Shown: in pieces, positions 1 through 64,000 of the stretch
Numbering within the stretch: the stretch's first letter is position 1
Layout: the number at the start of each line of letters is the position of its first letter
From: Candidatus Stoquefichus sp. SB1
GTDB lineage: Bacteria; Bacillota_I; Bacilli_A; Erysipelotrichales; Coprobacillaceae
Length of the DNA: 64,000 nt
Direction of reading: 5' to 3'
Assembly: GCF_001244545.1 (NCBI RefSeq)
Contig: NZ_LN852692.1
Coordinates: forward strand, 1 to 64,000
Program-made: the position numbers and the translations under genes
The notes under the pieces: model-generated
Database searches by the model: none
What the model saw: the letters and a program-made list of their open reading frames with translations, nothing else
What the model was told of the DNA's origin: nothing

Positions 1-43
1 GAAACAAAGAGAGTCAAGAGAACAAGAAATTGTTTAGGAGATA

Positions 44-1570
<1,527 letters not shown>

Positions 1571-1799
1571 AGGGAGAAGAGAAGACGTGGAGATCTGTTT
1601 AGTTTTGAATGTGCGTTGCGTGCATTCAAGGCAGGAACATTGAAAACTGAATAGCAAACTAGCAAAAACTTTTTACAACAGAAAAGAAGATAGATGAAGA
1701 AGAAACGAGATCAGGAAAGAGATTGAAGGTCGATTCATCTAGTTGCAAAAAACTAAGATAAACAAAAGAGAAAACAAGAAAAAGAACTTGAACACTTTA
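1571..1799 (+). other. 16S-23S internal transcribed spacer without tRNA genes
   Basis: A 229-nt A-rich spacer. No tRNA-Ile or tRNA-Ala cloverleaf is visible. It holds a short hairpin at about 1606-1630 (TTGAATG...CATTCAA) inside a motif (about 1592-1632) that recurs in the 23S-5S spacer, as expected for rRNA processing or antitermination signals. Confidence 0.8.
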
Positions 1800-4713
<2,914 letters not shown>

Positions 4714-4787
4714 AGAAGGGTTCAAGGAGAAAGAAGCTAGAGAGCTGTTCAGTTTTGAGTGCTCGTGCATTCAGGAGAAGGAAAGAG

Positions 4788-4898
4788 ATCCGGTGGCGAT
4801 AGGGTGATGGAGACACCTGTACCCATACCGAACACAGAAGTTAAGCATCACAGCGGCGAAGATAGTGCGCAAGTGCGACAATAGCAGGCTGCCGGTTC
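4788..4898 (+). rRNA. rrf: 5S ribosomal RNA
   Basis: About 111 nt with the conserved CCCATACCGAACACAGAAGT core. The 5' CCGGTGGC pairs with the 3' GCTGCCGG. The spacer from 23S (4714-4787) carries a copy of the hairpin motif seen in the 16S-23S spacer. It is the last gene of the rRNA operon. Confidence 0.95.
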
Positions 4899-4903
4899 AA
4901 TCC

Positions 4904-4931
4904 GGGAGGGACTGACGTCTCTCCCTTTTTT
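4904..4931 (+). terminator. rRNA operon terminator
   Basis: Nine-base-pair stem GGGAGGGAC/GTCTCTCCC (one G-T pair) with a TGAC loop, followed by six T residues. It lies five bases after the 5S end. Confidence 0.92.
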
Positions 4932-5172
4932 CTTTGCAGAAAAAGCTTATAGAAACAAATGAATACTTTTTAAGGAGTACATCAAATTGAGAATTCTTTT
5001 CCTTTCTCTTCCTTTATATGAAAAAATGTAGTAAAATTATGTTGATGAAGAGAAATGAATTAGAGTATATTCTTTATTTATGAAACAAATTGCTTTGATA
5101 AATACAATAATGAATGATTTATGAACGAGCGATAATAGATGGAATTTGTTCAAAAAATCATTAGAAAGGAGC

Positions 5173-5206
5173 ATTAAAGATTTATGAATTAAGATAAATC
5201 TTTAAT
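5173..5206 (+). promoter_or_regulatory. Perfect 12-bp hairpin just before the 5217 start codon
   Basis: ATTAAAGATTTA and TAAATCTTTAAT are exact reverse complements around a 10-nt loop. The stem ends directly at the weak AGGA ribosome site (5207-5210) of the next gene and has no T-tract, so it does not look like a terminator. A good AGGAG lies before the stem (5167-5171) with a two-codon ATG-AAT-TAA mini-ORF within the hairpin. Translational control is an inference. Confidence 0.5.
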
Positions 5207-5216
5207 AGGATTATCT

Positions 5217-6239
5217 ATGAAAAATAAAAAATATTTTTTGAATATTGCAATTATTTTAATTATTGGTGGCGTTTCTATCTATTTATCAATTGGGAAGCAA
5301 TTTGACCAGATTATTCGTTCTTTTCAGGAAGCAAAAGTCAGTTGGATTATTGTTATGGGGATTATTATGTTTAGTTATTACCTTTTTGATGCTTTATCAT
5401 TACTGTATTTTGGGAAAGCCTATAAAAAGGATTATACTTTCAAACAATCTTTTATTAATGCAATTAGTGGAACTTTCTTTAATGGTATCACGCCTTTTGC
5501 AAGTGGTGGACAATTTGCTCAAGTTTATATTTTTAATAAGCAAGGAATTCCACCAACCAATTCTGCAAGTATTCTCTTAATGTGCTTTATTTGTTATCAA
5601 AGTGTACTTGTTGTTTATACTGGAATTGTTTTGCTTTTAAAATATAGTTATTTTGTAAATGAACAAGCTGGTGTTTTTAGTTTGGCAATTTTAGGTTTCT
5701 TTATTAATTTTGCAGTTATTTTAGGTTTGTTTGGTGGTGCAAAATCAAAGAAATTACAAAACTTTTTAACACATACAGTTTTGAAGTTTTTAAGTCGTAT
5801 TCATATTGTTAAAGATTATGAATTAACTTGTATAAAAATTGAACAATATCTTTCAGATTTCCGTGAACAGTTACGCTTTTTACAAAAAAATCGGCAAGTT
5901 TTGGTTCGTTCTTGTATATGTAATTTTATAAAGTTAACCATTATTTATAGTATGCCTTTTTTTGCTGCTAAAGCATTGAATTTAAATGTATCATGGAGTT
6001 CATTTCTGGATTTTTTAGGTCTTTGTTCATTTATTTATTTGATTAATGCTTTTTTACCAATTCCTGGCGCAAGTGGTGGTAGTGAAGGAATTTATGTTTT
6101 GTTATTTAGTTTTTTAGGTCCAGTAGGGACATCTTCATCACTGTTTTTATGGCGTTTTATGTCTTATTATTTAGGTTTGATTATTGGAGGACTGATTTTC
6201 TCTTTAAATAAGGAAATTAATAATTCGAGATTGGAGTGA
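5217..6239 (+). CDS. Flippase-like integral membrane protein (LPG synthase TM-region / UPF0104 family)
   Basis: A 340-residue, multi-pass hydrophobic protein of the family that includes the membrane half of MprF and archaeal AglD. Seen: repeated long hydrophobic segments, the family-type motif NGITPFASGGQFAQ at about residues 83-96, and FLPIPGASGGSEG near residue 281. Family members move or modify lipid-linked molecules; the substrate is not visible here. It abuts a GT4-RecX fusion gene, and a flippase-like protein next to a diacylglycerol-type glucosyltransferase suggests a role in glycolipid or lipoteichoic-acid-anchor export (inference). Start is the ATG at 5217 with a weak AGGA site after a hairpin. 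Confidence 0.85.
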   Translation: MKNKKYFLNIAIILIIGGVSIYLSIGKQFDQIIRSFQEAKVSWIIVMGIIMFSYYLFDALSLLYFGKAYKKDYTFKQSFINAISGTFFNGITPFASGGQFAQVYIFNKQGIPPTNSASILLMCFICYQSVLVVYTGIVLLLKYSYFVNEQAGVFSLAILGFFINFAVILGLFGGAKSKKLQNFLTHTVLKFLSRIHIVKDYELTCIKIEQYLSDFREQLRFLQKNRQVLVRSCICNFIKLTIIYSMPFFAAKALNLNVSWSSFLDFLGLCSFIYLINAFLPIPGASGGSEGIYVLLFSFLGPVGTSSSLFLWRFMSYYLGLIIGGLIFSLNKEINNSRLE

Positions 6240-6244
6240 TTGAT

Positions 6245-8236
6245 GTGAATATTGCTTTATTTAGTGATACGTATTTACCAGATATTAATGGAGTAGCAAC
6301 GTCTACACATATTTTAAAAAAAGAATTAAAAAAACATGGGCATCACGTTTTGGTAGTCACAACAATGCTACCGCATGATAGTGATTATCAGGATGATGAT
6401 ACTCATGTTTTGCGTTTACCAGGTTTAGATTTAAAAAGTCTTTATGGATATCGTGCTTCTAATATTTATTCTTTTAAAGGTATGAAAGAACTGAAAGATT
6501 TTCAGCCAGATATTATTCATATTCAAACTGAATTTGGAATTGGTATTTTTGGTAAAATTGCTGGTGAAATATTAAATATTCCAGTATGTTATACTTATCA
6601 TACAATGTGGGCTGATTATTCTCATTATATTGCTCCTGGGAATATTAAAGCAGTTGATCAGGCAGCTAAAAAGATTATTGAAAAAATATCAAAGATATAT
6701 GGTGATAGCTGTTCTGAACTGATTGTTCCTTCTCAAAAAACAGCAGATGCATTAAGAGAATATGGCATTTCAAATTCTATTAATGTTATACCTACTGGTT
6801 TAGAGTTAGACAAATTTTCAATTGCAAATAAGAATCAGGAAATGATGAATGATATCATTCATCAATATCATCTTCAAAATAAATTTGTAGTCACTTTTTT
6901 AGGGAGAGTTGCTCCTGAAAAAAGTATTGATTTGTTAATAGAAGCTATGTATGAAATTGTTCAATACAAAAAGAATATTTGTATGATGATAGTTGGTGGC
7001 GGTCCACAAATTGAAGAATTAGAAGAAATGGTTCATCAGTATGGATTAGACCAATATATTTATTTTACTGGTCCAAAAGAAAGTGAATTTGTTCCTTCGT
7101 TTTATCATGTTTCTGATTTGTTTGTTTCAGCTTCCATTACTGAAACGCAAGGATTAACTTTTATTGAAGCTATGGCGAGTGGGATTCCAGTGTTAGCCAG
7201 ATATGATAAGAATTTAGAAGGGGTTATTATTGATGGACGTAATGGCTATTTCTTTAATGATAAAGTAGATTTGGTTCAAAAAATTATCCAGTTGTCTAAA
7301 CAGTCATTGAAACAATTAACCAAAAATGCATTAGAGGATGCTAAGCAGTATAGTAGTGAGAATTTCTATCAAAAAATTATGAAAACTTATCATAAAGCTT
7401 TAGCCAAACATCATTATTGTTATGAAGTGGTGGCATTGACACCGGATAAGGGACATACTTATAATGTGGCATTTCAATTTGATAATCATCAAGTGATTAT
7501 TCATTTGTCTTCGCAAGTGGTTGAGCGTTATGGATTAAGTGTTGGACAAGTTGTTGATAGAGAAGAACTGGATGCCTTAAAAGATCAGGAACAGGTTTCT
7601 CGAGCTTATCATTTGGCATTAAAATATTTAACGTATAAAGATTATAGTTATGCTAAAATGCAAAAGAAATTAGCTGATAAAGGTGATTTTGATGATATTC
7701 AAATAGAAATGACAATGGAGTTGTTAGTTCAAAAGAATCTCATTGATGATGTAGAGTATACAAAAAATTATTTTCAAAAGGCTAAACGAATGGGTGTAGG
7801 TGTTAACAAGATTGTCTATAATCTGAAAAGAGAAGGAATCTCACCTTTTGTGATTGATGAATATTTAGCAGATTATTCACCAGATCTTGAATATGATAAG
7901 GCTGTTGAGATTGTTAAGAAATTATATAATGAAAATACAACGAAACCACAATATGCATTAATTCAAAATATCAAGAATAAATTATTTAATAAAGGATTTT
8001 CACAAGATGTTGTTGAAAGAGCAATTAATGATTTTGATTTTGTATTTCCTAAAGAACATACTCAGAAACTTTTAACAAAAGAGTATTATCGTGTATATAA
8101 TCGATATAAGAATCGTTATGAACCACAAATTCTAAAAAGCAAAGTCATAACATTTTTAGTTCAAAAAGGGTATGAATATGATGATGTTGTAGAAATTATT
8201 AGAGAGTTATGGGAGGAAAATAATGATAAAGATTAA
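6245..8236 (+). CDS. GT4 glycosyltransferase fused to a full-length RecX domain
   Basis: About 663 residues. The first ~390 form a GT-B glycosyltransferase family 4 enzyme: an N-terminal start FSDTYLPDINGVATS, the acceptor-side HTMWADYSHY, and the nucleotide-sugar motif ETQGLTFIEAMASGIPV. It resembles 1,2-diacylglycerol 3-glucosyltransferases (alMGS/LafA type), which make monoglucosyl-diacylglycerol at the membrane. From about residue 394 the protein is a complete RecX homologue, including its N-terminal beta region, the LALKYLTYKDYSYAKM helix repeat and LIDDVEYTKNYF. RecX normally inhibits RecA as a separate protein. I chose GTG 6245 because GGAG at 6233-6236 is eight bases upstream; GTG 6236 would sit inside that site. 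No stop or frameshift lies at the junction. Confidence 0.85.
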   Translation: MNIALFSDTYLPDINGVATSTHILKKELKKHGHHVLVVTTMLPHDSDYQDDDTHVLRLPGLDLKSLYGYRASNIYSFKGMKELKDFQPDIIHIQTEFGIGIFGKIAGEILNIPVCYTYHTMWADYSHYIAPGNIKAVDQAAKKIIEKISKIYGDSCSELIVPSQKTADALREYGISNSINVIPTGLELDKFSIANKNQEMMNDIIHQYHLQNKFVVTFLGRVAPEKSIDLLIEAMYEIVQYKKNICMMIVGGGPQIEELEEMVHQYGLDQYIYFTGPKESEFVPSFYHVSDLFVSASITETQGLTFIEAMASGIPVLARYDKNLEGVIIDGRNGYFFNDKVDLVQKIIQLSKQSLKQLTKNALEDAKQYSSENFYQKIMKTYHKALAKHHYCYEVVALTPDKGHTYNVAFQFDNHQVIIHLSSQVVERYGLSVGQVVDREELDALKDQEQVSRAYHLALKYLTYKDYSYAKMQKKLADKGDFDDIQIEMTMELLVQKNLIDDVEYTKNYFQKAKRMGVGVNKIVYNLKREGISPFVIDEYLADYSPDLEYDKAVEIVKKLYNENTTKPQYALIQNIKNKLFNKGFSQDVVERAINDFDFVFPKEHTQKLLTKEYYRVYNRYKNRYEPQILKSKVITFLVQKGYEYDDVVEIIRELWEENNDKD

Positions 8237-9170
8237 AGATATGAAGTGTGGTAATGACAATGTGGAATTTACTGCAATGATTAATCATGTAACAACAGGT
8301 AAGACAAATGGTGCAAATAAAAGTAATTATTTAAGTATTGTTTTTCAAGATGATACAGGAACAATTGATGCTAAACTTTGGAATGCAAGTGATGAGCATA
8401 TTCAGTCTTTAAAAAATGGAGCTGTTGTGAGAGGGAAAGGTGATATTATTAAATATAGTGATGATCGTCAAATGAAAATCATTAGTATTGATGATGTATC
8501 TTATCAACAATCACAGCAAGTAGAATTTTTAACGAAAGCTCCTCTTGATAGTGAAACAATGATGAATGAGTTAATGAGGTATGTCAAACAAATCTCTAAT
8601 AGTAAACTTTATGTCTTAACAAAACATCTTTTTGAAAAGCAAATGGAAGCATTGAAAATTTATCCAGCAGCCAGTAAAAATCATCATGATTGTGTATCTG
8701 GATTGGCTTTTCATACTTTGTCAATGTTAAAAGTTGCTGAAAGTATGTTAACTATTTATCCTCAATTAAATGCCGATTTAATGTATGCTGGTATTTTATT
8801 GCATGATATTGGAAAAACTGTTGAGTTAAGTGGACCTGTTGTGCCAACTTATACAATGGAAGGCAAGATGTTAGGGCATATATCAATTGCTCAGGCAATG
8901 GTTTATCAGGCTGCCCAGGAATTAAATATTGAGGGTGAAGAGGTAGTTTTATTGCAACATATGATTTTAGCTCATCATGGCAAAAATGAATTTGGTTCTC
9001 CTGTTCTTCCACAAATTAGAGAAGCAGAAATGATCTATTTGATTGATAATATAGATGCAAGAATGAATATGTTTGATAAAGCTTTAGATCAAGTGAATGC
9101 AGGAGAATATTCAAAACGTATTTTTGCATTAGAAAATAGAACAATTTATAAACCTAAAATGTATGAATAA
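8223..9170 (+). CDS. yhaM: YhaM-like 3'-5' exoribonuclease (OB-fold plus HD domain)
   Basis: 315 residues, the usual YhaM length. An N-terminal OB-fold (about residues 15-90, with YLSIVFQDDTGTIDAKLW) is followed by an HD phosphohydrolase domain: H155 region (KNHHDCVSGLAFHTLSM), LLHDIGKTVEL near 195 and LAHHG near 250. YhaM-family enzymes trim single-stranded RNA 3' ends in the cytoplasm. The gene overlaps the end of the GT4-RecX gene by 14 bases, so the two are probably translationally coupled; the reason for the pairing with RecX is unknown. Confidence 0.88.
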   Translation: MIKIKDMKCGNDNVEFTAMINHVTTGKTNGANKSNYLSIVFQDDTGTIDAKLWNASDEHIQSLKNGAVVRGKGDIIKYSDDRQMKIISIDDVSYQQSQQVEFLTKAPLDSETMMNELMRYVKQISNSKLYVLTKHLFEKQMEALKIYPAASKNHHDCVSGLAFHTLSMLKVAESMLTIYPQLNADLMYAGILLHDIGKTVELSGPVVPTYTMEGKMLGHISIAQAMVYQAAQELNIEGEEVVLLQHMILAHHGKNEFGSPVLPQIREAEMIYLIDNIDARMNMFDKALDQVNAGEYSKRIFALENRTIYKPKMYE

Positions 9171-9198
9171 CGAAATAGATAGCTATTTCGTTATTTTT
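9167..9198 (+). terminator. Terminator after yhaM-like gene
   Basis: Twelve-base-pair stem ATAACGAAATAG/CTATTTCGTTAT, loop ATAG, then TTTTT. The stop codon of the gene lies inside the stem. Confidence 0.92.
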
Positions 9199-9202
9199 AT
9201 AT

Positions 9203-9225
9203 AAAAAAAGTGGCTATTTAGCCAC
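9203..9225 (-). terminator. Terminator for the minus-strand GT4 gene
   Basis: Read on the minus strand: GTGGCT/AGCCAC stem followed by seven T residues. The stop codon of the gene lies in the stem. Confidence 0.8.
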
Positions 9226-10236
9226 AATGCTTTGATAAAATTCTTTCCACATATCTCTGACATGTTCTTTTGTATAATATTGACTAATGTCATGAGAATA
9301 TTGACTATATTGATTATATAATTCTTGATTTGTTTTTAAATCACTCAGTTTTTGAACAAATCCAACGTTTGTTGTATCAGATAAGTATTTCTGGAATAAG
9401 ATATCTTTATAAAGGTCTAAATCTCTTAATAGAAGAGGTTTTTGACTATTGATGGCTTCTAATATGGACATAGGGAATAATTCGTTATATGAGGGCATAA
9501 AAAGCACATCAGCGATATTATAAATATGATTCATTTCTTCTCTAGGAACAATCCCTATAAATTTAACATTTTGTGGAGGATGATTATAAATATCTTTTAA
9601 TTCATCATATCCATCAGTAATCTTTCCAAAAGAAAATCCTCCCGCCCATACAAATGTTACATCAGGTAACATTTTTGCGACTTCAATAAAATCTTTCACA
9701 CCTTTTCTTGTCTGAACTTGTCCAACCCCCAAAACAACAAAAGTATCAGTATCTATGTGATACTTCTTTTTTGTTGAAACAACAACATCTTGACTTTCCT
9801 GATAGAAAGCTTCTTTTGATACATAATTAGGAATATATCGTATTTTTTCTCTAGGGATCCCAAATTGAACAAGATCTTCAATAAAAATAGGATTTACAAC
9901 AATTAAATAATCTGCTGTATTATAAAAGTAAGTAATATATTTCTTAAAAACTTTTAAGGCTGAACTAGGTAAACGGATACTGCCATCAAGGGTATCAGGT
10001 AAAAAATGAACATAGGCAACATTGACCCCTTTATTTCTTTTCATTTTGATGAGATATTCAGGAAGTATCGTGTGACAATGAATAATATCAGCAGGTTTTG
10101 AGTCATTGATAACCACTTCAAATTCATCACTTAATTCATCCTTGATTAAAGAAACTTGTTCAAGATAAGCACTACCAACCCCCTGACCATCAACTTTATC
10201 AGCATTAGATAACATATTTATTCTTATTTTAGCCAT
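9214..10236 (-). CDS. GT4 family glycosyltransferase, probable glycolipid synthase
   Basis: 340 residues, GT-B fold family 4. Seen: glycine-rich N-terminal loop VDGQGVGSAYLEQ, GVNVAYVHFLPDTLDGS near residue 91, VVLGVGQVQTRKGVKDFIEVA near 167, and the donor-site motif PSYNELFPMSILEAINSQKP near 252. The pattern resembles enzymes adding a second sugar to glucosyl-diacylglycerol (LafB/diglycosyl-DAG synthase type). Convergent with the operon carrying the GT4-RecX enzyme, so the locus may hold both steps of diglycosyl-diacylglycerol synthesis; that is inference. ATG start preceded by AAGGAGAA. Confidence 0.8.
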   Translation of the reverse strand: MAKIRINMLSNADKVDGQGVGSAYLEQVSLIKDELSDEFEVVINDSKPADIIHCHTILPEYLIKMKRNKGVNVAYVHFLPDTLDGSIRLPSSALKVFKKYITYFYNTADYLIVVNPIFIEDLVQFGIPREKIRYIPNYVSKEAFYQESQDVVVSTKKKYHIDTDTFVVLGVGQVQTRKGVKDFIEVAKMLPDVTFVWAGGFSFGKITDGYDELKDIYNHPPQNVKFIGIVPREEMNHIYNIADVLFMPSYNELFPMSILEAINSQKPLLLRDLDLYKDILFQKYLSDTTNVGFVQKLSDLKTNQELYNQYSQYSHDISQYYTKEHVRDMWKEFYQSIVAK

Positions 10237-10291
10237 ATTTTTCTCCTTCTTCTCTTATTATATCATATGTCCAAATAATTGAAAAAAGCAT

Positions 10292-10316
10292 AAAAAAAGA
10301 GTTCATCAGAACTCTT
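10292..10316 (-). terminator. Terminator after the HIT protein gene
   Basis: On the minus strand AAGAGTTC/GAACTCTT with loop TGAT, then seven T residues. The gene's stop codon is in the stem region. Confidence 0.88.
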
Positions 10317-10728
10317 CTGATGTTTCATCCATAATTCTATCATAAATGTCATTTAAATGAACATCTTCACTGTGATCAGTATAAATAACCTGGAAACTAT
10401 CTTGTTGAGTATAACGAGGAATAATATGAATATGAAAATGATGAACAGATTGACCAGCGACCTCATTCATATTTGTTATAATATTAAATCCTTGTGCATC
10501 TAGCGTTTTCATCAATTTTTTTGCGACTATTTGTACAATTTTCATCATATGTGCTAATGTTTGTTCATCAACATCCAAAACATTATCAAAATGCTGTTTA
10601 GGAATCACTAATGTATGTCCATTAGTTGTTTGACTCAAATCTAAAAATGCCATACATACATCATCTTCATAAATAATCTTTCCAGGAATATTATGTTTTC
10701 CAATTTCACAAAAAATACAACTTTCCAT
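10306..10728 (-). CDS. HIT family nucleotide-binding hydrolase
   Basis: 140 residues from ATG 10728, chosen because AAAATGAAAGTAATGGAGG gives GGAGG eight bases upstream; an ATG further upstream lies before that site. Zinc-ribbon-like CIFCEIG start, INTERMEDIATE motif NGHTLVIPKQH at about 42-52, and the catalytic histidine triad HHFHIHIIPR near residue 96. HIT proteins hydrolyse nucleotide-phosphoramidate or dinucleoside polyphosphate bonds in the cytoplasm. In Firmicutes hit commonly sits near prsA, as here. Confidence 0.93.
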   Translation of the reverse strand: MESCIFCEIGKHNIPGKIIYEDDVCMAFLDLSQTTNGHTLVIPKQHFDNVLDVDEQTLAHMMKIVQIVAKKLMKTLDAQGFNIITNMNEVAGQSVHHFHIHIIPRYTQQDSFQVIYTDHSEDVHLNDIYDRIMDETSEEF

Positions 10729-10760
10729 AATAACAACCTCCATTACTTTCATTTTACATC

Positions 10761-10790
10761 AAAAATAGAATAAGGGAAACCCTTATTCTA
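10761..10790 (-). terminator. Terminator after the prsA-like pair
   Basis: On the minus strand TAGAATAAGGG/CCCTTATTCTA, three-base loop, then five T residues. It overlaps the stop codon of the 10783-11637 gene and separates it from hit. Confidence 0.9.
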
Positions 10791-11637
10791 TATAATTGCT
10801 AGAAATCTTCTTAATTGCTTCTTTAATTTTATCATCATTGACAGTAAAATTATATTTTTTCAAATAAGTTCCTTCAATTTCTTCTTTCACATCATCATCA
10901 TTAGAAAGTGCAGTTACTAATGCATCAGTGTTTTTATGATCGGTATTATATAAATAAAGAACTGCATAAGTATTATCACTCAATTTAATAGCTTCATTAT
11001 AAACACCATCTTTTGTAACGGCAGAAAGTTTATCAAGTATTTTCTTAAGATTATCATCTAAAGAAGAATTTTTAGTAACAATACCATGATCTTCTGCTTT
11101 ACTACCATTATCTTTCATAAGTTTATCAAATGCTGCTTCATCTTTTGCTTGTTCAATCAGTGATAAGGCAGTTGATTCTTTATCAACAATAATTTTCTTA
11201 AAACTGCTGACTTGATAATTTTTAATAAGCGTTTCTAAGTTTTCAGAAATATATTTCTTTCTTAATAGTTCTTGCTTTGCATCAGGTATTAATACAGTTT
11301 TAATATAAGCATCTTTTGAATCATAGCCTAGTTTTTTTGCGTATTTTTCAAGATTACCATCAGCGTATTTGGCATAATCTTCTTCACGCTGTTTCACTAA
11401 TGCATCAAGTTCTGATTGATCTGTGACTTCTTTATCAGCGATAGTTGTTAATACTTCTTTTACGATTTCTGTAGTGCCACCATTATCTAAAAGATATTCA
11501 AAGAAATCTTGTTTTGTAATTTTTAATTGACTTCCACTGACAAGTTCTTTATCAGCGTCACTGACTTTTACTGAATATTGAGAAGAACAGCCAACTAATA
11601 AACCACCACATAACAATAACATTAATAGTTTTTTCAT
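10783..11637 (-). CDS. PrsA/SurA-like lipoprotein, divergent
   Basis: 284 residues with a lipoprotein signal peptide: KK, hydrophobic run and lipobox LLVGC with the modified Cys at about 17. The body is Lys/Asp-rich and alpha-helical like the N and C lobes of foldases, with a weakly recognisable parvulin-like segment near residues 145-230 that lacks a clear catalytic signature. It overlaps the preceding prsA-like gene by one base (TAATG), so the two are co-translated. Probably an extracytoplasmic chaperone of secreted proteins; it may be a non-enzymatic paralogue. Function is inferred from the neighbour. Confidence 0.65.
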   Translation of the reverse strand: MKKLLMLLLCGGLLVGCSSQYSVKVSDADKELVSGSQLKITKQDFFEYLLDNGGTTEIVKEVLTTIADKEVTDQSELDALVKQREEDYAKYADGNLEKYAKKLGYDSKDAYIKTVLIPDAKQELLRKKYISENLETLIKNYQVSSFKKIIVDKESTALSLIEQAKDEAAFDKLMKDNGSKAEDHGIVTKNSSLDDNLKKILDKLSAVTKDGVYNEAIKLSDNTYAVLYLYNTDHKNTDALVTALSNDDDVKEEIEGTYLKKYNFTVNDDKIKEAIKKISSNYIE

Positions 11638-12608
11638 TATGCTTTCTCCTTTCTAAGATCATCTCGAGCCTCTAAGGATTCTTTAACAATTTTTTGAATT
11701 GTATTTTGAATTTCTTCATCACTATATTTTAATTCATAAGTCTTAAATGCTAAATAGACCATATAATCATCATAAACAAGTAATGGAGAATCAACATCAA
11801 CAGTTTTTAATTCACTTTTCACTTTTTCTTTATCTGTACTTGTACAATATAAGAAATAGTATCCATCACTTCCCTTAATCGCTTCACTCACTTTTCCTTG
11901 TGATAAAGATAAAGCCGTTTTTTCAACATCACTTCCATAAAGATTCTTTAGTCCAGAAGTTGAATCAATGACACCAATATTTCCTTTGGCACTCTTTGAA
12001 TCATCATCAGAATATTCTGAGGCAATATCTGCAAAACTTTTATTTGTTTTTAATAATGATTTCACTTCTTCTAATTTTTCTTTTTCATCATCTGTAGGAC
12101 TGTCTGGATCAGTCATTGAAATCTTAATTAAACTCATAAAACGAGGTGATTCTTGTTTGTAATAATCTTCAAAAACCTCATCAAAGTTAGCCTTCACATA
12201 TTTTTTTAGGAACTCTGAATATTGTAAAGATTGAATTAAAGAATCTTTATAAGCACTCATATCTTCATACCCACTAGAAGCAAGAGCACTTTCTAATTGT
12301 GTATCAGCTTCATCACCATATTGATTTTTATAATTCGTTTCAATATTTGTGACAATTTCAGAAGCATTTTCTTTCATATCATCAGTAACTGGAAAATTTT
12401 CCCTTATTAACTGATCTAATACATAGGTAAATAAAGCTTGTTTTCCAGACGCACTGGTAGAAAGATTTGTATAAATGTCATCAGCCAGAATATTCTTTCC
12501 ATCGATAGAGGCTACAACATCTTTCCCATTATCTTTCACTGTTCCTGAACATCCGCTCAAGACTATCATACTGGCTAATGCTAGCCCTACAAGTCGTTTT
12601 TGTTTCAT
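11637..12608 (-). CDS. prsA: PrsA-like peptidyl-prolyl isomerase lipoprotein
   Basis: 323 residues with a lipoprotein signal (lipobox VLSGC, Cys at about 20). The N-terminal region has the SurA/PrsA-type start ASIDGKNILADDIYTNL; a parvulin (PPIC) domain spans about residues 155-255 with SLIKISM, SFADIASEYSDD, GNIGVI and GYYFLYC. Such foldases act outside the membrane on newly secreted proteins. Starts at ATG with GGAGG upstream; a good promoter lies at 12636-12663. First gene of a two-gene operon. Confidence 0.85.
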   Translation of the reverse strand: MKQKRLVGLALASMIVLSGCSGTVKDNGKDVVASIDGKNILADDIYTNLSTSASGKQALFTYVLDQLIRENFPVTDDMKENASEIVTNIETNYKNQYGDEADTQLESALASSGYEDMSAYKDSLIQSLQYSEFLKKYVKANFDEVFEDYYKQESPRFMSLIKISMTDPDSPTDDEKEKLEEVKSLLKTNKSFADIASEYSDDDSKSAKGNIGVIDSTSGLKNLYGSDVEKTALSLSQGKVSEAIKGSDGYYFLYCTSTDKEKVKSELKTVDVDSPLLVYDDYMVYLAFKTYELKYSDEEIQNTIQKIVKESLEARDDLRKEKA

Positions 12609-12635
12609 ATAAACCTCCTTGACTTAAACACTTCC

Positions 12636-12663
12636 ATTATACACGATATCAATATTTTTTCAA
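12636..12663 (-). promoter_or_regulatory. Promoter of the prsA-like operon
   Basis: Minus strand: -35 TTGAAA (12658-12663), 16-nt spacer, -10 TATAAT (12636-12641). SigA-type consensus, 28 bases before the start codon. Confidence 0.8.
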
Positions 12664-12738
12664 CTTTTGTAGGCTATAACACAAAATTTCCTGACATTTT
12701 ACCATATTATATATTGTGCATAGGAGGAGGGACGTCAG

Positions 12739-12825
12739 TTGGAAAAAAGAAGCCATGAAAAAGGTCAGGAAATCACAATTGTTTTGTTTATATTATTGAT
12801 TTTATTATGTTGTTTTATGATTTAA
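12739..12825 (+). CDS. YjcZ-like tiny membrane protein (28 aa)
   Basis: TTG start with an excellent GGAGGAGGG site eight bases upstream. Product of 28 residues: a charged head (EKRSHEKGQE) and a single hydrophobic helix ITIVLFILLILLCCFMI. The pattern F-x-IVLFILLIII resembles the YjcZ/SscA mini-protein family found in spore coats. Too short for most gene callers. It lies 18 bases before a second protein of the same type. Confidence 0.65.
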   Translation: MEKRSHEKGQEITIVLFILLILLCCFMI

Positions 12826-12843
12826 AATAAGGGAGGGATTTCT

Positions 12844-12921
12844 ATGTTAGCACATCAAGGATCATTTACTTTAATTCTTGTTTTGTTTATCTTGTTAGTT
12901 ATTATTTGTGGTATTTGTTAA
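12844..12921 (+). CDS. YjcZ-like tiny membrane protein (25 aa)
   Basis: ATG start after GGGAGGGA. 25 residues: MLAHQGSFTLILVLFILLV followed by IICGIC. The GSFTLILVLFILLVII core matches the YjcZ family pattern (GGFALIVVLFILLIIVG in Bacillus). Followed directly by a strong terminator, so this and the preceding mini-gene form one transcript. Role in spores is inferred from the family. Confidence 0.75.
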   Translation: MLAHQGSFTLILVLFILLVIICGIC

Positions 12922-12927
12922 GATTTG

Positions 12928-12958
12928 ACTCTATAGATTCCATCTATAGAGTTTTTTT
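12928..12958 (+). terminator. Terminator of the mini-protein pair
   Basis: Eleven-base-pair perfect stem ACTCTATAGAT/ATCTATAGAGT, three-base loop, then TTTTTT. Confidence 0.92.
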
Positions 12959-13092
12959 GCTTTTTGTCCTCGAATATGAGGTGTTTATAGATGTAAATGA
13001 ATACATATCTTGGGTATAATAAATTTATTATCGTATTGCTTGAATGAAACAGCAATTTTACGTAAAATATATGTTCGAAAGGGGCGTATTTT

Positions 13093-13914
13093 ATGTCAAC
13101 TTTAAAGATTGAAAATTTACATGTTAAAGTCGGAGAAAAAGAAATTTTAAGAGGTATTCATTTAGAAGTTAAAACAGGAGAAGTACACGCTATTATGGGG
13201 CCTAATGGTAACGGAAAATCAACGTTACTGTCAGCAATTATGGGTCATCCTAAATATACAGTGACACAAGGGTCAATTACACTTGATGATCAGGATGTTT
13301 TAAGTATGGAAGTCGATGAACGTGCACGTGCAGGTTTGTTTTTAGGAATGCAGTATCCTCAGGAAATACCAGGAGTGACAAACTCAGATTTCTTGAAAGC
13401 AGCAATCAATGCAAGAAGAGAAGAACCTATTTCTTTATTTAAATTTATTCGTACACTTGATAAAAATATTGAAGAGTTGGATATGGATGAAAATTTAGCT
13501 CATCGTTATTTAAATGAAGGTTTTTCAGGTGGTGAAAAGAAACGTAATGAAATATTACAGATGAAATTATTACAGCCACGTTTTGCTTTATTAGATGAGA
13601 TTGATTCTGGTTTGGATGTTGATGCATTAAGAGTTGTCAGTGAAGCGATTAATTCTATGCGTAGTGATCATTTTGGATGTGTTATGGTTTCACATTATGA
13701 AAGATTATTTGAATTGGTTAAACCTACTCATGTTCATGTTCTTGTACAAGGACAAATTGTGATGAGTGGTGGTTATGAAGTGATTGAAAAAATTGATCAT
13801 GAAGGATATGAATGGGTAAGAGAATTAGGTATTGAGATTCAGCAAGAGGAAGAAAAACAACCAATTCTTTTGGAATCTTGTGGGAAAAAGGAACAGTTGA
13901 AACATGATAAATGA
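13093..13914 (+). CDS. sufC: SufC, Fe-S cluster assembly ATPase
   Basis: 273 residues, ABC-type ATPase of the SUF scaffold. Walker A GPNGNGKST (residues 36-44), signature GFSGGEKKR (about 142-150), Walker B ALLDEIDSGLD. The C-terminus is about 20 residues longer than usual and Glu/Gln/Lys-rich. First gene of the suf operon, overlapping sufD by 11 bases; it powers the SufBCD scaffold in the cytoplasm. Start ATG with GAAAGGGG upstream. Confidence 0.96.
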   Translation: MSTLKIENLHVKVGEKEILRGIHLEVKTGEVHAIMGPNGNGKSTLLSAIMGHPKYTVTQGSITLDDQDVLSMEVDERARAGLFLGMQYPQEIPGVTNSDFLKAAINARREEPISLFKFIRTLDKNIEELDMDENLAHRYLNEGFSGGEKKRNEILQMKLLQPRFALLDEIDSGLDVDALRVVSEAINSMRSDHFGCVMVSHYERLFELVKPTHVHVLVQGQIVMSGGYEVIEKIDHEGYEWVRELGIEIQQEEEKQPILLESCGKKEQLKHDK

Positions 13915-14800
13915 TATTTTAAGTAGTGAATTTTATCTTGTTATTAAAAATGGTGATTGTTTTCAATCTCATCTCCCTGATCATGTCTCTTATCAAGCGG
14001 GACTTTTGAATTTTATGAATGTTAATCCTGTAGAAATTCAAATTGTCTATATTTTAGATGAAAAACAGACTTTCGATATTGATATTCGTGTTTTAGAACG
14101 TTGTGAAATTAATATGATTGAAAGTAAGTTTTTAGCAAATGGTGCAACTTTGAATAAGAATATGTATTTGGCTCAAGATGCTCATCTGCATATTTTTAGT
14201 GAAAATAATTCAGGGTCTGCAAAAAGTTATGAAAATGTTTATTTACAGGAAAATGCGATTTGTCAGTATGGTTTTGCTGAATTATCTGATGGTGATTTTA
14301 GTGGTTATTATCATTACTATTTAGATGGCGTTGGAGCTGATGCCAAAGTTCGTATGGCAATTCTTGCAAAAGCTAAAGAAAATAAATATTATGAAGTTTT
14401 GATTAAACATAATCAACCTCATACATTTGGTCAGATGGATAATTATGGTGTGGTTAAAGATGCTGGAAAATTAATTATTGATGGTATTGGTTCTATTACA
14501 AAAGGTCAACATGGTTCAGCTAGTCACCAGACAAATAAAATAATGGTTTTTGATTCCAATTGTATTGCTGGAGCAAATCCATATTTATATATTGATGATT
14601 TTGATGTAAAAGCATCACATGCAGCTGGAGTCGGAAAGATGGATGAAGAACATCTTTATTATTTACAAAGTCGTGGTCTTTCTAAGAAACAGGCAATGCA
14701 TTTAATAACATATGGATATTTAAAACCAGTTATTGAAGTTGTTGATAATGAAATGTTAAAGGAACGTTTTGAAAAAGCTTTATCAAAGGTAGGTGCTTAA
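13904..14800 (+). CDS. sufD: SufD-like scaffold protein
   Basis: 298 residues, shorter than typical SufD (about 430) because most of the N-terminal helical region is absent; the beta-helix core and C-terminal SufB/D signature remain (HGSASHQTNKIMV, ANPYLYIDDFDVKASHAAGVG, YYLQSRGLSKKQA). Partner of SufB and SufC in cluster assembly. Overlaps sufC and lies one base before sufS, so the operon is tightly coupled. Confidence 0.88.
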   Translation: MINDILSSEFYLVIKNGDCFQSHLPDHVSYQAGLLNFMNVNPVEIQIVYILDEKQTFDIDIRVLERCEINMIESKFLANGATLNKNMYLAQDAHLHIFSENNSGSAKSYENVYLQENAICQYGFAELSDGDFSGYYHYYLDGVGADAKVRMAILAKAKENKYYEVLIKHNQPHTFGQMDNYGVVKDAGKLIIDGIGSITKGQHGSASHQTNKIMVFDSNCIAGANPYLYIDDFDVKASHAAGVGKMDEEHLYYLQSRGLSKKQAMHLITYGYLKPVIEVVDNEMLKERFEKALSKVGA

Positions 14801-14801
14801 A

Positions 14802-16031
14802 ATGTTCGATGTTGAACAAATAAGAAAAGATTTTCCAATGTTAAATGGAAGAATGATGCATGAGCATCCTTTGATATATCTTGATAATGGCGCAACAACT
14901 TTAAAACCGCAATCTGTTATAGATGCAGTATGTCGTTATTTAAGCAGTTATTCTGGTAATGCTCATCGTGGTGATTATGATTTATCACATGAGGTCGATG
15001 AACAGTTTGAGGCGGCACGAAAAACCATTGCTGAATTTATTCATGCTAAACGTCCTGAAGAAATTGTTTTTACATCGGGATCAACAGATTCGCTTAATAT
15101 GATTGCATATGGTTATGGTAGAACGCATTTAAAAGAAGGCGATGAAATTTTATTGACGGTTGCTGAACATGCTTCTAATACGTTGCCATGGTTTGATGTG
15201 GCACAAGAAGTTGGGGCAGTTGTCAATTATATCGAGTTAGATGCTATGGGACGTTTGACTTTAGAAAATGTTCAAAAAGCAATAACTGATCAAACAAAAG
15301 TTATTGCTGTAGCTGAGGTGACAAATGTTTTAGGCTTTCATGCGCCTATGAAAGATATTTGTCAATATGTTCATGAACGTGGCATTATTGTCGTTGTTGA
15401 TGGGGCTCAAAGTGTTCCTCATCAGGTTACTGATGTACAAGAAAGTGATATTGATTTTTTAGCTTTTTCAGGTCATAAAATGTGTGGACCAACAGGGATT
15501 GGTGTGATGTATGGAAAGTATGATTTATTATGCGAAACCAAACCAACCCGTTTAGGTGGGGGATCGAATTCACGCTATAATAGTTGTGGCGTTGTGACTT
15601 TAAAAAATCCACCTTATAAATTTGAAGCTGGAACACCAAATATTGAAGGGGCTATTGGACTTGGTAAAGCAGTAGAGTATCTCAAGGCTATTGGGATGGA
15701 AAATATTCATGCTTATGAAAAAGAATTGCGTGATTACTGTCTTAAAAAAATGCAGCAATTGGATAATGTAGAGATTTATAATGCACAATCACATGGTGCT
15801 ATTGCTTTTAATATTAAAGGGGTCTTTTCACAAGATGCTGCAAGTCTTTTTAATACATATGGCATCGCTGTAAGGGCGGGTCAGCATTGTGCTAAGATTC
15901 TTGATGAGTTTTTAAATGTATCAACAACATTACGTGCCTCTTTTTACTTTTATAACACAAAAGAAGAAATTGATCAGTTTATTGAAGTATGTAAGAAAGG
16001 AGATGACTTTTTAGATGCGTTCTTTGGATGA
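14802..16031 (+). CDS. sufS: SufS, cysteine desulfurase
   Basis: 409 residues, PLP-dependent class V aminotransferase fold. PLP lysine in FSGHKMCGPTGIGVMYG (about residue 227), catalytic cysteine in RAGQHCA near 363, and typical start LNGRMMHEHPLIYLDNGATT. It takes sulfur from cysteine and passes it to SufU. ATG 14802 follows AGGTAGG; a GTG three codons upstream is a poorer choice. Overlaps sufU by 17 bases. Confidence 0.96.
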   Translation: MFDVEQIRKDFPMLNGRMMHEHPLIYLDNGATTLKPQSVIDAVCRYLSSYSGNAHRGDYDLSHEVDEQFEAARKTIAEFIHAKRPEEIVFTSGSTDSLNMIAYGYGRTHLKEGDEILLTVAEHASNTLPWFDVAQEVGAVVNYIELDAMGRLTLENVQKAITDQTKVIAVAEVTNVLGFHAPMKDICQYVHERGIIVVVDGAQSVPHQVTDVQESDIDFLAFSGHKMCGPTGIGVMYGKYDLLCETKPTRLGGGSNSRYNSCGVVTLKNPPYKFEAGTPNIEGAIGLGKAVEYLKAIGMENIHAYEKELRDYCLKKMQQLDNVEIYNAQSHGAIAFNIKGVFSQDAASLFNTYGIAVRAGQHCAKILDEFLNVSTTLRASFYFYNTKEEIDQFIEVCKKGDDFLDAFFG

Positions 16032-16452
16032 TCCTCAATTATTGAGAGAAATTATTATGGATCATTATGAACATCCACGTAATCGTGGATTGGTTGATGA
16101 TGATGAATACAAAAAAGTCAATATGAATTCTGATACTTGTATTGATGATTTAGATATTCAGGTGAAATTTGATGGAGATCAAATTGTCGATGTGAGATAT
16201 GATGGTGAAGCATGTGCCATTTGTACATCTTCAACATCTATTATGAGTCAATTAGTGAAAGGAAAAAGCAAAGCTGAAGCAAAGAAAATCATTGAAAATT
16301 ATATGAATATGATTTATGAAAAAGATTATGATGAAGAATTACTTGATGAAGCAATTGCTTTTAAAAATACACACAAACAGGCTAATCGTATTAAATGTGC
16401 AACATTAGGCTGGAATGGTTTGATTAAATTAATTGAAGAAAGTGAGGAATAG
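16015..16452 (+). CDS. sufU: SufU, zinc-dependent sulfur transfer protein
   Basis: 145 residues, IscU-like fold. Conserved cysteines are visible in [10 protein letters not shown] (near 42), GEACAICTS (near 66) and [11 protein letters not shown] (near 128). SufU accepts sulfur from SufS by zinc-ligand exchange and feeds SufBCD. Fourth gene of the suf operon; start ATG has GGAG 13 bases upstream, inside sufS. Confidence 0.94.
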
Positions 16453-16456
16453 AATA

Positions 16457-17863
16457 GTGGCTATTGATAATCTTGATATTCCTACAAATCATTCAGAATA
16501 CGATTTTATTGATGAAGATGTATCTGTTTTTAAAACACCTAAGGGGTTAAATGAAGAGATTGTCAGAGAAATTTCAGCAATCAAAAAAGAACCTGAATGG
16601 ATGTTAGAATATCGTTTAAAAGCATTAAAATGTTTTTTAGAAAAGCCAATGCCAACTTGGGGCGTCGATTTAAGTCAAATGGATTTTGATGAATATACAT
16701 ATTATAATCGTCCAAGTGATAACTTAACTGATAAATGGGAAGAAGTTCCTGAAACAATTAAAAACACTTTTAATAAATTAGGAATTCCTGAAGCTGAACA
16801 GCATTTTCTTGCTGGAGCAACGGCTCAATATGAATCAGAAGTTGTTTATCATAATATGTTAGAAGAAGTTAAAGAAAAAGGAGTTATTTTCCTAGATATT
16901 GATAGTGGACTAAGAGAATATCCAGAAATCTTTAAAAAGTATTTTGATACGGTCATTCCTTATAATGATAATAAGTTTTCTGCTTTAAATGGTGCTGTTT
17001 GGTCTGGTGGATCATTTATTTATGTACCACCAGGAGTGAAATTAGATAAACCATTACAATCTTATTTTAGAATTAATAGTGAAAGAATGGCCCAATTTGA
17101 AAGAACTTTAATTATTGTTGATAAAGGATCTGATATTCATTATGTGGAAGGCTGTACAGCACCTTCTTATTCTAAAGATTCATTACATGCTGGAGTTGTT
17201 GAAATTGTTGTTTTAGAAGATGCCAAATGTCGTTATACAACAATTCAAAACTGGTCTAAAAATATTTATAACTTAGTAACTCAACGAGCAAAAGTTTATA
17301 AAAATGGTTCAATGGAATGGGTTGATGGAAATATTGGTTCTTTAGTCACGATGAAATATCCAACTTGTATTCTGGCTCAAGAAGGAGCAAAAGGAACATG
17401 CATAACAATTGCGGTAGCCGAAGATTGCCAAATTTTAGATTCAGGTTCTAAAATGATTCATCTTGCGCCAAATACATCAAGTCAGATTATTTCTAAATCT
17501 ATTTCTCGAACAGGAGGAAAGGTCAATTATCGTGGATTGGTGCGTCATTCAAAGAATGCTTTTAATGCCAAAAGCAAGGTTGAATGTGATACACTTATTT
17601 TAGATGAAAAATCAACAAGTGATACTGTTCCTACCAATATCATGATGAATAATGATTCAATTATTGAACATGAGGCAACAGTATCTAAAGTTTCTGAAGA
17701 TCAATTGTTTTATTTAATGAGTCGAGGACTCACGAAACAACAGGCAACTGAAATGATTGTTATGGGATTTATTGAACCATTCTCTAGAGAATTGCCAATG
17801 GAATATGCAGTTGAATTAAATCAATTGATTAAATTAGATATGGGTGAAGAGAGTATTGGATAA
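16457..17863 (+). CDS. sufB: SufB, Fe-S scaffold protein
   Basis: 468 residues from GTG 16457, chosen because GAGG lies nine bases upstream and the usual SufB N-terminus begins here; an upstream TTG would add residues encoded over sufU. SufB core with [34 protein letters not shown] (Cys of the sulfur-acceptor region), and C-terminal [24 protein letters not shown]. Scaffold on which new clusters form with SufC and SufD. Overlaps the following folate gene by 20 bases. Confidence 0.96.
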
Positions 17864-18401
17864 ACATCTCATTAGACAAATGATGAAAGAAAAACGTCTT
17901 CAAATGGATCGTAAGACGTTTTCTTTATATGATCAAAATATATACAATTTGGTTTTGCAGCATCCTTATGTTCAAAATTCCAAAATGATTGCCTGCTATG
18001 TTTCTTTACCAAATGAAGTCGATACATTAGCTTTAATTGAAACTTTTTTAAAAACAAAATCTGTATGTGTTCCACGGGTTGAAGGAACAATCATGCATTT
18101 TTATCAAATTGATTCTTTAGATGAATTGCAAGTTGGACATTTTCATGTTTTAGAGCCTACGACCAGTCGCAAGGTGCTATCACAAGATATTGATATCATG
18201 CTGGTCCCAATGATGGCTTTTGACGGGCGTAAATATCGAGTCGGGTATGGCAAAGGGTATTATGATAAATATTTTGCGAGCGGATATCAGGGCTATAAAT
18301 TGGGCCTCGCTTATGCCATGCAATATGTCAATGAGATTGCTGTTGATGAATATGATTATGCTTTAGATGAAATTATAACTGAAAGAGATATATTGAAATA
18401 A
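17844..18401 (+). CDS. 5-formyltetrahydrofolate cyclo-ligase
   Basis: About 185 residues (GTG 17844; TTG 17856 is a possible alternative). Family signatures: basic N-terminal [19 protein letters not shown] (about 51-62), [25 protein letters not shown] near 118 with the ATP/folate site. Converts 5-formyl-THF to methenyl-THF using ATP. It is the last gene of the suf transcript, overlapping sufB; a functional link to SUF is not evident. Confidence 0.93.
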
Positions 18402-18424
18402 ATGCCAAGAGGCATTTTTTCTTT
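18401..18424 (+). terminator. Terminator of the suf operon
   Basis: Stem AATGCC/GGCATT, loop AAGA, followed by TTTTCTTTT; it begins on the last base of the stop codon. Confidence 0.85.
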
Positions 18425-18456
18425 TGTCGAGACATATAATGTTTTGGTGAAATAGG

Positions 18457-19113
18457 ATGAAAAAATGGATTATAACAACATTAGTACTTTTAATCATTAT
18501 CATGGCTTCTATGACAGGGGTTTATCTAAAGTTGATTCCAACTTTAAAAGAATATGGAAAAATGGAAGTAGAAAGATTTAATCAATTGATTATCTCGCAT
18601 TGTTATTTTACAAGTGATTCTCAGTATAAGAATTTGGTCATTATAGAGCGAGGCGAAGATAATGAAATAGAACTGCTTGATTTTGATATGGTTAAAGTTA
18701 ATGAATTAGCAACAGCTATAGTGATGGATATTGAACAAACATATGCAGCTTTAGAAGAAGGCACATATCTGGCAAGTGATGATAGCTATTATCAAAGAAG
18801 GCTTCAAGCTGTTAGTCGTAGTGGTATTATTTCACAGATCCCAATAGCAACATTATTAAATCTACCAGCCTTTTCATTTCTTTCACCATCTATCCCTGTG
18901 CGCTATAAGCATTTATCCAGTGTTGGAAGTTCCATTATCAAAAATATTGAAAATTATGGGGTTAATCATGTCATGGTTGAATTATCTATTGAAGTTAAAA
19001 TGGATTTAACGATGATATACCCATTCTTTTTACAATATCATACGCATTCCATAAAAATTCCTGTTTTATTAGAAATATTCCAAGGACAAGTTCCTCTCGT
19101 TTATTCACATTAG
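18457..19113 (+). CDS. yunB: Sporulation protein YunB
   Basis: 218 residues: one N-terminal membrane helix (about 5-27) and an extracytoplasmic domain. YunB family motifs: LKEYGKMEVERFNQLII, LLDFDMVKVNELA, IPIATLLNLPAF, PSIPVRYKHLSSVGS, FGVNHVMVELSIEV-like GVNHVMVELSIEV, and a PF---T---IPVLLEIFQGQVP ending. Known in Bacillus as a mother-cell sporulation protein. A CATATAAT at 18433-18440 could be a SigE-type -10, which would fit, but no clear -35 is seen. Eight bases before the next gene. Confidence 0.88.
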   Translation: MKKWIITTLVLLIIIMASMTGVYLKLIPTLKEYGKMEVERFNQLIISHCYFTSDSQYKNLVIIERGEDNEIELLDFDMVKVNELATAIVMDIEQTYAALEEGTYLASDDSYYQRRLQAVSRSGIISQIPIATLLNLPAFSFLSPSIPVRYKHLSSVGSSIIKNIENYGVNHVMVELSIEVKMDLTMIYPFFLQYHTHSIKIPVLLEIFQGQVPLVYSH

Positions 19114-19121
19114 AAAGAAGA

Positions 19122-20000
19122 ATGTTTATGTCTCATATTTTAAAGATGTATTATGGCATTAATGTCTCTATTGAAGAGACAGGTTATTTTCGTTATCAAG
19201 GTGAATTGTATTATTTTTGTTATATTTATGATATCGCAAGCTTTATGACTGTCTATCGTTATTATCGTTATATGATGCATCAATGTGGCACTCAAGGTTT
19301 TACATTGGTGAAGAATCATAATCAGGATATTGTTTCACAAAATTATATTCTTTTGATATATCATACAAGTCCTTTTGATTTTTCTAATTATCTACAAAAC
19401 TGCTTACAGCCATTTCCTATCCCTAAGATGAAAGTCATTGATATTAAAGAACAATGGATTCATAAGATTGATTGTGTAAGAGAGAAAGTGAAAGATTATG
19501 CATATAGTTTTAAACATGATCAAGATACAATTTCTTTGATTTACTATTATTGTGGTATTGGAGAAAATAGTATTAATGTCTTAAATGAAATTTTAAGAAT
19601 TGACCAAAATGCAGCACTCTCTATGTCACTTTCTTTATCACACCCTATTCAAAACTATGTTCATGAAATTGTTAATCCCTGTTATTATACAGTTTCAACC
19701 AGAGCACGTCAGATTGTCTGTCTACTCAGGAGCCAATTGTTGACATATGAAAATATTTCAGAACTGTTAGAGAGTCAGTATTATGATGTTTATGAAATTA
19801 TTTATTTATATGCAAGAATTTTATATCCGTCTCATTTCTTTGATCTGATATTAAATGATAAAGTGACTCCAGAAATGATTCAAAATTTTTATTTTCATCT
19901 TCATGAAGAAAGACTCATGTATCAGGAAATGTTAAGAATTTTATCGTTTTATGTGACACTTCCCAAAATAAGTTGGATAAATGACGAAAATATGGTATAA
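19122..20000 (+). CDS. Hypothetical protein, possibly spore-coat kinase-like
   Basis: 292 residues, no signal peptide or membrane helix. Rich in Tyr/His with many paired aromatic residues. Parts (YYYCGIGENSINVL; VVSTRARQIVCLLR-like VSTRARQIVCLL) loosely recall inactive kinase-like spore-coat proteins (YutH/CotS type), but I see no firm motif. It follows yunB by eight bases and is probably co-transcribed, so a sporulation role is likely by context only. RBS GAAAGAAG before ATG 19122. Confidence 0.55.
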   Translation: MFMSHILKMYYGINVSIEETGYFRYQGELYYFCYIYDIASFMTVYRYYRYMMHQCGTQGFTLVKNHNQDIVSQNYILLIYHTSPFDFSNYLQNCLQPFPIPKMKVIDIKEQWIHKIDCVREKVKDYAYSFKHDQDTISLIYYYCGIGENSINVLNEILRIDQNAALSMSLSLSHPIQNYVHEIVNPCYYTVSTRARQIVCLLRSQLLTYENISELLESQYYDVYEIIYLYARILYPSHFFDLILNDKVTPEMIQNFYFHLHEERLMYQEMLRILSFYVTLPKISWINDENMV

Positions 20001-20001
20001 T
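19973..20001 (+). promoter_or_regulatory. Promoter before the methyltransferase-like gene
   Basis: TTGGAT (19973-19978), 17-nt spacer, TATAAT (19996-20001), with AAAGGGA and ATG 20032 downstream. The -10 overlaps the end of the preceding coding sequence. Confidence 0.7.
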
Positions 20002-20031
20002 GATAAGTAATTAGTTGAAAGGGAAGTATGT

Positions 20032-21483
20032 ATGGATTTTGTAAGTAATATTAAAAATAATGAAAGAATTAGAGAATCTTTAATTGGATTGAAAACTTTA
20101 TCTGATGAAGAGTTGCTTTTGAAAAGTGATCACGAACTCAAAGAAAAATTAATTGCTTTATTGAATCATGAGGATCCAAAAGTACGTAAAAACAGTGCTA
20201 TTTTATTGGGTCATTATGATAATACTATAGATATTTTATTAAATGCTTATCAACAGGAAAAAACAGAATATGTCAAAGATGCTTATTTAAAAGGGATAAG
20301 TATGCAGGATTGTCATCATTATCTTGATGATTTAAAGGATATTCAAAAACAATTATTGAATTTTGAGGATACAGAAGTCAAACATATTCAGGCACAATTA
20401 AAAATACTGAATCCTTTAATTTTGAAAAATCAAGTGCATAAGAAGAAAATCATTAAATTAAAACATGAACCAGTTGATGTTATTCTTACCTCTCTTCCTT
20501 ATTATCAGTTTGTTTTATTTGAATCTGTTTTGCATTTGAAATATAAACCTGTTACACAAGGTGTGCTTGTTCGAACAGATTCTATTTATGATTTATTAAA
20601 TATCAGAACTTATAAGGAAATACTTATTCCATTACGTAGGGCAACCAAAATGAGTATTTCATTAGAGAGTATGAGTGAGGGATTAAAAAATTGTAATATC
20701 TGTGAAATTCTTGATATTCTTTATGATGATCAGTCATTGTTTTATTTCCGAGTTGTTGATTCATTAAGGCATAAGGATCCTGGTTTAATTAAAAAGGTAT
20801 CAGAACAGATTTTCCAGATGTATCCACATAAATTATTAAATACTACAGAAAATTATGATATTGAGATTGTTTTAAAAGAAGTGCGTAAAGATCAAGTCAA
20901 TGCGTATTTAAAACTGACTCATTTACAAAGTCCACGTTTTCATTATCGAAGAGAAGTCATTGCCACATCTATGCAGCCATATGTAGCTGCTACACTTGTT
21001 CAATTAGCAAAACCTTATATGAAAGATGATGGAAAAGTTTTGGATCCTTTTGTAGGAACAGGAACTTTATTGATTGAAAAAAACTTTGTGAAGCCATCTA
21101 AATTCTCAATGGGGATTGATATTTATGGTGATGGTATTGAAGCAGCGAGAAAAAATACCAAATTAGCAGGACAAACTATTTATTATGTGCATAAAGATGC
21201 ATTGCGTTTTGTCAATAATGAAATGTTTGATGAAATTATTACAGATATGCCTACTTTTGCACAAATGAATGATGAAATTCAATTGCGAGATGTCTATGAT
21301 CGTTTTTTTGACAGAATTAAACGTCTTGTCAAGCCTGGTGGATATGTTTTCTTGTATACAAGTGAAATTTCTTTAGTGAGAAAGAATTTAAGATTACAAG
21401 AAGGTTATCTTAATCTAATAGAACATTATGAAATACCAAGAGGTAAAAATATGTTTTATTTCTTTATTATGAAAGTCAAATAA
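20032..21483 (+). CDS. SAM-dependent RNA methyltransferase-like protein with helical N-terminal repeats
   Basis: 483 residues. The first ~125 are helical and HEAT-like (LKEKLIALLNHEDPKVRKNSAILLGHY). The C-terminal third is a TRM11/RlmL-type Rossmann methyltransferase: SPRFHYRREVIATSMQPYVA, SAM motif I VLDPFVGTGTLLIE at about 341, acidic D366 region. The usual catalytic (N/D)PPY motif IV is replaced by DMPT (near 405), so activity or target may differ. Family members methylate guanines in tRNA or rRNA. Alone between its promoter and a terminator. Confidence 0.72.
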   Translation: MDFVSNIKNNERIRESLIGLKTLSDEELLLKSDHELKEKLIALLNHEDPKVRKNSAILLGHYDNTIDILLNAYQQEKTEYVKDAYLKGISMQDCHHYLDDLKDIQKQLLNFEDTEVKHIQAQLKILNPLILKNQVHKKKIIKLKHEPVDVILTSLPYYQFVLFESVLHLKYKPVTQGVLVRTDSIYDLLNIRTYKEILIPLRRATKMSISLESMSEGLKNCNICEILDILYDDQSLFYFRVVDSLRHKDPGLIKKVSEQIFQMYPHKLLNTTENYDIEIVLKEVRKDQVNAYLKLTHLQSPRFHYRREVIATSMQPYVAATLVQLAKPYMKDDGKVLDPFVGTGTLLIEKNFVKPSKFSMGIDIYGDGIEAARKNTKLAGQTIYYVHKDALRFVNNEMFDEIITDMPTFAQMNDEIQLRDVYDRFFDRIKRLVKPGGYVFLYTSEISLVRKNLRLQEGYLNLIEHYEIPRGKNMFYFFIMKVK

Positions 21484-21505
21484 CCTACACATGTAGGTTA
21501 TTTTT
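21481..21505 (+). terminator. Terminator after the methyltransferase-like gene
   Basis: TAACCTAC/GTAGGTTA with loop ACAT and TTTTT; the stop codon lies in the stem. Confidence 0.88.
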
Positions 21506-21511
21506 AGCTCA

Positions 21512-21889
21512 ATGTACTATGTTTATATGATAAGATGTTCAGATGAAAGTTTGTATACAGGAATAACAACCAATTTAAAAAGAAGATTACAAGAACATCT
21601 TAATCAAAGTCCAAAAGCTGCAAAATATACAAGAAGTCATCCGATTAAGCAACTAGAAGCATTTTGGGTATGCAACAATCGTAAACAAGCTTCACAATTA
21701 GAATACTGGCTAAAAAAGTTGTCTAAAAAACAAAAAGAAATGATTATTGAAAACAATATTAACCTAAAAAAATATTTGAATAAACAATTGAGAATTGAAG
21801 ATTATTGTCGAGATATATATGCATTTGATAATGATTATGATAATATGAGAATAGGAGATGAGAAAGATGACGATAAAAGAAGTAAGTGA
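21512..21889 (+). CDS. GIY-YIG nuclease family protein (YhbQ/YazA type)
   Basis: 125 residues. GIY-YIG core: YYVYMIRC, SLYTGITTNLKRRLQEH (residues 14-30) and AAKYTRSHPI, then EYWLKKLSKKQK. The core matches the UPF0213 family (about 85 aa); the last 40 residues are an acidic/charged extension. Probable small DNA or RNA endonuclease of unknown role. Its start follows the upstream terminator with no clear Shine-Dalgarno site, and its end overlaps the MerR gene by 23 bases. Confidence 0.85.
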   Translation: MYYVYMIRCSDESLYTGITTNLKRRLQEHLNQSPKAAKYTRSHPIKQLEAFWVCNNRKQASQLEYWLKKLSKKQKEMIIENNINLKKYLNKQLRIEDYCRDIYAFDNDYDNMRIGDEKDDDKRSK

Positions 21890-22232
21890 AAAATTTCATA
21901 TGACAGCAGATACACTCCGTTACTATGAAAAAATTGGCTTAATAGATCCAGTCAAACGGAATGCGAGTGGAGTCAGGGATTATCAGGAAGCAGATTTGAA
22001 AAGAATTGAATTTTTACGTTGTATGCGATTGTCTGGGCTAAGTATTGGTATGTTAACAAAATATTTAGAATTATCTGATCAGGGGGATGAAACGATAGGA
22101 CAACGTAAAGAAATTCTACTTCAGCAGCGTGCTGAAATTTTAGCAAAGATGCAGGAACTGCAAGATACACTTGATCATTTAAATCATAAAATTGATACAT
22201 ATGATGAAAAAATTGGAAAAAAGATATCATAA
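21867..22232 (+). CDS. MerR family regulator, AdhR/NmlR-like
   Basis: 121 residues from ATG 21867, chosen because AGGAGA is nine bases upstream. Winged-helix N-terminus TADTLRYYEKIGLIDPVKR and C-terminal coiled coil. It carries a single Cys at residue 52 (FLRCMRLSG), the position used by Bacillus AdhR to sense aldehydes. No metal-binding loop is seen. The aldo/keto reductase gene after it has a typical MerR promoter (22314-22344), so this is its probable regulator. Confidence 0.88.
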   Translation: MTIKEVSEKFHMTADTLRYYEKIGLIDPVKRNASGVRDYQEADLKRIEFLRCMRLSGLSIGMLTKYLELSDQGDETIGQRKEILLQQRAEILAKMQELQDTLDHLNHKIDTYDEKIGKKIS

Positions 22233-22240
22233 ATAGGGGG

Positions 22241-22266
22241 CTCTTATCAATAGATAAGAGTTTTTG
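22241..22266 (+). terminator. Terminator after the first MerR gene
   Basis: CTCTTATC/GATAAGAG with loop AATA and TTTTTG. Confidence 0.88.
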
Positions 22267-22313
22267 TTTCTGCTTAAATAGATACTTTAAAATAATATGA
22301 AAAAAGATAGTTC

Positions 22314-22344
22314 TTGACATGGAGTTAACTCTAAGTGCTATGAT
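22314..22344 (+). promoter_or_regulatory. MerR-type promoter with 19-bp spacer and operator dyad
   Basis: -35 TTGACA (22314-22319) and -10 TATGAT (22339-22344) separated by 19 bp. The spacer holds the dyad GGAGTTAACTCTAAG, close to the AdhR-class operator. An overlong spacer is the hallmark of promoters untwisted by MerR proteins. Confidence 0.85.
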
Positions 22345-22369
22345 AATGACATATAGGAGATGAATAGAT

Positions 22370-23380
22370 ATGAATGAAGTCAGGTTAGGAAGAACTGGTA
22401 TTGTTGTGAATAAGAATGGTTTTGGGGCTTTACCAGTCCAGCGTGTTTCAATGGAAGAAGCAGATATTATTTTAAAAAAAGCCTATGCACATGGTATTCG
22501 CTTTTTTGATTCTGCAAGAGCATATAGCGATAGTGAAGAAAAGATTGGTCATGCATTGAGTGATGTTAGGGAGAATATTTATATTTCAACAAAGACAATG
22601 GCAACGACTGTTGAAGATTTTTGGAAAGATCTTGATATGAGTTTAAAAATGCTGAAAACGGATTATATTGATATTTATCAGTTCCATAATCCCTCTTTTT
22701 GTCCAAAACCTAATGATGGAACAGGTTTGTATGAAGCCATGTTAGATGCTAAACAACAAGGGAAGATTCATTTTATTGGGATTACCAATCATGGAATCAA
22801 TGTTGCAAAAGAAGCATTAGAGTCAGGACTCTATGATACTTTGCAGTTCCCATTTAGTTACTTGGCAAGTGAAAAGGAAGAAGCATTGGTTCGCTTATGC
22901 GAGGAAAAGGATATTGGTTTTATTTGTATGAAAGCTTTATCAGGAGGATTGATTTCACGTAGTGATGCAGCTTATGCATATATCAATGAATATGCGAATG
23001 CATTGCCTATTTGGGGAATTCAAAAAGAAAGTGAATTGGATGAATTTATTAGCTATCAGGATCAACCACCTGTAATGAATGATGAAATCAAGGCTATTAT
23101 TGCACATGACCAAAAAGAGTTGGCAGGTCATTTCTGTCGTGGCTGTGGTTATTGTATGCCTTGTCCTCAAGGGATTATTATTAATCAATGTGCACGTATG
23201 TCTTTAATGTTAAGAAGAGCACCAGCAGCCGGATGGTTATCTGAAAAATGGCAGGCTGAAATGAAAAAGATAGAAAATTGTATACATTGTGGTCAATGTA
23301 TGCGACATTGTCCATATGAATTGAATACACCAGAATTATTACAAAAAAATTATGAAGATTATCAAACATTTTTAAAATAG
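22370..23380 (+). CDS. Aldo/keto reductase with C-terminal ferredoxin-type cysteines
   Basis: 336 residues. AKR barrel: RLGRTGIVVNKNGFGALPVQ, catalytic Asp/Tyr in FFDSARAYSDSE (about 44-55), IHFIGITNHG. The C-terminal ~80 residues hold two cysteine clusters, CRGCGYCMPCPQG (near 251) and CIHCGQCMRHCPYE (near 303), as in iron-sulfur AKRs. Probably reduces a carbonyl compound in the cytoplasm with an electron-transfer module. First gene after the MerR promoter; 9 bases before a second AKR. Confidence 0.9.
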   Translation: MNEVRLGRTGIVVNKNGFGALPVQRVSMEEADIILKKAYAHGIRFFDSARAYSDSEEKIGHALSDVRENIYISTKTMATTVEDFWKDLDMSLKMLKTDYIDIYQFHNPSFCPKPNDGTGLYEAMLDAKQQGKIHFIGITNHGINVAKEALESGLYDTLQFPFSYLASEKEEALVRLCEEKDIGFICMKALSGGLISRSDAAYAYINEYANALPIWGIQKESELDEFISYQDQPPVMNDEIKAIIAHDQKELAGHFCRGCGYCMPCPQGIIINQCARMSLMLRRAPAAGWLSEKWQAEMKKIENCIHCGQCMRHCPYELNTPELLQKNYEDYQTFLK

Positions 23381-23389
23381 GAGAAAAAA

Positions 23390-24538
23390 ATGAAATATAG
23401 AAAATTAGGTCGAAGCAACATAGAAGTGAGTGAAGTTTCTATTGGTTGTGAAGGATTGATGGAAAAAAGTGATGAAGAGGTTAAACGTTTTGTTGATGAG
23501 GCTCATCAGCTAGGAGTCAATTTTATTGATTTTTATTCTTCTAATCCCACTGCAAGAAGTGCTTTTGGAAAAGCAATCAAAGGACAACGTAAGGATTGGA
23601 TTATTGAAGGACATTTATGTTCAGTATGGAAAAATGATCAGTATTTACGTACTCGTAAAATGAGTGAAGTCAAGGCTGGATTTGAGGATTTATTGACACG
23701 TTTACAAACTGATTATATTGATATAGGGATGATTCATTATGTTGATGGTGAAAAAGATTTTCAAGAGGTTTTTCAAGGTGAAGTGATAGCCTATGCACAA
23801 GAATTAAAAAAACAGGGAAAAATTCATTTCATTGGACTCAGTTCACATAATCCAGTGATTGCGATGAAAGCTATTCAAACAGGTTTGATTGATGTTTTGT
23901 TGTTTTCTATTAATCCTTGTTATGACATGCAGCCAGCAAGTGAAAATGTAGATGATTTATGGGCTGATGAAAATTATGAAAAACCATTAACCAATATTGA
24001 TCCAGATCGTCAGGCCCTTTATGAACTCTGTGAAAAAGATAATATTGCTATTACTGTTATGAAAGCATTTGGTGGTGGTGATTTGTTGGATGCTAATCTT
24101 TCACCATTTGGGGTTGCGATGACGCCACAACAGTGTATTCATTATTGTTTAACGCGTCCAGGAGTTGTTTCAGTTATGGCTGGAGCACATAATATTGCCG
24201 AATTAAAGGCTTCTGTGAGTTATTGTACAGCGTCTCCTCAAGAAAGGGATTATGCTCCTGTTTTATCTTGTATACCAAAACATAGCTTTATTGGTAATTG
24301 TGTCTATTGTGGACATTGTGCACCTTGTGTAAAAGGTATTGATGTTGCAAGTGTTAATAAATTTACTGATTTATGTATTGCTCAAAAGAGCGTCCCAGAA
24401 ACAGTGAGAGAACATTATGAGGCATTATCACATCATGCCAGTGAGTGTATTGAATGTGGTATGTGTATGCGTAATTGTCCTTTTCAGGTAGAGATTATTT
24501 CTAAACTTAAAAAAGCAGTTGAAATATTTGGAAAATAA
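23390..24538 (+). CDS. Second aldo/keto reductase with ferredoxin-type cysteines
   Basis: 382 residues, same architecture as its neighbour but clearly divergent. Start KYRKLGRSNIEVSEVSIGC; the expected catalytic region reads FIDFYSSNPTARSAFG, so the usual D-x4-Y arrangement is altered. C-terminal clusters CVYCGHCAPCVKG (near 304) and CIECGMCMRNCPF (near 353). Co-transcribed with the first AKR; the two may act on related substrates or form a heteromer (inference). Confidence 0.88.
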   Translation: MKYRKLGRSNIEVSEVSIGCEGLMEKSDEEVKRFVDEAHQLGVNFIDFYSSNPTARSAFGKAIKGQRKDWIIEGHLCSVWKNDQYLRTRKMSEVKAGFEDLLTRLQTDYIDIGMIHYVDGEKDFQEVFQGEVIAYAQELKKQGKIHFIGLSSHNPVIAMKAIQTGLIDVLLFSINPCYDMQPASENVDDLWADENYEKPLTNIDPDRQALYELCEKDNIAITVMKAFGGGDLLDANLSPFGVAMTPQQCIHYCLTRPGVVSVMAGAHNIAELKASVSYCTASPQERDYAPVLSCIPKHSFIGNCVYCGHCAPCVKGIDVASVNKFTDLCIAQKSVPETVREHYEALSHHASECIECGMCMRNCPFQVEIISKLKKAVEIFGK

Positions 24539-24552
24539 GATAGAATATTGAC

Positions 24553-24578
24553 AAAAGCAAGATAATATTCTTGCTTTT
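24553..24578 (+). terminator. Probable terminator after the AKR pair
   Basis: Ten-base-pair stem AAAAGCAAGA/TCTTGCTTTT with a six-base loop. The T-tract is only the TTTT of the stem, so termination may be partial; it could instead serve as an operator for the next MerR gene. Confidence 0.55.
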
Positions 24579-24637
24579 GATGGTTATAATTCAAAATGAT
24601 GCTGATAGATAAGAAACAATCAGAGAAGGTGAATGGA

Positions 24638-25000
24638 ATGAAAATTAATGAAGTGAGTTTGCAGTTCAAGATTAGCCAAGATACCTTACGCTATTATGAA
24701 AAAATCGGATTATTGGGTCCCATACTTAAAGATAAATGTGGCAATCGAGATTATCGGGATAAGGACATTCAACGCTTGAAGTTTCTCAAATGCATGCGTG
24801 AGGCAGGATTAAGTATTCATGTTTTACAAGAATATATTGCCTTATATAATCAAGGTGATAAAACAAGAGAAGAAAGAAGAAATCTTTTAATTTCACAAAG
24901 AGATCATTTTATTGAGAAAAAAGCATGTATACAAAAGTCTATTGAACAATTAAATCATAAAATTGAAAATGATGAAGAATTATTAAATAAACATATTTAA
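24638..25000 (+). CDS. Second MerR family regulator, AdhR/NmlR-like
   Basis: 120 residues from ATG 24638 (GAAGGTG upstream). ISQDTLRYYEKIGLLGP winged helix, Cys52 at the same site as the first MerR protein (FLKCMREAG), plus Cys34. Paralogue of the 21867 gene. It is followed after nine bases by an ECF S component, so the regulator may control uptake genes or the AKR pair. Confidence 0.87.
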   Translation: MKINEVSLQFKISQDTLRYYEKIGLLGPILKDKCGNRDYRDKDIQRLKFLKCMREAGLSIHVLQEYIALYNQGDKTREERRNLLISQRDHFIEKKACIQKSIEQLNHKIENDEELLNKHI

Positions 25001-25009
25001 GGAGGCTAT

Positions 25010-25564
25010 ATGAAAACAAGAAAGATAACATTTGGTGCAATGTGCCTAGCTATATCATTGCTTTTACCACAAGTTTTTCACCTGATTGGTATGCAGCAGG
25101 CAGGCTCAATATTTTTACCAATGCATATTCCTATTTTTATTGGAGGAATGTTGTTAGGACCTATTTATGGGTTATTTTTAGGTATCTTCGCACCTTTAAC
25201 AAGTTTTGTAGTAACAGGTATGCCAACAGCACAAAGAGTTCTTTTTATGATGTGTGAATTGGCAACATATGGAATGATAAGTGGTTTATTATTCCATCAA
25301 TTTCATTTTTCTAAAAAAAGATGGGGGTCACTGTTAGCTTTATTAATAGCGATGTTAGCTGGAAGAGTTGTCTATGGTATTGTTATTGCAATAGCAACTT
25401 ATTTATTTCAAATGCCACTTGGCGGAATTGAGGCTGTTATAATGGCTACAATGACAGGTGTTCCTGGAATGATTCTCCAATTTATTTTTGTACCATTGAT
25501 TGTGACAATGATTGATAAAGGAGGATATTTTCATGAACCTGAAAGAATTGCAAAAAAAGCTTAA
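25010..25564 (+). CDS. ECF transporter S component (substrate unknown)
   Basis: 184 residues, about six membrane helices. The N-terminal ITFGAMCLAISLLLPQVFH, the FLPMHIPIFIGGMLLGPIYGLFLGIFAPL segment and the central GMP motif are typical of energy-coupling-factor substrate-binding subunits. It would join shared EcfA/EcfT modules encoded elsewhere. Overlaps the next gene by 32 bases. Substrate cannot be told from the sequence. Confidence 0.85.
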   Translation: MKTRKITFGAMCLAISLLLPQVFHLIGMQQAGSIFLPMHIPIFIGGMLLGPIYGLFLGIFAPLTSFVVTGMPTAQRVLFMMCELATYGMISGLLFHQFHFSKKRWGSLLALLIAMLAGRVVYGIVIAIATYLFQMPLGGIEAVIMATMTGVPGMILQFIFVPLIVTMIDKGGYFHEPERIAKKA

Positions 25565-25955
25565 ATCAGAAGATTACACATTAATTGCAGATAGGAATGG
25601 GGAACTTTATGTTTCTTATCAGCGTGGGATTGCGCCAATACTTAATCCAATGAAAGAACAGCAGAATTTCTTTAAAGATGCAATAGTGGTTGATAAAGTA
25701 ATCGGAAAAGCAACAGCCATGTTATTAGTTTTATCAGAAGTGAGATATATTTATGCGTATATATTAAGTCAAAAAGCAAAAGATATTTTAGATCAATATC
25801 ATATTGATTATGATTATGAAAAAATAGTTGATTATATTGAAAATAGAGACCATACAGGAATGTGTCCAATGGAAATGACTGTTGCCCAGTTATCAGATCT
25901 TCATGAGGCCTTTATTGCTTTAGTTGCTAAACAACAAGCTTTATTCAATCAGTAA
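25533..25955 (+). CDS. DUF1893 family protein
   Basis: 140 residues from ATG 25533 with AAAGGAGGA upstream, inside the end of the S-component gene. Ends with the family-type IENRDHTGMCPMEMTV. DUF1893 proteins resemble nucleoside/ADP-ribose-type deaminase folds with conserved Cys (C-P-x-E) but have no assigned role. Coupling with an ECF S component suggests a role in using the imported compound (inference). Confidence 0.78.
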   Translation: MNLKELQKKLKSEDYTLIADRNGELYVSYQRGIAPILNPMKEQQNFFKDAIVVDKVIGKATAMLLVLSEVRYIYAYILSQKAKDILDQYHIDYDYEKIVDYIENRDHTGMCPMEMTVAQLSDLHEAFIALVAKQQALFNQ

Positions 25956-25966
25956 AGGAGAAGTCT

Positions 25967-27313
25967 ATGTTTCATTTCAAAACAGATTTATTGAAAGATC
26001 ATATCTTAAAGTCATTACTTATTTTTGCTATACCAATATTAATTTCAAATATTTTTCAACAACTTTATAATACAATGGATACAATGATTGTTGGTAATGT
26101 GTTAGGTGATACATCTTTAGCAGCAATTGGAGCCTGCGCTGCTGTGTATGAGCTGCTTATAGGTTTTGCATTAGGTGTTGGGAATGGTTTATCTATTGTC
26201 ACTGCCAGAAGTTATGGTGCACATGATGAAGATTTATTAAAAAAATCTGTCGCAGGTTCACTGGTTATTGGAGTGATATTAACACTGATGATTATGTTGA
26301 TATCATTTGTGTTTTTATATCCGTTATTAGAACTGTTAAAGACACCAGTTGAAATTATAGATGAATCTTATTCTTATATTATCATTATTACAATGTTTGT
26401 TGGGGTTATGTTTGCTTATAATCTTTGTGCAGGATTATTAAGAGCAATTGGTAATAGTGTTATGCCATTAGTTTTTTTAATTATATCATCTCTCATTAAT
26501 ATTATATTAGATTTATTATTTATTACTCGTTATCAAATGGGAATTCAAGGTGCAGCAGTTGCAACTGTTATTGCACAAGGAATTTCATCATTATTATGTA
26601 TCTTTTATATTTATAAAAAATGTCCAATTTTGATTCCTAAACGTCAGCATTTCCAAATTGATATAGCACTCTATAAAGAATTGGCAGGTCAAGGTTTTTC
26701 AATGGGCTTTATGATGTGTATTGTTTCTGCTGGAACAGTTATACTCCAAAGTTCAATTAATAAATTAGGCTATTTGGTTATTGCTGGACATACAACTGCC
26801 CGTAAATTAAATTCTTTTTGTATGATGCCTTCTGGAACAATTGGTTTAGCATTAGCAACATTTGTATCACAAAATAAAGGTGCAAATCAGATTTCACGTA
26901 TACGTGAAGGTGTTAAATATGGACATTTGATTGCGATTGGATGGGGTGTCATTATTACTGTGATTTTGTGGTTTGCAGCCCCATTCTTAGTGAAGTTATT
27001 ATCTGGTTCTAGTGAACCAACCGTTATTGATAATGGAACATTGTATTTGAGAATCAATGCGCCGTTCTATGCAGTTTTAGGTATTTTACTGAATTTAAGA
27101 AATTCACTTCAAGGATTAGGAATGAAGATTATTCCTTTGGTATCGAGTGTTATTGAATGTTTTGGAAAGATTATATTTGTCATTTTATTTATTCCGATAT
27201 TAGGATATTTGGGTGTTATTATATGTGAGCCAGTGATTTGGTGTTGCATGACTTTACAATTGGCATGGTCATTTTATCATAATCCTTATATAAAATCTGA
27301 TGATCCTCAATAA
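25967..27313 (+). CDS. MATE family efflux transporter
   Basis: 448 residues, 12 membrane helices. MATE start LLKSLLIFAIPILISNIFQQLYNTMDTMIVG, then GVGNGLSIVTARSYGAHDE and mirrored GAAVATVIAQGISSLLC. Exports drugs or cations in exchange for Na+ or H+. Eleven bases after the DUF1893 gene with AAAGGAGAAG, so likely in the same operon. Confidence 0.93.
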   Translation: MFHFKTDLLKDHILKSLLIFAIPILISNIFQQLYNTMDTMIVGNVLGDTSLAAIGACAAVYELLIGFALGVGNGLSIVTARSYGAHDEDLLKKSVAGSLVIGVILTLMIMLISFVFLYPLLELLKTPVEIIDESYSYIIIITMFVGVMFAYNLCAGLLRAIGNSVMPLVFLIISSLINIILDLLFITRYQMGIQGAAVATVIAQGISSLLCIFYIYKKCPILIPKRQHFQIDIALYKELAGQGFSMGFMMCIVSAGTVILQSSINKLGYLVIAGHTTARKLNSFCMMPSGTIGLALATFVSQNKGANQISRIREGVKYGHLIAIGWGVIITVILWFAAPFLVKLLSGSSEPTVIDNGTLYLRINAPFYAVLGILLNLRNSLQGLGMKIIPLVSSVIECFGKIIFVILFIPILGYLGVIICEPVIWCCMTLQLAWSFYHNPYIKSDDPQ

Positions 27314-27336
27314 ATAATAAGACAAGGAGGAAAAAA

Positions 27337-28434
27337 ATGAATCGATTATTTTTTGTTTTACCCCTGTTCCTTATATTTCCATTAGGTTTTTATTTCTATT
27401 TTTTCTTTAAACATATATTACTTTTCTTTATAACTGATTTATCACTATGGATAAAAGTTATACTTGTGATTGTTACTATTTTATTTGTCACTCCAGCAAC
27501 CCATATTTTTGGATTTTGGGCGGTGATTGTTTTACATCTCTTTGCATTTGGACTCATGACTGATTTTGTTGTATGGGCATGTGGAAAATATATTGTTCAT
27601 CAAAAGATCTTAATGGCTATTTATCAGTTAGGATTGATTCCTTTATTATGTTTATTTATTGTTTTAGGATACGGTTATTGGAATATGAAGAATGTTCATC
27701 AGGTTGATTATACTGTGACAACACATAAAAACATAAAACAAGATTATCGTTTGGCACTCATCACTGATCTTCATTTTGGTAATACTATGAATAAAAAAGA
27801 ACTTCAGGAGTATTGTCAAAAAATATCTGATTTAAAACCTGATATTGTTTTATTGGGTGGTGATATTGTTGATGAGCGCTCAACTTATCAGGAAATGTTA
27901 GATGCTTTTTCTTGTCTTAGTCAGATCGATAATCAATTTGGCATCTATTATGTTTATGGTAATCATGATCAGGCACGATATTTAGACCAACCACCTTTTT
28001 CTTTAGAACAACTTCAACAGGCAATTGAAGATAATGATATTCAAATTCTTTTAGATACATCGTTGCGAATTCAAGATGATTTGACAATTGTTGGAAGAAA
28101 TGATCGTGGATTAGGACAAAGACAGAGTTCTCAAATACTTTTAAGTGATGTTCATCATGATGATTTTGTAGTGATGCTTGATCATCAGCCAGTTGATTTA
28201 AAAATTAATGATCAATTGAAATGTGCTCTTCAGTTATCTGGACATACTCATGGTGGTCAAATGTTTCCAGTTGGATTGATAAGTGATATTTTAGGATTTG
28301 GTGAAATGAACTATGGTTATCGTCAAATGGATTATATGCAAGTCATTGTTTCATCTGGTATTGCTGGATGGGGTTATCCATTACGAACAGGGTCACATTC
28401 TGAATATGTGATTGTTGATGTGGTTAAACAATAA
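27337..28434 (+). CDS. Membrane-anchored metallophosphoesterase (YkuE-like)
   Basis: 365 residues. Four hydrophobic N-terminal segments (to about residue 115) and a calcineurin-like domain: ITDLHFGN (D143/H145), GGDIVDE (near 172), YGNHD (near 207), SGHTHGGQMFP (near 303) and GWGYPLRTGS. Metal-dependent phosphodiesterase with its catalytic domain outside the membrane or at its surface. Convergent with ytaF, overlapping it by 11 bases at the 3' ends. Confidence 0.9.
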   Translation: MNRLFFVLPLFLIFPLGFYFYFFFKHILLFFITDLSLWIKVILVIVTILFVTPATHIFGFWAVIVLHLFAFGLMTDFVVWACGKYIVHQKILMAIYQLGLIPLLCLFIVLGYGYWNMKNVHQVDYTVTTHKNIKQDYRLALITDLHFGNTMNKKELQEYCQKISDLKPDIVLLGGDIVDERSTYQEMLDAFSCLSQIDNQFGIYYVYGNHDQARYLDQPPFSLEQLQQAIEDNDIQILLDTSLRIQDDLTIVGRNDRGLGQRQSSQILLSDVHHDDFVVMLDHQPVDLKINDQLKCALQLSGHTHGGQMFPVGLISDILGFGEMNYGYRQMDYMQVIVSSGIAGWGYPLRTGSHSEYVIVDVVKQ

Positions 28435-28972
28435 ATTCATAGAGTCCTAACAAAAGAATCATAAGACTTGATAATAATGGAGCAAATGATTGAATTTTAT
28501 TTAATAACAATGATTGTCTTAAGGCTTGAGATATTGCGATAAAAAATAATGAAATAAAAAAGGTAAGTAAACATGTTGATGCATAAGGAAGGCCTGTTAT
28601 ACTTGCGCCTAGACTTAAACCAATGTTATTAATAGAAAGAGTCATACCTAATAAACCAGTTTCTTTCCAAGATAGATTATGAGTTTTGATTATGAATAAT
28701 GATTCAGAACTATTTGGTTTTTGAAATAACATAATCATTCCTATCAGGATCATAAACAGAGCACCGATATGATTAGCTGTATCTACAGAAATAAAAGAGA
28801 GAATATAATGTCCTAATTTCATAGATAAAAATGTTCCTAGGGTTGTTAACAATGCAATGAATAGATTTTGATAAAAAGATATACGAATATTTTTCATACT
28901 ATAAGATAAACCTAGTAATAAGCAATCAATATTAGCAGAAAAGGTTAAAAAAATAACAGAGAAAAAATGCAT
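28424..28972 (-). CDS. ytaF: Sporulation membrane protein YtaF (MntP-like fold)
   Basis: 182 residues from ATG 28972 (GAGGTGAC upstream). Six membrane helices; FLTFSANIDCLLLGLSYSMKNIRI start and internal repeat LGMTLSINNIGLSLGASITGL match YtaF, a relative of manganese exporter MntP. Expressed during sporulation in Bacillus. Tail-to-tail with the metallophosphoesterase gene. Confidence 0.85.
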   Translation of the reverse strand: MHFFSVIFLTFSANIDCLLLGLSYSMKNIRISFYQNLFIALLTTLGTFLSMKLGHYILSFISVDTANHIGALFMILIGMIMLFQKPNSSESLFIIKTHNLSWKETGLLGMTLSINNIGLSLGASITGLPYASTCLLTFFISLFFIAISQALRQSLLLNKIQSFAPLLSSLMILLLGLYEFIV

Positions 28973-29144
28973 AAAGTCACCTCTCTTTATGATATGACAA
29001 AAAATAAATTGTGCTATCAATTGCTCTTATATTTTAATAGCATCAGGATAAATATCTTATTACTAAAAAAATAAAGATGCATGTGATATGTATCTTTGTT
29101 TTTTGTCTATATAAACTCATTATGAGTTATAATAATGGTATTGT

Positions 29145-29762
29145 TTATTGATCAGGATTATTTTCCTGTACAGGAGGGGTTGTATTGGATGGAGATTCAT
29201 CCTGATTGGTATTGTCATTTTCAGGTTGCTCAGTCTTAGGAGAATCACTTTCAGATTGCGCTGGAGTGCTTGATTGAGGCGTTTGTGTTTCTGATTGGTT
29301 TTCTTGAATTTGTTGTTTAAGATCATTAATTTCATTTTGTTGTTTTGTATAATAATCATATGCAATGTATCCACCTACACAGATTCCAATCATTATAAAA
29401 AGACTGATTATCAATAAAAGAAGAGTTGAAAACCAAGAACGTTTTTTCTTTTCTTTCACTATTTTTTGAGGACGTTTTGTTTTGACTTTCTTTTTGACTT
29501 TTTTCTTAATTTTTGTTTTCGTCTTTGTTTTTTGACGTTGTTTTTGTGGAGATGGACTTGAAATTGTTTCTGGTTGATCAGTTGAAGGTTCTAAATTCTT
29601 TTTAGATAAATTTTGTTTATTCATCATTTTTGATTTTTGTTGTTTAATAGTTTCTTCTTTTGCATTTTTAATAGATTCATACTGTTCTATTTGAGATTGA
29701 GTATAATCTCTTTGAATGGTTTCTTCATTGTCATCATCAAATGTAAATCTTTTTTGACTCAT
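29145..29762 (-). CDS. Single-pass membrane protein with basic head and Pro/Ser/Thr/Gln-rich tail
   Basis: 205 residues from ATG 29762 (AAAGGGTGAT upstream). Cytoplasmic N-terminus is very Lys-rich (about residues 75-108, KTKTKIKKKVKKKVK), a single membrane helix sits at about 110-135, and the outer C-terminus is short coiled coil followed by low-complexity acidic Pro/Ser/Thr/Gln sequence. No known domain. Could interact with DNA or phospholipid inside and the wall outside; function unknown. Confidence 0.7.
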   Translation of the reverse strand: MSQKRFTFDDDNEETIQRDYTQSQIEQYESIKNAKEETIKQQKSKMMNKQNLSKKNLEPSTDQPETISSPSPQKQRQKTKTKTKIKKKVKKKVKTKRPQKIVKEKKKRSWFSTLLLLIISLFIMIGICVGGYIAYDYYTKQQNEINDLKQQIQENQSETQTPQSSTPAQSESDSPKTEQPENDNTNQDESPSNTTPPVQENNPDQ

Positions 29763-29832
29763 ATATATCACCCTTTTTTATTATTCCACGTTTTTGTGTC
29801 TTGAGTATGAAATAATTATTTTCATATGACTA

Positions 29833-29878
29833 TTGATTATTTGTTATATTAGTATTAGAATATACTTAGTAATACTAA
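29833..29878 (+). promoter_or_regulatory. padR promoter and palindromic operator
   Basis: TTGATT (29833-29838), 17-nt spacer, TAGAAT (29856-29861). A perfect inverted repeat TTAGTATTA (29849-29857) / TAATACTAA (29870-29878) with a 12-nt centre overlaps the -10, as expected for autorepression by a PadR dimer. Confidence 0.7.
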
Positions 29879-29897
29879 ATAGAAATGAAGTGAAAAA

Positions 29898-30245
29898 ATG
29901 AATGTGAAATATGAACGGCAATTGAAAAAAGGGGTTTTAGAGATTTTGGTATTGCAGCTGCTATCTCAAAAAAGAATGTATGGATATCAGCTGATTGTAG
30001 AGATGAAAGAAAAGAGTCAAGGTTTGTTTGAAATGAAAGAAGGAACACTTTATCCTATTCTTTATCGTTTAGAAGATGATGAACTTGTAAAAAGTGAATG
30101 GAGTGAACCTAAAGATAAGGAAGTCTCTAGAAAATACTATGTTATTACAAAGCAGGGAAATGAAGTGTTAAAAGAATTGAAATTATTGTGGGGAAATTTT
30201 TCAAAAACAGTAAATGATATGTTAGGGGATGATTGTTATGAATAA
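29898..30245 (+). CDS. PadR family transcriptional regulator
   Basis: 115 residues. KGVLEILVLQLLSQKRMYGYQLI, FEMKEGTLYPILYRLEDDELVKSEW and RKYYVITKQG are diagnostic of the PadR winged helix. Such regulators commonly sit before DUF1700-type membrane genes, as here. Autoregulation is suggested by the palindrome over its promoter. Confidence 0.93.
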   Translation: MNVKYERQLKKGVLEILVLQLLSQKRMYGYQLIVEMKEKSQGLFEMKEGTLYPILYRLEDDELVKSEWSEPKDKEVSRKYYVITKQGNEVLKELKLLWGNFSKTVNDMLGDDCYE

Positions 30246-30873
30246 AGAGAAGTATATAAAGATAGTCATGAAAAATTTAGGATGCTCAAAACAGCAGAAA
30301 CTGAAAATTAAAGCTGATTTAGAAAGTGATTTTGAAACAGCTCTTAAGATGGGAGAATCTTTAGAGGATATTATGCATAGAATGGGTGAACCTCAGGAAC
30401 TTGCTTGGGAATTCAATGATAATCTTGGTGTGACTAAAAAGAAATCACATAAAAAACTTATTTTAAGTGTATTCATAGGTGTAGTATGTGTATTGATTGC
30501 TGGCTTTTTCTATATACGTTCACAAATTCCTAAGACCAATCCAATTGGGACATCTGGAATATTTCAAGAAAGTCAATTAGAAGAGTGGAGTATTCAAACA
30601 ATTCAAAAGATGGATGACTATCAATACATCTATGATATGTCTGTTCCTCAAATGAAAAAAGCATTAACCAAAGAAAAATGGCAAGATGCATTAAATCAAT
30701 TAGGTGAATTAGGCTCTTTTAAAATAATAACTAGCCAATATTATGCAGAAGTTTCACAAAACAAAGAAATCCTGGCTGTTGGTGAAGTTGTTGCGTTATA
30801 TGATAAGAGAAGTGTAACGTATACATTGACTTTTGATAAAACGGGTCATATAGCAGGTGTTTATATGAAATAA
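30238..30873 (+). CDS. DUF1700-like membrane protein with extracytoplasmic DUF3887-like domain
   Basis: 211 residues from ATG 30238 (an alternative ATG lies at 30229). N-terminal helical region KADLESDFETALKMGESLEDIMHRMGEPQELAWEF is DUF1700-like; one membrane helix at about 78-97; outer domain (about 110-211) with the DUF3887 pattern. Overlaps padR by eight bases. Such proteins are often anti-sigma-like or envelope-stress partners; no role can be assigned. Confidence 0.78.
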   Translation: MNKEKYIKIVMKNLGCSKQQKLKIKADLESDFETALKMGESLEDIMHRMGEPQELAWEFNDNLGVTKKKSHKKLILSVFIGVVCVLIAGFFYIRSQIPKTNPIGTSGIFQESQLEEWSIQTIQKMDDYQYIYDMSVPQMKKALTKEKWQDALNQLGELGSFKIITSQYYAEVSQNKEILAVGEVVALYDKRSVTYTLTFDKTGHIAGVYMK

Positions 30874-30897
30874 TGATTGAATGAAAGGAAAATCAAT

Positions 30898-31644
30898 ATG
30901 TTAGTATGGGGATTATGTGGTTTATTTGCTGTTATGTCAATTCTCTTTTTGTTAGGAAAAGGAAGCTTTTTAATTGCTGGATATAATAGCGCGAGTGCGA
31001 GTGAAAAAGCAAAATATAATGAAAAGAAATTATGTCGTGTAATGGGCATAGGAATGGGGTTTATTGCATTAGGAATGCTTGCTGTTGCTTTGAATGAAGA
31101 TAAGGGAATTTTGTTTATGATGATAGGGCTGCTTAGTGGGATTCTTATTATGACATTTGCGACGAACTTTTGCTATAGTGAAGATTATATCGTTGAAATG
31201 AGTCAGCAATCTCATCATGCTTGGTATAAAAGAAAAGAAACATGGGGTTCAATGATAGGAATTGTCGTTGTTATTGTTGTTGGCATACTTATGTTTGTTG
31301 GAGATATTCATATTGATTATCAAGAACAAATGATTCAAATAGGAGCGACAATGACAAAATCAATGGATATTGAATATCAAGATATCAAATCAGTTGAATA
31401 TGTTGATAAACTAGATACGGGTCAAAGAACATTTGGAATTGGCAATGCTGTTATTGAAGCAGGTAAGTTTAAAAATAGTCAATTTGGTTCATATCGTCTT
31501 TATGCATATAAACAATGTCACACATATGTAGTTATCCATGTGAATGAAACGATTGTTGTTGTTAATCAAAAAACAGTAAATGAAACAAAAAAGATTTATG
31601 ATCAAATTCACTCATATATAGAAAAAAGCAATATAACTTCTTAA
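30898..31644 (+). CDS. DUF3784/PH-domain membrane protein
   Basis: 248 residues from ATG 30898 (AAAGGAA upstream). N-terminal DUF3784 with GKGSFLIAGYNSASASEKAKYNEKKLCR and three helices, then a fourth helix near 120 and a bacterial PH-like beta domain (FGIGNAVIEAGKFKNSQFGSYRLYAY near 175-200). Third gene of the padR operon, 24 bases after the previous gene. Function unknown. Confidence 0.75.
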   Translation: MLVWGLCGLFAVMSILFLLGKGSFLIAGYNSASASEKAKYNEKKLCRVMGIGMGFIALGMLAVALNEDKGILFMMIGLLSGILIMTFATNFCYSEDYIVEMSQQSHHAWYKRKETWGSMIGIVVVIVVGILMFVGDIHIDYQEQMIQIGATMTKSMDIEYQDIKSVEYVDKLDTGQRTFGIGNAVIEAGKFKNSQFGSYRLYAYKQCHTYVVIHVNETIVVVNQKTVNETKKIYDQIHSYIEKSNITS

Positions 31645-31662
31645 TAGTTACATTGCTTTTTT
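31622..31662 (+). terminator. Terminator of the padR operon
   Basis: AAAAAAGCAATATAAC pairs with GTTACATTGCTTTTTT with one mismatch, ending in a run of T residues; the stop codon lies in the loop. Confidence 0.85.
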
Positions 31663-31675
31663 TGAATAGATTATA

Positions 31676-31804
31676 TTATTTATTCCATAGGAAAGAGAAA
31701 AGTTTTGAAAAACTATCACAATTAAAATAACGTTCACTCTGTATCCAAGATGGATAAGTGTTATAGTTGTGAGTTAAACAATAGTAATGATAAGTTCCAT
31801 TCAT
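31676..31804 (-). CDS. Small ORF (42 aa) with strong ribosome site
   Basis: ATG 31804 follows AAAGGGAGGT at ideal distance (seven bases). The 42-residue product starts MNGTYHYYCLTHNYNTYPSW and is rich in Tyr, Trp, Phe, Cys and His, with no membrane helix. A TATAAT-like box is upstream on the same strand at about 31855. Not recognised; it fills an otherwise empty 320-base gap. Confidence 0.5.
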   Translation of the reverse strand: MNGTYHYYCLTHNYNTYPSWIQSERYFNCDSFSKLFSFLWNK

Positions 31805-31906
31805 AATATGACCTCCCTTTGTTTGATTGTTCCCTTTTTAATACAATTCCATTATATAACATATATTTCAGAATAAAATGGTCTATCAATATAAAGATAA
31901 AAGCTT

Positions 31907-31939
31907 TTTTTGTGCTCAATGCACAAAAAGTGTTATAAT
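31907..31939 (+). promoter_or_regulatory. Promoter with overlapping dyad before the PucR-type gene
   Basis: -35 TTGTGC (31910-31915), 18-nt spacer, -10 TATAAT (31934-31939). The dyad TTTTTGTGC/GCACAAAAA (31907-31929) covers the -35 and looks like an operator. Confidence 0.65.
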
Positions 31940-31963
31940 AAAGAAAAGAGAGGATGATAAAAC

Positions 31964-33127
31964 GTGGGATTTACAATTGAAGATGCTTTAGCTCAAACTG
32001 AAAACCAGTATCATTTAAAACTATTGGCAGGACAATTAGGTTGTGCTAATGCCATTAGCTGGGTTCATTTGATTGAAGATACGACCATTATAAGACAATT
32101 GTGGGGAAAAGAATTAGCAGTGACAACAGGTTTGGGTTTTCAAGATGATGGGGCATTGCTTAATTTGGTACAAAAATTAATTCAATATCATAGTGTAGGA
32201 TTAATTATTAATGTTGGGAAATATATTTTTGATATTCCAACTGATGTTATTGATTATTGTAATGAACATGATTTTCCATTATTAACAACACCATGGAAAG
32301 TTCATTTGGCTGATTTAATTAAGGATTTTAGTATGAGATGTCTATATTCAGAGAAAGAAGATAGACAGATATCAAAGTATTTTAAAAATGTTTTCATGAA
32401 TCCGCTATTGATTGAAGATTCAAGAGCAGGTTTAACAACTGCTTTTGATGTTGATGGAACATTTCAGGTATTACTTGTTCATATTGAAAATTCAGATCAA
32501 TGGGATACAATTGAGAGAAGAAGAATGTTATTTCAGATAGAACTCTATTTTGAAAAAATAGACTGTGCTTATAGCTTCTTTTGGTATGATGGTTATTTTG
32601 TATTGATTGTCAATAATCTGGATGAAAATGAATTTGATAAAACGATAAGAAATATGTATGAGCGTGCTCAAAAAAGAATGAATAAATATTTTATTCATGT
32701 TGGAGTTGGAACACCACTTAAAGATTTTAGAAATGTCATATTGGCTTATAAACGCGCTTTAAGTGCTGTTCGTTTGGCAACTCAGTTTCATCAACCAATT
32801 TTATATTTCCGTGATATGGGTATCTATCAAATCATCTGTTCCATTGAAGACCAAGAGATTTTATATGATATGTATCATCGTCTCCTTGATCCTTTGATTC
32901 AATATGATCAAAAACATCATGGAGAATTAGAGAAAACACTTTATTATTATTTGGAGTATAATGGAAGTCCACAGGCAATGGCTAAACATCTTTATACACA
33001 CCGTAATACTATTAATTATCGTTTGAATAAAATTAAAGAACTTTTGCATAATCAATTATCTTCTTATGAAGATTTATTTCCATACATGATGGCTTTTTAT
33101 ATTAAGAAAATGGGAATGATGAAATAA
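31964..33127 (+). CDS. PucR-type transcriptional regulator
   Basis: 387 residues, GTG start with GAGAGGA upstream. N-terminal PucR domain (about 1-120, with CANAISWVHLIEDTTIIRQLWGKELAVTTG), middle GGDEF-like CdaR linker, C-terminal helix-turn-helix NGSPQAMAKHLYTHRNTINYRLNKIKELL (about 340-368). The family senses purine or other nitrogen metabolites. No target gene adjoins it; the retron begins about 35 bases after its stop. Confidence 0.88.
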   Translation: MGFTIEDALAQTENQYHLKLLAGQLGCANAISWVHLIEDTTIIRQLWGKELAVTTGLGFQDDGALLNLVQKLIQYHSVGLIINVGKYIFDIPTDVIDYCNEHDFPLLTTPWKVHLADLIKDFSMRCLYSEKEDRQISKYFKNVFMNPLLIEDSRAGLTTAFDVDGTFQVLLVHIENSDQWDTIERRRMLFQIELYFEKIDCAYSFFWYDGYFVLIVNNLDENEFDKTIRNMYERAQKRMNKYFIHVGVGTPLKDFRNVILAYKRALSAVRLATQFHQPILYFRDMGIYQIICSIEDQEILYDMYHRLLDPLIQYDQKHHGELEKTLYYYLEYNGSPQAMAKHLYTHRNTINYRLNKIKELLHNQLSSYEDLFPYMMAFYIKKMGMMK

Positions 33128-33161
33128 TATTCATAACACATACAAAAAGTGATATGATATA

Positions 33162-33329
33162 TATAAGAACAATAGTGAAAGGAATATACCTCCTTTAGCG
33201 AGTCGTTAAAGGTCAAGAAGAATTATGATATGGAATTGTTATATTTCAATGGACTTAACTACACTAACATGTAGACGCTAACGCTTCGGCCCATTTCCAT
33301 ATAACAATATCGTAAGTATTGTTCTTATA
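33162..33329 (+). ncRNA. Retron non-coding RNA (msr-msd)
   Basis: Lies immediately before the RT gene. Ends are a perfect 13-bp inverted repeat, TATAAGAACAATA (33162-33174) and TATTGTTCTTATA (33317-33329), matching the a1/a2 stem of retrons. Inside is TTTAGCGAG (near 33195), like the TTAGC priming-G context of Ec86, and CGTAAG directly before a2. The msd arm folds as one long interrupted stem: GATAT, TGTTATAT and AATGG (33225-33255) pair with CCATT, ATATAACA and ATATC (33290-33311), closed by smaller hairpins. A -10 TATGAT at 33153-33158 with TTCATA 17 bases upstream could start the transcript. Fold done by eye. Confidence 0.82.
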
Positions 33330-33346
33330 AATGGAGGGAAATAAAA

Positions 33347-34294
33347 ATGTGGAAATATATGGATCAGAATCAATCTCAAGAATTTTTATTATCCCTTCAT
33401 TTGCTGCATAATCAATTATCCGATAAAGAGAAAGTAAAAATGCTTTATTCCATCAGTAATTCAATAGAAGAAAATTATAATATAATTAAAATAAAAAAGA
33501 GAAATGGATCATTAAGAACTATTTATCAACCACATACGAATTTGAAATTAATTCAAAGACAGATTTTAAAAACTATTCTTAATAATAGAAGTGTTTCTAC
33601 TTATGCAAAAGCATATCATAAAAATATTGGATTAAAAGATAATGCATATCCACATGTTCATCAAAAAAGAATCCTTAAATTAGATATTAAAGATTTTTTT
33701 GAACATATTCAATTTATAGATGTTTATAATGCATGTTTTTCATTAGCATACTTTCCTCAATCTATTGGTCATTTATTAACACAACTGTGTACTTATCATG
33801 GATATTTGCCACAAGGGGCACCTACATCTGCTTATATATCTAATTTGGTAATGAAAGAATTTGATGAACAGATAGGTGAATGGTGTGAAAACAAGCATAT
33901 TTGTTATACAAGATATTCTGATGATATGACATTCTCAGGTGATTTCAATCCCCGTGAAGTGATTCAAAGAGTTAGAAAAGCTCTTTACCCTCTAGGACTT
34001 GAAATAAACAATCAGAAGATTCATGTTATTGGGAATGGACAGCAACAAAATGTGACAGGGCTAGTTGTGAATCAAAAAGTTCAAACATCAAGTCGTTATC
34101 GAAAAAAAGTAAGACAAGCGATTTATTATATGAAAAAATATGGACTGGAATCACATTTATCCGCTATTCAATATCAGCAATCACCACAAAATTATTTACA
34201 TCATCTTTATGGACAAGTCCAATATATTCTACAAATCAATCCACTTGATCAAGAATTTCAATCCTATCAAGAATACTTAAAAAAGATAAAATAA
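33347..34294 (+). CDS. Retron reverse transcriptase
   Basis: 315 residues, ATG with GGAGGG upstream. RT motifs: KIKKRNGSLRTIYQPHTNLK, the retron X-region NAYPHVHQKRILKLDIKDFFEHI (motif A aspartates), PQGAPTSAYISN, catalytic YSDD (residues 190-193; YADD is commoner) and the retron Y-region NVTGLVVN at about 235. No maturase, endonuclease, protease or other fused domain, so it is not a group II intron RT or DGR RT. It makes msDNA from the upstream RNA. No effector gene follows: the next features are a bidirectional terminator and tRNA-Gly. Confidence 0.92.
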   Translation: MWKYMDQNQSQEFLLSLHLLHNQLSDKEKVKMLYSISNSIEENYNIIKIKKRNGSLRTIYQPHTNLKLIQRQILKTILNNRSVSTYAKAYHKNIGLKDNAYPHVHQKRILKLDIKDFFEHIQFIDVYNACFSLAYFPQSIGHLLTQLCTYHGYLPQGAPTSAYISNLVMKEFDEQIGEWCENKHICYTRYSDDMTFSGDFNPREVIQRVRKALYPLGLEINNQKIHVIGNGQQQNVTGLVVNQKVQTSSRYRKKVRQAIYYMKKYGLESHLSAIQYQQSPQNYLHHLYGQVQYILQINPLDQEFQSYQEYLKKIK

Positions 34295-34295
34295 A

Positions 34296-34320
34296 AACTC
34301 ACACATTGTGTGAGTTATTT
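34296..34320. terminator. Bidirectional terminator between retron and tRNA-Gly
   Basis: AACTCACAC/GTGTGAGTT with a three-base loop; AAAAA on the left and ATTTGTTT on the right. It serves the minus-strand tRNA well (TTTTTATTTT) and the retron more weakly. Confidence 0.85.
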
Positions 34321-34326
34321 GTTTAT

Positions 34327-34400
34327 TGGAGCGGGTGATGGGAATCGAACCCACGTAGTCAGCTTGGAAGGCTGAAGTTCTACCATTGAACTACACCCGC
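34327..34400 (-). tRNA. tRNA-Gly(TCC), copy 1
   Basis: 74 nt with encoded CCA; GCGGGTG/CACCCGC acceptor stem, anticodon TCC, GGTTCGATTCC T-arm. Identical to copies at 38142 and 41140. Confidence 0.96.
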
Positions 34401-34477
34401 ATATACAGAGCATCTCAACTACTGCTTGTATATAATACCATTATAAACAAAATTATGCAAGAGTTTTTACATATTTT

Positions 34478-35200
34478 TTAAAAATATTTATCTAAATATT
34501 CTTCTAAACAAATCCCTTCCTGCATTATTGTTTTAGCATGTTCTTTACCAACATAACGATAATGCCAAGGTTCATATCCAACCTTAGTGATTTGATTTTT
34601 ATCATTAGGATATCGTAAGATAAAACCATATTTATAACAATTTTCAATAAGCCATTGCTGCTCAGCAGTTTTTTCTTGGCTTTCATCTAATAGTTGATGA
34701 CTTGTTGCGACAATATCAACTGCTAATCCCATTTGATGTTCACTAGTACCAGGTCTTGCCACCCAAAAAGAGGCTTTTTCTTCTGCTTCTTCCTGACTAG
34801 AAGATTGTTTCTGATAGCTCATAACTTCATTATTAAAAAGTTTTTGTTGTTTAGCTTGAGTACGATATGATGAACAGATGAAAGGACTGAGACCCTGTGC
34901 TCTTGCATCATCCATCATTTGTTGAAGATCTGGATATGCACGTTTATCTATAGATTGTCCATTGTTGAGTTGAACTAAATCCACTTGCCAGTTATCTGGA
35001 ATTTGATTCTGATAATTGACGAGTGTTAACAATTCATCTTTTTTGGGCTTAGGCAGTTGCGTTTGCTGAGTTGTTTGATTGTTGGCAGGTACAGTTGATT
35101 TGTTTTGGTTTGTCATATATAGGAAAATTATAAAACAGAAAATAAGTATTCCGATACTTGTTAATAATAAAACACACCATTTTTTGAGTTTGTATTTCAT
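34478..35200 (-). CDS. VanY-type D-alanyl-D-alanine carboxypeptidase
   Basis: 240 residues: membrane anchor at about 8-29, a Gln/Thr/Pro-rich linker, and a peptidase M15B domain. Zinc ligands in SEHQMGLAVDI (near 155) and EPWHYRYV (near 212); CSSYRTQAKQQKLFN near 108. It removes the terminal D-Ala of peptidoglycan precursors outside the membrane. Last gene of an operon with a VanRS-like two-component system, but with its own upstream direct repeat shared with the regulator's promoter. Confidence 0.92.
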   Translation of the reverse strand: MKYKLKKWCVLLLTSIGILIFCFIIFLYMTNQNKSTVPANNQTTQQTQLPKPKKDELLTLVNYQNQIPDNWQVDLVQLNNGQSIDKRAYPDLQQMMDDARAQGLSPFICSSYRTQAKQQKLFNNEVMSYQKQSSSQEEAEEKASFWVARPGTSEHQMGLAVDIVATSHQLLDESQEKTAEQQWLIENCYKYGFILRYPNDKNQITKVGYEPWHYRYVGKEHAKTIMQEGICLEEYLDKYF

Positions 35201-35271
35201 CTTTGTCTCTCCTTTGTCTTTTTTCTTTATAATATCTTATAAAAAGGAGACATCAGAGTTACAAAGTTTTC

Positions 35272-35289
35272 GCATCATCTTTGCATCAT
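35272..35289 (-). promoter_or_regulatory. Probable response-regulator operator upstream of vanY-like gene
   Basis: Direct repeat GCATCAT at 35272-35278 and 35283-35289, spaced 11 bp as for OmpR-family regulators. The same repeat lies in the promoter of the adjacent regulator (38068-38085). It is the only other place I saw it. Confidence 0.6.
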
Positions 35290-35957
35290 TAATTGTTTTT
35301 TAAACTTTTAATACCTATATGAAAATTGTTTTCATTTGAAATTGTGTAATAATATTTTTGAATATCTTCTTTAGAGATATGCAAGTATTCAAGTCCAAAT
35401 AGGAAATCACTTTCTTGACTTGGAACAATAAAAGATTCATCTGTATAAAATAAATATTGATAGATAGTTTGTGTTTGTGCATCTATCCAAATGTCAATAA
35501 AACTTGTTTTGCTAGAATAAGTGATAATATCAATGGTAACAGATTTCTTTGGATCAGTTGGATGACTGAAAACTCTTGTTATATAACTATAAGAATTAAA
35601 GTCGTTTTGAAAATCAATGTTTGGAATGATATTGAGTTTTTGTAGTTTGCTAATCTCAGCTTGAACATGTGATGTGATATTTTGCATATGAGCATTAAGT
35701 TTTGTTTCTTTTTGACTCACAAGAATAATATTGTCTTCATTTTCTCCATAAAAAGAGGATAATAATTTGATTTTTTGGGAAGTGTTTAATCGGCTTGTTT
35801 GATAAGTTTGCGTTGAAGTTTCATTTATATCTTCTATACCAATTGATGATAGTATTTTTTCATCATCCCATTTTGAAAGTGCGAAAGGGGTGAGTGGAAT
35901 GAGAATAAGTAAACAGATTGGAATGAAAAAATAAAAGATATGTTTATATGTTTTCAT
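35289..35957 (-). CDS. Secreted or anchored hypothetical protein in the VanRS-like operon
   Basis: 222 residues from ATG 35957 (AAGGTG upstream). N-terminal signal/anchor helix (about 5-27, FFIPICLLILIPLTPFAL). The outer domain is beta-rich with an acidic, Tyr/Phe-rich C-terminal half and no known motif. Overlaps the kinase gene by 14 bases, so it is made with the sensor. Perhaps a sensing accessory or an envelope factor under the same control. Confidence 0.75.
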   Translation of the reverse strand: MKTYKHIFYFFIPICLLILIPLTPFALSKWDDEKILSSIGIEDINETSTQTYQTSRLNTSQKIKLLSSFYGENEDNIILVSQKETKLNAHMQNITSHVQAEISKLQKLNIIPNIDFQNDFNSYSYITRVFSHPTDPKKSVTIDIITYSSKTSFIDIWIDAQTQTIYQYLFYTDESFIVPSQESDFLFGLEYLHISKEDIQKYYYTISNENNFHIGIKSLKNN

Positions 35958-37374
35958 TATTTTCACCTTTCTTTAAATGAATAGTTATGATTGTTCCTTG
36001 ATGAAGAACACTATCAATTGTCATTGTTGCATGATGAATTTGAATGATTTGATCAGTAATAGCTAATCCTAGACCAGCACTTCCTGCATTACGAGAACGA
36101 GATTTATCCACCATATAAAAAGCTTCTCTCACTTTATCAAGATGTGTTGCATCAATCCCACACCCATTATCAATGATTTTAATTTCATAGTCCTGAGGTG
36201 TCTTTCTTCCAACAATAGAAATCTGCCCATTTTCTGTAACAGCTTTACGGGCATTATCTAAAAGATTTAAAAAAACTGTTTGCATTAAATCAGGTTCAAT
36301 CCATAAGTTACATTCTTCAATGTTCATAATCAGCTGAATATTTTTTTGATTTGTAATAGGTATAAATGTGTCTTTTATTGTTTCAAAAAAAACTTGGGAA
36401 GAAATGGAATGCATTGTAAAGTCTTTTTTCTTTAAAATAATTAAATCCATTAATTTCATTGACATAGATTCTAATCGTTTTCCTTCTTGGACAATAGCGT
36501 GTGCGTAGGTAATAACTTGTTCATGAGTGAGTTCTTTGGAACGAATCATATCACCATATCCAATCATAGATGTTAAGGGTGTTTTGAGTTCGTGAGCAAA
36601 ATTACTGACAAAGATTTCTTGGCGCTCTACTGAATCTTGTAAAGAGGCAATAGAGGCTTTTAAACGCTTAGACATTGTATTAAAGTCTTTTGTAAATTGA
36701 CCTATTTCATCTTCACTAGATATGGGAATATCTTCGATAAAATCACCATTAGCAATTTCTTTGGTTGCGATTGAAAGTTTATGGAGAGGATTTGTCAGCC
36801 ATCTAGCAATCCAAAAAATAACGATAGCACTTATACAGGATAAGAGAATGGTATAAGTAAGGAATGTTTGATATTGGTCATTACGCGCTTGAAAAATTGA
36901 GGAGATATTATGTGAATTTTGAATGTATATATTCGTGTTACCAAAGTGAAGAGAACTTAATGCATGGAGAGAATATTGATCTTTCTCTTTGAAAATTTTA
37001 TATGCCCTTTGATGATCATTGATTTTATCTATAAAATTATTTTTATCACTAAAACCTCCATTTTGATAAATAATTTGACCTTGTGTGTCTCTTAAACAAA
37101 ATGAAAGATTACCACTTAAAGTTTGAATAGTTATTGTTCCAATAGAATTTTGAATAACTTTAATTGCAAGTGAAGGATCAAGAGTATCTGTCATTGGAAT
37201 ATCAAACTCTCTTTGTAAAGAAGAAATATAAATATCATTTTCTTTATAAACACTTTCAATTTCTCGTTCTAATGAAGTATGAAAACTTGATTGGATAAGA
37301 AAATAACTGCCAATGCTAAAAACACTAACAGTTATCAACATAATACTGAGATAGAGTTTCCAAAAGAATTTCAT
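35944..37374 (-). CDS. Sensor histidine kinase (VanS-like)
   Basis: 476 residues. Two membrane helices (about 7-30 and 163-185) around a ~130-residue outer sensor, HAMP (185-240), HisKA with FAHELKTPLTSMIGY (His at about 262), and HATPase boxes NLLDNARKAV, DNGCGID and GSAGLGLAI. Start overlaps the regulator stop by four bases (ATGA). Phosphorylates the regulator encoded just upstream. The signal is unknown; the company of vanY suggests cell-wall stress. Confidence 0.93.
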   Translation of the reverse strand: MKFFWKLYLSIMLITVSVFSIGSYFLIQSSFHTSLEREIESVYKENDIYISSLQREFDIPMTDTLDPSLAIKVIQNSIGTITIQTLSGNLSFCLRDTQGQIIYQNGGFSDKNNFIDKINDHQRAYKIFKEKDQYSLHALSSLHFGNTNIYIQNSHNISSIFQARNDQYQTFLTYTILLSCISAIVIFWIARWLTNPLHKLSIATKEIANGDFIEDIPISSEDEIGQFTKDFNTMSKRLKASIASLQDSVERQEIFVSNFAHELKTPLTSMIGYGDMIRSKELTHEQVITYAHAIVQEGKRLESMSMKLMDLIILKKKDFTMHSISSQVFFETIKDTFIPITNQKNIQLIMNIEECNLWIEPDLMQTVFLNLLDNARKAVTENGQISIVGRKTPQDYEIKIIDNGCGIDATHLDKVREAFYMVDKSRSRNAGSAGLGLAITDQIIQIHHATMTIDSVLHQGTIITIHLKKGENNENI

Positions 37375-38030
37375 GATTCTTCCTCCAGACGATAACCGAT
37401 TTTATAAACAGGAACGATTTTATCTTCAAGACCTAATTTTTTTCGCATTCTTTGAACATGTAAATCAACTGTGCGACTATCCCCCATATAACTTTCATTC
37501 CAAACACTTTCATAGATACGATCTCTAAAAAGCGCAATATTTTTATTCTGGACAAAAAGAATAAGAAGATCATATTCTTTAACAGTGAGATTAATCACTT
37601 GGTTATTCTTTTTCACGATTCTTGATAATGTATCAATTGTAACATCATACACACTTAAAAATTGAGAAGTTTTATGAAATCTTCTTAGGACCGCTTCAAC
37701 TCGAGCTAAAAGTTCAATGATTTCAAAAGGTTTAATAATATAGTCCTCAGCACCCAATTTCAATCCTTTAACACGATCTTTAACATCTGATTTGGCTGTT
37801 AAGAAAATGACAGGAATTTCAAAAGGTTTGATATATTCAATGAGTTCATAGCCATCTATAACTGGTAACATAATATCAAGCAGAATTAAATCAAAGCTTT
37901 CGTTTTCTATCAAATCTGCTGCTTGTTTGCCATCATATACACATTGACATGCATAACCACTATCAACTAAATTAATTCTTATAAGTTCAGAAATTGTTTT
38001 TTCATCTTCAACAACTAATATTTTATTCAT
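37371..38030 (-). CDS. OmpR-family response regulator (VanR-like)
   Basis: 219 residues from ATG 38030, after AAGGAGAA. Receiver domain with phospho-acceptor D52 (LILLDIMLP), K101 region LTAKSD, and a winged-helix DNA-binding domain (LTVKEYDLLILF; DSRTVDLHVQRMRKKLG). The reading frame stays open upstream through a tRNA-Gly gene, but that extension is not coding. Probably binds the 11-bp-spaced GCATCAT repeats seen before its own gene and before the vanY-like gene. Confidence 0.94.
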   Translation of the reverse strand: MNKILVVEDEKTISELIRINLVDSGYACQCVYDGKQAADLIENESFDLILLDIMLPVIDGYELIEYIKPFEIPVIFLTAKSDVKDRVKGLKLGAEDYIIKPFEIIELLARVEAVLRRFHKTSQFLSVYDVTIDTLSRIVKKNNQVINLTVKEYDLLILFVQNKNIALFRDRIYESVWNESYMGDSRTVDLHVQRMRKKLGLEDKIVPVYKIGYRLEEES

Positions 38031-38051
38031 AAAGAATTCTCCTTTGTTTCT

Positions 38052-38085
38052 ATTATATATCAAAGTTGCATCATAACTGCATCTT
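38052..38085 (-). promoter_or_regulatory. Promoter and operator of the VanR-like operon
   Basis: -10 TATAAT (minus strand, 38052-38057). In place of a -35 is a direct repeat GCATCAT (38068-38074) and GCATCTT (38079-38085) with 11-bp period, typical of an activated OmpR-type promoter. Confidence 0.65.
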
Positions 38086-38100
38086 ATTTGAAAGCATAAA

Positions 38101-38131
38101 CAAAAAACACACTTACATGAAGTAAATGTGT
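38101..38131 (-). terminator. Terminator after tRNA-Gly copy 2
   Basis: Minus strand ACACATTTAC/GTAAGTGTGT (one G-T pair), loop TTCAT, then TTTTTT. Confidence 0.87.
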
Positions 38132-38141
38132 TAGTAATCAT

Positions 38142-38215
38142 TGGAGCGGGTGATGGGAATCGAACCCACGTAGTCAGCTTGGAAGGCTGAAGTTCTACCA
38201 TTGAACTACACCCGC
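38142..38215 (-). tRNA. tRNA-Gly(TCC), copy 2
   Basis: 74 nt, CCA encoded, anticodon TCC; identical in sequence to copies 1 and 3. A promoter with TTGAAA, 17 nt, TAGACT is directly upstream. Confidence 0.96.
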
Positions 38216-38234
38216 AACTCAATTAGACTTCATT

Positions 38235-38263
38235 AGTCTATCATTTTTTTAAATAAATTTCAA
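38235..38263 (-). promoter_or_regulatory. Promoter of tRNA-Gly copy 2
   Basis: Minus strand TTGAAA (38258-38263), 17-nt spacer, TAGACT (38235-38240), 20 bases before the tRNA. Confidence 0.65.
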
Positions 38264-38398
38264 TACTTTTTTTACAAATAAATATCAAATTATTGAAACG
38301 CAACTGACCTTTGCAACCGATAGTTTCTAAAAAGGAAAGTAGAGTTTGTAGTCAATCATTGATGATTTCTTTATAGTATGGGTGAGGAGGAAAAGAAA

Positions 38399-39337
38399 AT
38401 GAAAAAAATATTAGAAGTACGTCATATAGAAAAAAGTTACCATGACAATAAGGCAATTGATGATTTATCTTTTTGTGTTTATGAAGGAGAAATTCTTGGT
38501 TTATTAGGTCCAAATGGTGCTGGGAAAAGTACGATGATTGGTATCTTATCAACACTTTTAAAGAGTGATGGAGGAAATATTGATATGTTTGGTTTATCGC
38601 TAGCATCAAATATTCAACAAATTAAAAGTCAACTTGGTATTGTACCCCAAGAGATAGCTATATATGAAGATGTATCAGCTTATCGAAATGTTGCCTTCTT
38701 TGCATCATTATATGGTGTGAAAAAGAAAGAATTAAAAGAACAGGTTTTAAAAGCATTATCATTTGTTGGTTTGTTAGATAAAAAGGATGAGTTACCAAAA
38801 ACCTTTAGTGGAGGTATGAAAAGGAGATTGAATATTGCTTGTGCTATCGCTCATCAACCTCAATTGCTGATTTTGGATGAACCTACAGTAGGCATTGATC
38901 CACAATCAAGAAATCATATTCTATCTTCATTAAAGATATTGAGAGATCAAGGAACGACTATTATTTATACAACTCATTATATGGAAGAGGTTGAAGAAAT
39001 TGCCGATCGGATTGTGATTATGGATAAGGGGGTAAAGATTGCAGAAGGGACATTGAAAGAATTGTTGGATATCTATAAAGATACTTTGATATATACTTTC
39101 TTTGTTGAAAAGACACAGGAAGATATTGTTGAAAAACTTTTATCTATAAAAGGAGTGCAACAAGTCGAAATACAGAAAAATTCATTAAAAATAACTGTAT
39201 CAAAAAAATGGGATGTTTTAGATAAAATTATTTTATTTTTTGTAGAAGAGGGATATCATATTCAGAAAATGGAAACAGAAGAGGGAAATTTAGAAATGGT
39301 CTTTTTAACATTAACTGGAAAGAAGTTAAGGGATTGA
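38399..39337 (+). CDS. ABC-2 type exporter, ATP-binding protein
   Basis: 312 residues from ATG 38399 (GAGGAGG upstream). Walker A GPNGAGKST (near 39), signature TFSGGMKRRL (near 140), Walker B LLILDEPTVGIDP, and a C-terminal ~90-residue DrrA-like domain. Energises the two permeases that follow; overlaps the next start region. Such exporters carry drugs, lipids or peptides. Confidence 0.93.
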   Translation: MKKILEVRHIEKSYHDNKAIDDLSFCVYEGEILGLLGPNGAGKSTMIGILSTLLKSDGGNIDMFGLSLASNIQQIKSQLGIVPQEIAIYEDVSAYRNVAFFASLYGVKKKELKEQVLKALSFVGLLDKKDELPKTFSGGMKRRLNIACAIAHQPQLLILDEPTVGIDPQSRNHILSSLKILRDQGTTIIYTTHYMEEVEEIADRIVIMDKGVKIAEGTLKELLDIYKDTLIYTFFVEKTQEDIVEKLLSIKGVQQVEIQKNSLKITVSKKWDVLDKIILFFVEEGYHIQKMETEEGNLEMVFLTLTGKKLRD

Positions 39338-39339
39338 TT

Positions 39340-40083
39340 ATGAAAATTTGGATTTTATTAAAACATGAGTTTTTTCGCTTAATTGCGAGTCCAAGTACGT
39401 TATCTATTTTCTTGATTTTTCCCTTTGTTCTTATTTCCTTAATGGGTTTTTTATTTGAAGATCTTTATCATACATCATTGCTGAGTTCATATGATTTTTA
39501 TGGTGTAACAATGTTATTTTATATTGCAATGATGTCTTCCACTGTTCCAGCAAATGTTTTTTTAGAAAAGAAAATTAAAAGTGGGAATACAAGAATTTTT
39601 TATAGTCCTGTTTCACGCGAGGCTATTTATGGTTCTAAAATTATTGTTTGTTTTTTTGTGATGAGTGTTTGTTTTTCTTTGAATATTATTGTGTTTGAAA
39701 TGACTTCTTTTGTGAATTTTGGTGGAGAAAATATAGGTTATGTTATTTTATTAATGATTATTTTTATTTTGTTTTTGGTTTTATTGAGTAGTGCTATTTG
39801 TGTCAGTATTCGTAGTGAAGAAATAACAAATATTATTTTATCAAATTCTATGTCTGTATTAGGTTTACTATCAGGAATATTCTTTCCCATTGCAAGTTTA
39901 GGTGTTTTCTTTGAAAGAATTGCAGAATTTTCACCAATTAAATGGACTATTGATTGTTTATTTCAATTGATATATGACGGTGGTAGTGCCTATTATTGGT
40001 GGATTATGGCTGGTTTATTGATTCTATCATTACTTTTACTTGGGATTGTTCATAAGAATTATCAACCAGAAAATTATATTTAG
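39340..40083 (+). CDS. ABC-2 type permease
   Basis: 247 residues from ATG 39340 (AAGGGA upstream), six membrane helices. FFRLIASPSTLSIFLIFPFVLISLMG start and RIFYSPVSREAIYGSKIIV loop typify ABC-2 permeases. Three bases after the ATPase gene; substrate unknown. Confidence 0.88.
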   Translation: MKIWILLKHEFFRLIASPSTLSIFLIFPFVLISLMGFLFEDLYHTSLLSSYDFYGVTMLFYIAMMSSTVPANVFLEKKIKSGNTRIFYSPVSREAIYGSKIIVCFFVMSVCFSLNIIVFEMTSFVNFGGENIGYVILLMIIFILFLVLLSSAICVSIRSEEITNIILSNSMSVLGLLSGIFFPIASLGVFFERIAEFSPIKWTIDCLFQLIYDGGSAYYWWIMAGLLILSLLLLGIVHKNYQPENYI

Positions 40084-40096
40084 GAGGGAAAGAAAC

Positions 40097-41041
40097 ATGT
40101 TTAAACATACTCGTTTTGTTTTATATCGAATTATTCATAATAAAGCAAATTTAACAGTTTACCTTATTTTAATACCCCTTGTTATGGGAATGGCTATATA
40201 TTTTACAAATCATGTTTCTGAGAATATGCGTATTGGTATTGTTGGAAATATGCATATGATAGAAAATGAATATATTCAATATACGTATTTAGATGAAATA
40301 CCAAAAACATCTCAAATGGTTCTTAATCAATATGATGCTATTGTAGTTTGGGAAAATCAAGATATAAAAGTTATATCTACCAAAGGAGAAGAGTTTAATC
40401 AAATGGTTTCATCAATAATCAATGGTGAAGCCACATCCACTTCTTTAAAAACTGACGAACGAGGAAATGCAACACAAATTATTGGCTTTTTAATGATGGT
40501 TGTTTCACTATTGGGGGTTCAAATTTATGTTTACTATTTTGATGAAAGAAATAGCATTGATAAACGAATACTTGCGACATCAATTCGCTATCATCAATAT
40601 ATGCTAAGTCATCTTATTGTGGTTTTATGTTTTCTATTTTTACCAGCATTTATAATTCTTTTGGGCGCTATGATCTTATTGCATATCACACTTTCAATAG
40701 CATTATGGGAATTTTCATTGATTCTTTTTCTGTTATGTTTCTTTGCTGCTTCGTTTGGATTGTGGATTAATGCTTTATCACAGACTTTAGAAGAAAGCAT
40801 GATGTTTGGAAATATGTTTGCTATAGTGGCGACTGTGGTATCTGGTGGATTTGTTGAAGTGACTCATAATGAAATATTTAATCATATTATTCAAATATTA
40901 CCTCAAAGACAAATGATGTTGTTATTGAATGCTTTAGAAAATGGAACAGCTATACCAATATTAGGAATTGTCTATGTGATTGTCTTATCACTTATTATGA
41001 TATGGATAGGGGTAGTTGTTGAAAAAAGAAGAATGTCATAA
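40097..41041 (+). CDS. ABC-2 type permease, larger
   Basis: 314 residues from ATG 40097 (TAGGAGGG upstream). First helix at about 20-38, then a ~110-residue outer domain, then five helices from about 145; ends GVVVEKRRMS. Third gene of the ATPase-permease-permease operon and probably a heterodimer partner of the previous permease. Confidence 0.88.
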   Translation: MFKHTRFVLYRIIHNKANLTVYLILIPLVMGMAIYFTNHVSENMRIGIVGNMHMIENEYIQYTYLDEIPKTSQMVLNQYDAIVVWENQDIKVISTKGEEFNQMVSSIINGEATSTSLKTDERGNATQIIGFLMMVVSLLGVQIYVYYFDERNSIDKRILATSIRYHQYMLSHLIVVLCFLFLPAFIILLGAMILLHITLSIALWEFSLILFLLCFFAASFGLWINALSQTLEESMMFGNMFAIVATVVSGGFVEVTHNEIFNHIIQILPQRQMMLLLNALENGTAIPILGIVYVIVLSLIMIWIGVVVEKRRMS

Positions 41042-41101
41042 AGATAATATTCGTTGTATAACATCAGTATTTTATTTCAAAAATAAAATACTTTTATATG
41101 T

Positions 41102-41130
41102 AAAAAAACTTCCTCGTTTTGAGGAAGTTT
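41102..41130 (-). terminator. Terminator of the tRNA cluster
   Basis: Stem AAACTTCCTC/GAGGAAGTTT; on the minus strand it is followed by TTTTTTTA, so it ends the tRNA transcript. It may also slow transcription from the ABC operon. Confidence 0.9.
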
Positions 41131-41139
41131 GTCTCATAT

Positions 41140-41213
41140 TGGAGCGGGTGATGGGAATCGAACCCACGTAGTCAGCTTGGAAGGCTGAAGTTCTACCATT
41201 GAACTACACCCGC
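41140..41213 (-). tRNA. tRNA-Gly(TCC), copy 3
   Basis: 74 nt, CCA encoded; identical to copies 1 and 2. Last gene of the tRNA cluster. Confidence 0.96.
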
Positions 41214-41220
41214 ATATGAA

Positions 41221-41296
41221 TGGTGACCCGCAGGCGACTCGAACGCCTGACCCTCTGATTAAAAGTCAGATGCTCTACCGACTGAGCTAGCGGGTC
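41221..41296 (-). tRNA. tRNA-Lys(TTT)
   Basis: 76 nt, GACCCGC acceptor, anticodon TTT (CTGACTTTTAATCAG loop), CCA encoded. Confidence 0.95.
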
Positions 41297-41306
41297 AAAT
41301 ATAAAT

Positions 41307-41382
41307 TGGCTGGGATACCTGGATTCGAACCAGGGAGATGACAGAGTCAAAGTCTGTTGCCTTACCGCTTGGCTATATCCCA
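41307..41382 (-). tRNA. tRNA-Gln(TTG)
   Basis: 76 nt, TGGGATA acceptor, anticodon TTG (CAGACTTTGACTCTG), CCA encoded. Confidence 0.94.
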
Positions 41383-41391
41383 ATAAAAAAA

Positions 41392-41475
41392 TGGTGGGGA
41401 GGGGCGGATTCGAACCACCGAACCGAAAGGAACTGAGTTACAGTCAGCCGCGTTTAGCCACTTCGCTACCTCCCC
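41392..41475 (-). tRNA. tRNA-Tyr(GTA)
   Basis: 84 nt with the long variable arm of tRNA-Tyr, anticodon GTA, CCA encoded. Confidence 0.95.
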
Positions 41476-41481
41476 AAAACA

Positions 41482-41557
<76 letters not shown>

Positions 41558-41559
41558 AA

Positions 41560-41635
41560 TGGTGGAGGTTAACGGGCTCGAACCGCTGACCCTCTGCTTG
41601 TAAGGCAGATGCTCTCCCAACTGAGCTAAACCTCC
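41560..41635 (-). tRNA. tRNA-Val(TAC)
   Basis: 76 nt, GGAGGTT acceptor, anticodon TAC (CTGCCTTACAAGCAG), CCA encoded. First gene of the cluster. Confidence 0.95.
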
Positions 41636-41655
41636 ATTTTTCTTAGTGCTTACTT

Positions 41656-41684
41656 ATAATACCATAGGACATATTTTCAGTCAA
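41656..41684 (-). promoter_or_regulatory. Promoter of the tRNA cluster
   Basis: Minus strand TTGACT (41679-41684), 17-nt spacer, TATTAT (41656-41661), 20 bases before tRNA-Val. Confidence 0.82.
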
Positions 41685-41696
41685 GAAAAAAATGAC

Positions 41697-41722
41697 AAAA
41701 AAAGAAGCAAAAATGCTTCTTT
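41697..41722 (-). terminator. Terminator of the diguanylate cyclase operon
   Basis: Minus strand AAAGAAGCA/TGCTTCTTT with loop TTTT, then TTTT; includes the stop codon of the 41721 gene. Confidence 0.88.
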
Positions 41723-43007
41723 AAATGTTTAAATAGACTTGTTTATAATTGTTGCCAAATCTCTTTTTGTATCTCAGCAATTTTTTCTCAATATTTGTTA
41801 CTTGAGTGCAATGAAAATATTTGATAACTGGCTGTAATGTCATTCTTGTATCATCAATGATGACAGACTGTATAATATCGATTTCTAATTCTCTTTGGAT
41901 ATCAAGAATTTGTTTTTCATCAAAATATTCCTCATAGACAATAGCAAACATAGACTCTTGAATTCTTGCTACAACAGTTTTATTTTTAGCATATTTTTTC
42001 AAAGTTAATATAAAATTGTTTGTCCATTCATCACGTAAATTAACATCTAACATATTGTATATTTTATGTGCATGAATTGTTTCAACTATAAATATTGTCA
42101 TCTCAGTATTTTGAGAAAGATTTTTTTGAAGATGTTCTAAAAGACCATATAAATTCAAAAACTGTGTCTCTCTATCAATTCTTTCAAAATACGCAAGTTC
42201 TTCCTTTTCCTTTTTGCTTATTAAATGCAGATAGAGAAGTCTTGCTATAAAGATTCCCATAAGTGTACCAACAAAAACAATAGGCCAAATAGAAATTCCC
42301 CAATTTGTTTTAGGTTTTACAAGCAATGACCATTTTGCAGGCATTTCAAAACTTTCCTCAACAACATTTAAATAATCTGCTTTTTCATTTGATGTTGCTA
42401 AAACTAATTTATGTCCTGTTTCTGCTGACACAGTCCATAACTGATAATCATAATCTAAATTTTGAGATAGGATATCAATATCTAGTTGATCAATAATTTG
42501 CTGTGCATCTAATATAATAGCGACACAACAGATTAATTCATTATTATGATAAATAGGTAAAATAGAAATTAAAATATCTTTATCATAGCTATCATGTTTA
42601 ATAGGACCATAAGTAATAAGTTCTTTTCTTAAAACAGCTAATCGATAGGGATAATCTTTATCTAAATTTCCAGCCTTAGCAGAAGAACCAGACAGTTTGA
42701 CTTGTTCTTTTGTTTTGATAATGATATCCATCACTTCCTCTTTTGCCATAATTTCTTTATATATTGGTGTTGATTTGATATCAGCTTGAGGGTTTGATTG
42801 AATATAACCACTAAATTGATCTGTATAATTATAGACACTCTTTAACTTATCTTCAATAAGTTCACAATAACTTGTTAATAAGGCTTTCGCATTATTTTTT
42901 TGTACTTTTGTGTAATGACTATCTAATTGAAAACCAACTAGCAAAGACAAAAGAAAACAAACAATAATCAATCCAACAAAAAAGTATTTTTCTAATCTGT
43001 TTATCAT
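41721..43007 (-). CDS. Membrane protein with outer sensor and degenerate GGDEF domain
   Basis: 428 residues. Helix at about 10-30, an outer Cache-like sensor (30-250), helix at about 250-270, and a C-terminal domain that follows the GGDEF fold (IDRETQFLNLYGLLEHL, as in D-x-LTGL-N) but reads ARIQESMFAIV where the catalytic GGDEF and surrounding residues should be. It should therefore lack cyclase activity. It follows an intact diguanylate cyclase after 11 bases and may act as its regulatory partner or a c-di-GMP/GTP sensor. Confidence 0.78.
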   Translation of the reverse strand: MINRLEKYFFVGLIIVCFLLSLLVGFQLDSHYTKVQKNNAKALLTSYCELIEDKLKSVYNYTDQFSGYIQSNPQADIKSTPIYKEIMAKEEVMDIIIKTKEQVKLSGSSAKAGNLDKDYPYRLAVLRKELITYGPIKHDSYDKDILISILPIYHNNELICCVAIILDAQQIIDQLDIDILSQNLDYDYQLWTVSAETGHKLVLATSNEKADYLNVVEESFEMPAKWSLLVKPKTNWGISIWPIVFVGTLMGIFIARLLYLHLISKKEKEELAYFERIDRETQFLNLYGLLEHLQKNLSQNTEMTIFIVETIHAHKIYNMLDVNLRDEWTNNFILTLKKYAKNKTVVARIQESMFAIVYEEYFDEKQILDIQRELEIDIIQSVIIDDTRMTLQPVIKYFHCTQVTNIEKKLLRYKKRFGNNYKQVYLNI

Positions 43008-43018
43008 CTCTTGTACCT

Positions 43019-44545
43019 CTACATTTCATCAAAAATACAATAAGTATTTTTTCCACGATGTTTTGCTTTATATAAAGCTTTATCAGCTTTAGCAATTAAG
43101 TCTTTAACAGTATCTACTTCTTTTACACAAAGAGAAGCACCAATACTACAATGAACTTGATATGGCTGATTGTCGATAGTTAATTCTGTATTTAATTGAG
43201 AAATAAGTGCTTGTAGAATTTTCTCTATTTCTTCTCTTGTTTTTAAGTTTGGAATAAATAATAAGAATTCATCACCACCATAACGTGTTGCAATACCATC
43301 ATATATTTTTTCAAATTTACGTAAACAAAAACCAATATTTGATAGAGCAGTATCCCCATATTCATGTCCAAAAGTATCATTTAAATATTTTAAATTATCT
43401 AAATCAATAAAACATAAGATAGAATATTTGTTTGAATCAATTGCTGAAATTTTTCCTGCAATTGAATTTGCAAATACCGTTCTCGTTGCTGTACCAGTTA
43501 ATGAATCAATTAATCCCTGACTAGTAATATCCAAAATATTTTGAGTATCTATTTCAGTTTCATCACCATGAATTTTAGAATTCATTGCCTGAATAGAAGC
43601 AATTGTATTTTCCCATGAAGAAAGATTTTTTTGTAAAATTTTCTTTATTAATATATCAACAATGACACCACCAATACCAAGAATAAATAACTGAACAATT
43701 AAACTACTAAAATGTGTCATCATTTGTGCAAAAATATTACCACGATACATAATAGACCATGATGTATTAGCAATTGGTTTATAATTTACATACCAAAGTG
43801 TACCACTTTTCAATCCATAATAGTGACCGGCAGTCCCGTTTTTTAAATTTTGACCAACAACCTTAATATTTTCACCAAATAAAGTAGAACCTTGATTTAA
43901 TTCATCAAGTCCAATATCATATGTTCCTTCTTCTGATGAAGCCAAAACTGTATTTTGACTACCAAAAATAACAAAATCTTTAAGTGCATGTTCACCTACA
44001 TATTCTTCAATTGTTTGTTCTAATTCATCTTGAGCAAGCGAAGCCCAAACACTTCCAACCACTTTATCATCTTTAAAAATAGGTACAGCAACTGTATATA
44101 TGAGTAACGAACCATTTTCTCCAGCACTATAAATATCAGTAATTTGAACCTTACCAGATGAATATAAATCTTGCATGAAAGTTCTTCTTGCAAGATTACC
44201 TGCTTTGCCGTTAGATGAATAAACATTAATATCTTCATCCGTTACTCCCATAATCTTATAATCAAAATTATCACTATATAATTTTAATTTCTCAGCGCGT
44301 TCTTTTAAAGAAAGATTTGTATTGCCAATGATCTCATCATCACGGATAGATTCTAACAAATGAATGGTTGACTGAATTCTATTTTCTATATGATTTGTAA
44401 TATCATGCAATTGCGAAACTGAATCTACATAGACACTATCTAATGAATGATACATATTTCCAAATAAACAGGTAAGTAGGGTAATGACAAGGAAAATACG
44501 GTAATACAATTTTATTTTGAACAATGGATTGAGTTGATTTTTCAT
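43019..44545 (-). CDS. Diguanylate cyclase with extracytoplasmic Cache sensor
   Basis: 508 residues. Helices at about 13-30 and 278-298 border a dCache-like sensor; GGDEF domain at about 335-508 with DSLTGTATRTVF, FIDLDNLKYLNDTFGHEYGD and intact RYGGDEFLLFI (near 423), ending KADKALYKAKHRGKNTY. Makes c-di-GMP from GTP in response to an outside signal. No RxxD inhibitory site is obvious before the motif. RBS AGGAGATAAAG. Confidence 0.93.
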   Translation of the reverse strand: MKNQLNPLFKIKLYYRIFLVITLLTCLFGNMYHSLDSVYVDSVSQLHDITNHIENRIQSTIHLLESIRDDEIIGNTNLSLKERAEKLKLYSDNFDYKIMGVTDEDINVYSSNGKAGNLARRTFMQDLYSSGKVQITDIYSAGENGSLLIYTVAVPIFKDDKVVGSVWASLAQDELEQTIEEYVGEHALKDFVIFGSQNTVLASSEEGTYDIGLDELNQGSTLFGENIKVVGQNLKNGTAGHYYGLKSGTLWYVNYKPIANTSWSIMYRGNIFAQMMTHFSSLIVQLFILGIGGVIVDILIKKILQKNLSSWENTIASIQAMNSKIHGDETEIDTQNILDITSQGLIDSLTGTATRTVFANSIAGKISAIDSNKYSILCFIDLDNLKYLNDTFGHEYGDTALSNIGFCLRKFEKIYDGIATRYGGDEFLLFIPNLKTREEIEKILQALISQLNTELTIDNQPYQVHCSIGASLCVKEVDTVKDLIAKADKALYKAKHRGKNTYCIFDEM

Positions 44546-44858
44546 TTTCTTTATCTCCTATATCTATTACTATTATTTTATTATTTATTTAATACTTCGT
44601 CAATGCGAAAAGGATAATGACGAAATTTTGTTTATAATGTAAAAAAATGATGATGACTCTTGAAATGATATCATTATACGAATTTATAGGAGTCTTTGAT
44701 ATGATAGAAAGTCTGTTAAAGTAAACAATTTAAAACCTCTTATGTTAACTCTTTTTAGGTATATTTATATATAATATTTTACACTTTTTCCCATATAAAC
44801 ACAAGTTTTTTAACGTTTACTTTAGCGTACATATTAGTAGCAAAGGAGAGTCAGAAAA
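44546..44858. other. 313-base divergent intergenic region with distant inverted repeat
   Basis: No gene seen. GTTAAAGTAAAC (44715-44726) and GTTTACTTTAGC (44815-44826) are near-perfect reverse complements about 88 bases apart, flanking a TATATAATATT box. They may be paired operator sites for the 44859 gene. Confidence 0.45.
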
Positions 44859-45131
44859 ATGTTAAATAATGATATGTTTGAAGATATAATTCATCAATTA
44901 AATGAATGCCAATATATTTCTGATTTGCGTCATATGGTTGAATCTCAACAATACATCGATGAAATTATCAAAGTTGTTCATGGATTATCAGTCGAAGCCT
45001 ATTCTTTTGAACAATGGAATGAATTGTATAATTATTTATTAAAGAAAAAATGCAGTTTAAAAACTGCACAAGATATTAAGCAGGATATATTAGAAAAGCT
45101 CAATCAAAAAGCATCATCTTTTTCAAGATAA
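44859..45131 (+). CDS. Hypothetical small protein (90 aa)
   Basis: 90 residues, acidic-to-neutral, all helical (HQLNECQYISDLRHMVESQQYIDEII). Good AAAGGAGAG site and its own terminator, so it is a real monocistronic gene. No domain recognised, no signal peptide or membrane helix. Confidence 0.7.
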   Translation: MLNNDMFEDIIHQLNECQYISDLRHMVESQQYIDEIIKVVHGLSVEAYSFEQWNELYNYLLKKKCSLKTAQDIKQDILEKLNQKASSFSR

Positions 45132-45142
45132 TGCTTTTTTAT
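45106..45142. terminator. Terminator shared by the 90-aa gene and pgi
   Basis: AAAAAGCAT (45106-45114) pairs with ATGCTTTTT (45131-45139); TTTTTT follows on the plus strand and A residues precede it, so it can act in both directions. Confidence 0.75.
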
Positions 45143-46426
45143 TTATTCAACCCCAGGTTTTCCTAATAATTTAAACATATTCTTTTTATAAACTTCAACA
45201 CCTGGTTGATTAAATGGATTGACATCCAATAAGTATACTGACATTGCACAAGCTTTTTCAAAGAAATAAACCATATAACCAAATGAATATGGAGTTAATT
45301 CATCTAATGTAATTTGAATATTTGGAACTCCACCTGTATTGACATGTGCATCAATTGTTCCTTCACATGCTTTTTTATTAACATAATCAACAGTTTTTCC
45401 AGCTAAATAATTTAAATTATCTAAATTATCTTTATCACTAGGAATTTCTAGATCAGACATTGGTTTTTGGATTTTTAAAACTGTTTCATATAAGACTTTT
45501 GTTCCTTCTTGGATAAATTGTCCTAATGAATGTAAATCAGTTGAGAAAGTTGCACTTGTTGGTAAAATACCTTTTCCTTCTTTTCCTTCAGATTCACCAA
45601 ATAATTGTTTCCACCATTCAGCAGTCATTGCAAGTTGTAATTCATAAGTGACAAACATTTCAGCAGGATATCCTTGTTTTGATAACATTTGTCTTGCAAC
45701 ACCATATTGATAAGCAGCATTTTCATCTAAGTTAGGATTGTTATAAGCATCTCTTGCATCAGCTGCTCCTTTTAACATAGCTTCAATATCAATTCCAGCC
45801 ATTGCAATTGGGAATAAACCAACTGCTGTTAAAACTGAATAACGTCCTCCAACATCATCAGGAACAACAAATGTTGTATATCCTTCATTTGTTGCTAATG
45901 TTTTTAAAGCACCTTTTGCTTTATCAGTTGTTGCAACAATTCTTTTTCTAGCAACTTCTTTTCCTTTTGTTGTTTCAAGTAAATCTTTAAAGATTCTAAA
46001 TGCAATTGATGTTTCAGTTGTTGTTCCAGATTTAGAAATGACATTAATAGCAAATTCTTTATCTTTCACATACTCTTTCACTTGAGATAAATAATGAGAT
46101 GAGAATGTATTTCCAACATAAATAATTTGAACACTATTTGTAGGGAATAAACCATTTAATGCTTCAATTGCAGCTCTTGCACCTAAATAAGAACCACCAA
46201 TACCACAAACTAATAAAACGTCAATTTCATCTTTAAGTTCTTCAGCTTTTTTTAAAATTGCTTTGACTTCATCTTTGTCATATGCAACAGGGAGATCTAC
46301 CCATCCTAAAAAATCATTTCCTTTACCAGTTTTGTTATGGATCATATCATGAATAGTTGCTACTTGTTCCTTGTATGAATCCATACTTTCAGTTAATTTT
46401 GCTTGTGATAAATCAACTTTAATCAT
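45143..46426 (-). CDS. pgi: Glucose-6-phosphate isomerase
   Basis: 427 residues. PGI signatures: [18 protein letters not shown] (near 74), [17 protein letters not shown] (near 133), [11 protein letters not shown] (near 196) and the C-terminal catalytic lysine region [13 protein letters not shown]. Interconverts glucose-6-P and fructose-6-P in glycolysis. Two adjacent ATG codons (46429, 46426) are possible starts; GAGGAGG fits the second better. Linked end to start with the S1-protein gene. Confidence 0.97.
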
Positions 46427-46800
46427 CATTCTTCCTCCTCTGTAATGCCTTGAGCAATCCACTCAGGCAATTTTTCTTTTAACGGATTAAATCCTAAAGG
46501 TGTTTCCTGTATCTTTTCCCTTTGATTTTTATAAGCTCTTTTATACTTTCTTTTAGCACTATGTACAGCTTTTAAAGAAAGTTTAGCTTGATGACTTTTT
46601 TCATCTATATCAATGACCTTCACTCGGATGACTTCGCCCACATGGACAAAACTTTCAACACTTCTGACAAACTTATCAGAAATTTCTGAAATATGTATCA
46701 ATCCAGAAGAATGATCAGGTAAAGATGCAAATGCACCATAAGGTTGAATTCCAGTAATGGTCACATCAATTATATCACCGGTTTTGACGCGATATTCCAT
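46426..46800 (-). CDS. S1 RNA-binding domain protein (YugI/GSP13-like)
   Basis: 124 residues from ATG 46800 (GGAGGG upstream). Single S1 domain at about 5-75 ([51 protein letters not shown]) and a basic then acidic tail. Bacillus GSP13/YugI binds ribosomes and is stress-induced. In the same transcript as pgi; stop and start touch. Confidence 0.9.
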
Positions 46801-46925
46801 TAACAGCCCTCCAATCAATGAGATTATATCACATTATGAATTCACAATAAAGCGAAAAAAGGTCACGATACTTTTATATTTTAAAAAATATGGTATAATA
46901 TGAAAAATGCAAGGAGGAATGAAGG

Positions 46926-47150
46926 ATGAATTTAGAAGAAGAAATCAAAAAGGTTATCCATAAATTAAGACCATATTTACAAAGAGATGGTGGCGATATT
47001 GAATTTATTAAATTTGAAGATGGAATTGTTTATGTTCAAATGCATGGTGCCTGTGCAGGGTGTACGATGTTAGATGCAACGCTTAAAGATGGTGTAGAAC
47101 AGATTTTAATTGAAGAAGTTCCAGGGGTTTTAGAGGTACAGGCTATCTAA
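46926..47150 (+). CDS. NifU-like C-terminal domain protein (Nfu Fe-S carrier)
   Basis: 74 residues, a lone NifU C-terminal domain: [15 protein letters not shown] and the cluster-binding CAGC in [19 protein letters not shown] (near 43-46). Carries [4Fe-4S] clusters to client enzymes downstream of SUF. Overlaps mscL by one base (TAATG). Confidence 0.95.
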
Positions 47151-47566
47151 TGAAGAAGTTTATTGCTGAATTTAAAGAATTTGCTATTAAGGGAAATGTT
47201 TTAGATATGGCTGTAGGTGTCATTATCGGTGGTGCTTTTGGAAAAATTGTTACTTCTTTAGTTAATGATATTATTATGCCAGTGATTACATTATTAGTTG
47301 GAGCTACAGATTTTAAAAATCTATCACTTGTATTAAAAGAACCTGTGAATGGAAGTGAAGGAATTTCTTTAATGTATGGGCAATTTTTACAAAATGTCAT
47401 TGATTTTTTCATTATTGCTTTTGTTATTTTTATGATGTTGAAGTTGATGTTAAAACTTTCTTCTTTACGTCAAAAACAGGAAGAAGAAAAGATGGAAGAA
47501 AAAGGTCCAACAACTGAGGAACTTCTCGTAGAAATTAGGGATTTATTAAAAGAAAATAAAAATTGA
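47150..47566 (+). CDS. mscL: Large-conductance mechanosensitive channel MscL
   Basis: 138 residues. [43 protein letters not shown] first helix, periplasmic-type loop, second helix [13 protein letters not shown], and a C-terminal helical bundle. Opens on osmotic downshock. Co-translated with the Nfu gene. Confidence 0.96.
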
Positions 47567-47600
47567 GACAAATTTGAGAAAAATATTAAGAAATATGTGC

Positions 47601-47653
47601 TATAATATTTATATGTGAAAATATCCCTTGATTTATAGGTGTGTTTCACATAT
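47601..47653 (+). promoter_or_regulatory. Extended -10 promoter and 5' hairpin before the 41-aa gene
   Basis: TGTGCTATAAT (47596-47606) is an extended -10. The expected transcript start falls at the foot of a perfect 10-bp stem ATATGTGAAA (47611-47620) / TTTCACATAT (47644-47653) enclosing 23 bases. It may stabilise the mRNA or regulate translation. Confidence 0.5.
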
Positions 47654-47720
47654 AATATGAAAAGTCTTTATTTGTAGAATAATGTCTTCTTAATTAGGTT
47701 AAACTAATAAAGGTGATATT

Positions 47721-47846
47721 ATGAATACAAGAAAGCAGGAGCAGTTTAAAATTGCTGCCATTCTTTATGACTTAGGTTTAGAAATGGAACTTATTGAAGC
47801 AATGACTTCATTGAGTCATGAAGAACTTACAAAATTATATCAATAA
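47721..47846 (+). CDS. Small ORF (41 aa)
   Basis: ATG with AAAGGTGAT upstream. 41 residues beginning MNTRKQEQFKIAAILYDLGL, with an amphipathic helix and an acidic C-terminal half (SLSHEELTKLYQ). The length and layout recall small anti-repressor or phosphatase-regulator peptides, but no family is recognised. It ends six bases before the SAM riboswitch. Confidence 0.6.
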   Translation: MNTRKQEQFKIAAILYDLGLEMELIEAMTSLSHEELTKLYQ

Positions 47847-47852
47847 TAGAAG

Positions 47853-47980
47853 CTCTTATTCAGAACCACGAGATGAGGATCGATGATGTGGTGGCAACCC
47901 TTTTCAAAGAAGGTGCCCTTACCTAGCAAGTTTACTTGAACAATAAGAGGAAAGAAAGCTTTCCTCTTGAAAGCTTTTTT
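47853..47980 (+). promoter_or_regulatory. SAM-I (S-box) riboswitch controlling metK
   Basis: P1 pairs CTCTTATT (47853-47860) with AATAAGAG (47942-47949). Core motifs GATGAGGATCGATGATG, GGTGGCAACC and AAGGTGCC match the S-box. Expression platform: antiterminator AAGAGGAAAG (47945-47954)/CTTTCCTCTT (47959-47968) competes with terminator AAGCTTTC/GAAAGCTT (47956-47976) plus TTTT. SAM binding stabilises P1, which takes the left arm of the antiterminator, so metK is off when SAM is plentiful. Confidence 0.95.
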
Positions 47981-48004
47981 TATTGAATGCGGGAGGAAAG
48001 AAAA

Positions 48005-49147
48005 ATGGAAAAGATTTTATTTACATCTGAATCTGTTTCAGAAGGACATCCAGACAAAGTCTGTGATCAAATTAGTGATGCTATTTTGGATGCATGTTTA
48101 GCTCAGGACCCTTATTCAAGAGTTGCCTGTGAATGTTTTACAACAACCAATTTGTTAGTCATTGGTGGGGAAATTACAACACATGCAAAAGTTGATTATG
48201 AAAAAATAGCAAGAGATGTTTTAAAAAACATCGGTTATACAAGTAATGATGTAGGTATTGATGCCAAAAATTGCCGTGTTGAAGTTGTCATGGATACACA
48301 ATCAGCTGATATTGCTTTAGGAACGAATGTGGAAGTTGGTGGCGCAGGTGATCAGGGCATTATGTTTGGTTATGCTTGTAACGAAACAGAAGGATATATG
48401 CCTTTACCAGTTTCGATTGCTCATCATCTTGTTCGTTATGCAACAGAAAAAAGACATGCTGGTGAGTTCAAATGGGCACGTCCTGATATGAAATCACAAG
48501 TAACTGTGGATTATAGTGATTTACAAAATCCAAAGATAGAAACAATTCTTATGTCAATCCAACATGATGATGATTTTGATGAATTGCAATTTAAAGATTA
48601 CATTCAAAACGTGATTATGAAAGATGTTGTGAAAAAGTATAATATGAATACTGATTATAAAGTTTATATTAATCCTACAGGACGCTTTGTTATTGGTGGA
48701 CCTCATGGAGATACTGGATTAACTGGACGTAAGATTATTGTTGATACATATGGTGGTACAGCACGACATGGTGGAGGTGCCTTTTCTGGTAAAGATCCAT
48801 CAAAGGTTGATAGAAGTGCTGCTTATATGGCAAGATATATGGCTAAGAATATTGTTGCTGCTGGGCTTTGTGAGCGTATTGAAATTCAATTGTCTTATGC
48901 AATTGGAGTTAAAGAACCAACAAGTATCTATATTGAAACATATGGAACTGAAAAAATTTCTAAAGATATGATTTTACAGGCTATTCAAGCTGAGTTTAAT
49001 TTAACACCACAAGGTATCATTGATACTCTTCAATTGTTAAGACCAATCTATTCTAAAACAGCTGTCTATGGACATTTTGGAAGAGGGGATTTAGATCTTC
49101 CTTGGGAGAAATTAGATAAAGTAGAAAATTTAAAAAAATATTTATAA
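48005..49147 (+). CDS. metK: S-adenosylmethionine synthetase
   Basis: 380 residues from ATG 48005 (GGGAGGAAAG upstream). MetK motifs: FTSESVSEGHPDKVCDQISDA, GAGDQGIMFGYA (near 117), GGPHGDTGLTGRKIIVDTYGG (near 227) and GGGAFSGKDPSKVDRSAAY (near 256). Makes SAM from methionine and ATP; controlled by the SAM riboswitch before it. Confidence 0.98.
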   Translation: MEKILFTSESVSEGHPDKVCDQISDAILDACLAQDPYSRVACECFTTTNLLVIGGEITTHAKVDYEKIARDVLKNIGYTSNDVGIDAKNCRVEVVMDTQSADIALGTNVEVGGAGDQGIMFGYACNETEGYMPLPVSIAHHLVRYATEKRHAGEFKWARPDMKSQVTVDYSDLQNPKIETILMSIQHDDDFDELQFKDYIQNVIMKDVVKKYNMNTDYKVYINPTGRFVIGGPHGDTGLTGRKIIVDTYGGTARHGGGAFSGKDPSKVDRSAAYMARYMAKNIVAAGLCERIEIQLSYAIGVKEPTSIYIETYGTEKISKDMILQAIQAEFNLTPQGIIDTLQLLRPIYSKTAVYGHFGRGDLDLPWEKLDKVENLKKYL

Positions 49148-49166
49148 GCTCCCATCGGAGCTTTTT
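49146..49166 (+). terminator. metK terminator
   Basis: AAGCTCC/GGAGCTT with loop CATC and TTT; begins on the metK stop. Confidence 0.85.
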
Positions 49167-49192
49167 GACTTTTTTACATCAAATGAGTGTAA

Positions 49193-49220
49193 TTTACACA
49201 AATTTAATGTATAATATAAT
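49193..49220 (+). promoter_or_regulatory. hpf promoter
   Basis: TTTACA (49193-49198), 16-nt spacer, TATAAT (49215-49220), close before AAAGGAGG. Confidence 0.7.
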
Positions 49221-49239
49221 TATCAAAGGAGGAATATTT

Positions 49240-49770
49240 ATGAAAGTCATTATTAGAGGAAAAAATATTGAACTAACTGAAGGGATTGAAACAAAAGTCA
49301 ACAAAAAGTTAAATATGTTAGATAAGTATTTTATCATGAGTGATAATGTTGAAGCCAAAGTTTTAATCAGAACTTATCCAGTTGGTCAAAAAATCGAAGT
49401 GACTATTCCAACAGAATATGTATTATTAAGAGCAGAAGTTATTGATGAAGATCTTTATAATGCAATTGACCTAGTCATTGACAAATTAGAAGGACAAATT
49501 AGAAAGTATAAGACGAGATTAAGTAGAAAATCTAAAGATAATAAACTCGCATTGAACGTATCTTCTATTGAACCATTAGAAAATGAAGAAGAAGATGTTA
49601 TCGTGAAAACAAAGACAATTAGTCCAAAACCTATGGATATGGAAGAAGCTATCATGCAAATGGAATTAATTGGACATTCATTCTTTGTTTATAAGGATAC
49701 AGAAACAAATCTTATTAGTGTTGTCTATAAGAGACATGCTGGAGATTATGGTTTAATTGAAACTGAATAG
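49240..49770 (+). CDS. hpf: Ribosome hibernation promoting factor, long form
   Basis: 176 residues from ATG 49240 (AAAGGAGG upstream); the upstream frame is not coding. N-terminal S30AE domain (1-95, with IIRGKNIELTEGIETKVNKKLNMLDKYF and DLYNAIDLVIDKLEGQIRKYK), linker, and C-terminal dimerisation domain (about 120-176: KPMDMEEAIMQMELIGHSFFVYKDTETN). Long HPF pairs 70S ribosomes into 100S dimers during stationary phase. Followed by a terminator. Confidence 0.97.
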   Translation: MKVIIRGKNIELTEGIETKVNKKLNMLDKYFIMSDNVEAKVLIRTYPVGQKIEVTIPTEYVLLRAEVIDEDLYNAIDLVIDKLEGQIRKYKTRLSRKSKDNKLALNVSSIEPLENEEEDVIVKTKTISPKPMDMEEAIMQMELIGHSFFVYKDTETNLISVVYKRHAGDYGLIETE

Positions 49771-49772
49771 TG

Positions 49773-49799
49773 AAAAGACTCCAAATGGAGCCTTTTTTC
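49773..49799 (+). terminator. hpf terminator
   Basis: AAAAGACTCC/GGAGCCTTTT (one mismatch), then TTTT. Confidence 0.8.
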
Positions 49800-50732
49800 T
49801 TATAAAAGACATCCTTGATAGATGTCTTTTTCTTTCATTAATTTATCAATATCATTTAATATTGTTACCTTTTTTATAGACCAGAGTGGTTCAACTAAAT
49901 CATTGATAGGAGCATCACCAGTTAAGCGTTCAATGACAACATGAGATGGAATATAGGATAATTGTTCCACAACCAAAGAAATATAAGTTTCTCTACTCAT
50001 CAAAGGAAAAGGTTTTTGAAGATACATCTGATGAAGAGCTGTATTCTTTAACATAAAGAGATTATGTATCTTTAGACCTTGTATATCTAATTGTCCAACA
50101 GCTTTTGCTGTCTCTAACATCATATCATAAGTTTCGTAGGGTAAACCATTAATAATATGAACACAGACATCTATATTACGTTTTCTTAAGCGTGATAATC
50201 CGTCAAGAAATGTTTGATAATTGTGACCACGATTAATCAATTGAGCAGTCGTATCATGGATTGTTTGAAGTCCTAGTTCTATATAAAGATCACATTTTAA
50301 AGAGAGTTCATAAAGGTAATCACAAACCTCTTCACTTAAACAGTCAGGACGGGTTGCAATAGCAATCCCTACAACCTCAGGATAGTTAATAAAAGGTTCA
50401 AAAGTTTTTCTTAAACGTTCAATATCAGCATAGGTATTGGTATTGGCTTGAAAATAGGCAATAAATTGGCATTGCGGCCATTTTTGTCGCATGATTGATG
50501 AAACATCTAAAAATTGTTTTTGCAGGGAATCATAAATGTTTCCAGCAAAATCACCAGAACCTTTATCAGAACAAAAAATACATCCACCTTTGCCACTTGT
50601 TCCATCACGATTGGGACAAGTAAAGCCAGCATTGAGGGAAACTTTGGCAATTTTTTGCTGATATTTATTTTTTAAAAAGTAGTTATAAGTATGATAACGC
50701 TTGTTATCAAAAGAATATGGAAATTGATTCAT
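49800..50732 (-). CDS. TIGR01212-type radical SAM protein (YtqA-like)
   Basis: 310 residues from ATG 50732 (GGTGAT upstream). Radical SAM cysteines in CPNRDGTSGKGGCIFCSDKG (C-x14-C-x2-C near 34-51), then QCQFIAYFQANTNTY and ELGLQTIHDTT. A family of unknown substrate, often placed near tRNA-modification genes. Divergent from the ABC-transporter pair; the two start codons are 40 bases apart. Confidence 0.9.
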   Translation of the reverse strand: MNQFPYSFDNKRYHTYNYFLKNKYQQKIAKVSLNAGFTCPNRDGTSGKGGCIFCSDKGSGDFAGNIYDSLQKQFLDVSSIMRQKWPQCQFIAYFQANTNTYADIERLRKTFEPFINYPEVVGIAIATRPDCLSEEVCDYLYELSLKCDLYIELGLQTIHDTTAQLINRGHNYQTFLDGLSRLRKRNIDVCVHIINGLPYETYDMMLETAKAVGQLDIQGLKIHNLFMLKNTALHQMYLQKPFPLMSRETYISLVVEQLSYIPSHVVIERLTGDAPINDLVEPLWSIKKVTILNDIDKLMKEKDIYQGCLL

Positions 50733-50772
50733 TTTTATCACCATGAGTGATTATAACATAAAGGAGAAAACA

Positions 50773-52551
50773 ATGTTAGAATTAAAGCATATTTTCAAAA
50801 AATTTGAAGATCGTGTGATTTTAGATGATCTTTCAATAATTTTACCAGATACAGGAATGATTGGGATTGTTGGAGAAAGTGGCTGTGGGAAAAGTACGTT
50901 GCTTTACATTTTAGGAATGCTAGATAGAGATTATGAAGGAGAGATCTTTTTTAATGGGGAGATTATAACTCACTATGATGATTTTATTCGTCATCATGTT
51001 TCTTATATGATGCAAAATAATGATATGATAGAATCTTTAACATTAAAAGAAAATATTCTTTTGCCCTGTCAAGTGAGTTATAAAGGATATGATGCCAGTC
51101 GTTTTGAGAAAATAACAAAACAATTAGAAATTGATACTTTATTATCAAGATATCCATCACAGCTATCAGGTGGACAATTAAAACGTGCCTCTATTGCGAA
51201 AGCTTTATTAAAGCAATCATCACTGGTATTAGCAGACGAACCAACAGGTTCACTGCACTTACAGCAATCGCATGAAGTCATGCACCAATTACAGAAATTA
51301 TCACACTCTTCACTCGTTATTGTGGTTTCCCATGATCCCCAATTGTTAAAAACTTATTGTGATTCAATATTGACTTTAAAAGACGGAAAACTAAAAGGGC
51401 GTATTGTCAAAATGCCTCCATTAGCCTTTCAGCCTATTCAAACTCGTTACTATTCCCTCCTATATTATCCAATTCAACAACTGCTTCACCAAAGAAACAA
51501 ATTAGTGTTTCTTTTTTTATTTCAATGGATTGTTATTGTGGCTTTTTTTCTTATTGTGACCGCAATGAATGGTGTATTTGATGCAATTAGTGAAAGCGAA
51601 TGGCAGTCTGTTGGAGTCAATATGATGAGTGTGGAAAAACGTGATGGTCAATTCTTTGATGAACTGCTAAATGATCCTTTGATTTATCATGCAGATTATG
51701 AATCACGTTTAGAACAAGTATCTGTTTATTTTAAGCAACAATCATTATCATGTCTTGTTCATTATTTACCATTACAGACTCAGCATATTCAATTACAAGA
51801 AGGACGCTTGCCACAATCAAAAGATGAAATTATTATCTCTTATCCCTTATATCAGACTATTCATCAGAATAAATCTTTACAGTTGACTTATCAGCAACAA
51901 ATGATGGATATGAAAGTTGTAGGTGTTTTAAGAAATGATTTTTTTGCGGTTGAAGAAATTTATTGTGCGTCATCTTTAGGGGAAGAATGGGAACTTACCA
52001 ACAAGGCTTCTTTATCAATTGAAGCGAAATCAACACATGCAAGAGAACTTTATCAAAAGCTTGTTAAGGATTATCATGTTTATAGTGATGTGATTGAAAG
52101 AGTCGATAATTATCAGTCTTTACTTTCTTTAGCCCAATGGATTGCTTCTCTTTTTATAGGGGTGAGTTTTTTTATTTCATTGCTTTTAATTGCTATTGTT
52201 GAATCCATTATTTATTTAGAACGTCAACATGATGTTGCTTACTTATTATCACTAGGTATGAGTCAAAAGCGATTGTTTTCACTTTCTTTTATGGAAGCAT
52301 TATTTATGGGGATGATAATGGGCGTTGGTGGCTGTCTGTTATCTATATTCACTTATTATTATCTCAATGATGTTTATCAGATATCACAATATTTTCATAT
52401 GCATTTGGTTTTAAAAAAAGTGGTGTTTCATGTTTATGATTTATATGGCATTATTATTTTGAGTTATATGTTGATGACAATGTTAGGAAGTTTGATTCCT
52501 ATGAAGAAAATGATGCAGACTTCAGTGATAGATGTTTTAAGGGAGGAATAG
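50773..52551 (+). CDS. MacB/FtsX-type ABC transporter, ATPase-permease fusion 1
   Basis: 592 residues from ATG 50773 (AAAGGAGA upstream). ATPase (about 1-215): GESGCGKST Walker A, LSGGQLKRASIAKA signature, LVLADEPTGSL. Then a permease half with a first helix at about 245, a large outer domain and three C-terminal helices (SLFIGVSFFISLLLIAIVESIIYLERQ; SLGMSQKRLFSLSF) as in FtsX/MacB. In Firmicutes such pairs export or sense peptide antibiotics. Three bases before its partner. Confidence 0.88.
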   Translation: MLELKHIFKKFEDRVILDDLSIILPDTGMIGIVGESGCGKSTLLYILGMLDRDYEGEIFFNGEIITHYDDFIRHHVSYMMQNNDMIESLTLKENILLPCQVSYKGYDASRFEKITKQLEIDTLLSRYPSQLSGGQLKRASIAKALLKQSSLVLADEPTGSLHLQQSHEVMHQLQKLSHSSLVIVVSHDPQLLKTYCDSILTLKDGKLKGRIVKMPPLAFQPIQTRYYSLLYYPIQQLLHQRNKLVFLFLFQWIVIVAFFLIVTAMNGVFDAISESEWQSVGVNMMSVEKRDGQFFDELLNDPLIYHADYESRLEQVSVYFKQQSLSCLVHYLPLQTQHIQLQEGRLPQSKDEIIISYPLYQTIHQNKSLQLTYQQQMMDMKVVGVLRNDFFAVEEIYCASSLGEEWELTNKASLSIEAKSTHARELYQKLVKDYHVYSDVIERVDNYQSLLSLAQWIASLFIGVSFFISLLLIAIVESIIYLERQHDVAYLLSLGMSQKRLFSLSFMEALFMGMIMGVGGCLLSIFTYYYLNDVYQISQYFHMHLVLKKVVFHVYDLYGIIILSYMLMTMLGSLIPMKKMMQTSVIDVLREE

Positions 52552-52554
52552 TAG

Positions 52555-54420
52555 ATGTTAAAGTTAATACATATCACAAAACGCTATCATTATCAAAAAG
52601 TGTTAGATGATATTTGCATGGAATTGCCAGATTGTGGCTTAGTTGCTATTGTTGGGCCTTCTGGTTGTGGAAAAAGTACATTGCTACATATTATGGGAGG
52701 AATTGATAAAGATTTTCAGGGGTGTTTAGAATATAATGGAAAAGCAGTCAAACATCATTTATCACGATATCGTCGTCAACATATGAGTTTTATTTTTCAA
52801 GATTTTTATTTGATAAAATGGCTTTCTGTTCATCAAAATATAAAGCTTTCTCATTTTTTCTATCCACAAGCCAAAAGTCAACAGAATCTCGATATCAAAA
52901 CTTTTGAGGATTTAAAAATACCATCTCTTTCACAAGGTCAAAAACAACGCATTGCTTATTTAAGAGCACACTATCAAAAGGCGGATATTTTATTATGTGA
53001 TGAGCCAACAGGGTCATTAGATCCTACACATGCCAAGCATGTGATGGAATGTTTAAAAGAAGAATCTCAGGAGCGTCTGGTCATTTTGGTATCTCATAAT
53101 ATGCCATTGGTAGAAAAATATTGTGATGAGATTTATGAAATGAATGACGGACATATTCAAAGTCATCGAATAAAGCGAATTGTTGCTAAGAAAAGTTTAG
53201 CTATTCATCCATTATATAGACAATATTTTAGCAAAATGCGTCTTTCACTAATGTCATTTTTATCACATAAGTCACGTTCACTTCAATTGATTTTTGGATT
53301 AACTTTATCTTTTTTGTGTATTGTTTTAACTTTAACAATGAGTCATGGTCTGGAAAAACAAATCCAGGATTACATTTATTCACTTGTTCCTGCTTCCAGC
53401 ATTAGTTTTCAAAATCAACAGCATTTATCAATTGATCAATCATTTGTTCAACAACTTTCCTCACATGATGCCATCACAAGGGTTCAACTTTTTTTAGATG
53501 ATTATGAATGTCTAGGCATTGGTTTTCATTCAGAACGATATCAGGAATCACAGACGCTTTTTATTGGTGATGATGCATCACCTTATTTGCATCTCCAATT
53601 AAAATTAGGTCATTATCCAAAAGAAGATCAAGATATTTTGTTATCACTTTCAACAGCAAAACATTTATTAAAAGAACAAGATGATTTATCTTCTTTAATC
53701 AATCAAAAAATTTATGCCTGGTATCAATATCAAAATCAGGTTAAGGCTATTTCATATCGGATTGTTGGAATCACAGATCAGTCAACAACATTAGATACTC
53801 TTTATCAAAAAGAAAATGCCTATATTCATTTATTAAAAGGGGTCTACTATGATGATGAATTATCTGTTAAAAAAACATTAGGATTAATTTATGTGAATCC
53901 TCAATATCAAAGAAGTCAAATTATTGCACAGTTAAAAAAAGATTATCCTGAATATCAGTTTTTAGAAGTCGGGGCAACAACTTCTAAAAATGTAACACAG
54001 ACCATGTCACAGGTAAGAATTGTTTTATCTATTTTTTCTGTGCTTGCCATTATTTCTTCATTATTTCTTATTGGGGAAGTCATGTTTTTAAATGTTGTTC
54101 AAAAAAAGAAAGATTTAGCTATTATGAAATGTTTTGGAGCAAGTTCATTTGATTTATTAAGAATTGTTTTTTATGAATCAATTGAAATTGTCCTGATAGC
54201 TCAATTGATATGTGTATTCTTATATTGGCAATTATTAAATTTTGTTAATCAGTTTATTCAAAATATGTTATTGAATAATACCTTCTTTTTTGCTTTTGAT
54301 TATCAATTGTTATTACTTGTTTTTGGAATATCTTATGGACTCGTTATCATTAGTCAATTACCACCACTTGTTTATGTTTTTAAAATGAATACTGTCAAAC
54401 ATTTAAAAGATTCATCATAG
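52555..54420 (+). CDS. MacB/FtsX-type ABC transporter, ATPase-permease fusion 2
   Basis: 621 residues. ATPase with GPSGCGKST, SLSQGQKQRIAYLRA (signature LSQGQ instead of LSGGQ) and ILLCDEPTGSLDP; permease with MacB-type outer domain and C-terminal helices (IVLSIFSVLAIISSLFLIGEVMFLN; KKKDLAIMKCFGASSFDLLRI). Paralogue of the previous gene; the two probably form a heterodimer. The altered signature may make one site weaker. Confidence 0.88.
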   Translation: MLKLIHITKRYHYQKVLDDICMELPDCGLVAIVGPSGCGKSTLLHIMGGIDKDFQGCLEYNGKAVKHHLSRYRRQHMSFIFQDFYLIKWLSVHQNIKLSHFFYPQAKSQQNLDIKTFEDLKIPSLSQGQKQRIAYLRAHYQKADILLCDEPTGSLDPTHAKHVMECLKEESQERLVILVSHNMPLVEKYCDEIYEMNDGHIQSHRIKRIVAKKSLAIHPLYRQYFSKMRLSLMSFLSHKSRSLQLIFGLTLSFLCIVLTLTMSHGLEKQIQDYIYSLVPASSISFQNQQHLSIDQSFVQQLSSHDAITRVQLFLDDYECLGIGFHSERYQESQTLFIGDDASPYLHLQLKLGHYPKEDQDILLSLSTAKHLLKEQDDLSSLINQKIYAWYQYQNQVKAISYRIVGITDQSTTLDTLYQKENAYIHLLKGVYYDDELSVKKTLGLIYVNPQYQRSQIIAQLKKDYPEYQFLEVGATTSKNVTQTMSQVRIVLSIFSVLAIISSLFLIGEVMFLNVVQKKKDLAIMKCFGASSFDLLRIVFYESIEIVLIAQLICVFLYWQLLNFVNQFIQNMLLNNTFFFAFDYQLLLLVFGISYGLVIISQLPPLVYVFKMNTVKHLKDSS

Positions 54421-54494
54421 CAATGAAATATATTCGACTTTTGAAATTGAAGATGATAGAATAAAGGTAGACTATGATAAGAGTGGTGAGTTGA

Positions 54495-55553
54495 GTGAAC
54501 AAGAAGAAAGTCCTGATTGTTGATGATGTGGATATAAATAGAATGATCTTAAGTGATGCTTTTCATGATCGTTATATTGTGATGGAGGCAGAAAATGGCG
54601 CAGTTGCTTTAGAAATCCTTATGAATCAAAGTATTGATGTTGTTTTATTAGATATTGTGATGCCAATTATGGATGGTTTCCAAGTCTTAGCAGAAATGAA
54701 AAAAAATAATATGATTGATAAGATTCCAGTCTTTTTGATTACGGCTGAAACAACAAACCAATACTTAGAAAAAGGATATCAATTAGGTGCTGTAGACGTT
54801 ATTACAAAACCATTTAATCCTTCTTTTATTCGTAGACGAATAGAAAATATTATAGAGTTATATTCGCATCGTTTACATTTACAGCAAATTGTAGATGAAC
54901 AAATGAAAACATTAAGAATTCAGGAAAAGCAGTTGCGTGAAGCTAATCGATCAGTTATTGATACATTGAGTACGGCGATTGAATTTCGTGATTGTGAATC
55001 AGGTGCTCATGTTTCTAGAATAAGAAGTATGACAAGAATGTTATTATATGAATTGCGAAAAAATCATTATTGTGAATTATCTGATATTGAAATAGAGTTG
55101 ATTGGTGACGCTGCTGTTATGCATGATGTAGGAAAAATTTCGATTCCTGATAGTATTTTAAATAAACCTGGGAAATTAACGGCTGAAGAATATGAAATCA
55201 TGAAAATGCATACGATTAAAGGCTGTGAATTATTAGAAAATATAGAACAATTAAAAAAGAGTGAATTATATAATTATTGTTATGATATTTGTCGTCATCA
55301 TCATGAACGCTGGGATGGTCATGGGTATCCAGATGGACTGAAAGGAAATGATATTTCTTTATGGGCACAAGTGGTTTCGTTAGCGGATGTTTTTGATGCG
55401 TTGGTAAGTGAACGTGTGTATAAAAAGGCATATAGTTATCAAGAAGCTATGATGATGATTAATAATGGTGAATGTGGCGTTTTTCAGCCTCGATTATTAT
55501 TGGATTTTAATGCAATTAGTCTTAAAATTTATGAAACTTTATATAAAGATTAA
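54495..55553 (+). CDS. Response regulator with HD-GYP phosphodiesterase domain
   Basis: 352 residues, GTG start. Receiver at 1-120 (VDDVDINRMIL, phospho-acceptor D53 in LLDIVMP, TKPF), a coiled linker, and HD-GYP at about 150-350: HDVGKISIPDSILNKPG (near 207) and HHHERWDGHGYPDGL (near 267). HD-GYP enzymes break c-di-GMP to pGpG/GMP. It has no adjoining kinase. It complements the diguanylate cyclase at 43019-44545. Confidence 0.93.
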   Translation: MNKKKVLIVDDVDINRMILSDAFHDRYIVMEAENGAVALEILMNQSIDVVLLDIVMPIMDGFQVLAEMKKNNMIDKIPVFLITAETTNQYLEKGYQLGAVDVITKPFNPSFIRRRIENIIELYSHRLHLQQIVDEQMKTLRIQEKQLREANRSVIDTLSTAIEFRDCESGAHVSRIRSMTRMLLYELRKNHYCELSDIEIELIGDAAVMHDVGKISIPDSILNKPGKLTAEEYEIMKMHTIKGCELLENIEQLKKSELYNYCYDICRHHHERWDGHGYPDGLKGNDISLWAQVVSLADVFDALVSERVYKKAYSYQEAMMMINNGECGVFQPRLLLDFNAISLKIYETLYKD

Positions 55554-55564
55554 CAAGAAATCGG

Positions 55565-55592
55565 TTGAAATTCAAAAAACATATGATATAAT
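55565..55592 (+). promoter_or_regulatory. leuS promoter
   Basis: TTGAAA (55565-55570), 16-nt spacer, TATAAT (55587-55592). Confidence 0.8.
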
Positions 55593-55599
55593 GTTGAAT

Positions 55600-55822
55600 A
55601 TGTGAAAATCAATGAAAAGGAATAGTAATTGTCAGTAATCTTGTAGAGAACTTGTGGTTGGTGAAAACAAGTAGAGGATGCAATGAACTCGCCTTGGAGA
55701 TGTCAAAATGAAATGAGTAGTTTTGACCGTATCACTGCGTTAAAGTGTTGAGGGCATATCTAAAGGATATGAACTAAGGTGGTAACGCGATTAAAGTCGT
55801 CCTTAGATGGACGACTTTTTAT
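55600..55822 (+). promoter_or_regulatory. T-box leader of leuS
   Basis: Stem I with AGTAATCTTGTAGAGA, GGTTGGTGAAAAC distal loop and specifier loop AATGAACTCGCC giving codon CTC (Leu). T-box bulge AAGGTGGTAACGCG at 55776-55789, whose TGGT matches a Leu tRNA NCCA end. Terminator AAAGTCGTCC/GGACGACTTT at 55793-55818 plus T residues. Uncharged tRNA-Leu turns leuS on. Confidence 0.95.
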
Positions 55823-55842
55823 ATTTTAAGGAGGAATGAATT

Positions 55843-58239
55843 ATGCCGTTTGATCACAAACAAATTGAAAAGAAGTGGCAGCAATATTGGGATGAAAATA
55901 AAGTTTTCTATACTGATGTATGGGATTTTTCAAAACCAAAATATTATGCTTTGGATATGTTCCCATATCCATCAGGTCAAGGTTTGCATGTTGGACATCC
56001 AGAAGGATATACTGCAACAGATATTATGTCAAGAATGAAAAGAATGCAAGGGTTTAATGTATTACATCCAATGGGATTTGATGCATTTGGATTGCCTGCT
56101 GAGCAATATGCGATTAAGACAGGAAATCATCCTGAAGGTTTTACTTTAGAGAATATTGCGACTTTTACAAAACAATTAAAAATGTTAGGTTTTTCATTTG
56201 ATTGGGATAAATGTATTTCAACATGTGATCCTGATTATTATAAATGGACACAGTGGATTTTTAAACAATTATATAATGATGGATTAGCAAAGAATGTAGA
56301 TATTCCGGTTAACTGGTGTGAAGAACTTGGAACTGTTTTAGCTAATGATGAAATTATTGATGGTAAGAGTGAACGTGGAGGATATCCAGTTGTTAGAAAA
56401 AATATGAAACAATGGGTGATTGATATTCCTTCATATGCTGAAAAGTTATTAGCAGGATTAGAAGATATTGATTGGCCAGAATCAACAAAAGAAATTCAAA
56501 GAAACTGGATTGGGAAATCAATAGGGGCACATGTTGATTTTCAAGTTTCAGGACATGATGATAAGTTTACTGTTTTTACAACACGTTGTGATACATTGTT
56601 TGGTGCAACTTACTGTGTTTTAGCACCAGAACATGAATTGGTTGCTAAAATAACAACAGCTCCACAAAAAGATGCTGTAGATGCTTATGTAAAAGCATGT
56701 GCTACAAAATCTGAATTAGAACGTACAGAATTAAATAAAGAAAAAACAGGTGTATTTACAGGAGCCTATGCAATAAATCCAGTGAATCAAAAAGAGATTC
56801 CAATTTGGATTTCAGATTATGTTTTAGCTGGATATGGAACAGGTGCGATTATGGCAGTTCCAGCTCATGATGAAAGAGATTATGAATTTGCAAAGAAATT
56901 TGATATTGATATTATTCCTGTACTTGAAGGTGGCGATGTTACAAAAGAAGCATGGACACAAGATGGTGTTCATATCAATTCTGATTTTTTAGATGGTATG
57001 AATAAAGAAGATGCCATTGCAACAATGACAAAATGGTTAGAAGAACATCATTGTGGTCAACAAAAAATCAATTATCGTTTAAGAGAATGGATTTTTGCAC
57101 GTCAAAGATATTGGGGTGAACCTATTCCAATCATCAATTTTGAAGATGGATCATCTGTTGCTTTAAGTGATGATCAATTACCACTTATTTTACCACCTTT
57201 AGAAGATTATTCGCCTTCTAAAACAGGTGCTTCACCATTAGATAAAGCAACTGACTGGGTGAATGTTGCAGTCAATGGACAACCAGGTAAGCGTGAAACA
57301 AGTACAATGCCTGGAAGTGCTGGAAGTAGTTGGTATTATATGCGATATTTAGATCCACATAATGATAAAGAAATTGCTGATAAAAAATTGTTAGATCACT
57401 GGTTACCAGTTGATTTATATGTCGGTGGACCAGAACATGCAGTTGGACATTTATTATATTCACGTATGTGGAATCGTTATTTATATGATAAAGGATATTT
57501 ATCACATCCTGAGCCTTTCCAAAAATTATATCATCAAGGTATGATTTTAGGTGGTAATGGTGAAAAAATGAGTAAGTCTAAAGGAAATGTTATTAATCCT
57601 GATGATATTATTGAAGCTTATGGAGCAGATACATTACGTGTTTATGAAATGTTTATGGGACCTTTAGAAGCAAGTAAACCATGGAGTGAAAGCGGTGTTG
57701 ATGGTGCCAGAAAATGGTTGGATCGTGTTTATCGTTTGATTATTGAATCTGATAAATTAACTGATGAAAATGATCATTCATTAGACTTTATTTATCATGC
57801 AACTGTTAAAAAGGTCACTGCTGACTATGAAACATTAGGTTTCAATACAGCAATCTCACAAATGATGATATTTGTTAATGAAGCCTATAAATCACCAACA
57901 CTTTATCGTCCTTATGCTGAAAACTTAGTCAAAATGTTAAGTTGTATTGCGCCACATATTGGTGAAGAAATGTGGTCATTATTAGGACATGAAGGAACAA
58001 TTGCATATGCTGCTTGGCCAACATATGATGAAAAAATGTTAGAACAGGCAACTGTGGAAATGGCAGTTCAAGTCAATGGTAAATTACGTGCTAAGATTAC
58101 AGTCGCTAAAGATGAAGATGATGAGGTTGTTAGGGCAGAAGCATTAGCTCAAGACAATGTTAAAATTCATACTGAAGGTAAAACTGTTGTCAAAGTGATT
58201 GTCGTTAAGAATAAAATCGTGAATGTGGTTATAAGATAA
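55843..58239 (+). CDS. leuS: Leucyl-tRNA synthetase
   Basis: 798 residues, normal bacterial length. Class I motifs [14 protein letters not shown] (HIGH box, near 46) and [14 protein letters not shown] (KMSKS, near 573), CP1 editing domain (about 225-420, with [13 protein letters not shown]), and the anticodon/C-terminal domains. Start ATG after GGAGG. Controlled by the CTC-specifier T-box. Confidence 0.98.
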
Positions 58240-58247
58240 ATAAAATG

Positions 58248-58276
58248 AGATGTCAAAAAAATATTGACATCTTTTT
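58248..58276 (+). terminator. leuS terminator
   Basis: AGATGTCAA/TTGACATCT with seven-base loop, then TTTT. Confidence 0.9.
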
Positions 58277-58299
58277 CTGCATTTTTATGTATTTAAAAG

Positions 58300-58328
58300 T
58301 TGATAGCAATTTTTAATTGTGCTATACT
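58300..58328 (+). promoter_or_regulatory. Promoter of AbiF RNA copy 1
   Basis: TTGATA (58300-58305), 17-nt spacer, TATACT (58323-58328) with TG extension. Ten bases before the RNA motif. Confidence 0.8.
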
Positions 58329-58337
58329 TTATTTGTA

Positions 58338-58386
58338 CCGTTGGAAGGCTTGGGTAATGCCCTAATCCAAATATTCCATTTACGGG
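58338..58386 (+). ncRNA. Putative pseudoknot antitoxin RNA, copy 1 (AbiF-associated)
   Basis: 49-nt motif. Outer stem CCGT/ACGG and TGGAA/TTCCA (58338-58346 with 58374-58385). Inside, GGC (58347-58349) pairs with GCC (58359-58361) and GGGT (58352-58355) with ATCC (58365-58368); the two cross, giving an H-type pseudoknot. 44 of 49 bases match copy 2, and changes keep the pairs. A leaky terminator (58391-58416) lies between it and the AbiF gene, as in type III toxin-antitoxin loci. Likely the known abiF RNA motif class; fold made by eye. Confidence 0.75.
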
Positions 58387-58390
58387 ATTG

Positions 58391-58416
58391 AGAGTGGTAT
58401 ACCATTCTTTTTTTTT
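58391..58416 (+). terminator. Attenuator between RNA copy 1 and the AbiF-like gene
   Basis: AGAGTGG/CCATTCT (one G-T pair) around TATA, followed by nine T residues, directly before the GGAGG of the gene. Confidence 0.75.
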
Positions 58417-58429
58417 GGAGGTAAATACA

Positions 58430-59380
58430 TTGTCACAACAAGATAATATACCGATTAATTTAGAAGAACAAATTAATTGGATGAAGAAGTATGTCAATTT
58501 CAGACAAAATAAAAAAATGAGAGAATATTTGAAGTGTGTGGGTTATTTTCGGGCTAGTAGATATGGCAAATATTTATTATCACATACAATGCAGTTAGGA
58601 AGAAAACCTGATCATAATTTGCTTTTTAACTTATATCGTTTGGATATAGAGTTGCGCAAATTATTTTTTGAATACTGTCAATATATAGAAATACAGACAA
58701 GAACTTATATATCTGACTTTATATCATTAGAGTTGAATAATGAATTATTTTATTTAGATGTCAATTCTTATACTCCATCTAAATCGGAGAAGAGTAAAAT
58801 AAAAAAGAAAAAGAATCAACATTATTTTAAAACTATGTTTAAAGATTTATTAAAAAGAGAAGAAGAAATAAGAAAAAATCAAAAAAAATATCCAGAATTA
58901 GCTGAATATCGCAAAGGTGGTATTAGAACGAATCAAAAATTACCATGTTGGGTATATTTCTCATATGCTGATTTTGGTAATATTTGTTTAATGTATTCGT
59001 ATTTGAATATGAAATATAAGAAGATGGTATTAGATAAAGGTTATTTAGGTAGGACTCATTCAAAGACGGATGTTGAGCAATATGTTACATGGTTAGATGC
59101 AATTAAAAATTTAAGGAATATATGTTGTCATCATAATATCTTGATTGGGAGAACATCTTCAATAGTTCTAGAAGATAGGATTGATAATGGACTGCTTCTT
59201 TCAAATTCTGATTTATTCTCTAGAGTATATGCGTTGAATAAATTATTACATGATAAGGAAAGAACAGAATTTAAAGTTGCACTTAGTAAAATACTTTTAA
59301 GAAGTAAAGTAGACTGGAAATTACTTGAAATCTTACCGTCAGATTGGGAAAGTAAATATGACAAAATACACAAACTATAA
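58430..59380 (+). CDS. AbiF/AbiD-type Abi_2 family protein (RNA-linked toxin)
   Basis: 316 residues from TTG 58430, chosen because GGAGG (58417-58421) is eight bases upstream; longer frames run through the attenuator. Abi_2 pattern: LNLEEQINWMKKY start region, CVGYFRASRYGKYLL, LLFNLYRLDIELRKLFFEYCQYIEIQTRTYI, PCWVYFSYADFGNICLMY, and the HEPN-type R-X4-H motif RNICCH (R229, H234). HEPN Abi proteins act as ribonucleases in phage defence. Basic Lys-rich segment at about 120-160. It lies between two copies of a structured RNA; a type III-like antitoxin role is inferred. Confidence 0.85.
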   Translation: MSQQDNIPINLEEQINWMKKYVNFRQNKKMREYLKCVGYFRASRYGKYLLSHTMQLGRKPDHNLLFNLYRLDIELRKLFFEYCQYIEIQTRTYISDFISLELNNELFYLDVNSYTPSKSEKSKIKKKKNQHYFKTMFKDLLKREEEIRKNQKKYPELAEYRKGGIRTNQKLPCWVYFSYADFGNICLMYSYLNMKYKKMVLDKGYLGRTHSKTDVEQYVTWLDAIKNLRNICCHHNILIGRTSSIVLEDRIDNGLLLSNSDLFSRVYALNKLLHDKERTEFKVALSKILLRSKVDWKLLEILPSDWESKYDKIHKL

Positions 59381-59409
59381 ATGATATAATTTCAATTGTA
59401 TGCTATAAT
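59381..59409 (+). promoter_or_regulatory. Promoter of AbiF RNA copy 2
   Basis: ATGATA (59381-59386), 17-nt spacer, TATAAT (59404-59409) preceded by TG. It starts one base after the AbiF-like stop, so copy 2 is an independent transcript. Confidence 0.75.
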
Positions 59410-59433
59410 ATATGTAGATAAAGTAGCATATAA

Positions 59434-59482
59434 CCGTTGGAAGGCTAGGGTTGTGCCATAATCCAAATATTCCATTTGCGGG
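59434..59482 (+). ncRNA. Putative pseudoknot antitoxin RNA, copy 2
   Basis: Same 49-nt motif as copy 1 with five differences. Outer CCGT/GCGG and TGGAA/TTCCA stems kept; inner GGC/GCC kept and GGGTT/AATCC gains one pair. It has its own promoter and a strong terminator and no gene after it, so it is a free-standing small RNA. Confidence 0.75.
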
Positions 59483-59512
59483 AAGCAGCAAACTACAAGT
59501 TTGCTGCTTTTG
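59483..59512 (+). terminator. Terminator of RNA copy 2
   Basis: AAGCAGCAAACT/AGTTTGCTGCTT, 12 bp, loop ACA, followed by TT. Confidence 0.9.
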
Positions 59513-60162
59513 TCATATAGTCTTTATAATTCTGTAAAACTTAATGTTTCAATTGGTGTAAAAATTGGTATAGTCACCATTCTAAAATAAAAAACGCCTT
59601 ATTTTCAATGCTTTTTTGGAATTGACAATAATGTTGTCAATGTAGTTGTAAGATAAGTATAAAAAGATGTTAGCAAAATGTTAACATCTTTTATATTTTA
59701 AAAGTCCAAAAAGAAATGTATCAATTTAGACATGTTGTATTATGCAAAAAAAAGTGTACGTATTTTAATCACGATACTTCACTATAGTTTACATATTTAA
59801 AAATGGAACAATCAAATCAAATTTAACTGGCATCTGAATGAGATAAAACTGCATATTTATAGATTATAATATAGTGGAAATGATTATAAGGTCATAAAAT
59901 TATCAAGACATAAGAAAAAGAGTATTCTCAGCATGATATTTTAGAAGTTGTAAATAAAAGCAATGACTGTAATAATTTCAGTAGTTTCTTGATGAAAACT
60001 ATAATTAGTGGATTTGATATATATATCAAATAAATTATTTAAATAAAAATCTGTAAAAATCATGACATATGTAATCAAAAAATGATGATATACGTCATTA
60101 GTTTATAAAATATTATACTGTTATAATATTTCTATCGTATATTAATCCAAGAGGGAAACAAT
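59513..60162. other. 650-base gap: leuS-tail-like remnant and AT-rich debris
   Basis: No intact gene. 59622-59656 reads as IDNNVVNVVVR-stop, close to the leuS end [11 protein letters not shown]-stop, and is followed like leuS by an AGATGTTA...TTAACATCT terminator-shaped hairpin (59665-59691). 59715-60100 holds only short, stop-broken frames. A TATAAT at about 60120 may start the secreted-protein operon. Confidence 0.5.
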
Positions 60163-60729
60163 ATGAAAAAAATATTATGTTTAGTTTTATCTTTACTATG
60201 CTGCTTTGCAACTTCAAGTATTACATCAGTAGTGGCCTTAGATCAAGGTTTAACAAAAGATCAACTATTGAATTTGGTATTTGATGGCGAAGTGCCCAAA
60301 ATTGAAGATATCAGTCGTGAAGATTTAGAAAACTATGAAGTAGTATTTGATTCAAGAATAGACTCAGCAGATAAAGCTGTATTAATTCCAAAATCAATTC
60401 CATCAAATTATGATTATTATAGAACATATAATTATGGAGTGACTTGTAAAGGAGAAGGTGCAGCTGCTTCACCGCAACTTAATGTAAATATTACTTTTTA
60501 CATTAACGTATTCTTTAGAATTGATAGTAATCATAAATCTTTATGTATTGGTTATGAAAATCCTGTTATAACTGGTGTTAATAACCACTATGGAGCAACA
60601 GGTTATTCAAATCCTAAAGTTATTGTTACCTCATGGTCATCATCTCAAATAAATTTTAAAGGAACGTGTACTTTGACAGCAGGAATGACTTTTACAATGT
60701 CTGGTACAAGTTATATTACGCTTCCTTGA
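60163..60729 (+). CDS. Secreted protein of unknown function (188 aa)
   Basis: Signal peptide at 1-25 (KKILCLVLSLLCCFATSSITSVVA, cleavage after SVVA). A helical pro-like segment (25-75) is followed by a Gly/Ser/Thr/Asn-rich beta region (80-188) ending GTCTLTAGMTFTMSGTSYITLP. Two cysteines lie in the mature part. No family recognised; the layout of a secreted beta-rich protein followed at once by a small membrane protein resembles bacteriocin/immunity pairs, which is speculation. Confidence 0.75.
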   Translation: MKKILCLVLSLLCCFATSSITSVVALDQGLTKDQLLNLVFDGEVPKIEDISREDLENYEVVFDSRIDSADKAVLIPKSIPSNYDYYRTYNYGVTCKGEGAAASPQLNVNITFYINVFFRIDSNHKSLCIGYENPVITGVNNHYGATGYSNPKVIVTSWSSSQINFKGTCTLTAGMTFTMSGTSYITLP

Positions 60730-60735
60730 TAAAAA

Positions 60736-60891
60736 ATGTCTAAGAAAATCAGATTTATTGATCCAAAAAGGACCAAGGAACTACAAGAAAGTATGAGAGA
60801 TCATGGGCGTGCTTCAACTTATTGGGGACTAATTATTATTGTTTTTTTTGTTATCGCATTTATCCTAAGCTATTGCTTTGGAATCAGATAA
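60736..60891 (+). CDS. Small single-pass membrane protein (51 aa)
   Basis: Begins six bases after the secreted-protein stop. 51 residues: basic N-terminal half (MSKKIRFIDPKRTKELQESM) and one helix TYWGLIIIVFFVIAFILSYCF. No clear Shine-Dalgarno site; translation may be coupled to the gene before. Function unknown. Confidence 0.55.
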   Translation: MSKKIRFIDPKRTKELQESMRDHGRASTYWGLIIIVFFVIAFILSYCFGIR

Positions 60892-61923
60892 TTTACAATC
60901 TGCAGAAAGGGATTAATATACGATAAAATTTATACAAAATACTTACACGATACACAATCAATATCTCAATGACTTAAGAAAAAAATGAAGCTTACTATTC
61001 ACTGATAAAAGAAATCCGTCAAAGTGTATAACCTAAAAAAACAAATTCTCCTTTATAAAAGATTTTTGTTATTTGTTTTGAAAATCATTATATATATTAG
61101 TCATCATTAAATTTAATGATAATGATAAAAATAAATTCATAGATGAACTAATAACTAATGGGGGTAAAATCCAGATTGAAATAAGGCCAAGATTAAAAAT
61201 TTTACAAATGTTGACTTTAAACTATGATTGATATATTGCTGATAATCATATTGATACAAAATTAATTATCTCAGATGATCTTGTATGTATGTTTTGGTTG
61301 CGATTTTATGATATTAATTTTTCTATTTCTTTGACGCAAGTTGTTATATTCAAACTTAAAGATTAGTCTGATCTAAAAATAATGAATGATGAAATTATTA
61401 ATCATCATATAGAATTATTCTTGAAGAGGATTATGATATATAATTTATTGTAAATTGCACATGCACAGGGATTCGTTTTTGGTGATTATAAGACTTTAAT
61501 GAATATTCAAAAATTATTAATATTAAAAAAACAAAAAGGTTTATAATATAATTAATGAGTTTCACAATTAAGTTGACATAAGTTTACAAAACTTTATTAT
61601 TGAATTAGTAAAGTAGAGCTATTGTTTAGGTGTATTAAAAAATGATAGAAAAGATTAAAAAGAAAAATCAAGTTGTGATAAAAAATCTTTAATCATTAAA
61701 AAATCATCTAATGATTAATTAAAAATAATTTATTTACTCACGTAAATTGATAAAACTCATTTCATTCTCCAATTGTTTTTATGATGGTTGTTCTATAGAT
61801 TCAATGACTGTAAAGATTATTATTAAAAAATGTCAAATTAATATAGTAATTTTGGAAAATAATGAAATACAACTTATATAGATATGTTGGTATGATTGAA
61901 TTAAAGAAAGGGAGGAATAAAAG
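60892..61923. other. 1-kb decayed region without intact genes
   Basis: Very AT-rich, broken by stops in every frame. A stretch at about 61260-61500 reads in pieces as EIINHHIELFLKRI and GDYKTLMNIQKLL, faintly like PRD-type PTS antiterminators, which would fit the PTS genes on its right. I cannot support a gene here. Confidence 0.4.
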
Positions 61924-62517
61924 ATGAGTAAAATCAAAAACTATTTTGAAGAAAAAATCGTACCAAGTATTGATAAATTTACAAATGCTCGATATGTAAA
62001 GATTATTATGGATGGATTTATGGGTGTAAGTGCATTAGCAATTGGAGGATCAATCTTTATGTTAATTCGCTCTTTACCATTAGGAGATTGGTATACCAAT
62101 TTTTTAACAAGTACAGGTTTAGTAGATATCTTAAATTTTCCTGTAATGATTACAAGTGATTTGATTTCACTATATTTGGTTATTGCTTTAGGTTATTTTA
62201 CTGCAAAGTCGTTTGGCAAAAATCCTTTTTCAGGTGCAATGATTGGTTTGGGGGCATTATTGTTACTGACTCCATTTGAGACAACGGCGATATTAACAGA
62301 TGCAACTGGTGCAGAAGTATCTGGCATTGTAAGTAGTGTATTACCTGTTTCATCATTTGGAGCAACAGGATTGTTTTTAGCCATGATTGCAGGAATTTCT
62401 GGAGCGAGAATTTATGTTTGGTGTTTAGATAAAAATATCAAGATTAAAATGCCAGAGTCAGTTCCACCAAAAGATATAAAAAGAAATCTTTTGATTGGTA
62501 TCGAAAAGTTATTTTAA
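61924..62517 (+). pseudogene. Truncated cellobiose-type PTS EIIC (CelB-like)
   Basis: 197 residues with a good GGGAGG start. Matches the N-terminal half of EIIC-cellobiose proteins (normally about 430 aa): EKIVPSIDKFTNARYVKIIMDGFMG, LPLGDWYTNFL, KSFGKNPFSGAMIGLGALLLLTPFE and the loop IKMPESVPPKDIKRN. The family continues with PESVPP-x-VSRSF-ALIPG; here it breaks after PESVPP and stops. Lost: the helices around the conserved second-half sugar site. Probably non-functional. Confidence 0.82.
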
Positions 62518-62653
62518 GTAATGGAGAAGATTTATAAAAGTGTGATATTCTGCTCTTTATTTGTATAGAAAGCGTTTTAATTTTTAAGGAGTGAGTGAAG
62601 TCATAAATATAGATTGATTTCTGTAGTTTATAAGGGATAGTCCCTTATTTGTT

Positions 62654-62696
62654 AAAAAGCATATATCATTATGTATTTCAATGATATATGCTTTTT
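62654..62696. terminator. Strong bidirectional terminator
   Basis: Perfect 17-bp stem (62654-62670 with 62680-62696) with a nine-base loop; A5 at one end and T5 at the other. Ends the convergent PTS gene and the truncated EIIC transcript. Confidence 0.92.
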
Positions 62697-62737
62697 CATT
62701 ATGATTTATAATTTGTCATATAAATGATAGTCTTTGT

Positions 62738-64000
62738 TTATATTTGAATTAATTGTGTTTTAGCTGAAATAGAATGTTGTTTTAAATTATCTATATTATG
62801 ATTTCCTACAAAAATAATAGGTGTAGTTAAATCAATATTTTTAGACTTCATGAGAGCTTCATCAAATTCAAGTAGGAGTTGACCACTTTTTACTTGATCA
62901 CCTTGAGCAACATGTAAAACAAATCCCTCACCTTGTAAAAGAACAGTATCAATACCGATATGAATAAGAACTTCATTATTATTTTTATCCTTTAATCCAA
63001 TGGCATGTTTTGTAGGATATAATGAAATGATTTCTCCATCAAAAGGTGAATATACTTTATTATCAGTTGGAATAATAGCAAATCCACCACCTAGTGTTTC
63101 TTGGGCAAATACGGAATCATTGACATTACTAAGTGGGATAATACTTCCAGTCATAGGGGCCAAAAAGGATACTGCTTTGGATTGACCAACAAAAATCTTT
63201 GTGCAAATAACACCAACAACAATTTGACTAGCAAAAACAAAACAAGATGTTATAAAACTGCCATTCATTTCTACACAAGAAACTGTAAAAATAGTTGCCA
63301 TTGAAAAAGCAGTTGCCTTTGTACCAAGAATACCTGCCAAGGCGCCACCTAACGCACCAGAAATAGCCATTGGAATAGCATATTTTTTATTTCTAAGTAA
63401 ATAAGAATATAATGTAGGTTCAGATACACCACCAAATAAAGCAACTATACTGCATGAGATTGCTAAACTACGTTCTTTTTTATTTTTGGCAACCCATATT
63501 GCACCTAATGCTATTGCAATGTAGGAAATACAAGCACACCACCAATATCCAAACAATGTTGAGTATCCATTTAATGCAAATTCATTAATACAAATTGCAG
63601 TAATTACCCAGTGAACACCAGAAATAACTAAGTAGTTCATTGTAACTCCAATAAAGATGCCTGCAATGATAGGGCTGATACCATTTATACTGTTAAATAA
63701 ATCTCCGACAAAATTTCCAATATAATAAGCAATTGGTCCAAATAAAATAGCAGTTAAAGGAACAAATACAAATAAGCATATTGCAGGATTAAAGACACCA
63801 GCAATAGAACTTGGCATTTTCTTTTCTAGGAACTTCCATAAAAAAGAGTAGAGCCATGTAGAAAGCAAAGCTGGAATAAGGGAAGATGCATAATTAAACA
63901 TCATGACAGGAATACCGAAGAAATCAACGATATCACCTGTATTTTGCATTAACCCAGAAAAGTTAGGTTCCATTAATGCAGCTGAAATACACGCTGCAAT
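62738..64000 (-). CDS. Beta-glucoside PTS EIIC-EIIA, partial at window edge
   Basis: The frame is open to position 64000 (upstream codons read IAACISAAL before MEPNF), so about 420 C-terminal residues of a BglP-type EIIBCA are seen (full length about 620). EIIC segments FNPAICLFVFVPLTAILFGP, FGGVSEPTLYSYLLRNKKYAIPM (GITE-like sugar site) and GALAGILG; then a crr-type EIIA domain with SPFDGEIISL and active-site His in VLIHIGIDTV. Imports and phosphorylates aryl-beta-glucosides. EIIB lies outside the window. Confidence 0.92.
   Translation of the reverse strand: MAACISAALMEPNFSGLMQNTGDIVDFFGIPVMMFNYASSLIPALLSTWLYSFLWKFLEKKMPSSIAGVFNPAICLFVFVPLTAILFGPIAYYIGNFVGDLFNSINGISPIIAGIFIGVTMNYLVISGVHWVITAICINEFALNGYSTLFGYWWCACISYIAIALGAIWVAKNKKERSLAISCSIVALFGGVSEPTLYSYLLRNKKYAIPMAISGALGGALAGILGTKATAFSMATIFTVSCVEMNGSFITSCFVFASQIVVGVICTKIFVGQSKAVSFLAPMTGSIIPLSNVNDSVFAQETLGGGFAIIPTDNKVYSPFDGEIISLYPTKHAIGLKDKNNNEVLIHIGIDTVLLQGEGFVLHVAQGDQVKSGQLLLEFDEALMKSKNIDLTTPIIFVGNHNIDNLKQHSISAKTQLIQI

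Follow-up and report, generated by a model that had tools for sequence, protein, structure and literature searches.

A glycosyltransferase of the glucosyl-diacylglycerol type and RecX in one protein, probably an ancient fusion characteristic of Erysipelotrichales

The glucosyl-diacylglycerol synthases of glycosyltransferase family GT4 are monotopic membrane enzymes with UDP-glucose as substrate, and RecX is a protein that binds RecA filaments and limits them. In Candidatus Stoquefichus sp. SB1 (NCBI order Erysipelotrichales), a glycosyltransferase of this type and a RecX are specified by a single reading frame, and no description of such a fusion was found in the literature searched, including by domain architecture. 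The window analyzed here is a 64,000-nucleotide stretch of contig NZ_LN852692.1 (positions 1 to 64,000, forward strand), and the features in and around the fusion gene are as follows.

5217..6239, + strand: flippase-like membrane protein (LPG_synthase_TM / GlcN_PG_flip family; ORF, Pfam, NCBIfam), with its stop 5 nt before the fusion start
6245..8236, + strand: GT4-RecX fusion gene, 663 aa (ORF, profile matches, relatives)
6245..7411, + strand: GT-B/GT4 glucosyl-diacylglycerol-type transferase domain, residues 1-389 (Pfam, NCBIfam, AF2, fold matches)
7142-7168, + strand: retaining-GT EX7E motif, E300-E308, in the GT half of the fusion
7412..7417, + strand: junction, with hardly any gap between the last GT helix (371-389) and the first RecX strand (392) (AF2 model and junction alignments)
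7418..7558, + strand: RecX N-terminal beta region, residues 392-438 (AF2 and junction alignments)
7604..7720, + strand: RecX_HTH1, residues 454-492 (Pfam)
7745..7867, + strand: RecX_HTH2, residues 501-541, at 20 bits, under the 26-bit cut-off (Pfam)
7880..8032, + strand: third three-helix repeat, residues 546-596, with invariant G584-F585 (AF2 and conservation)
8069..8194, + strand: fourth repeat, best RecX_HTH3 match, residues 609-650, with conserved G642-Y643 (Pfam, AF2, conservation)
8223..9170, + strand: YhaM-like 3'-5' exoribonuclease, OB and HD domains (ORF, Pfam, NCBIfam)
9214..10236, - strand: IagA/BgsA-like LTA glycolipid-anchor GT4, convergent (NCBIfam)

The fusion ORF runs from a GTG at 6245 to the TAA ending at 8236 without an internal stop, which confirms the initial observation, made in a sequence-only reading of this DNA, that GT4 and RecX are joined in one frame. 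The start agrees with Met1 of ten relatives in an alignment, and translation could also begin at the in-frame GTG at 6236. With the flippase stop so close upstream, and with the ATG of yhaM (8223) overlapping the end of the fusion by 14 nt, the flippase, fusion and yhaM genes form a compact unit of three, which follows an rRNA operon; the coupling to a YhaM-like nuclease had also been noticed at the outset. The IagA/BgsA-like GT4 gene lies upstream within the same operon in some relatives (L110, L113).

Pfam GT4 domains cover residues 14-362 of the fusion, and the best NCBIfam model for this half is that of the MGlcDAG synthase (265 bits over residues 1-388; the cut-off of 400 is not reached), both of which support the proposed glucosyl-diacylglycerol type of the enzyme. 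The AF2 model of the fusion is of moderate quality (pLDDT 69.6, built with 11 close sequences), and its best 50 fold matches are all glycosyltransferases, such as MshA and BshA, and all concern the GT half, while a search of the PDB with the sequence of this half gave no matches at 1e-15. The GT-B fold, GT4 domains and EX7E motif by which an MGlcDAG synthase is recognized are all present. Family and operon together suggest that the GT half has UDP-glucose:diacylglycerol glucosyltransferase activity.

The C-terminal half had been described as a complete RecX with an N-terminal beta region and three helix repeats. The beta region and the full set of repeats are indeed there, but the repeats appear to be four rather than three, as the AF2 model predicts twelve helices after the beta region, arranged as four three-helix repeats. 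Pfam RecX_HTH3 matches this half twice, the best match being that at 609-650, and HTH1 and HTH3 score above their cut-offs. The NCBIfam model PRK14135 gives 153 bits over residues 404-655, below its cut-off of 240, a value reached by none of the genomes in the class sample. The PDB list contains two solved RecX structures of the Lactobacillus type, and the RecX half matches both by sequence. Of 50 columns conserved in stand-alone RecX proteins, the RecX of the window keeps 43, and the fraction kept is 0.84 in fused members of family f1, 0.82 in fused members of f2, 0.86 in the outgroups and 0.81 in members of the order that have RecX only. A general loss of functional RecX residues among the homologues, which would have spoken against the first reading, is therefore not what is seen, and judged by its sequence this half is still a RecX. 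A search of the whole genome, as had been suggested for a stand-alone recX, found a gene for RecA and no second recX.

The search for this architecture, extended over the order as originally proposed for Erysipelotrichia, covered 245 genomes; of the 150 matches listed, 148 are a single full-length frame of at least 650 aa (rows counted by eye). Because the same frame recurs to this extent, the arrangement reflects more than chance. The other two matches are one in which the GT reading frame is broken, possibly by an assembly indel (G059), and one at a contig edge (G042). Named relatives with the fusion include Candidatus Stoquefichus massiliensis (90% identity), Longibaculum muris and Massilimicrobiota. 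In a sample of the phylum (n = 295 genomes), fused frames (625–696 aa) are confined to the order; outside it, RecX frames are at most 317 aa, save one marginal match in G537, and RecX is separate there. The fusion is likely to be ancient, genuine and characteristic of nearly the whole of Erysipelotrichales. That two genes had merely been joined by a frameshift in assembly, a doubt raised by the sequence-only reading itself, gains something from the separate, overlapping genes found in sister families, but the same fused frame is repeated in independent isolates and in MAGs from two families, which rules out an assembly frameshift and leaves this explanation with virtually no probability. One genome, G241 (L066/L106), appears unfused but was not used as evidence, as an in-frame stop also interrupts its yhaM; at L106 this stop lies in yhaM at 1190-2119 (+), and in the same contig the frame is shifted by one base at the GT-RecX junction, reflecting either assembly error or decay. 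Two further genomes (G041 and G062) gave no candidates for either RecX or RecA, possibly because sequence is missing from them, and were left out of the counts of losses.

The working proteins could nevertheless be separate, if the polypeptide were processed or if an internal start or promoter yielded RecX as well. A perfect sigma-70-like sequence (TTGACA-18-TATAAT), the only perfect one in the window, is found inside the CDS at the GT-RecX junction (7436-7465, + strand), and in-frame GTG or TTG codons occur downstream of it at codons 417, 421 and 425. However, the site is weaker in relatives, and when the gene is shuffled synonymously a perfect one arises in 443 of 3000 rounds (15%). Internal starts are likewise not conserved, several fused genes having no start codon in the linker, and an SD-like match is present in 14 of 72 fused genes, at scattered positions. 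An internal start or promoter was rejected, the site being unconserved and within chance, and we regard separate working proteins as improbable.

Both halves are under purifying selection and RecX is the more strongly constrained, with dN/dS values of about 0.01–0.09 for RecX and 0.06–0.21 for GT across eleven close pairs, which are rough estimates as dS is near saturation; in the same pairs the junction is mostly under purifying selection too. In about 25 genomes of the order, no GT gene adjoins recX while yhaM is still alongside it, and in the tree such RecX-only descendants are found at several places within f2, inside the fused clade. In G133, the flippase gene still abuts recX and GT alone is missing. 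The RecX of G084 has a 143-residue N-terminal extension, the first 95 residues of which match the start of GT better than 300 of 300 shuffles. This gene (L051, 1480-2637, - strand) has the look of a fusion fossil, a GT stump on RecX that retains the first ~90 GT residues and probably the last helix but has lost the core. A different N-terminal extension, of 185 residues with three similar repeats (ERAASAAREIGAPISQS...) and unrelated to GT, is carried by the RecX of L070 (G220, 1486-2763, - strand) and of L112. No orthologous GT without RecX was seen and RecX is kept where GT is lost, so that RecX appears to be the half that cells retain.

These losses bear on the idea that RecX has stopped acting on RecA and now serves the glycolipid enzyme as a recruited module, structural or regulatory. 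The fusion is tight, the GT helix being predicted to end at residue 389 and the first RecX strand to begin at 392, and some stand-alone-RecX columns differ in the family of the window (e.g. 424, 523, 530 and 606), as such a role might lead one to expect. Against this, about 25 genomes keep RecX after losing GT, the conserved columns are retained as well as in RecX-only relatives, and the genome has RecA and no other RecX. Recruitment as a module is unlikely on this balance. The earlier suggestion that RecX serves simply for localization or protein binding is similarly disfavored, since RecX survives the loss of GT and is the more constrained half.

Two other families of the class, f8 and f19, show the likely ancestral state, in which GT4 and recX are separate genes in the order flippase - GT4 - recX - yhaM (flippase upstream where seen). 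Most of their recX genes begin with a GTG that lies 22 nt ahead of the last base of the GT stop, and the relative phase of the two frames is constant in every case. At L158-L161 (f8, genus g117), the arrangement is flippase - recX - yhaM with GT absent, an independent loss of GT outside the order in which recX was again kept. In four further families of this class (f7, f9, f13 and f18), a GT28 gene (MGDG-synthase/UgtP-like) lies directly upstream of recX and overlaps or abuts it in most members checked. Such GT28-recX loci (L083, L084, L088, L079, L080, L092, L185-L188, L190-L192 and L195) represent a recurrent pairing of recX with a diacylglycerol transferase of another GT family. In a tree of RecX and YhaM, the GT28 families fall outside the clade of all GT4-linked and fused members, and the simplest reading is a GT28-recX pair, then replacement by GT4 in place, then fusion. 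In both families of the order the GT and RecX profile ends lie 32–36 residues apart, a nearly constant spacing, and linker residues are common to both in the junction alignment; this near-constant length and the shared residues favor one fusion. The best tree places f2 with f8/f19 at a support of 77, order monophyly not being rejected (p 0.28), and as the tree does not settle a single split of the order from f8/f19, two fusions, or one fusion and one fission, are possible. The puzzle in the initial remark, that a lipid enzyme joined to a RecA regulator has no obvious logic, is largely answered because GT4 and recX were very probably overlapping operon neighbors before they fused.

We therefore consider it probable that the gene arose by an ancient merger in which both halves keep their ancestral jobs and RecX is carried on a membrane enzyme. 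An operon of flippase, GT4, recX and yhaM, with GT4 and recX overlapping out of phase, would have undergone a small frame change at the overlap that merged the two into one protein. The N-terminal half would use UDP-glucose to glucosylate diacylglycerol on the inner face of the membrane, and the C-terminal half, the only RecX of the cell, would still limit RecA filaments, presumably by binding RecA. Since the GT4 synthases are, as a family, monotopic membrane enzymes, RecX would now sit on a membrane-associated enzyme at a ratio of 1:1 with it. This location may be functional, or it may have followed neutrally from the merger of two overlapping genes. A functional role is best hinted at by the fact that recX is repeatedly paired with diacylglycerol transferases of two different families, GT28 (f7, f9, f13, f18) and GT4 (f8, f19 and the whole order); it seems that one transferase replaced the other in place next to a recX that remained, and that the link in the end became covalent and was kept across the order. 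These points could be taken to mean that control of recombination is coupled to membrane glycolipid synthesis, with RecX deliberately held at, or regulated through, the diacylglycerol glycosyltransferase, an idea that we put forward tentatively and think rather doubtful. The original observation is confirmed, and the interpretation first placed on it is partly supported.

Should RecA still be a target of the fused RecX, a whole order that includes many gut bacteria controls recombination via a membrane-carried protein, and a spatial tie of RecA control to the membrane becomes a testable question. Knock-outs of recX in the order would also delete the glycolipid enzyme unless designed by domain. 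The fusion also illustrates clearly how overlapping genes can turn into one protein, and how that protein can later be reduced again.

The fusion can be set against two known systems and one identified in this analysis. Compared with the alpha-monoglucosyldiacylglycerol synthase GT4 (NF049988), the GT half aligns end to end (residues 1-388 to model positions 1-390 of 398), has the EX7E motif in common with it, and is encoded in one operon with a flippase, joined in some relatives by an IagA/BgsA-like GT; it differs in scoring 265 against a cut-off of 400 bits and in its RecX tail, and its activity is a prediction. With the long Firmicutes RecX (PRK14135; solved relatives 3e3v and 3d5l) it shares the beta region and three-helix repeats and keeps the conserved columns, but here RecX is the C-terminal 270 residues of a glycosyltransferase and falls below the equivalog cut-off. 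The third counterpart is the unfused f8/f19 operon, which has the same four genes in the same order with related GT4 and RecX, and where GT4 and recX are separate, mostly with a 22-nt overlap, whereas in the window they are fused.
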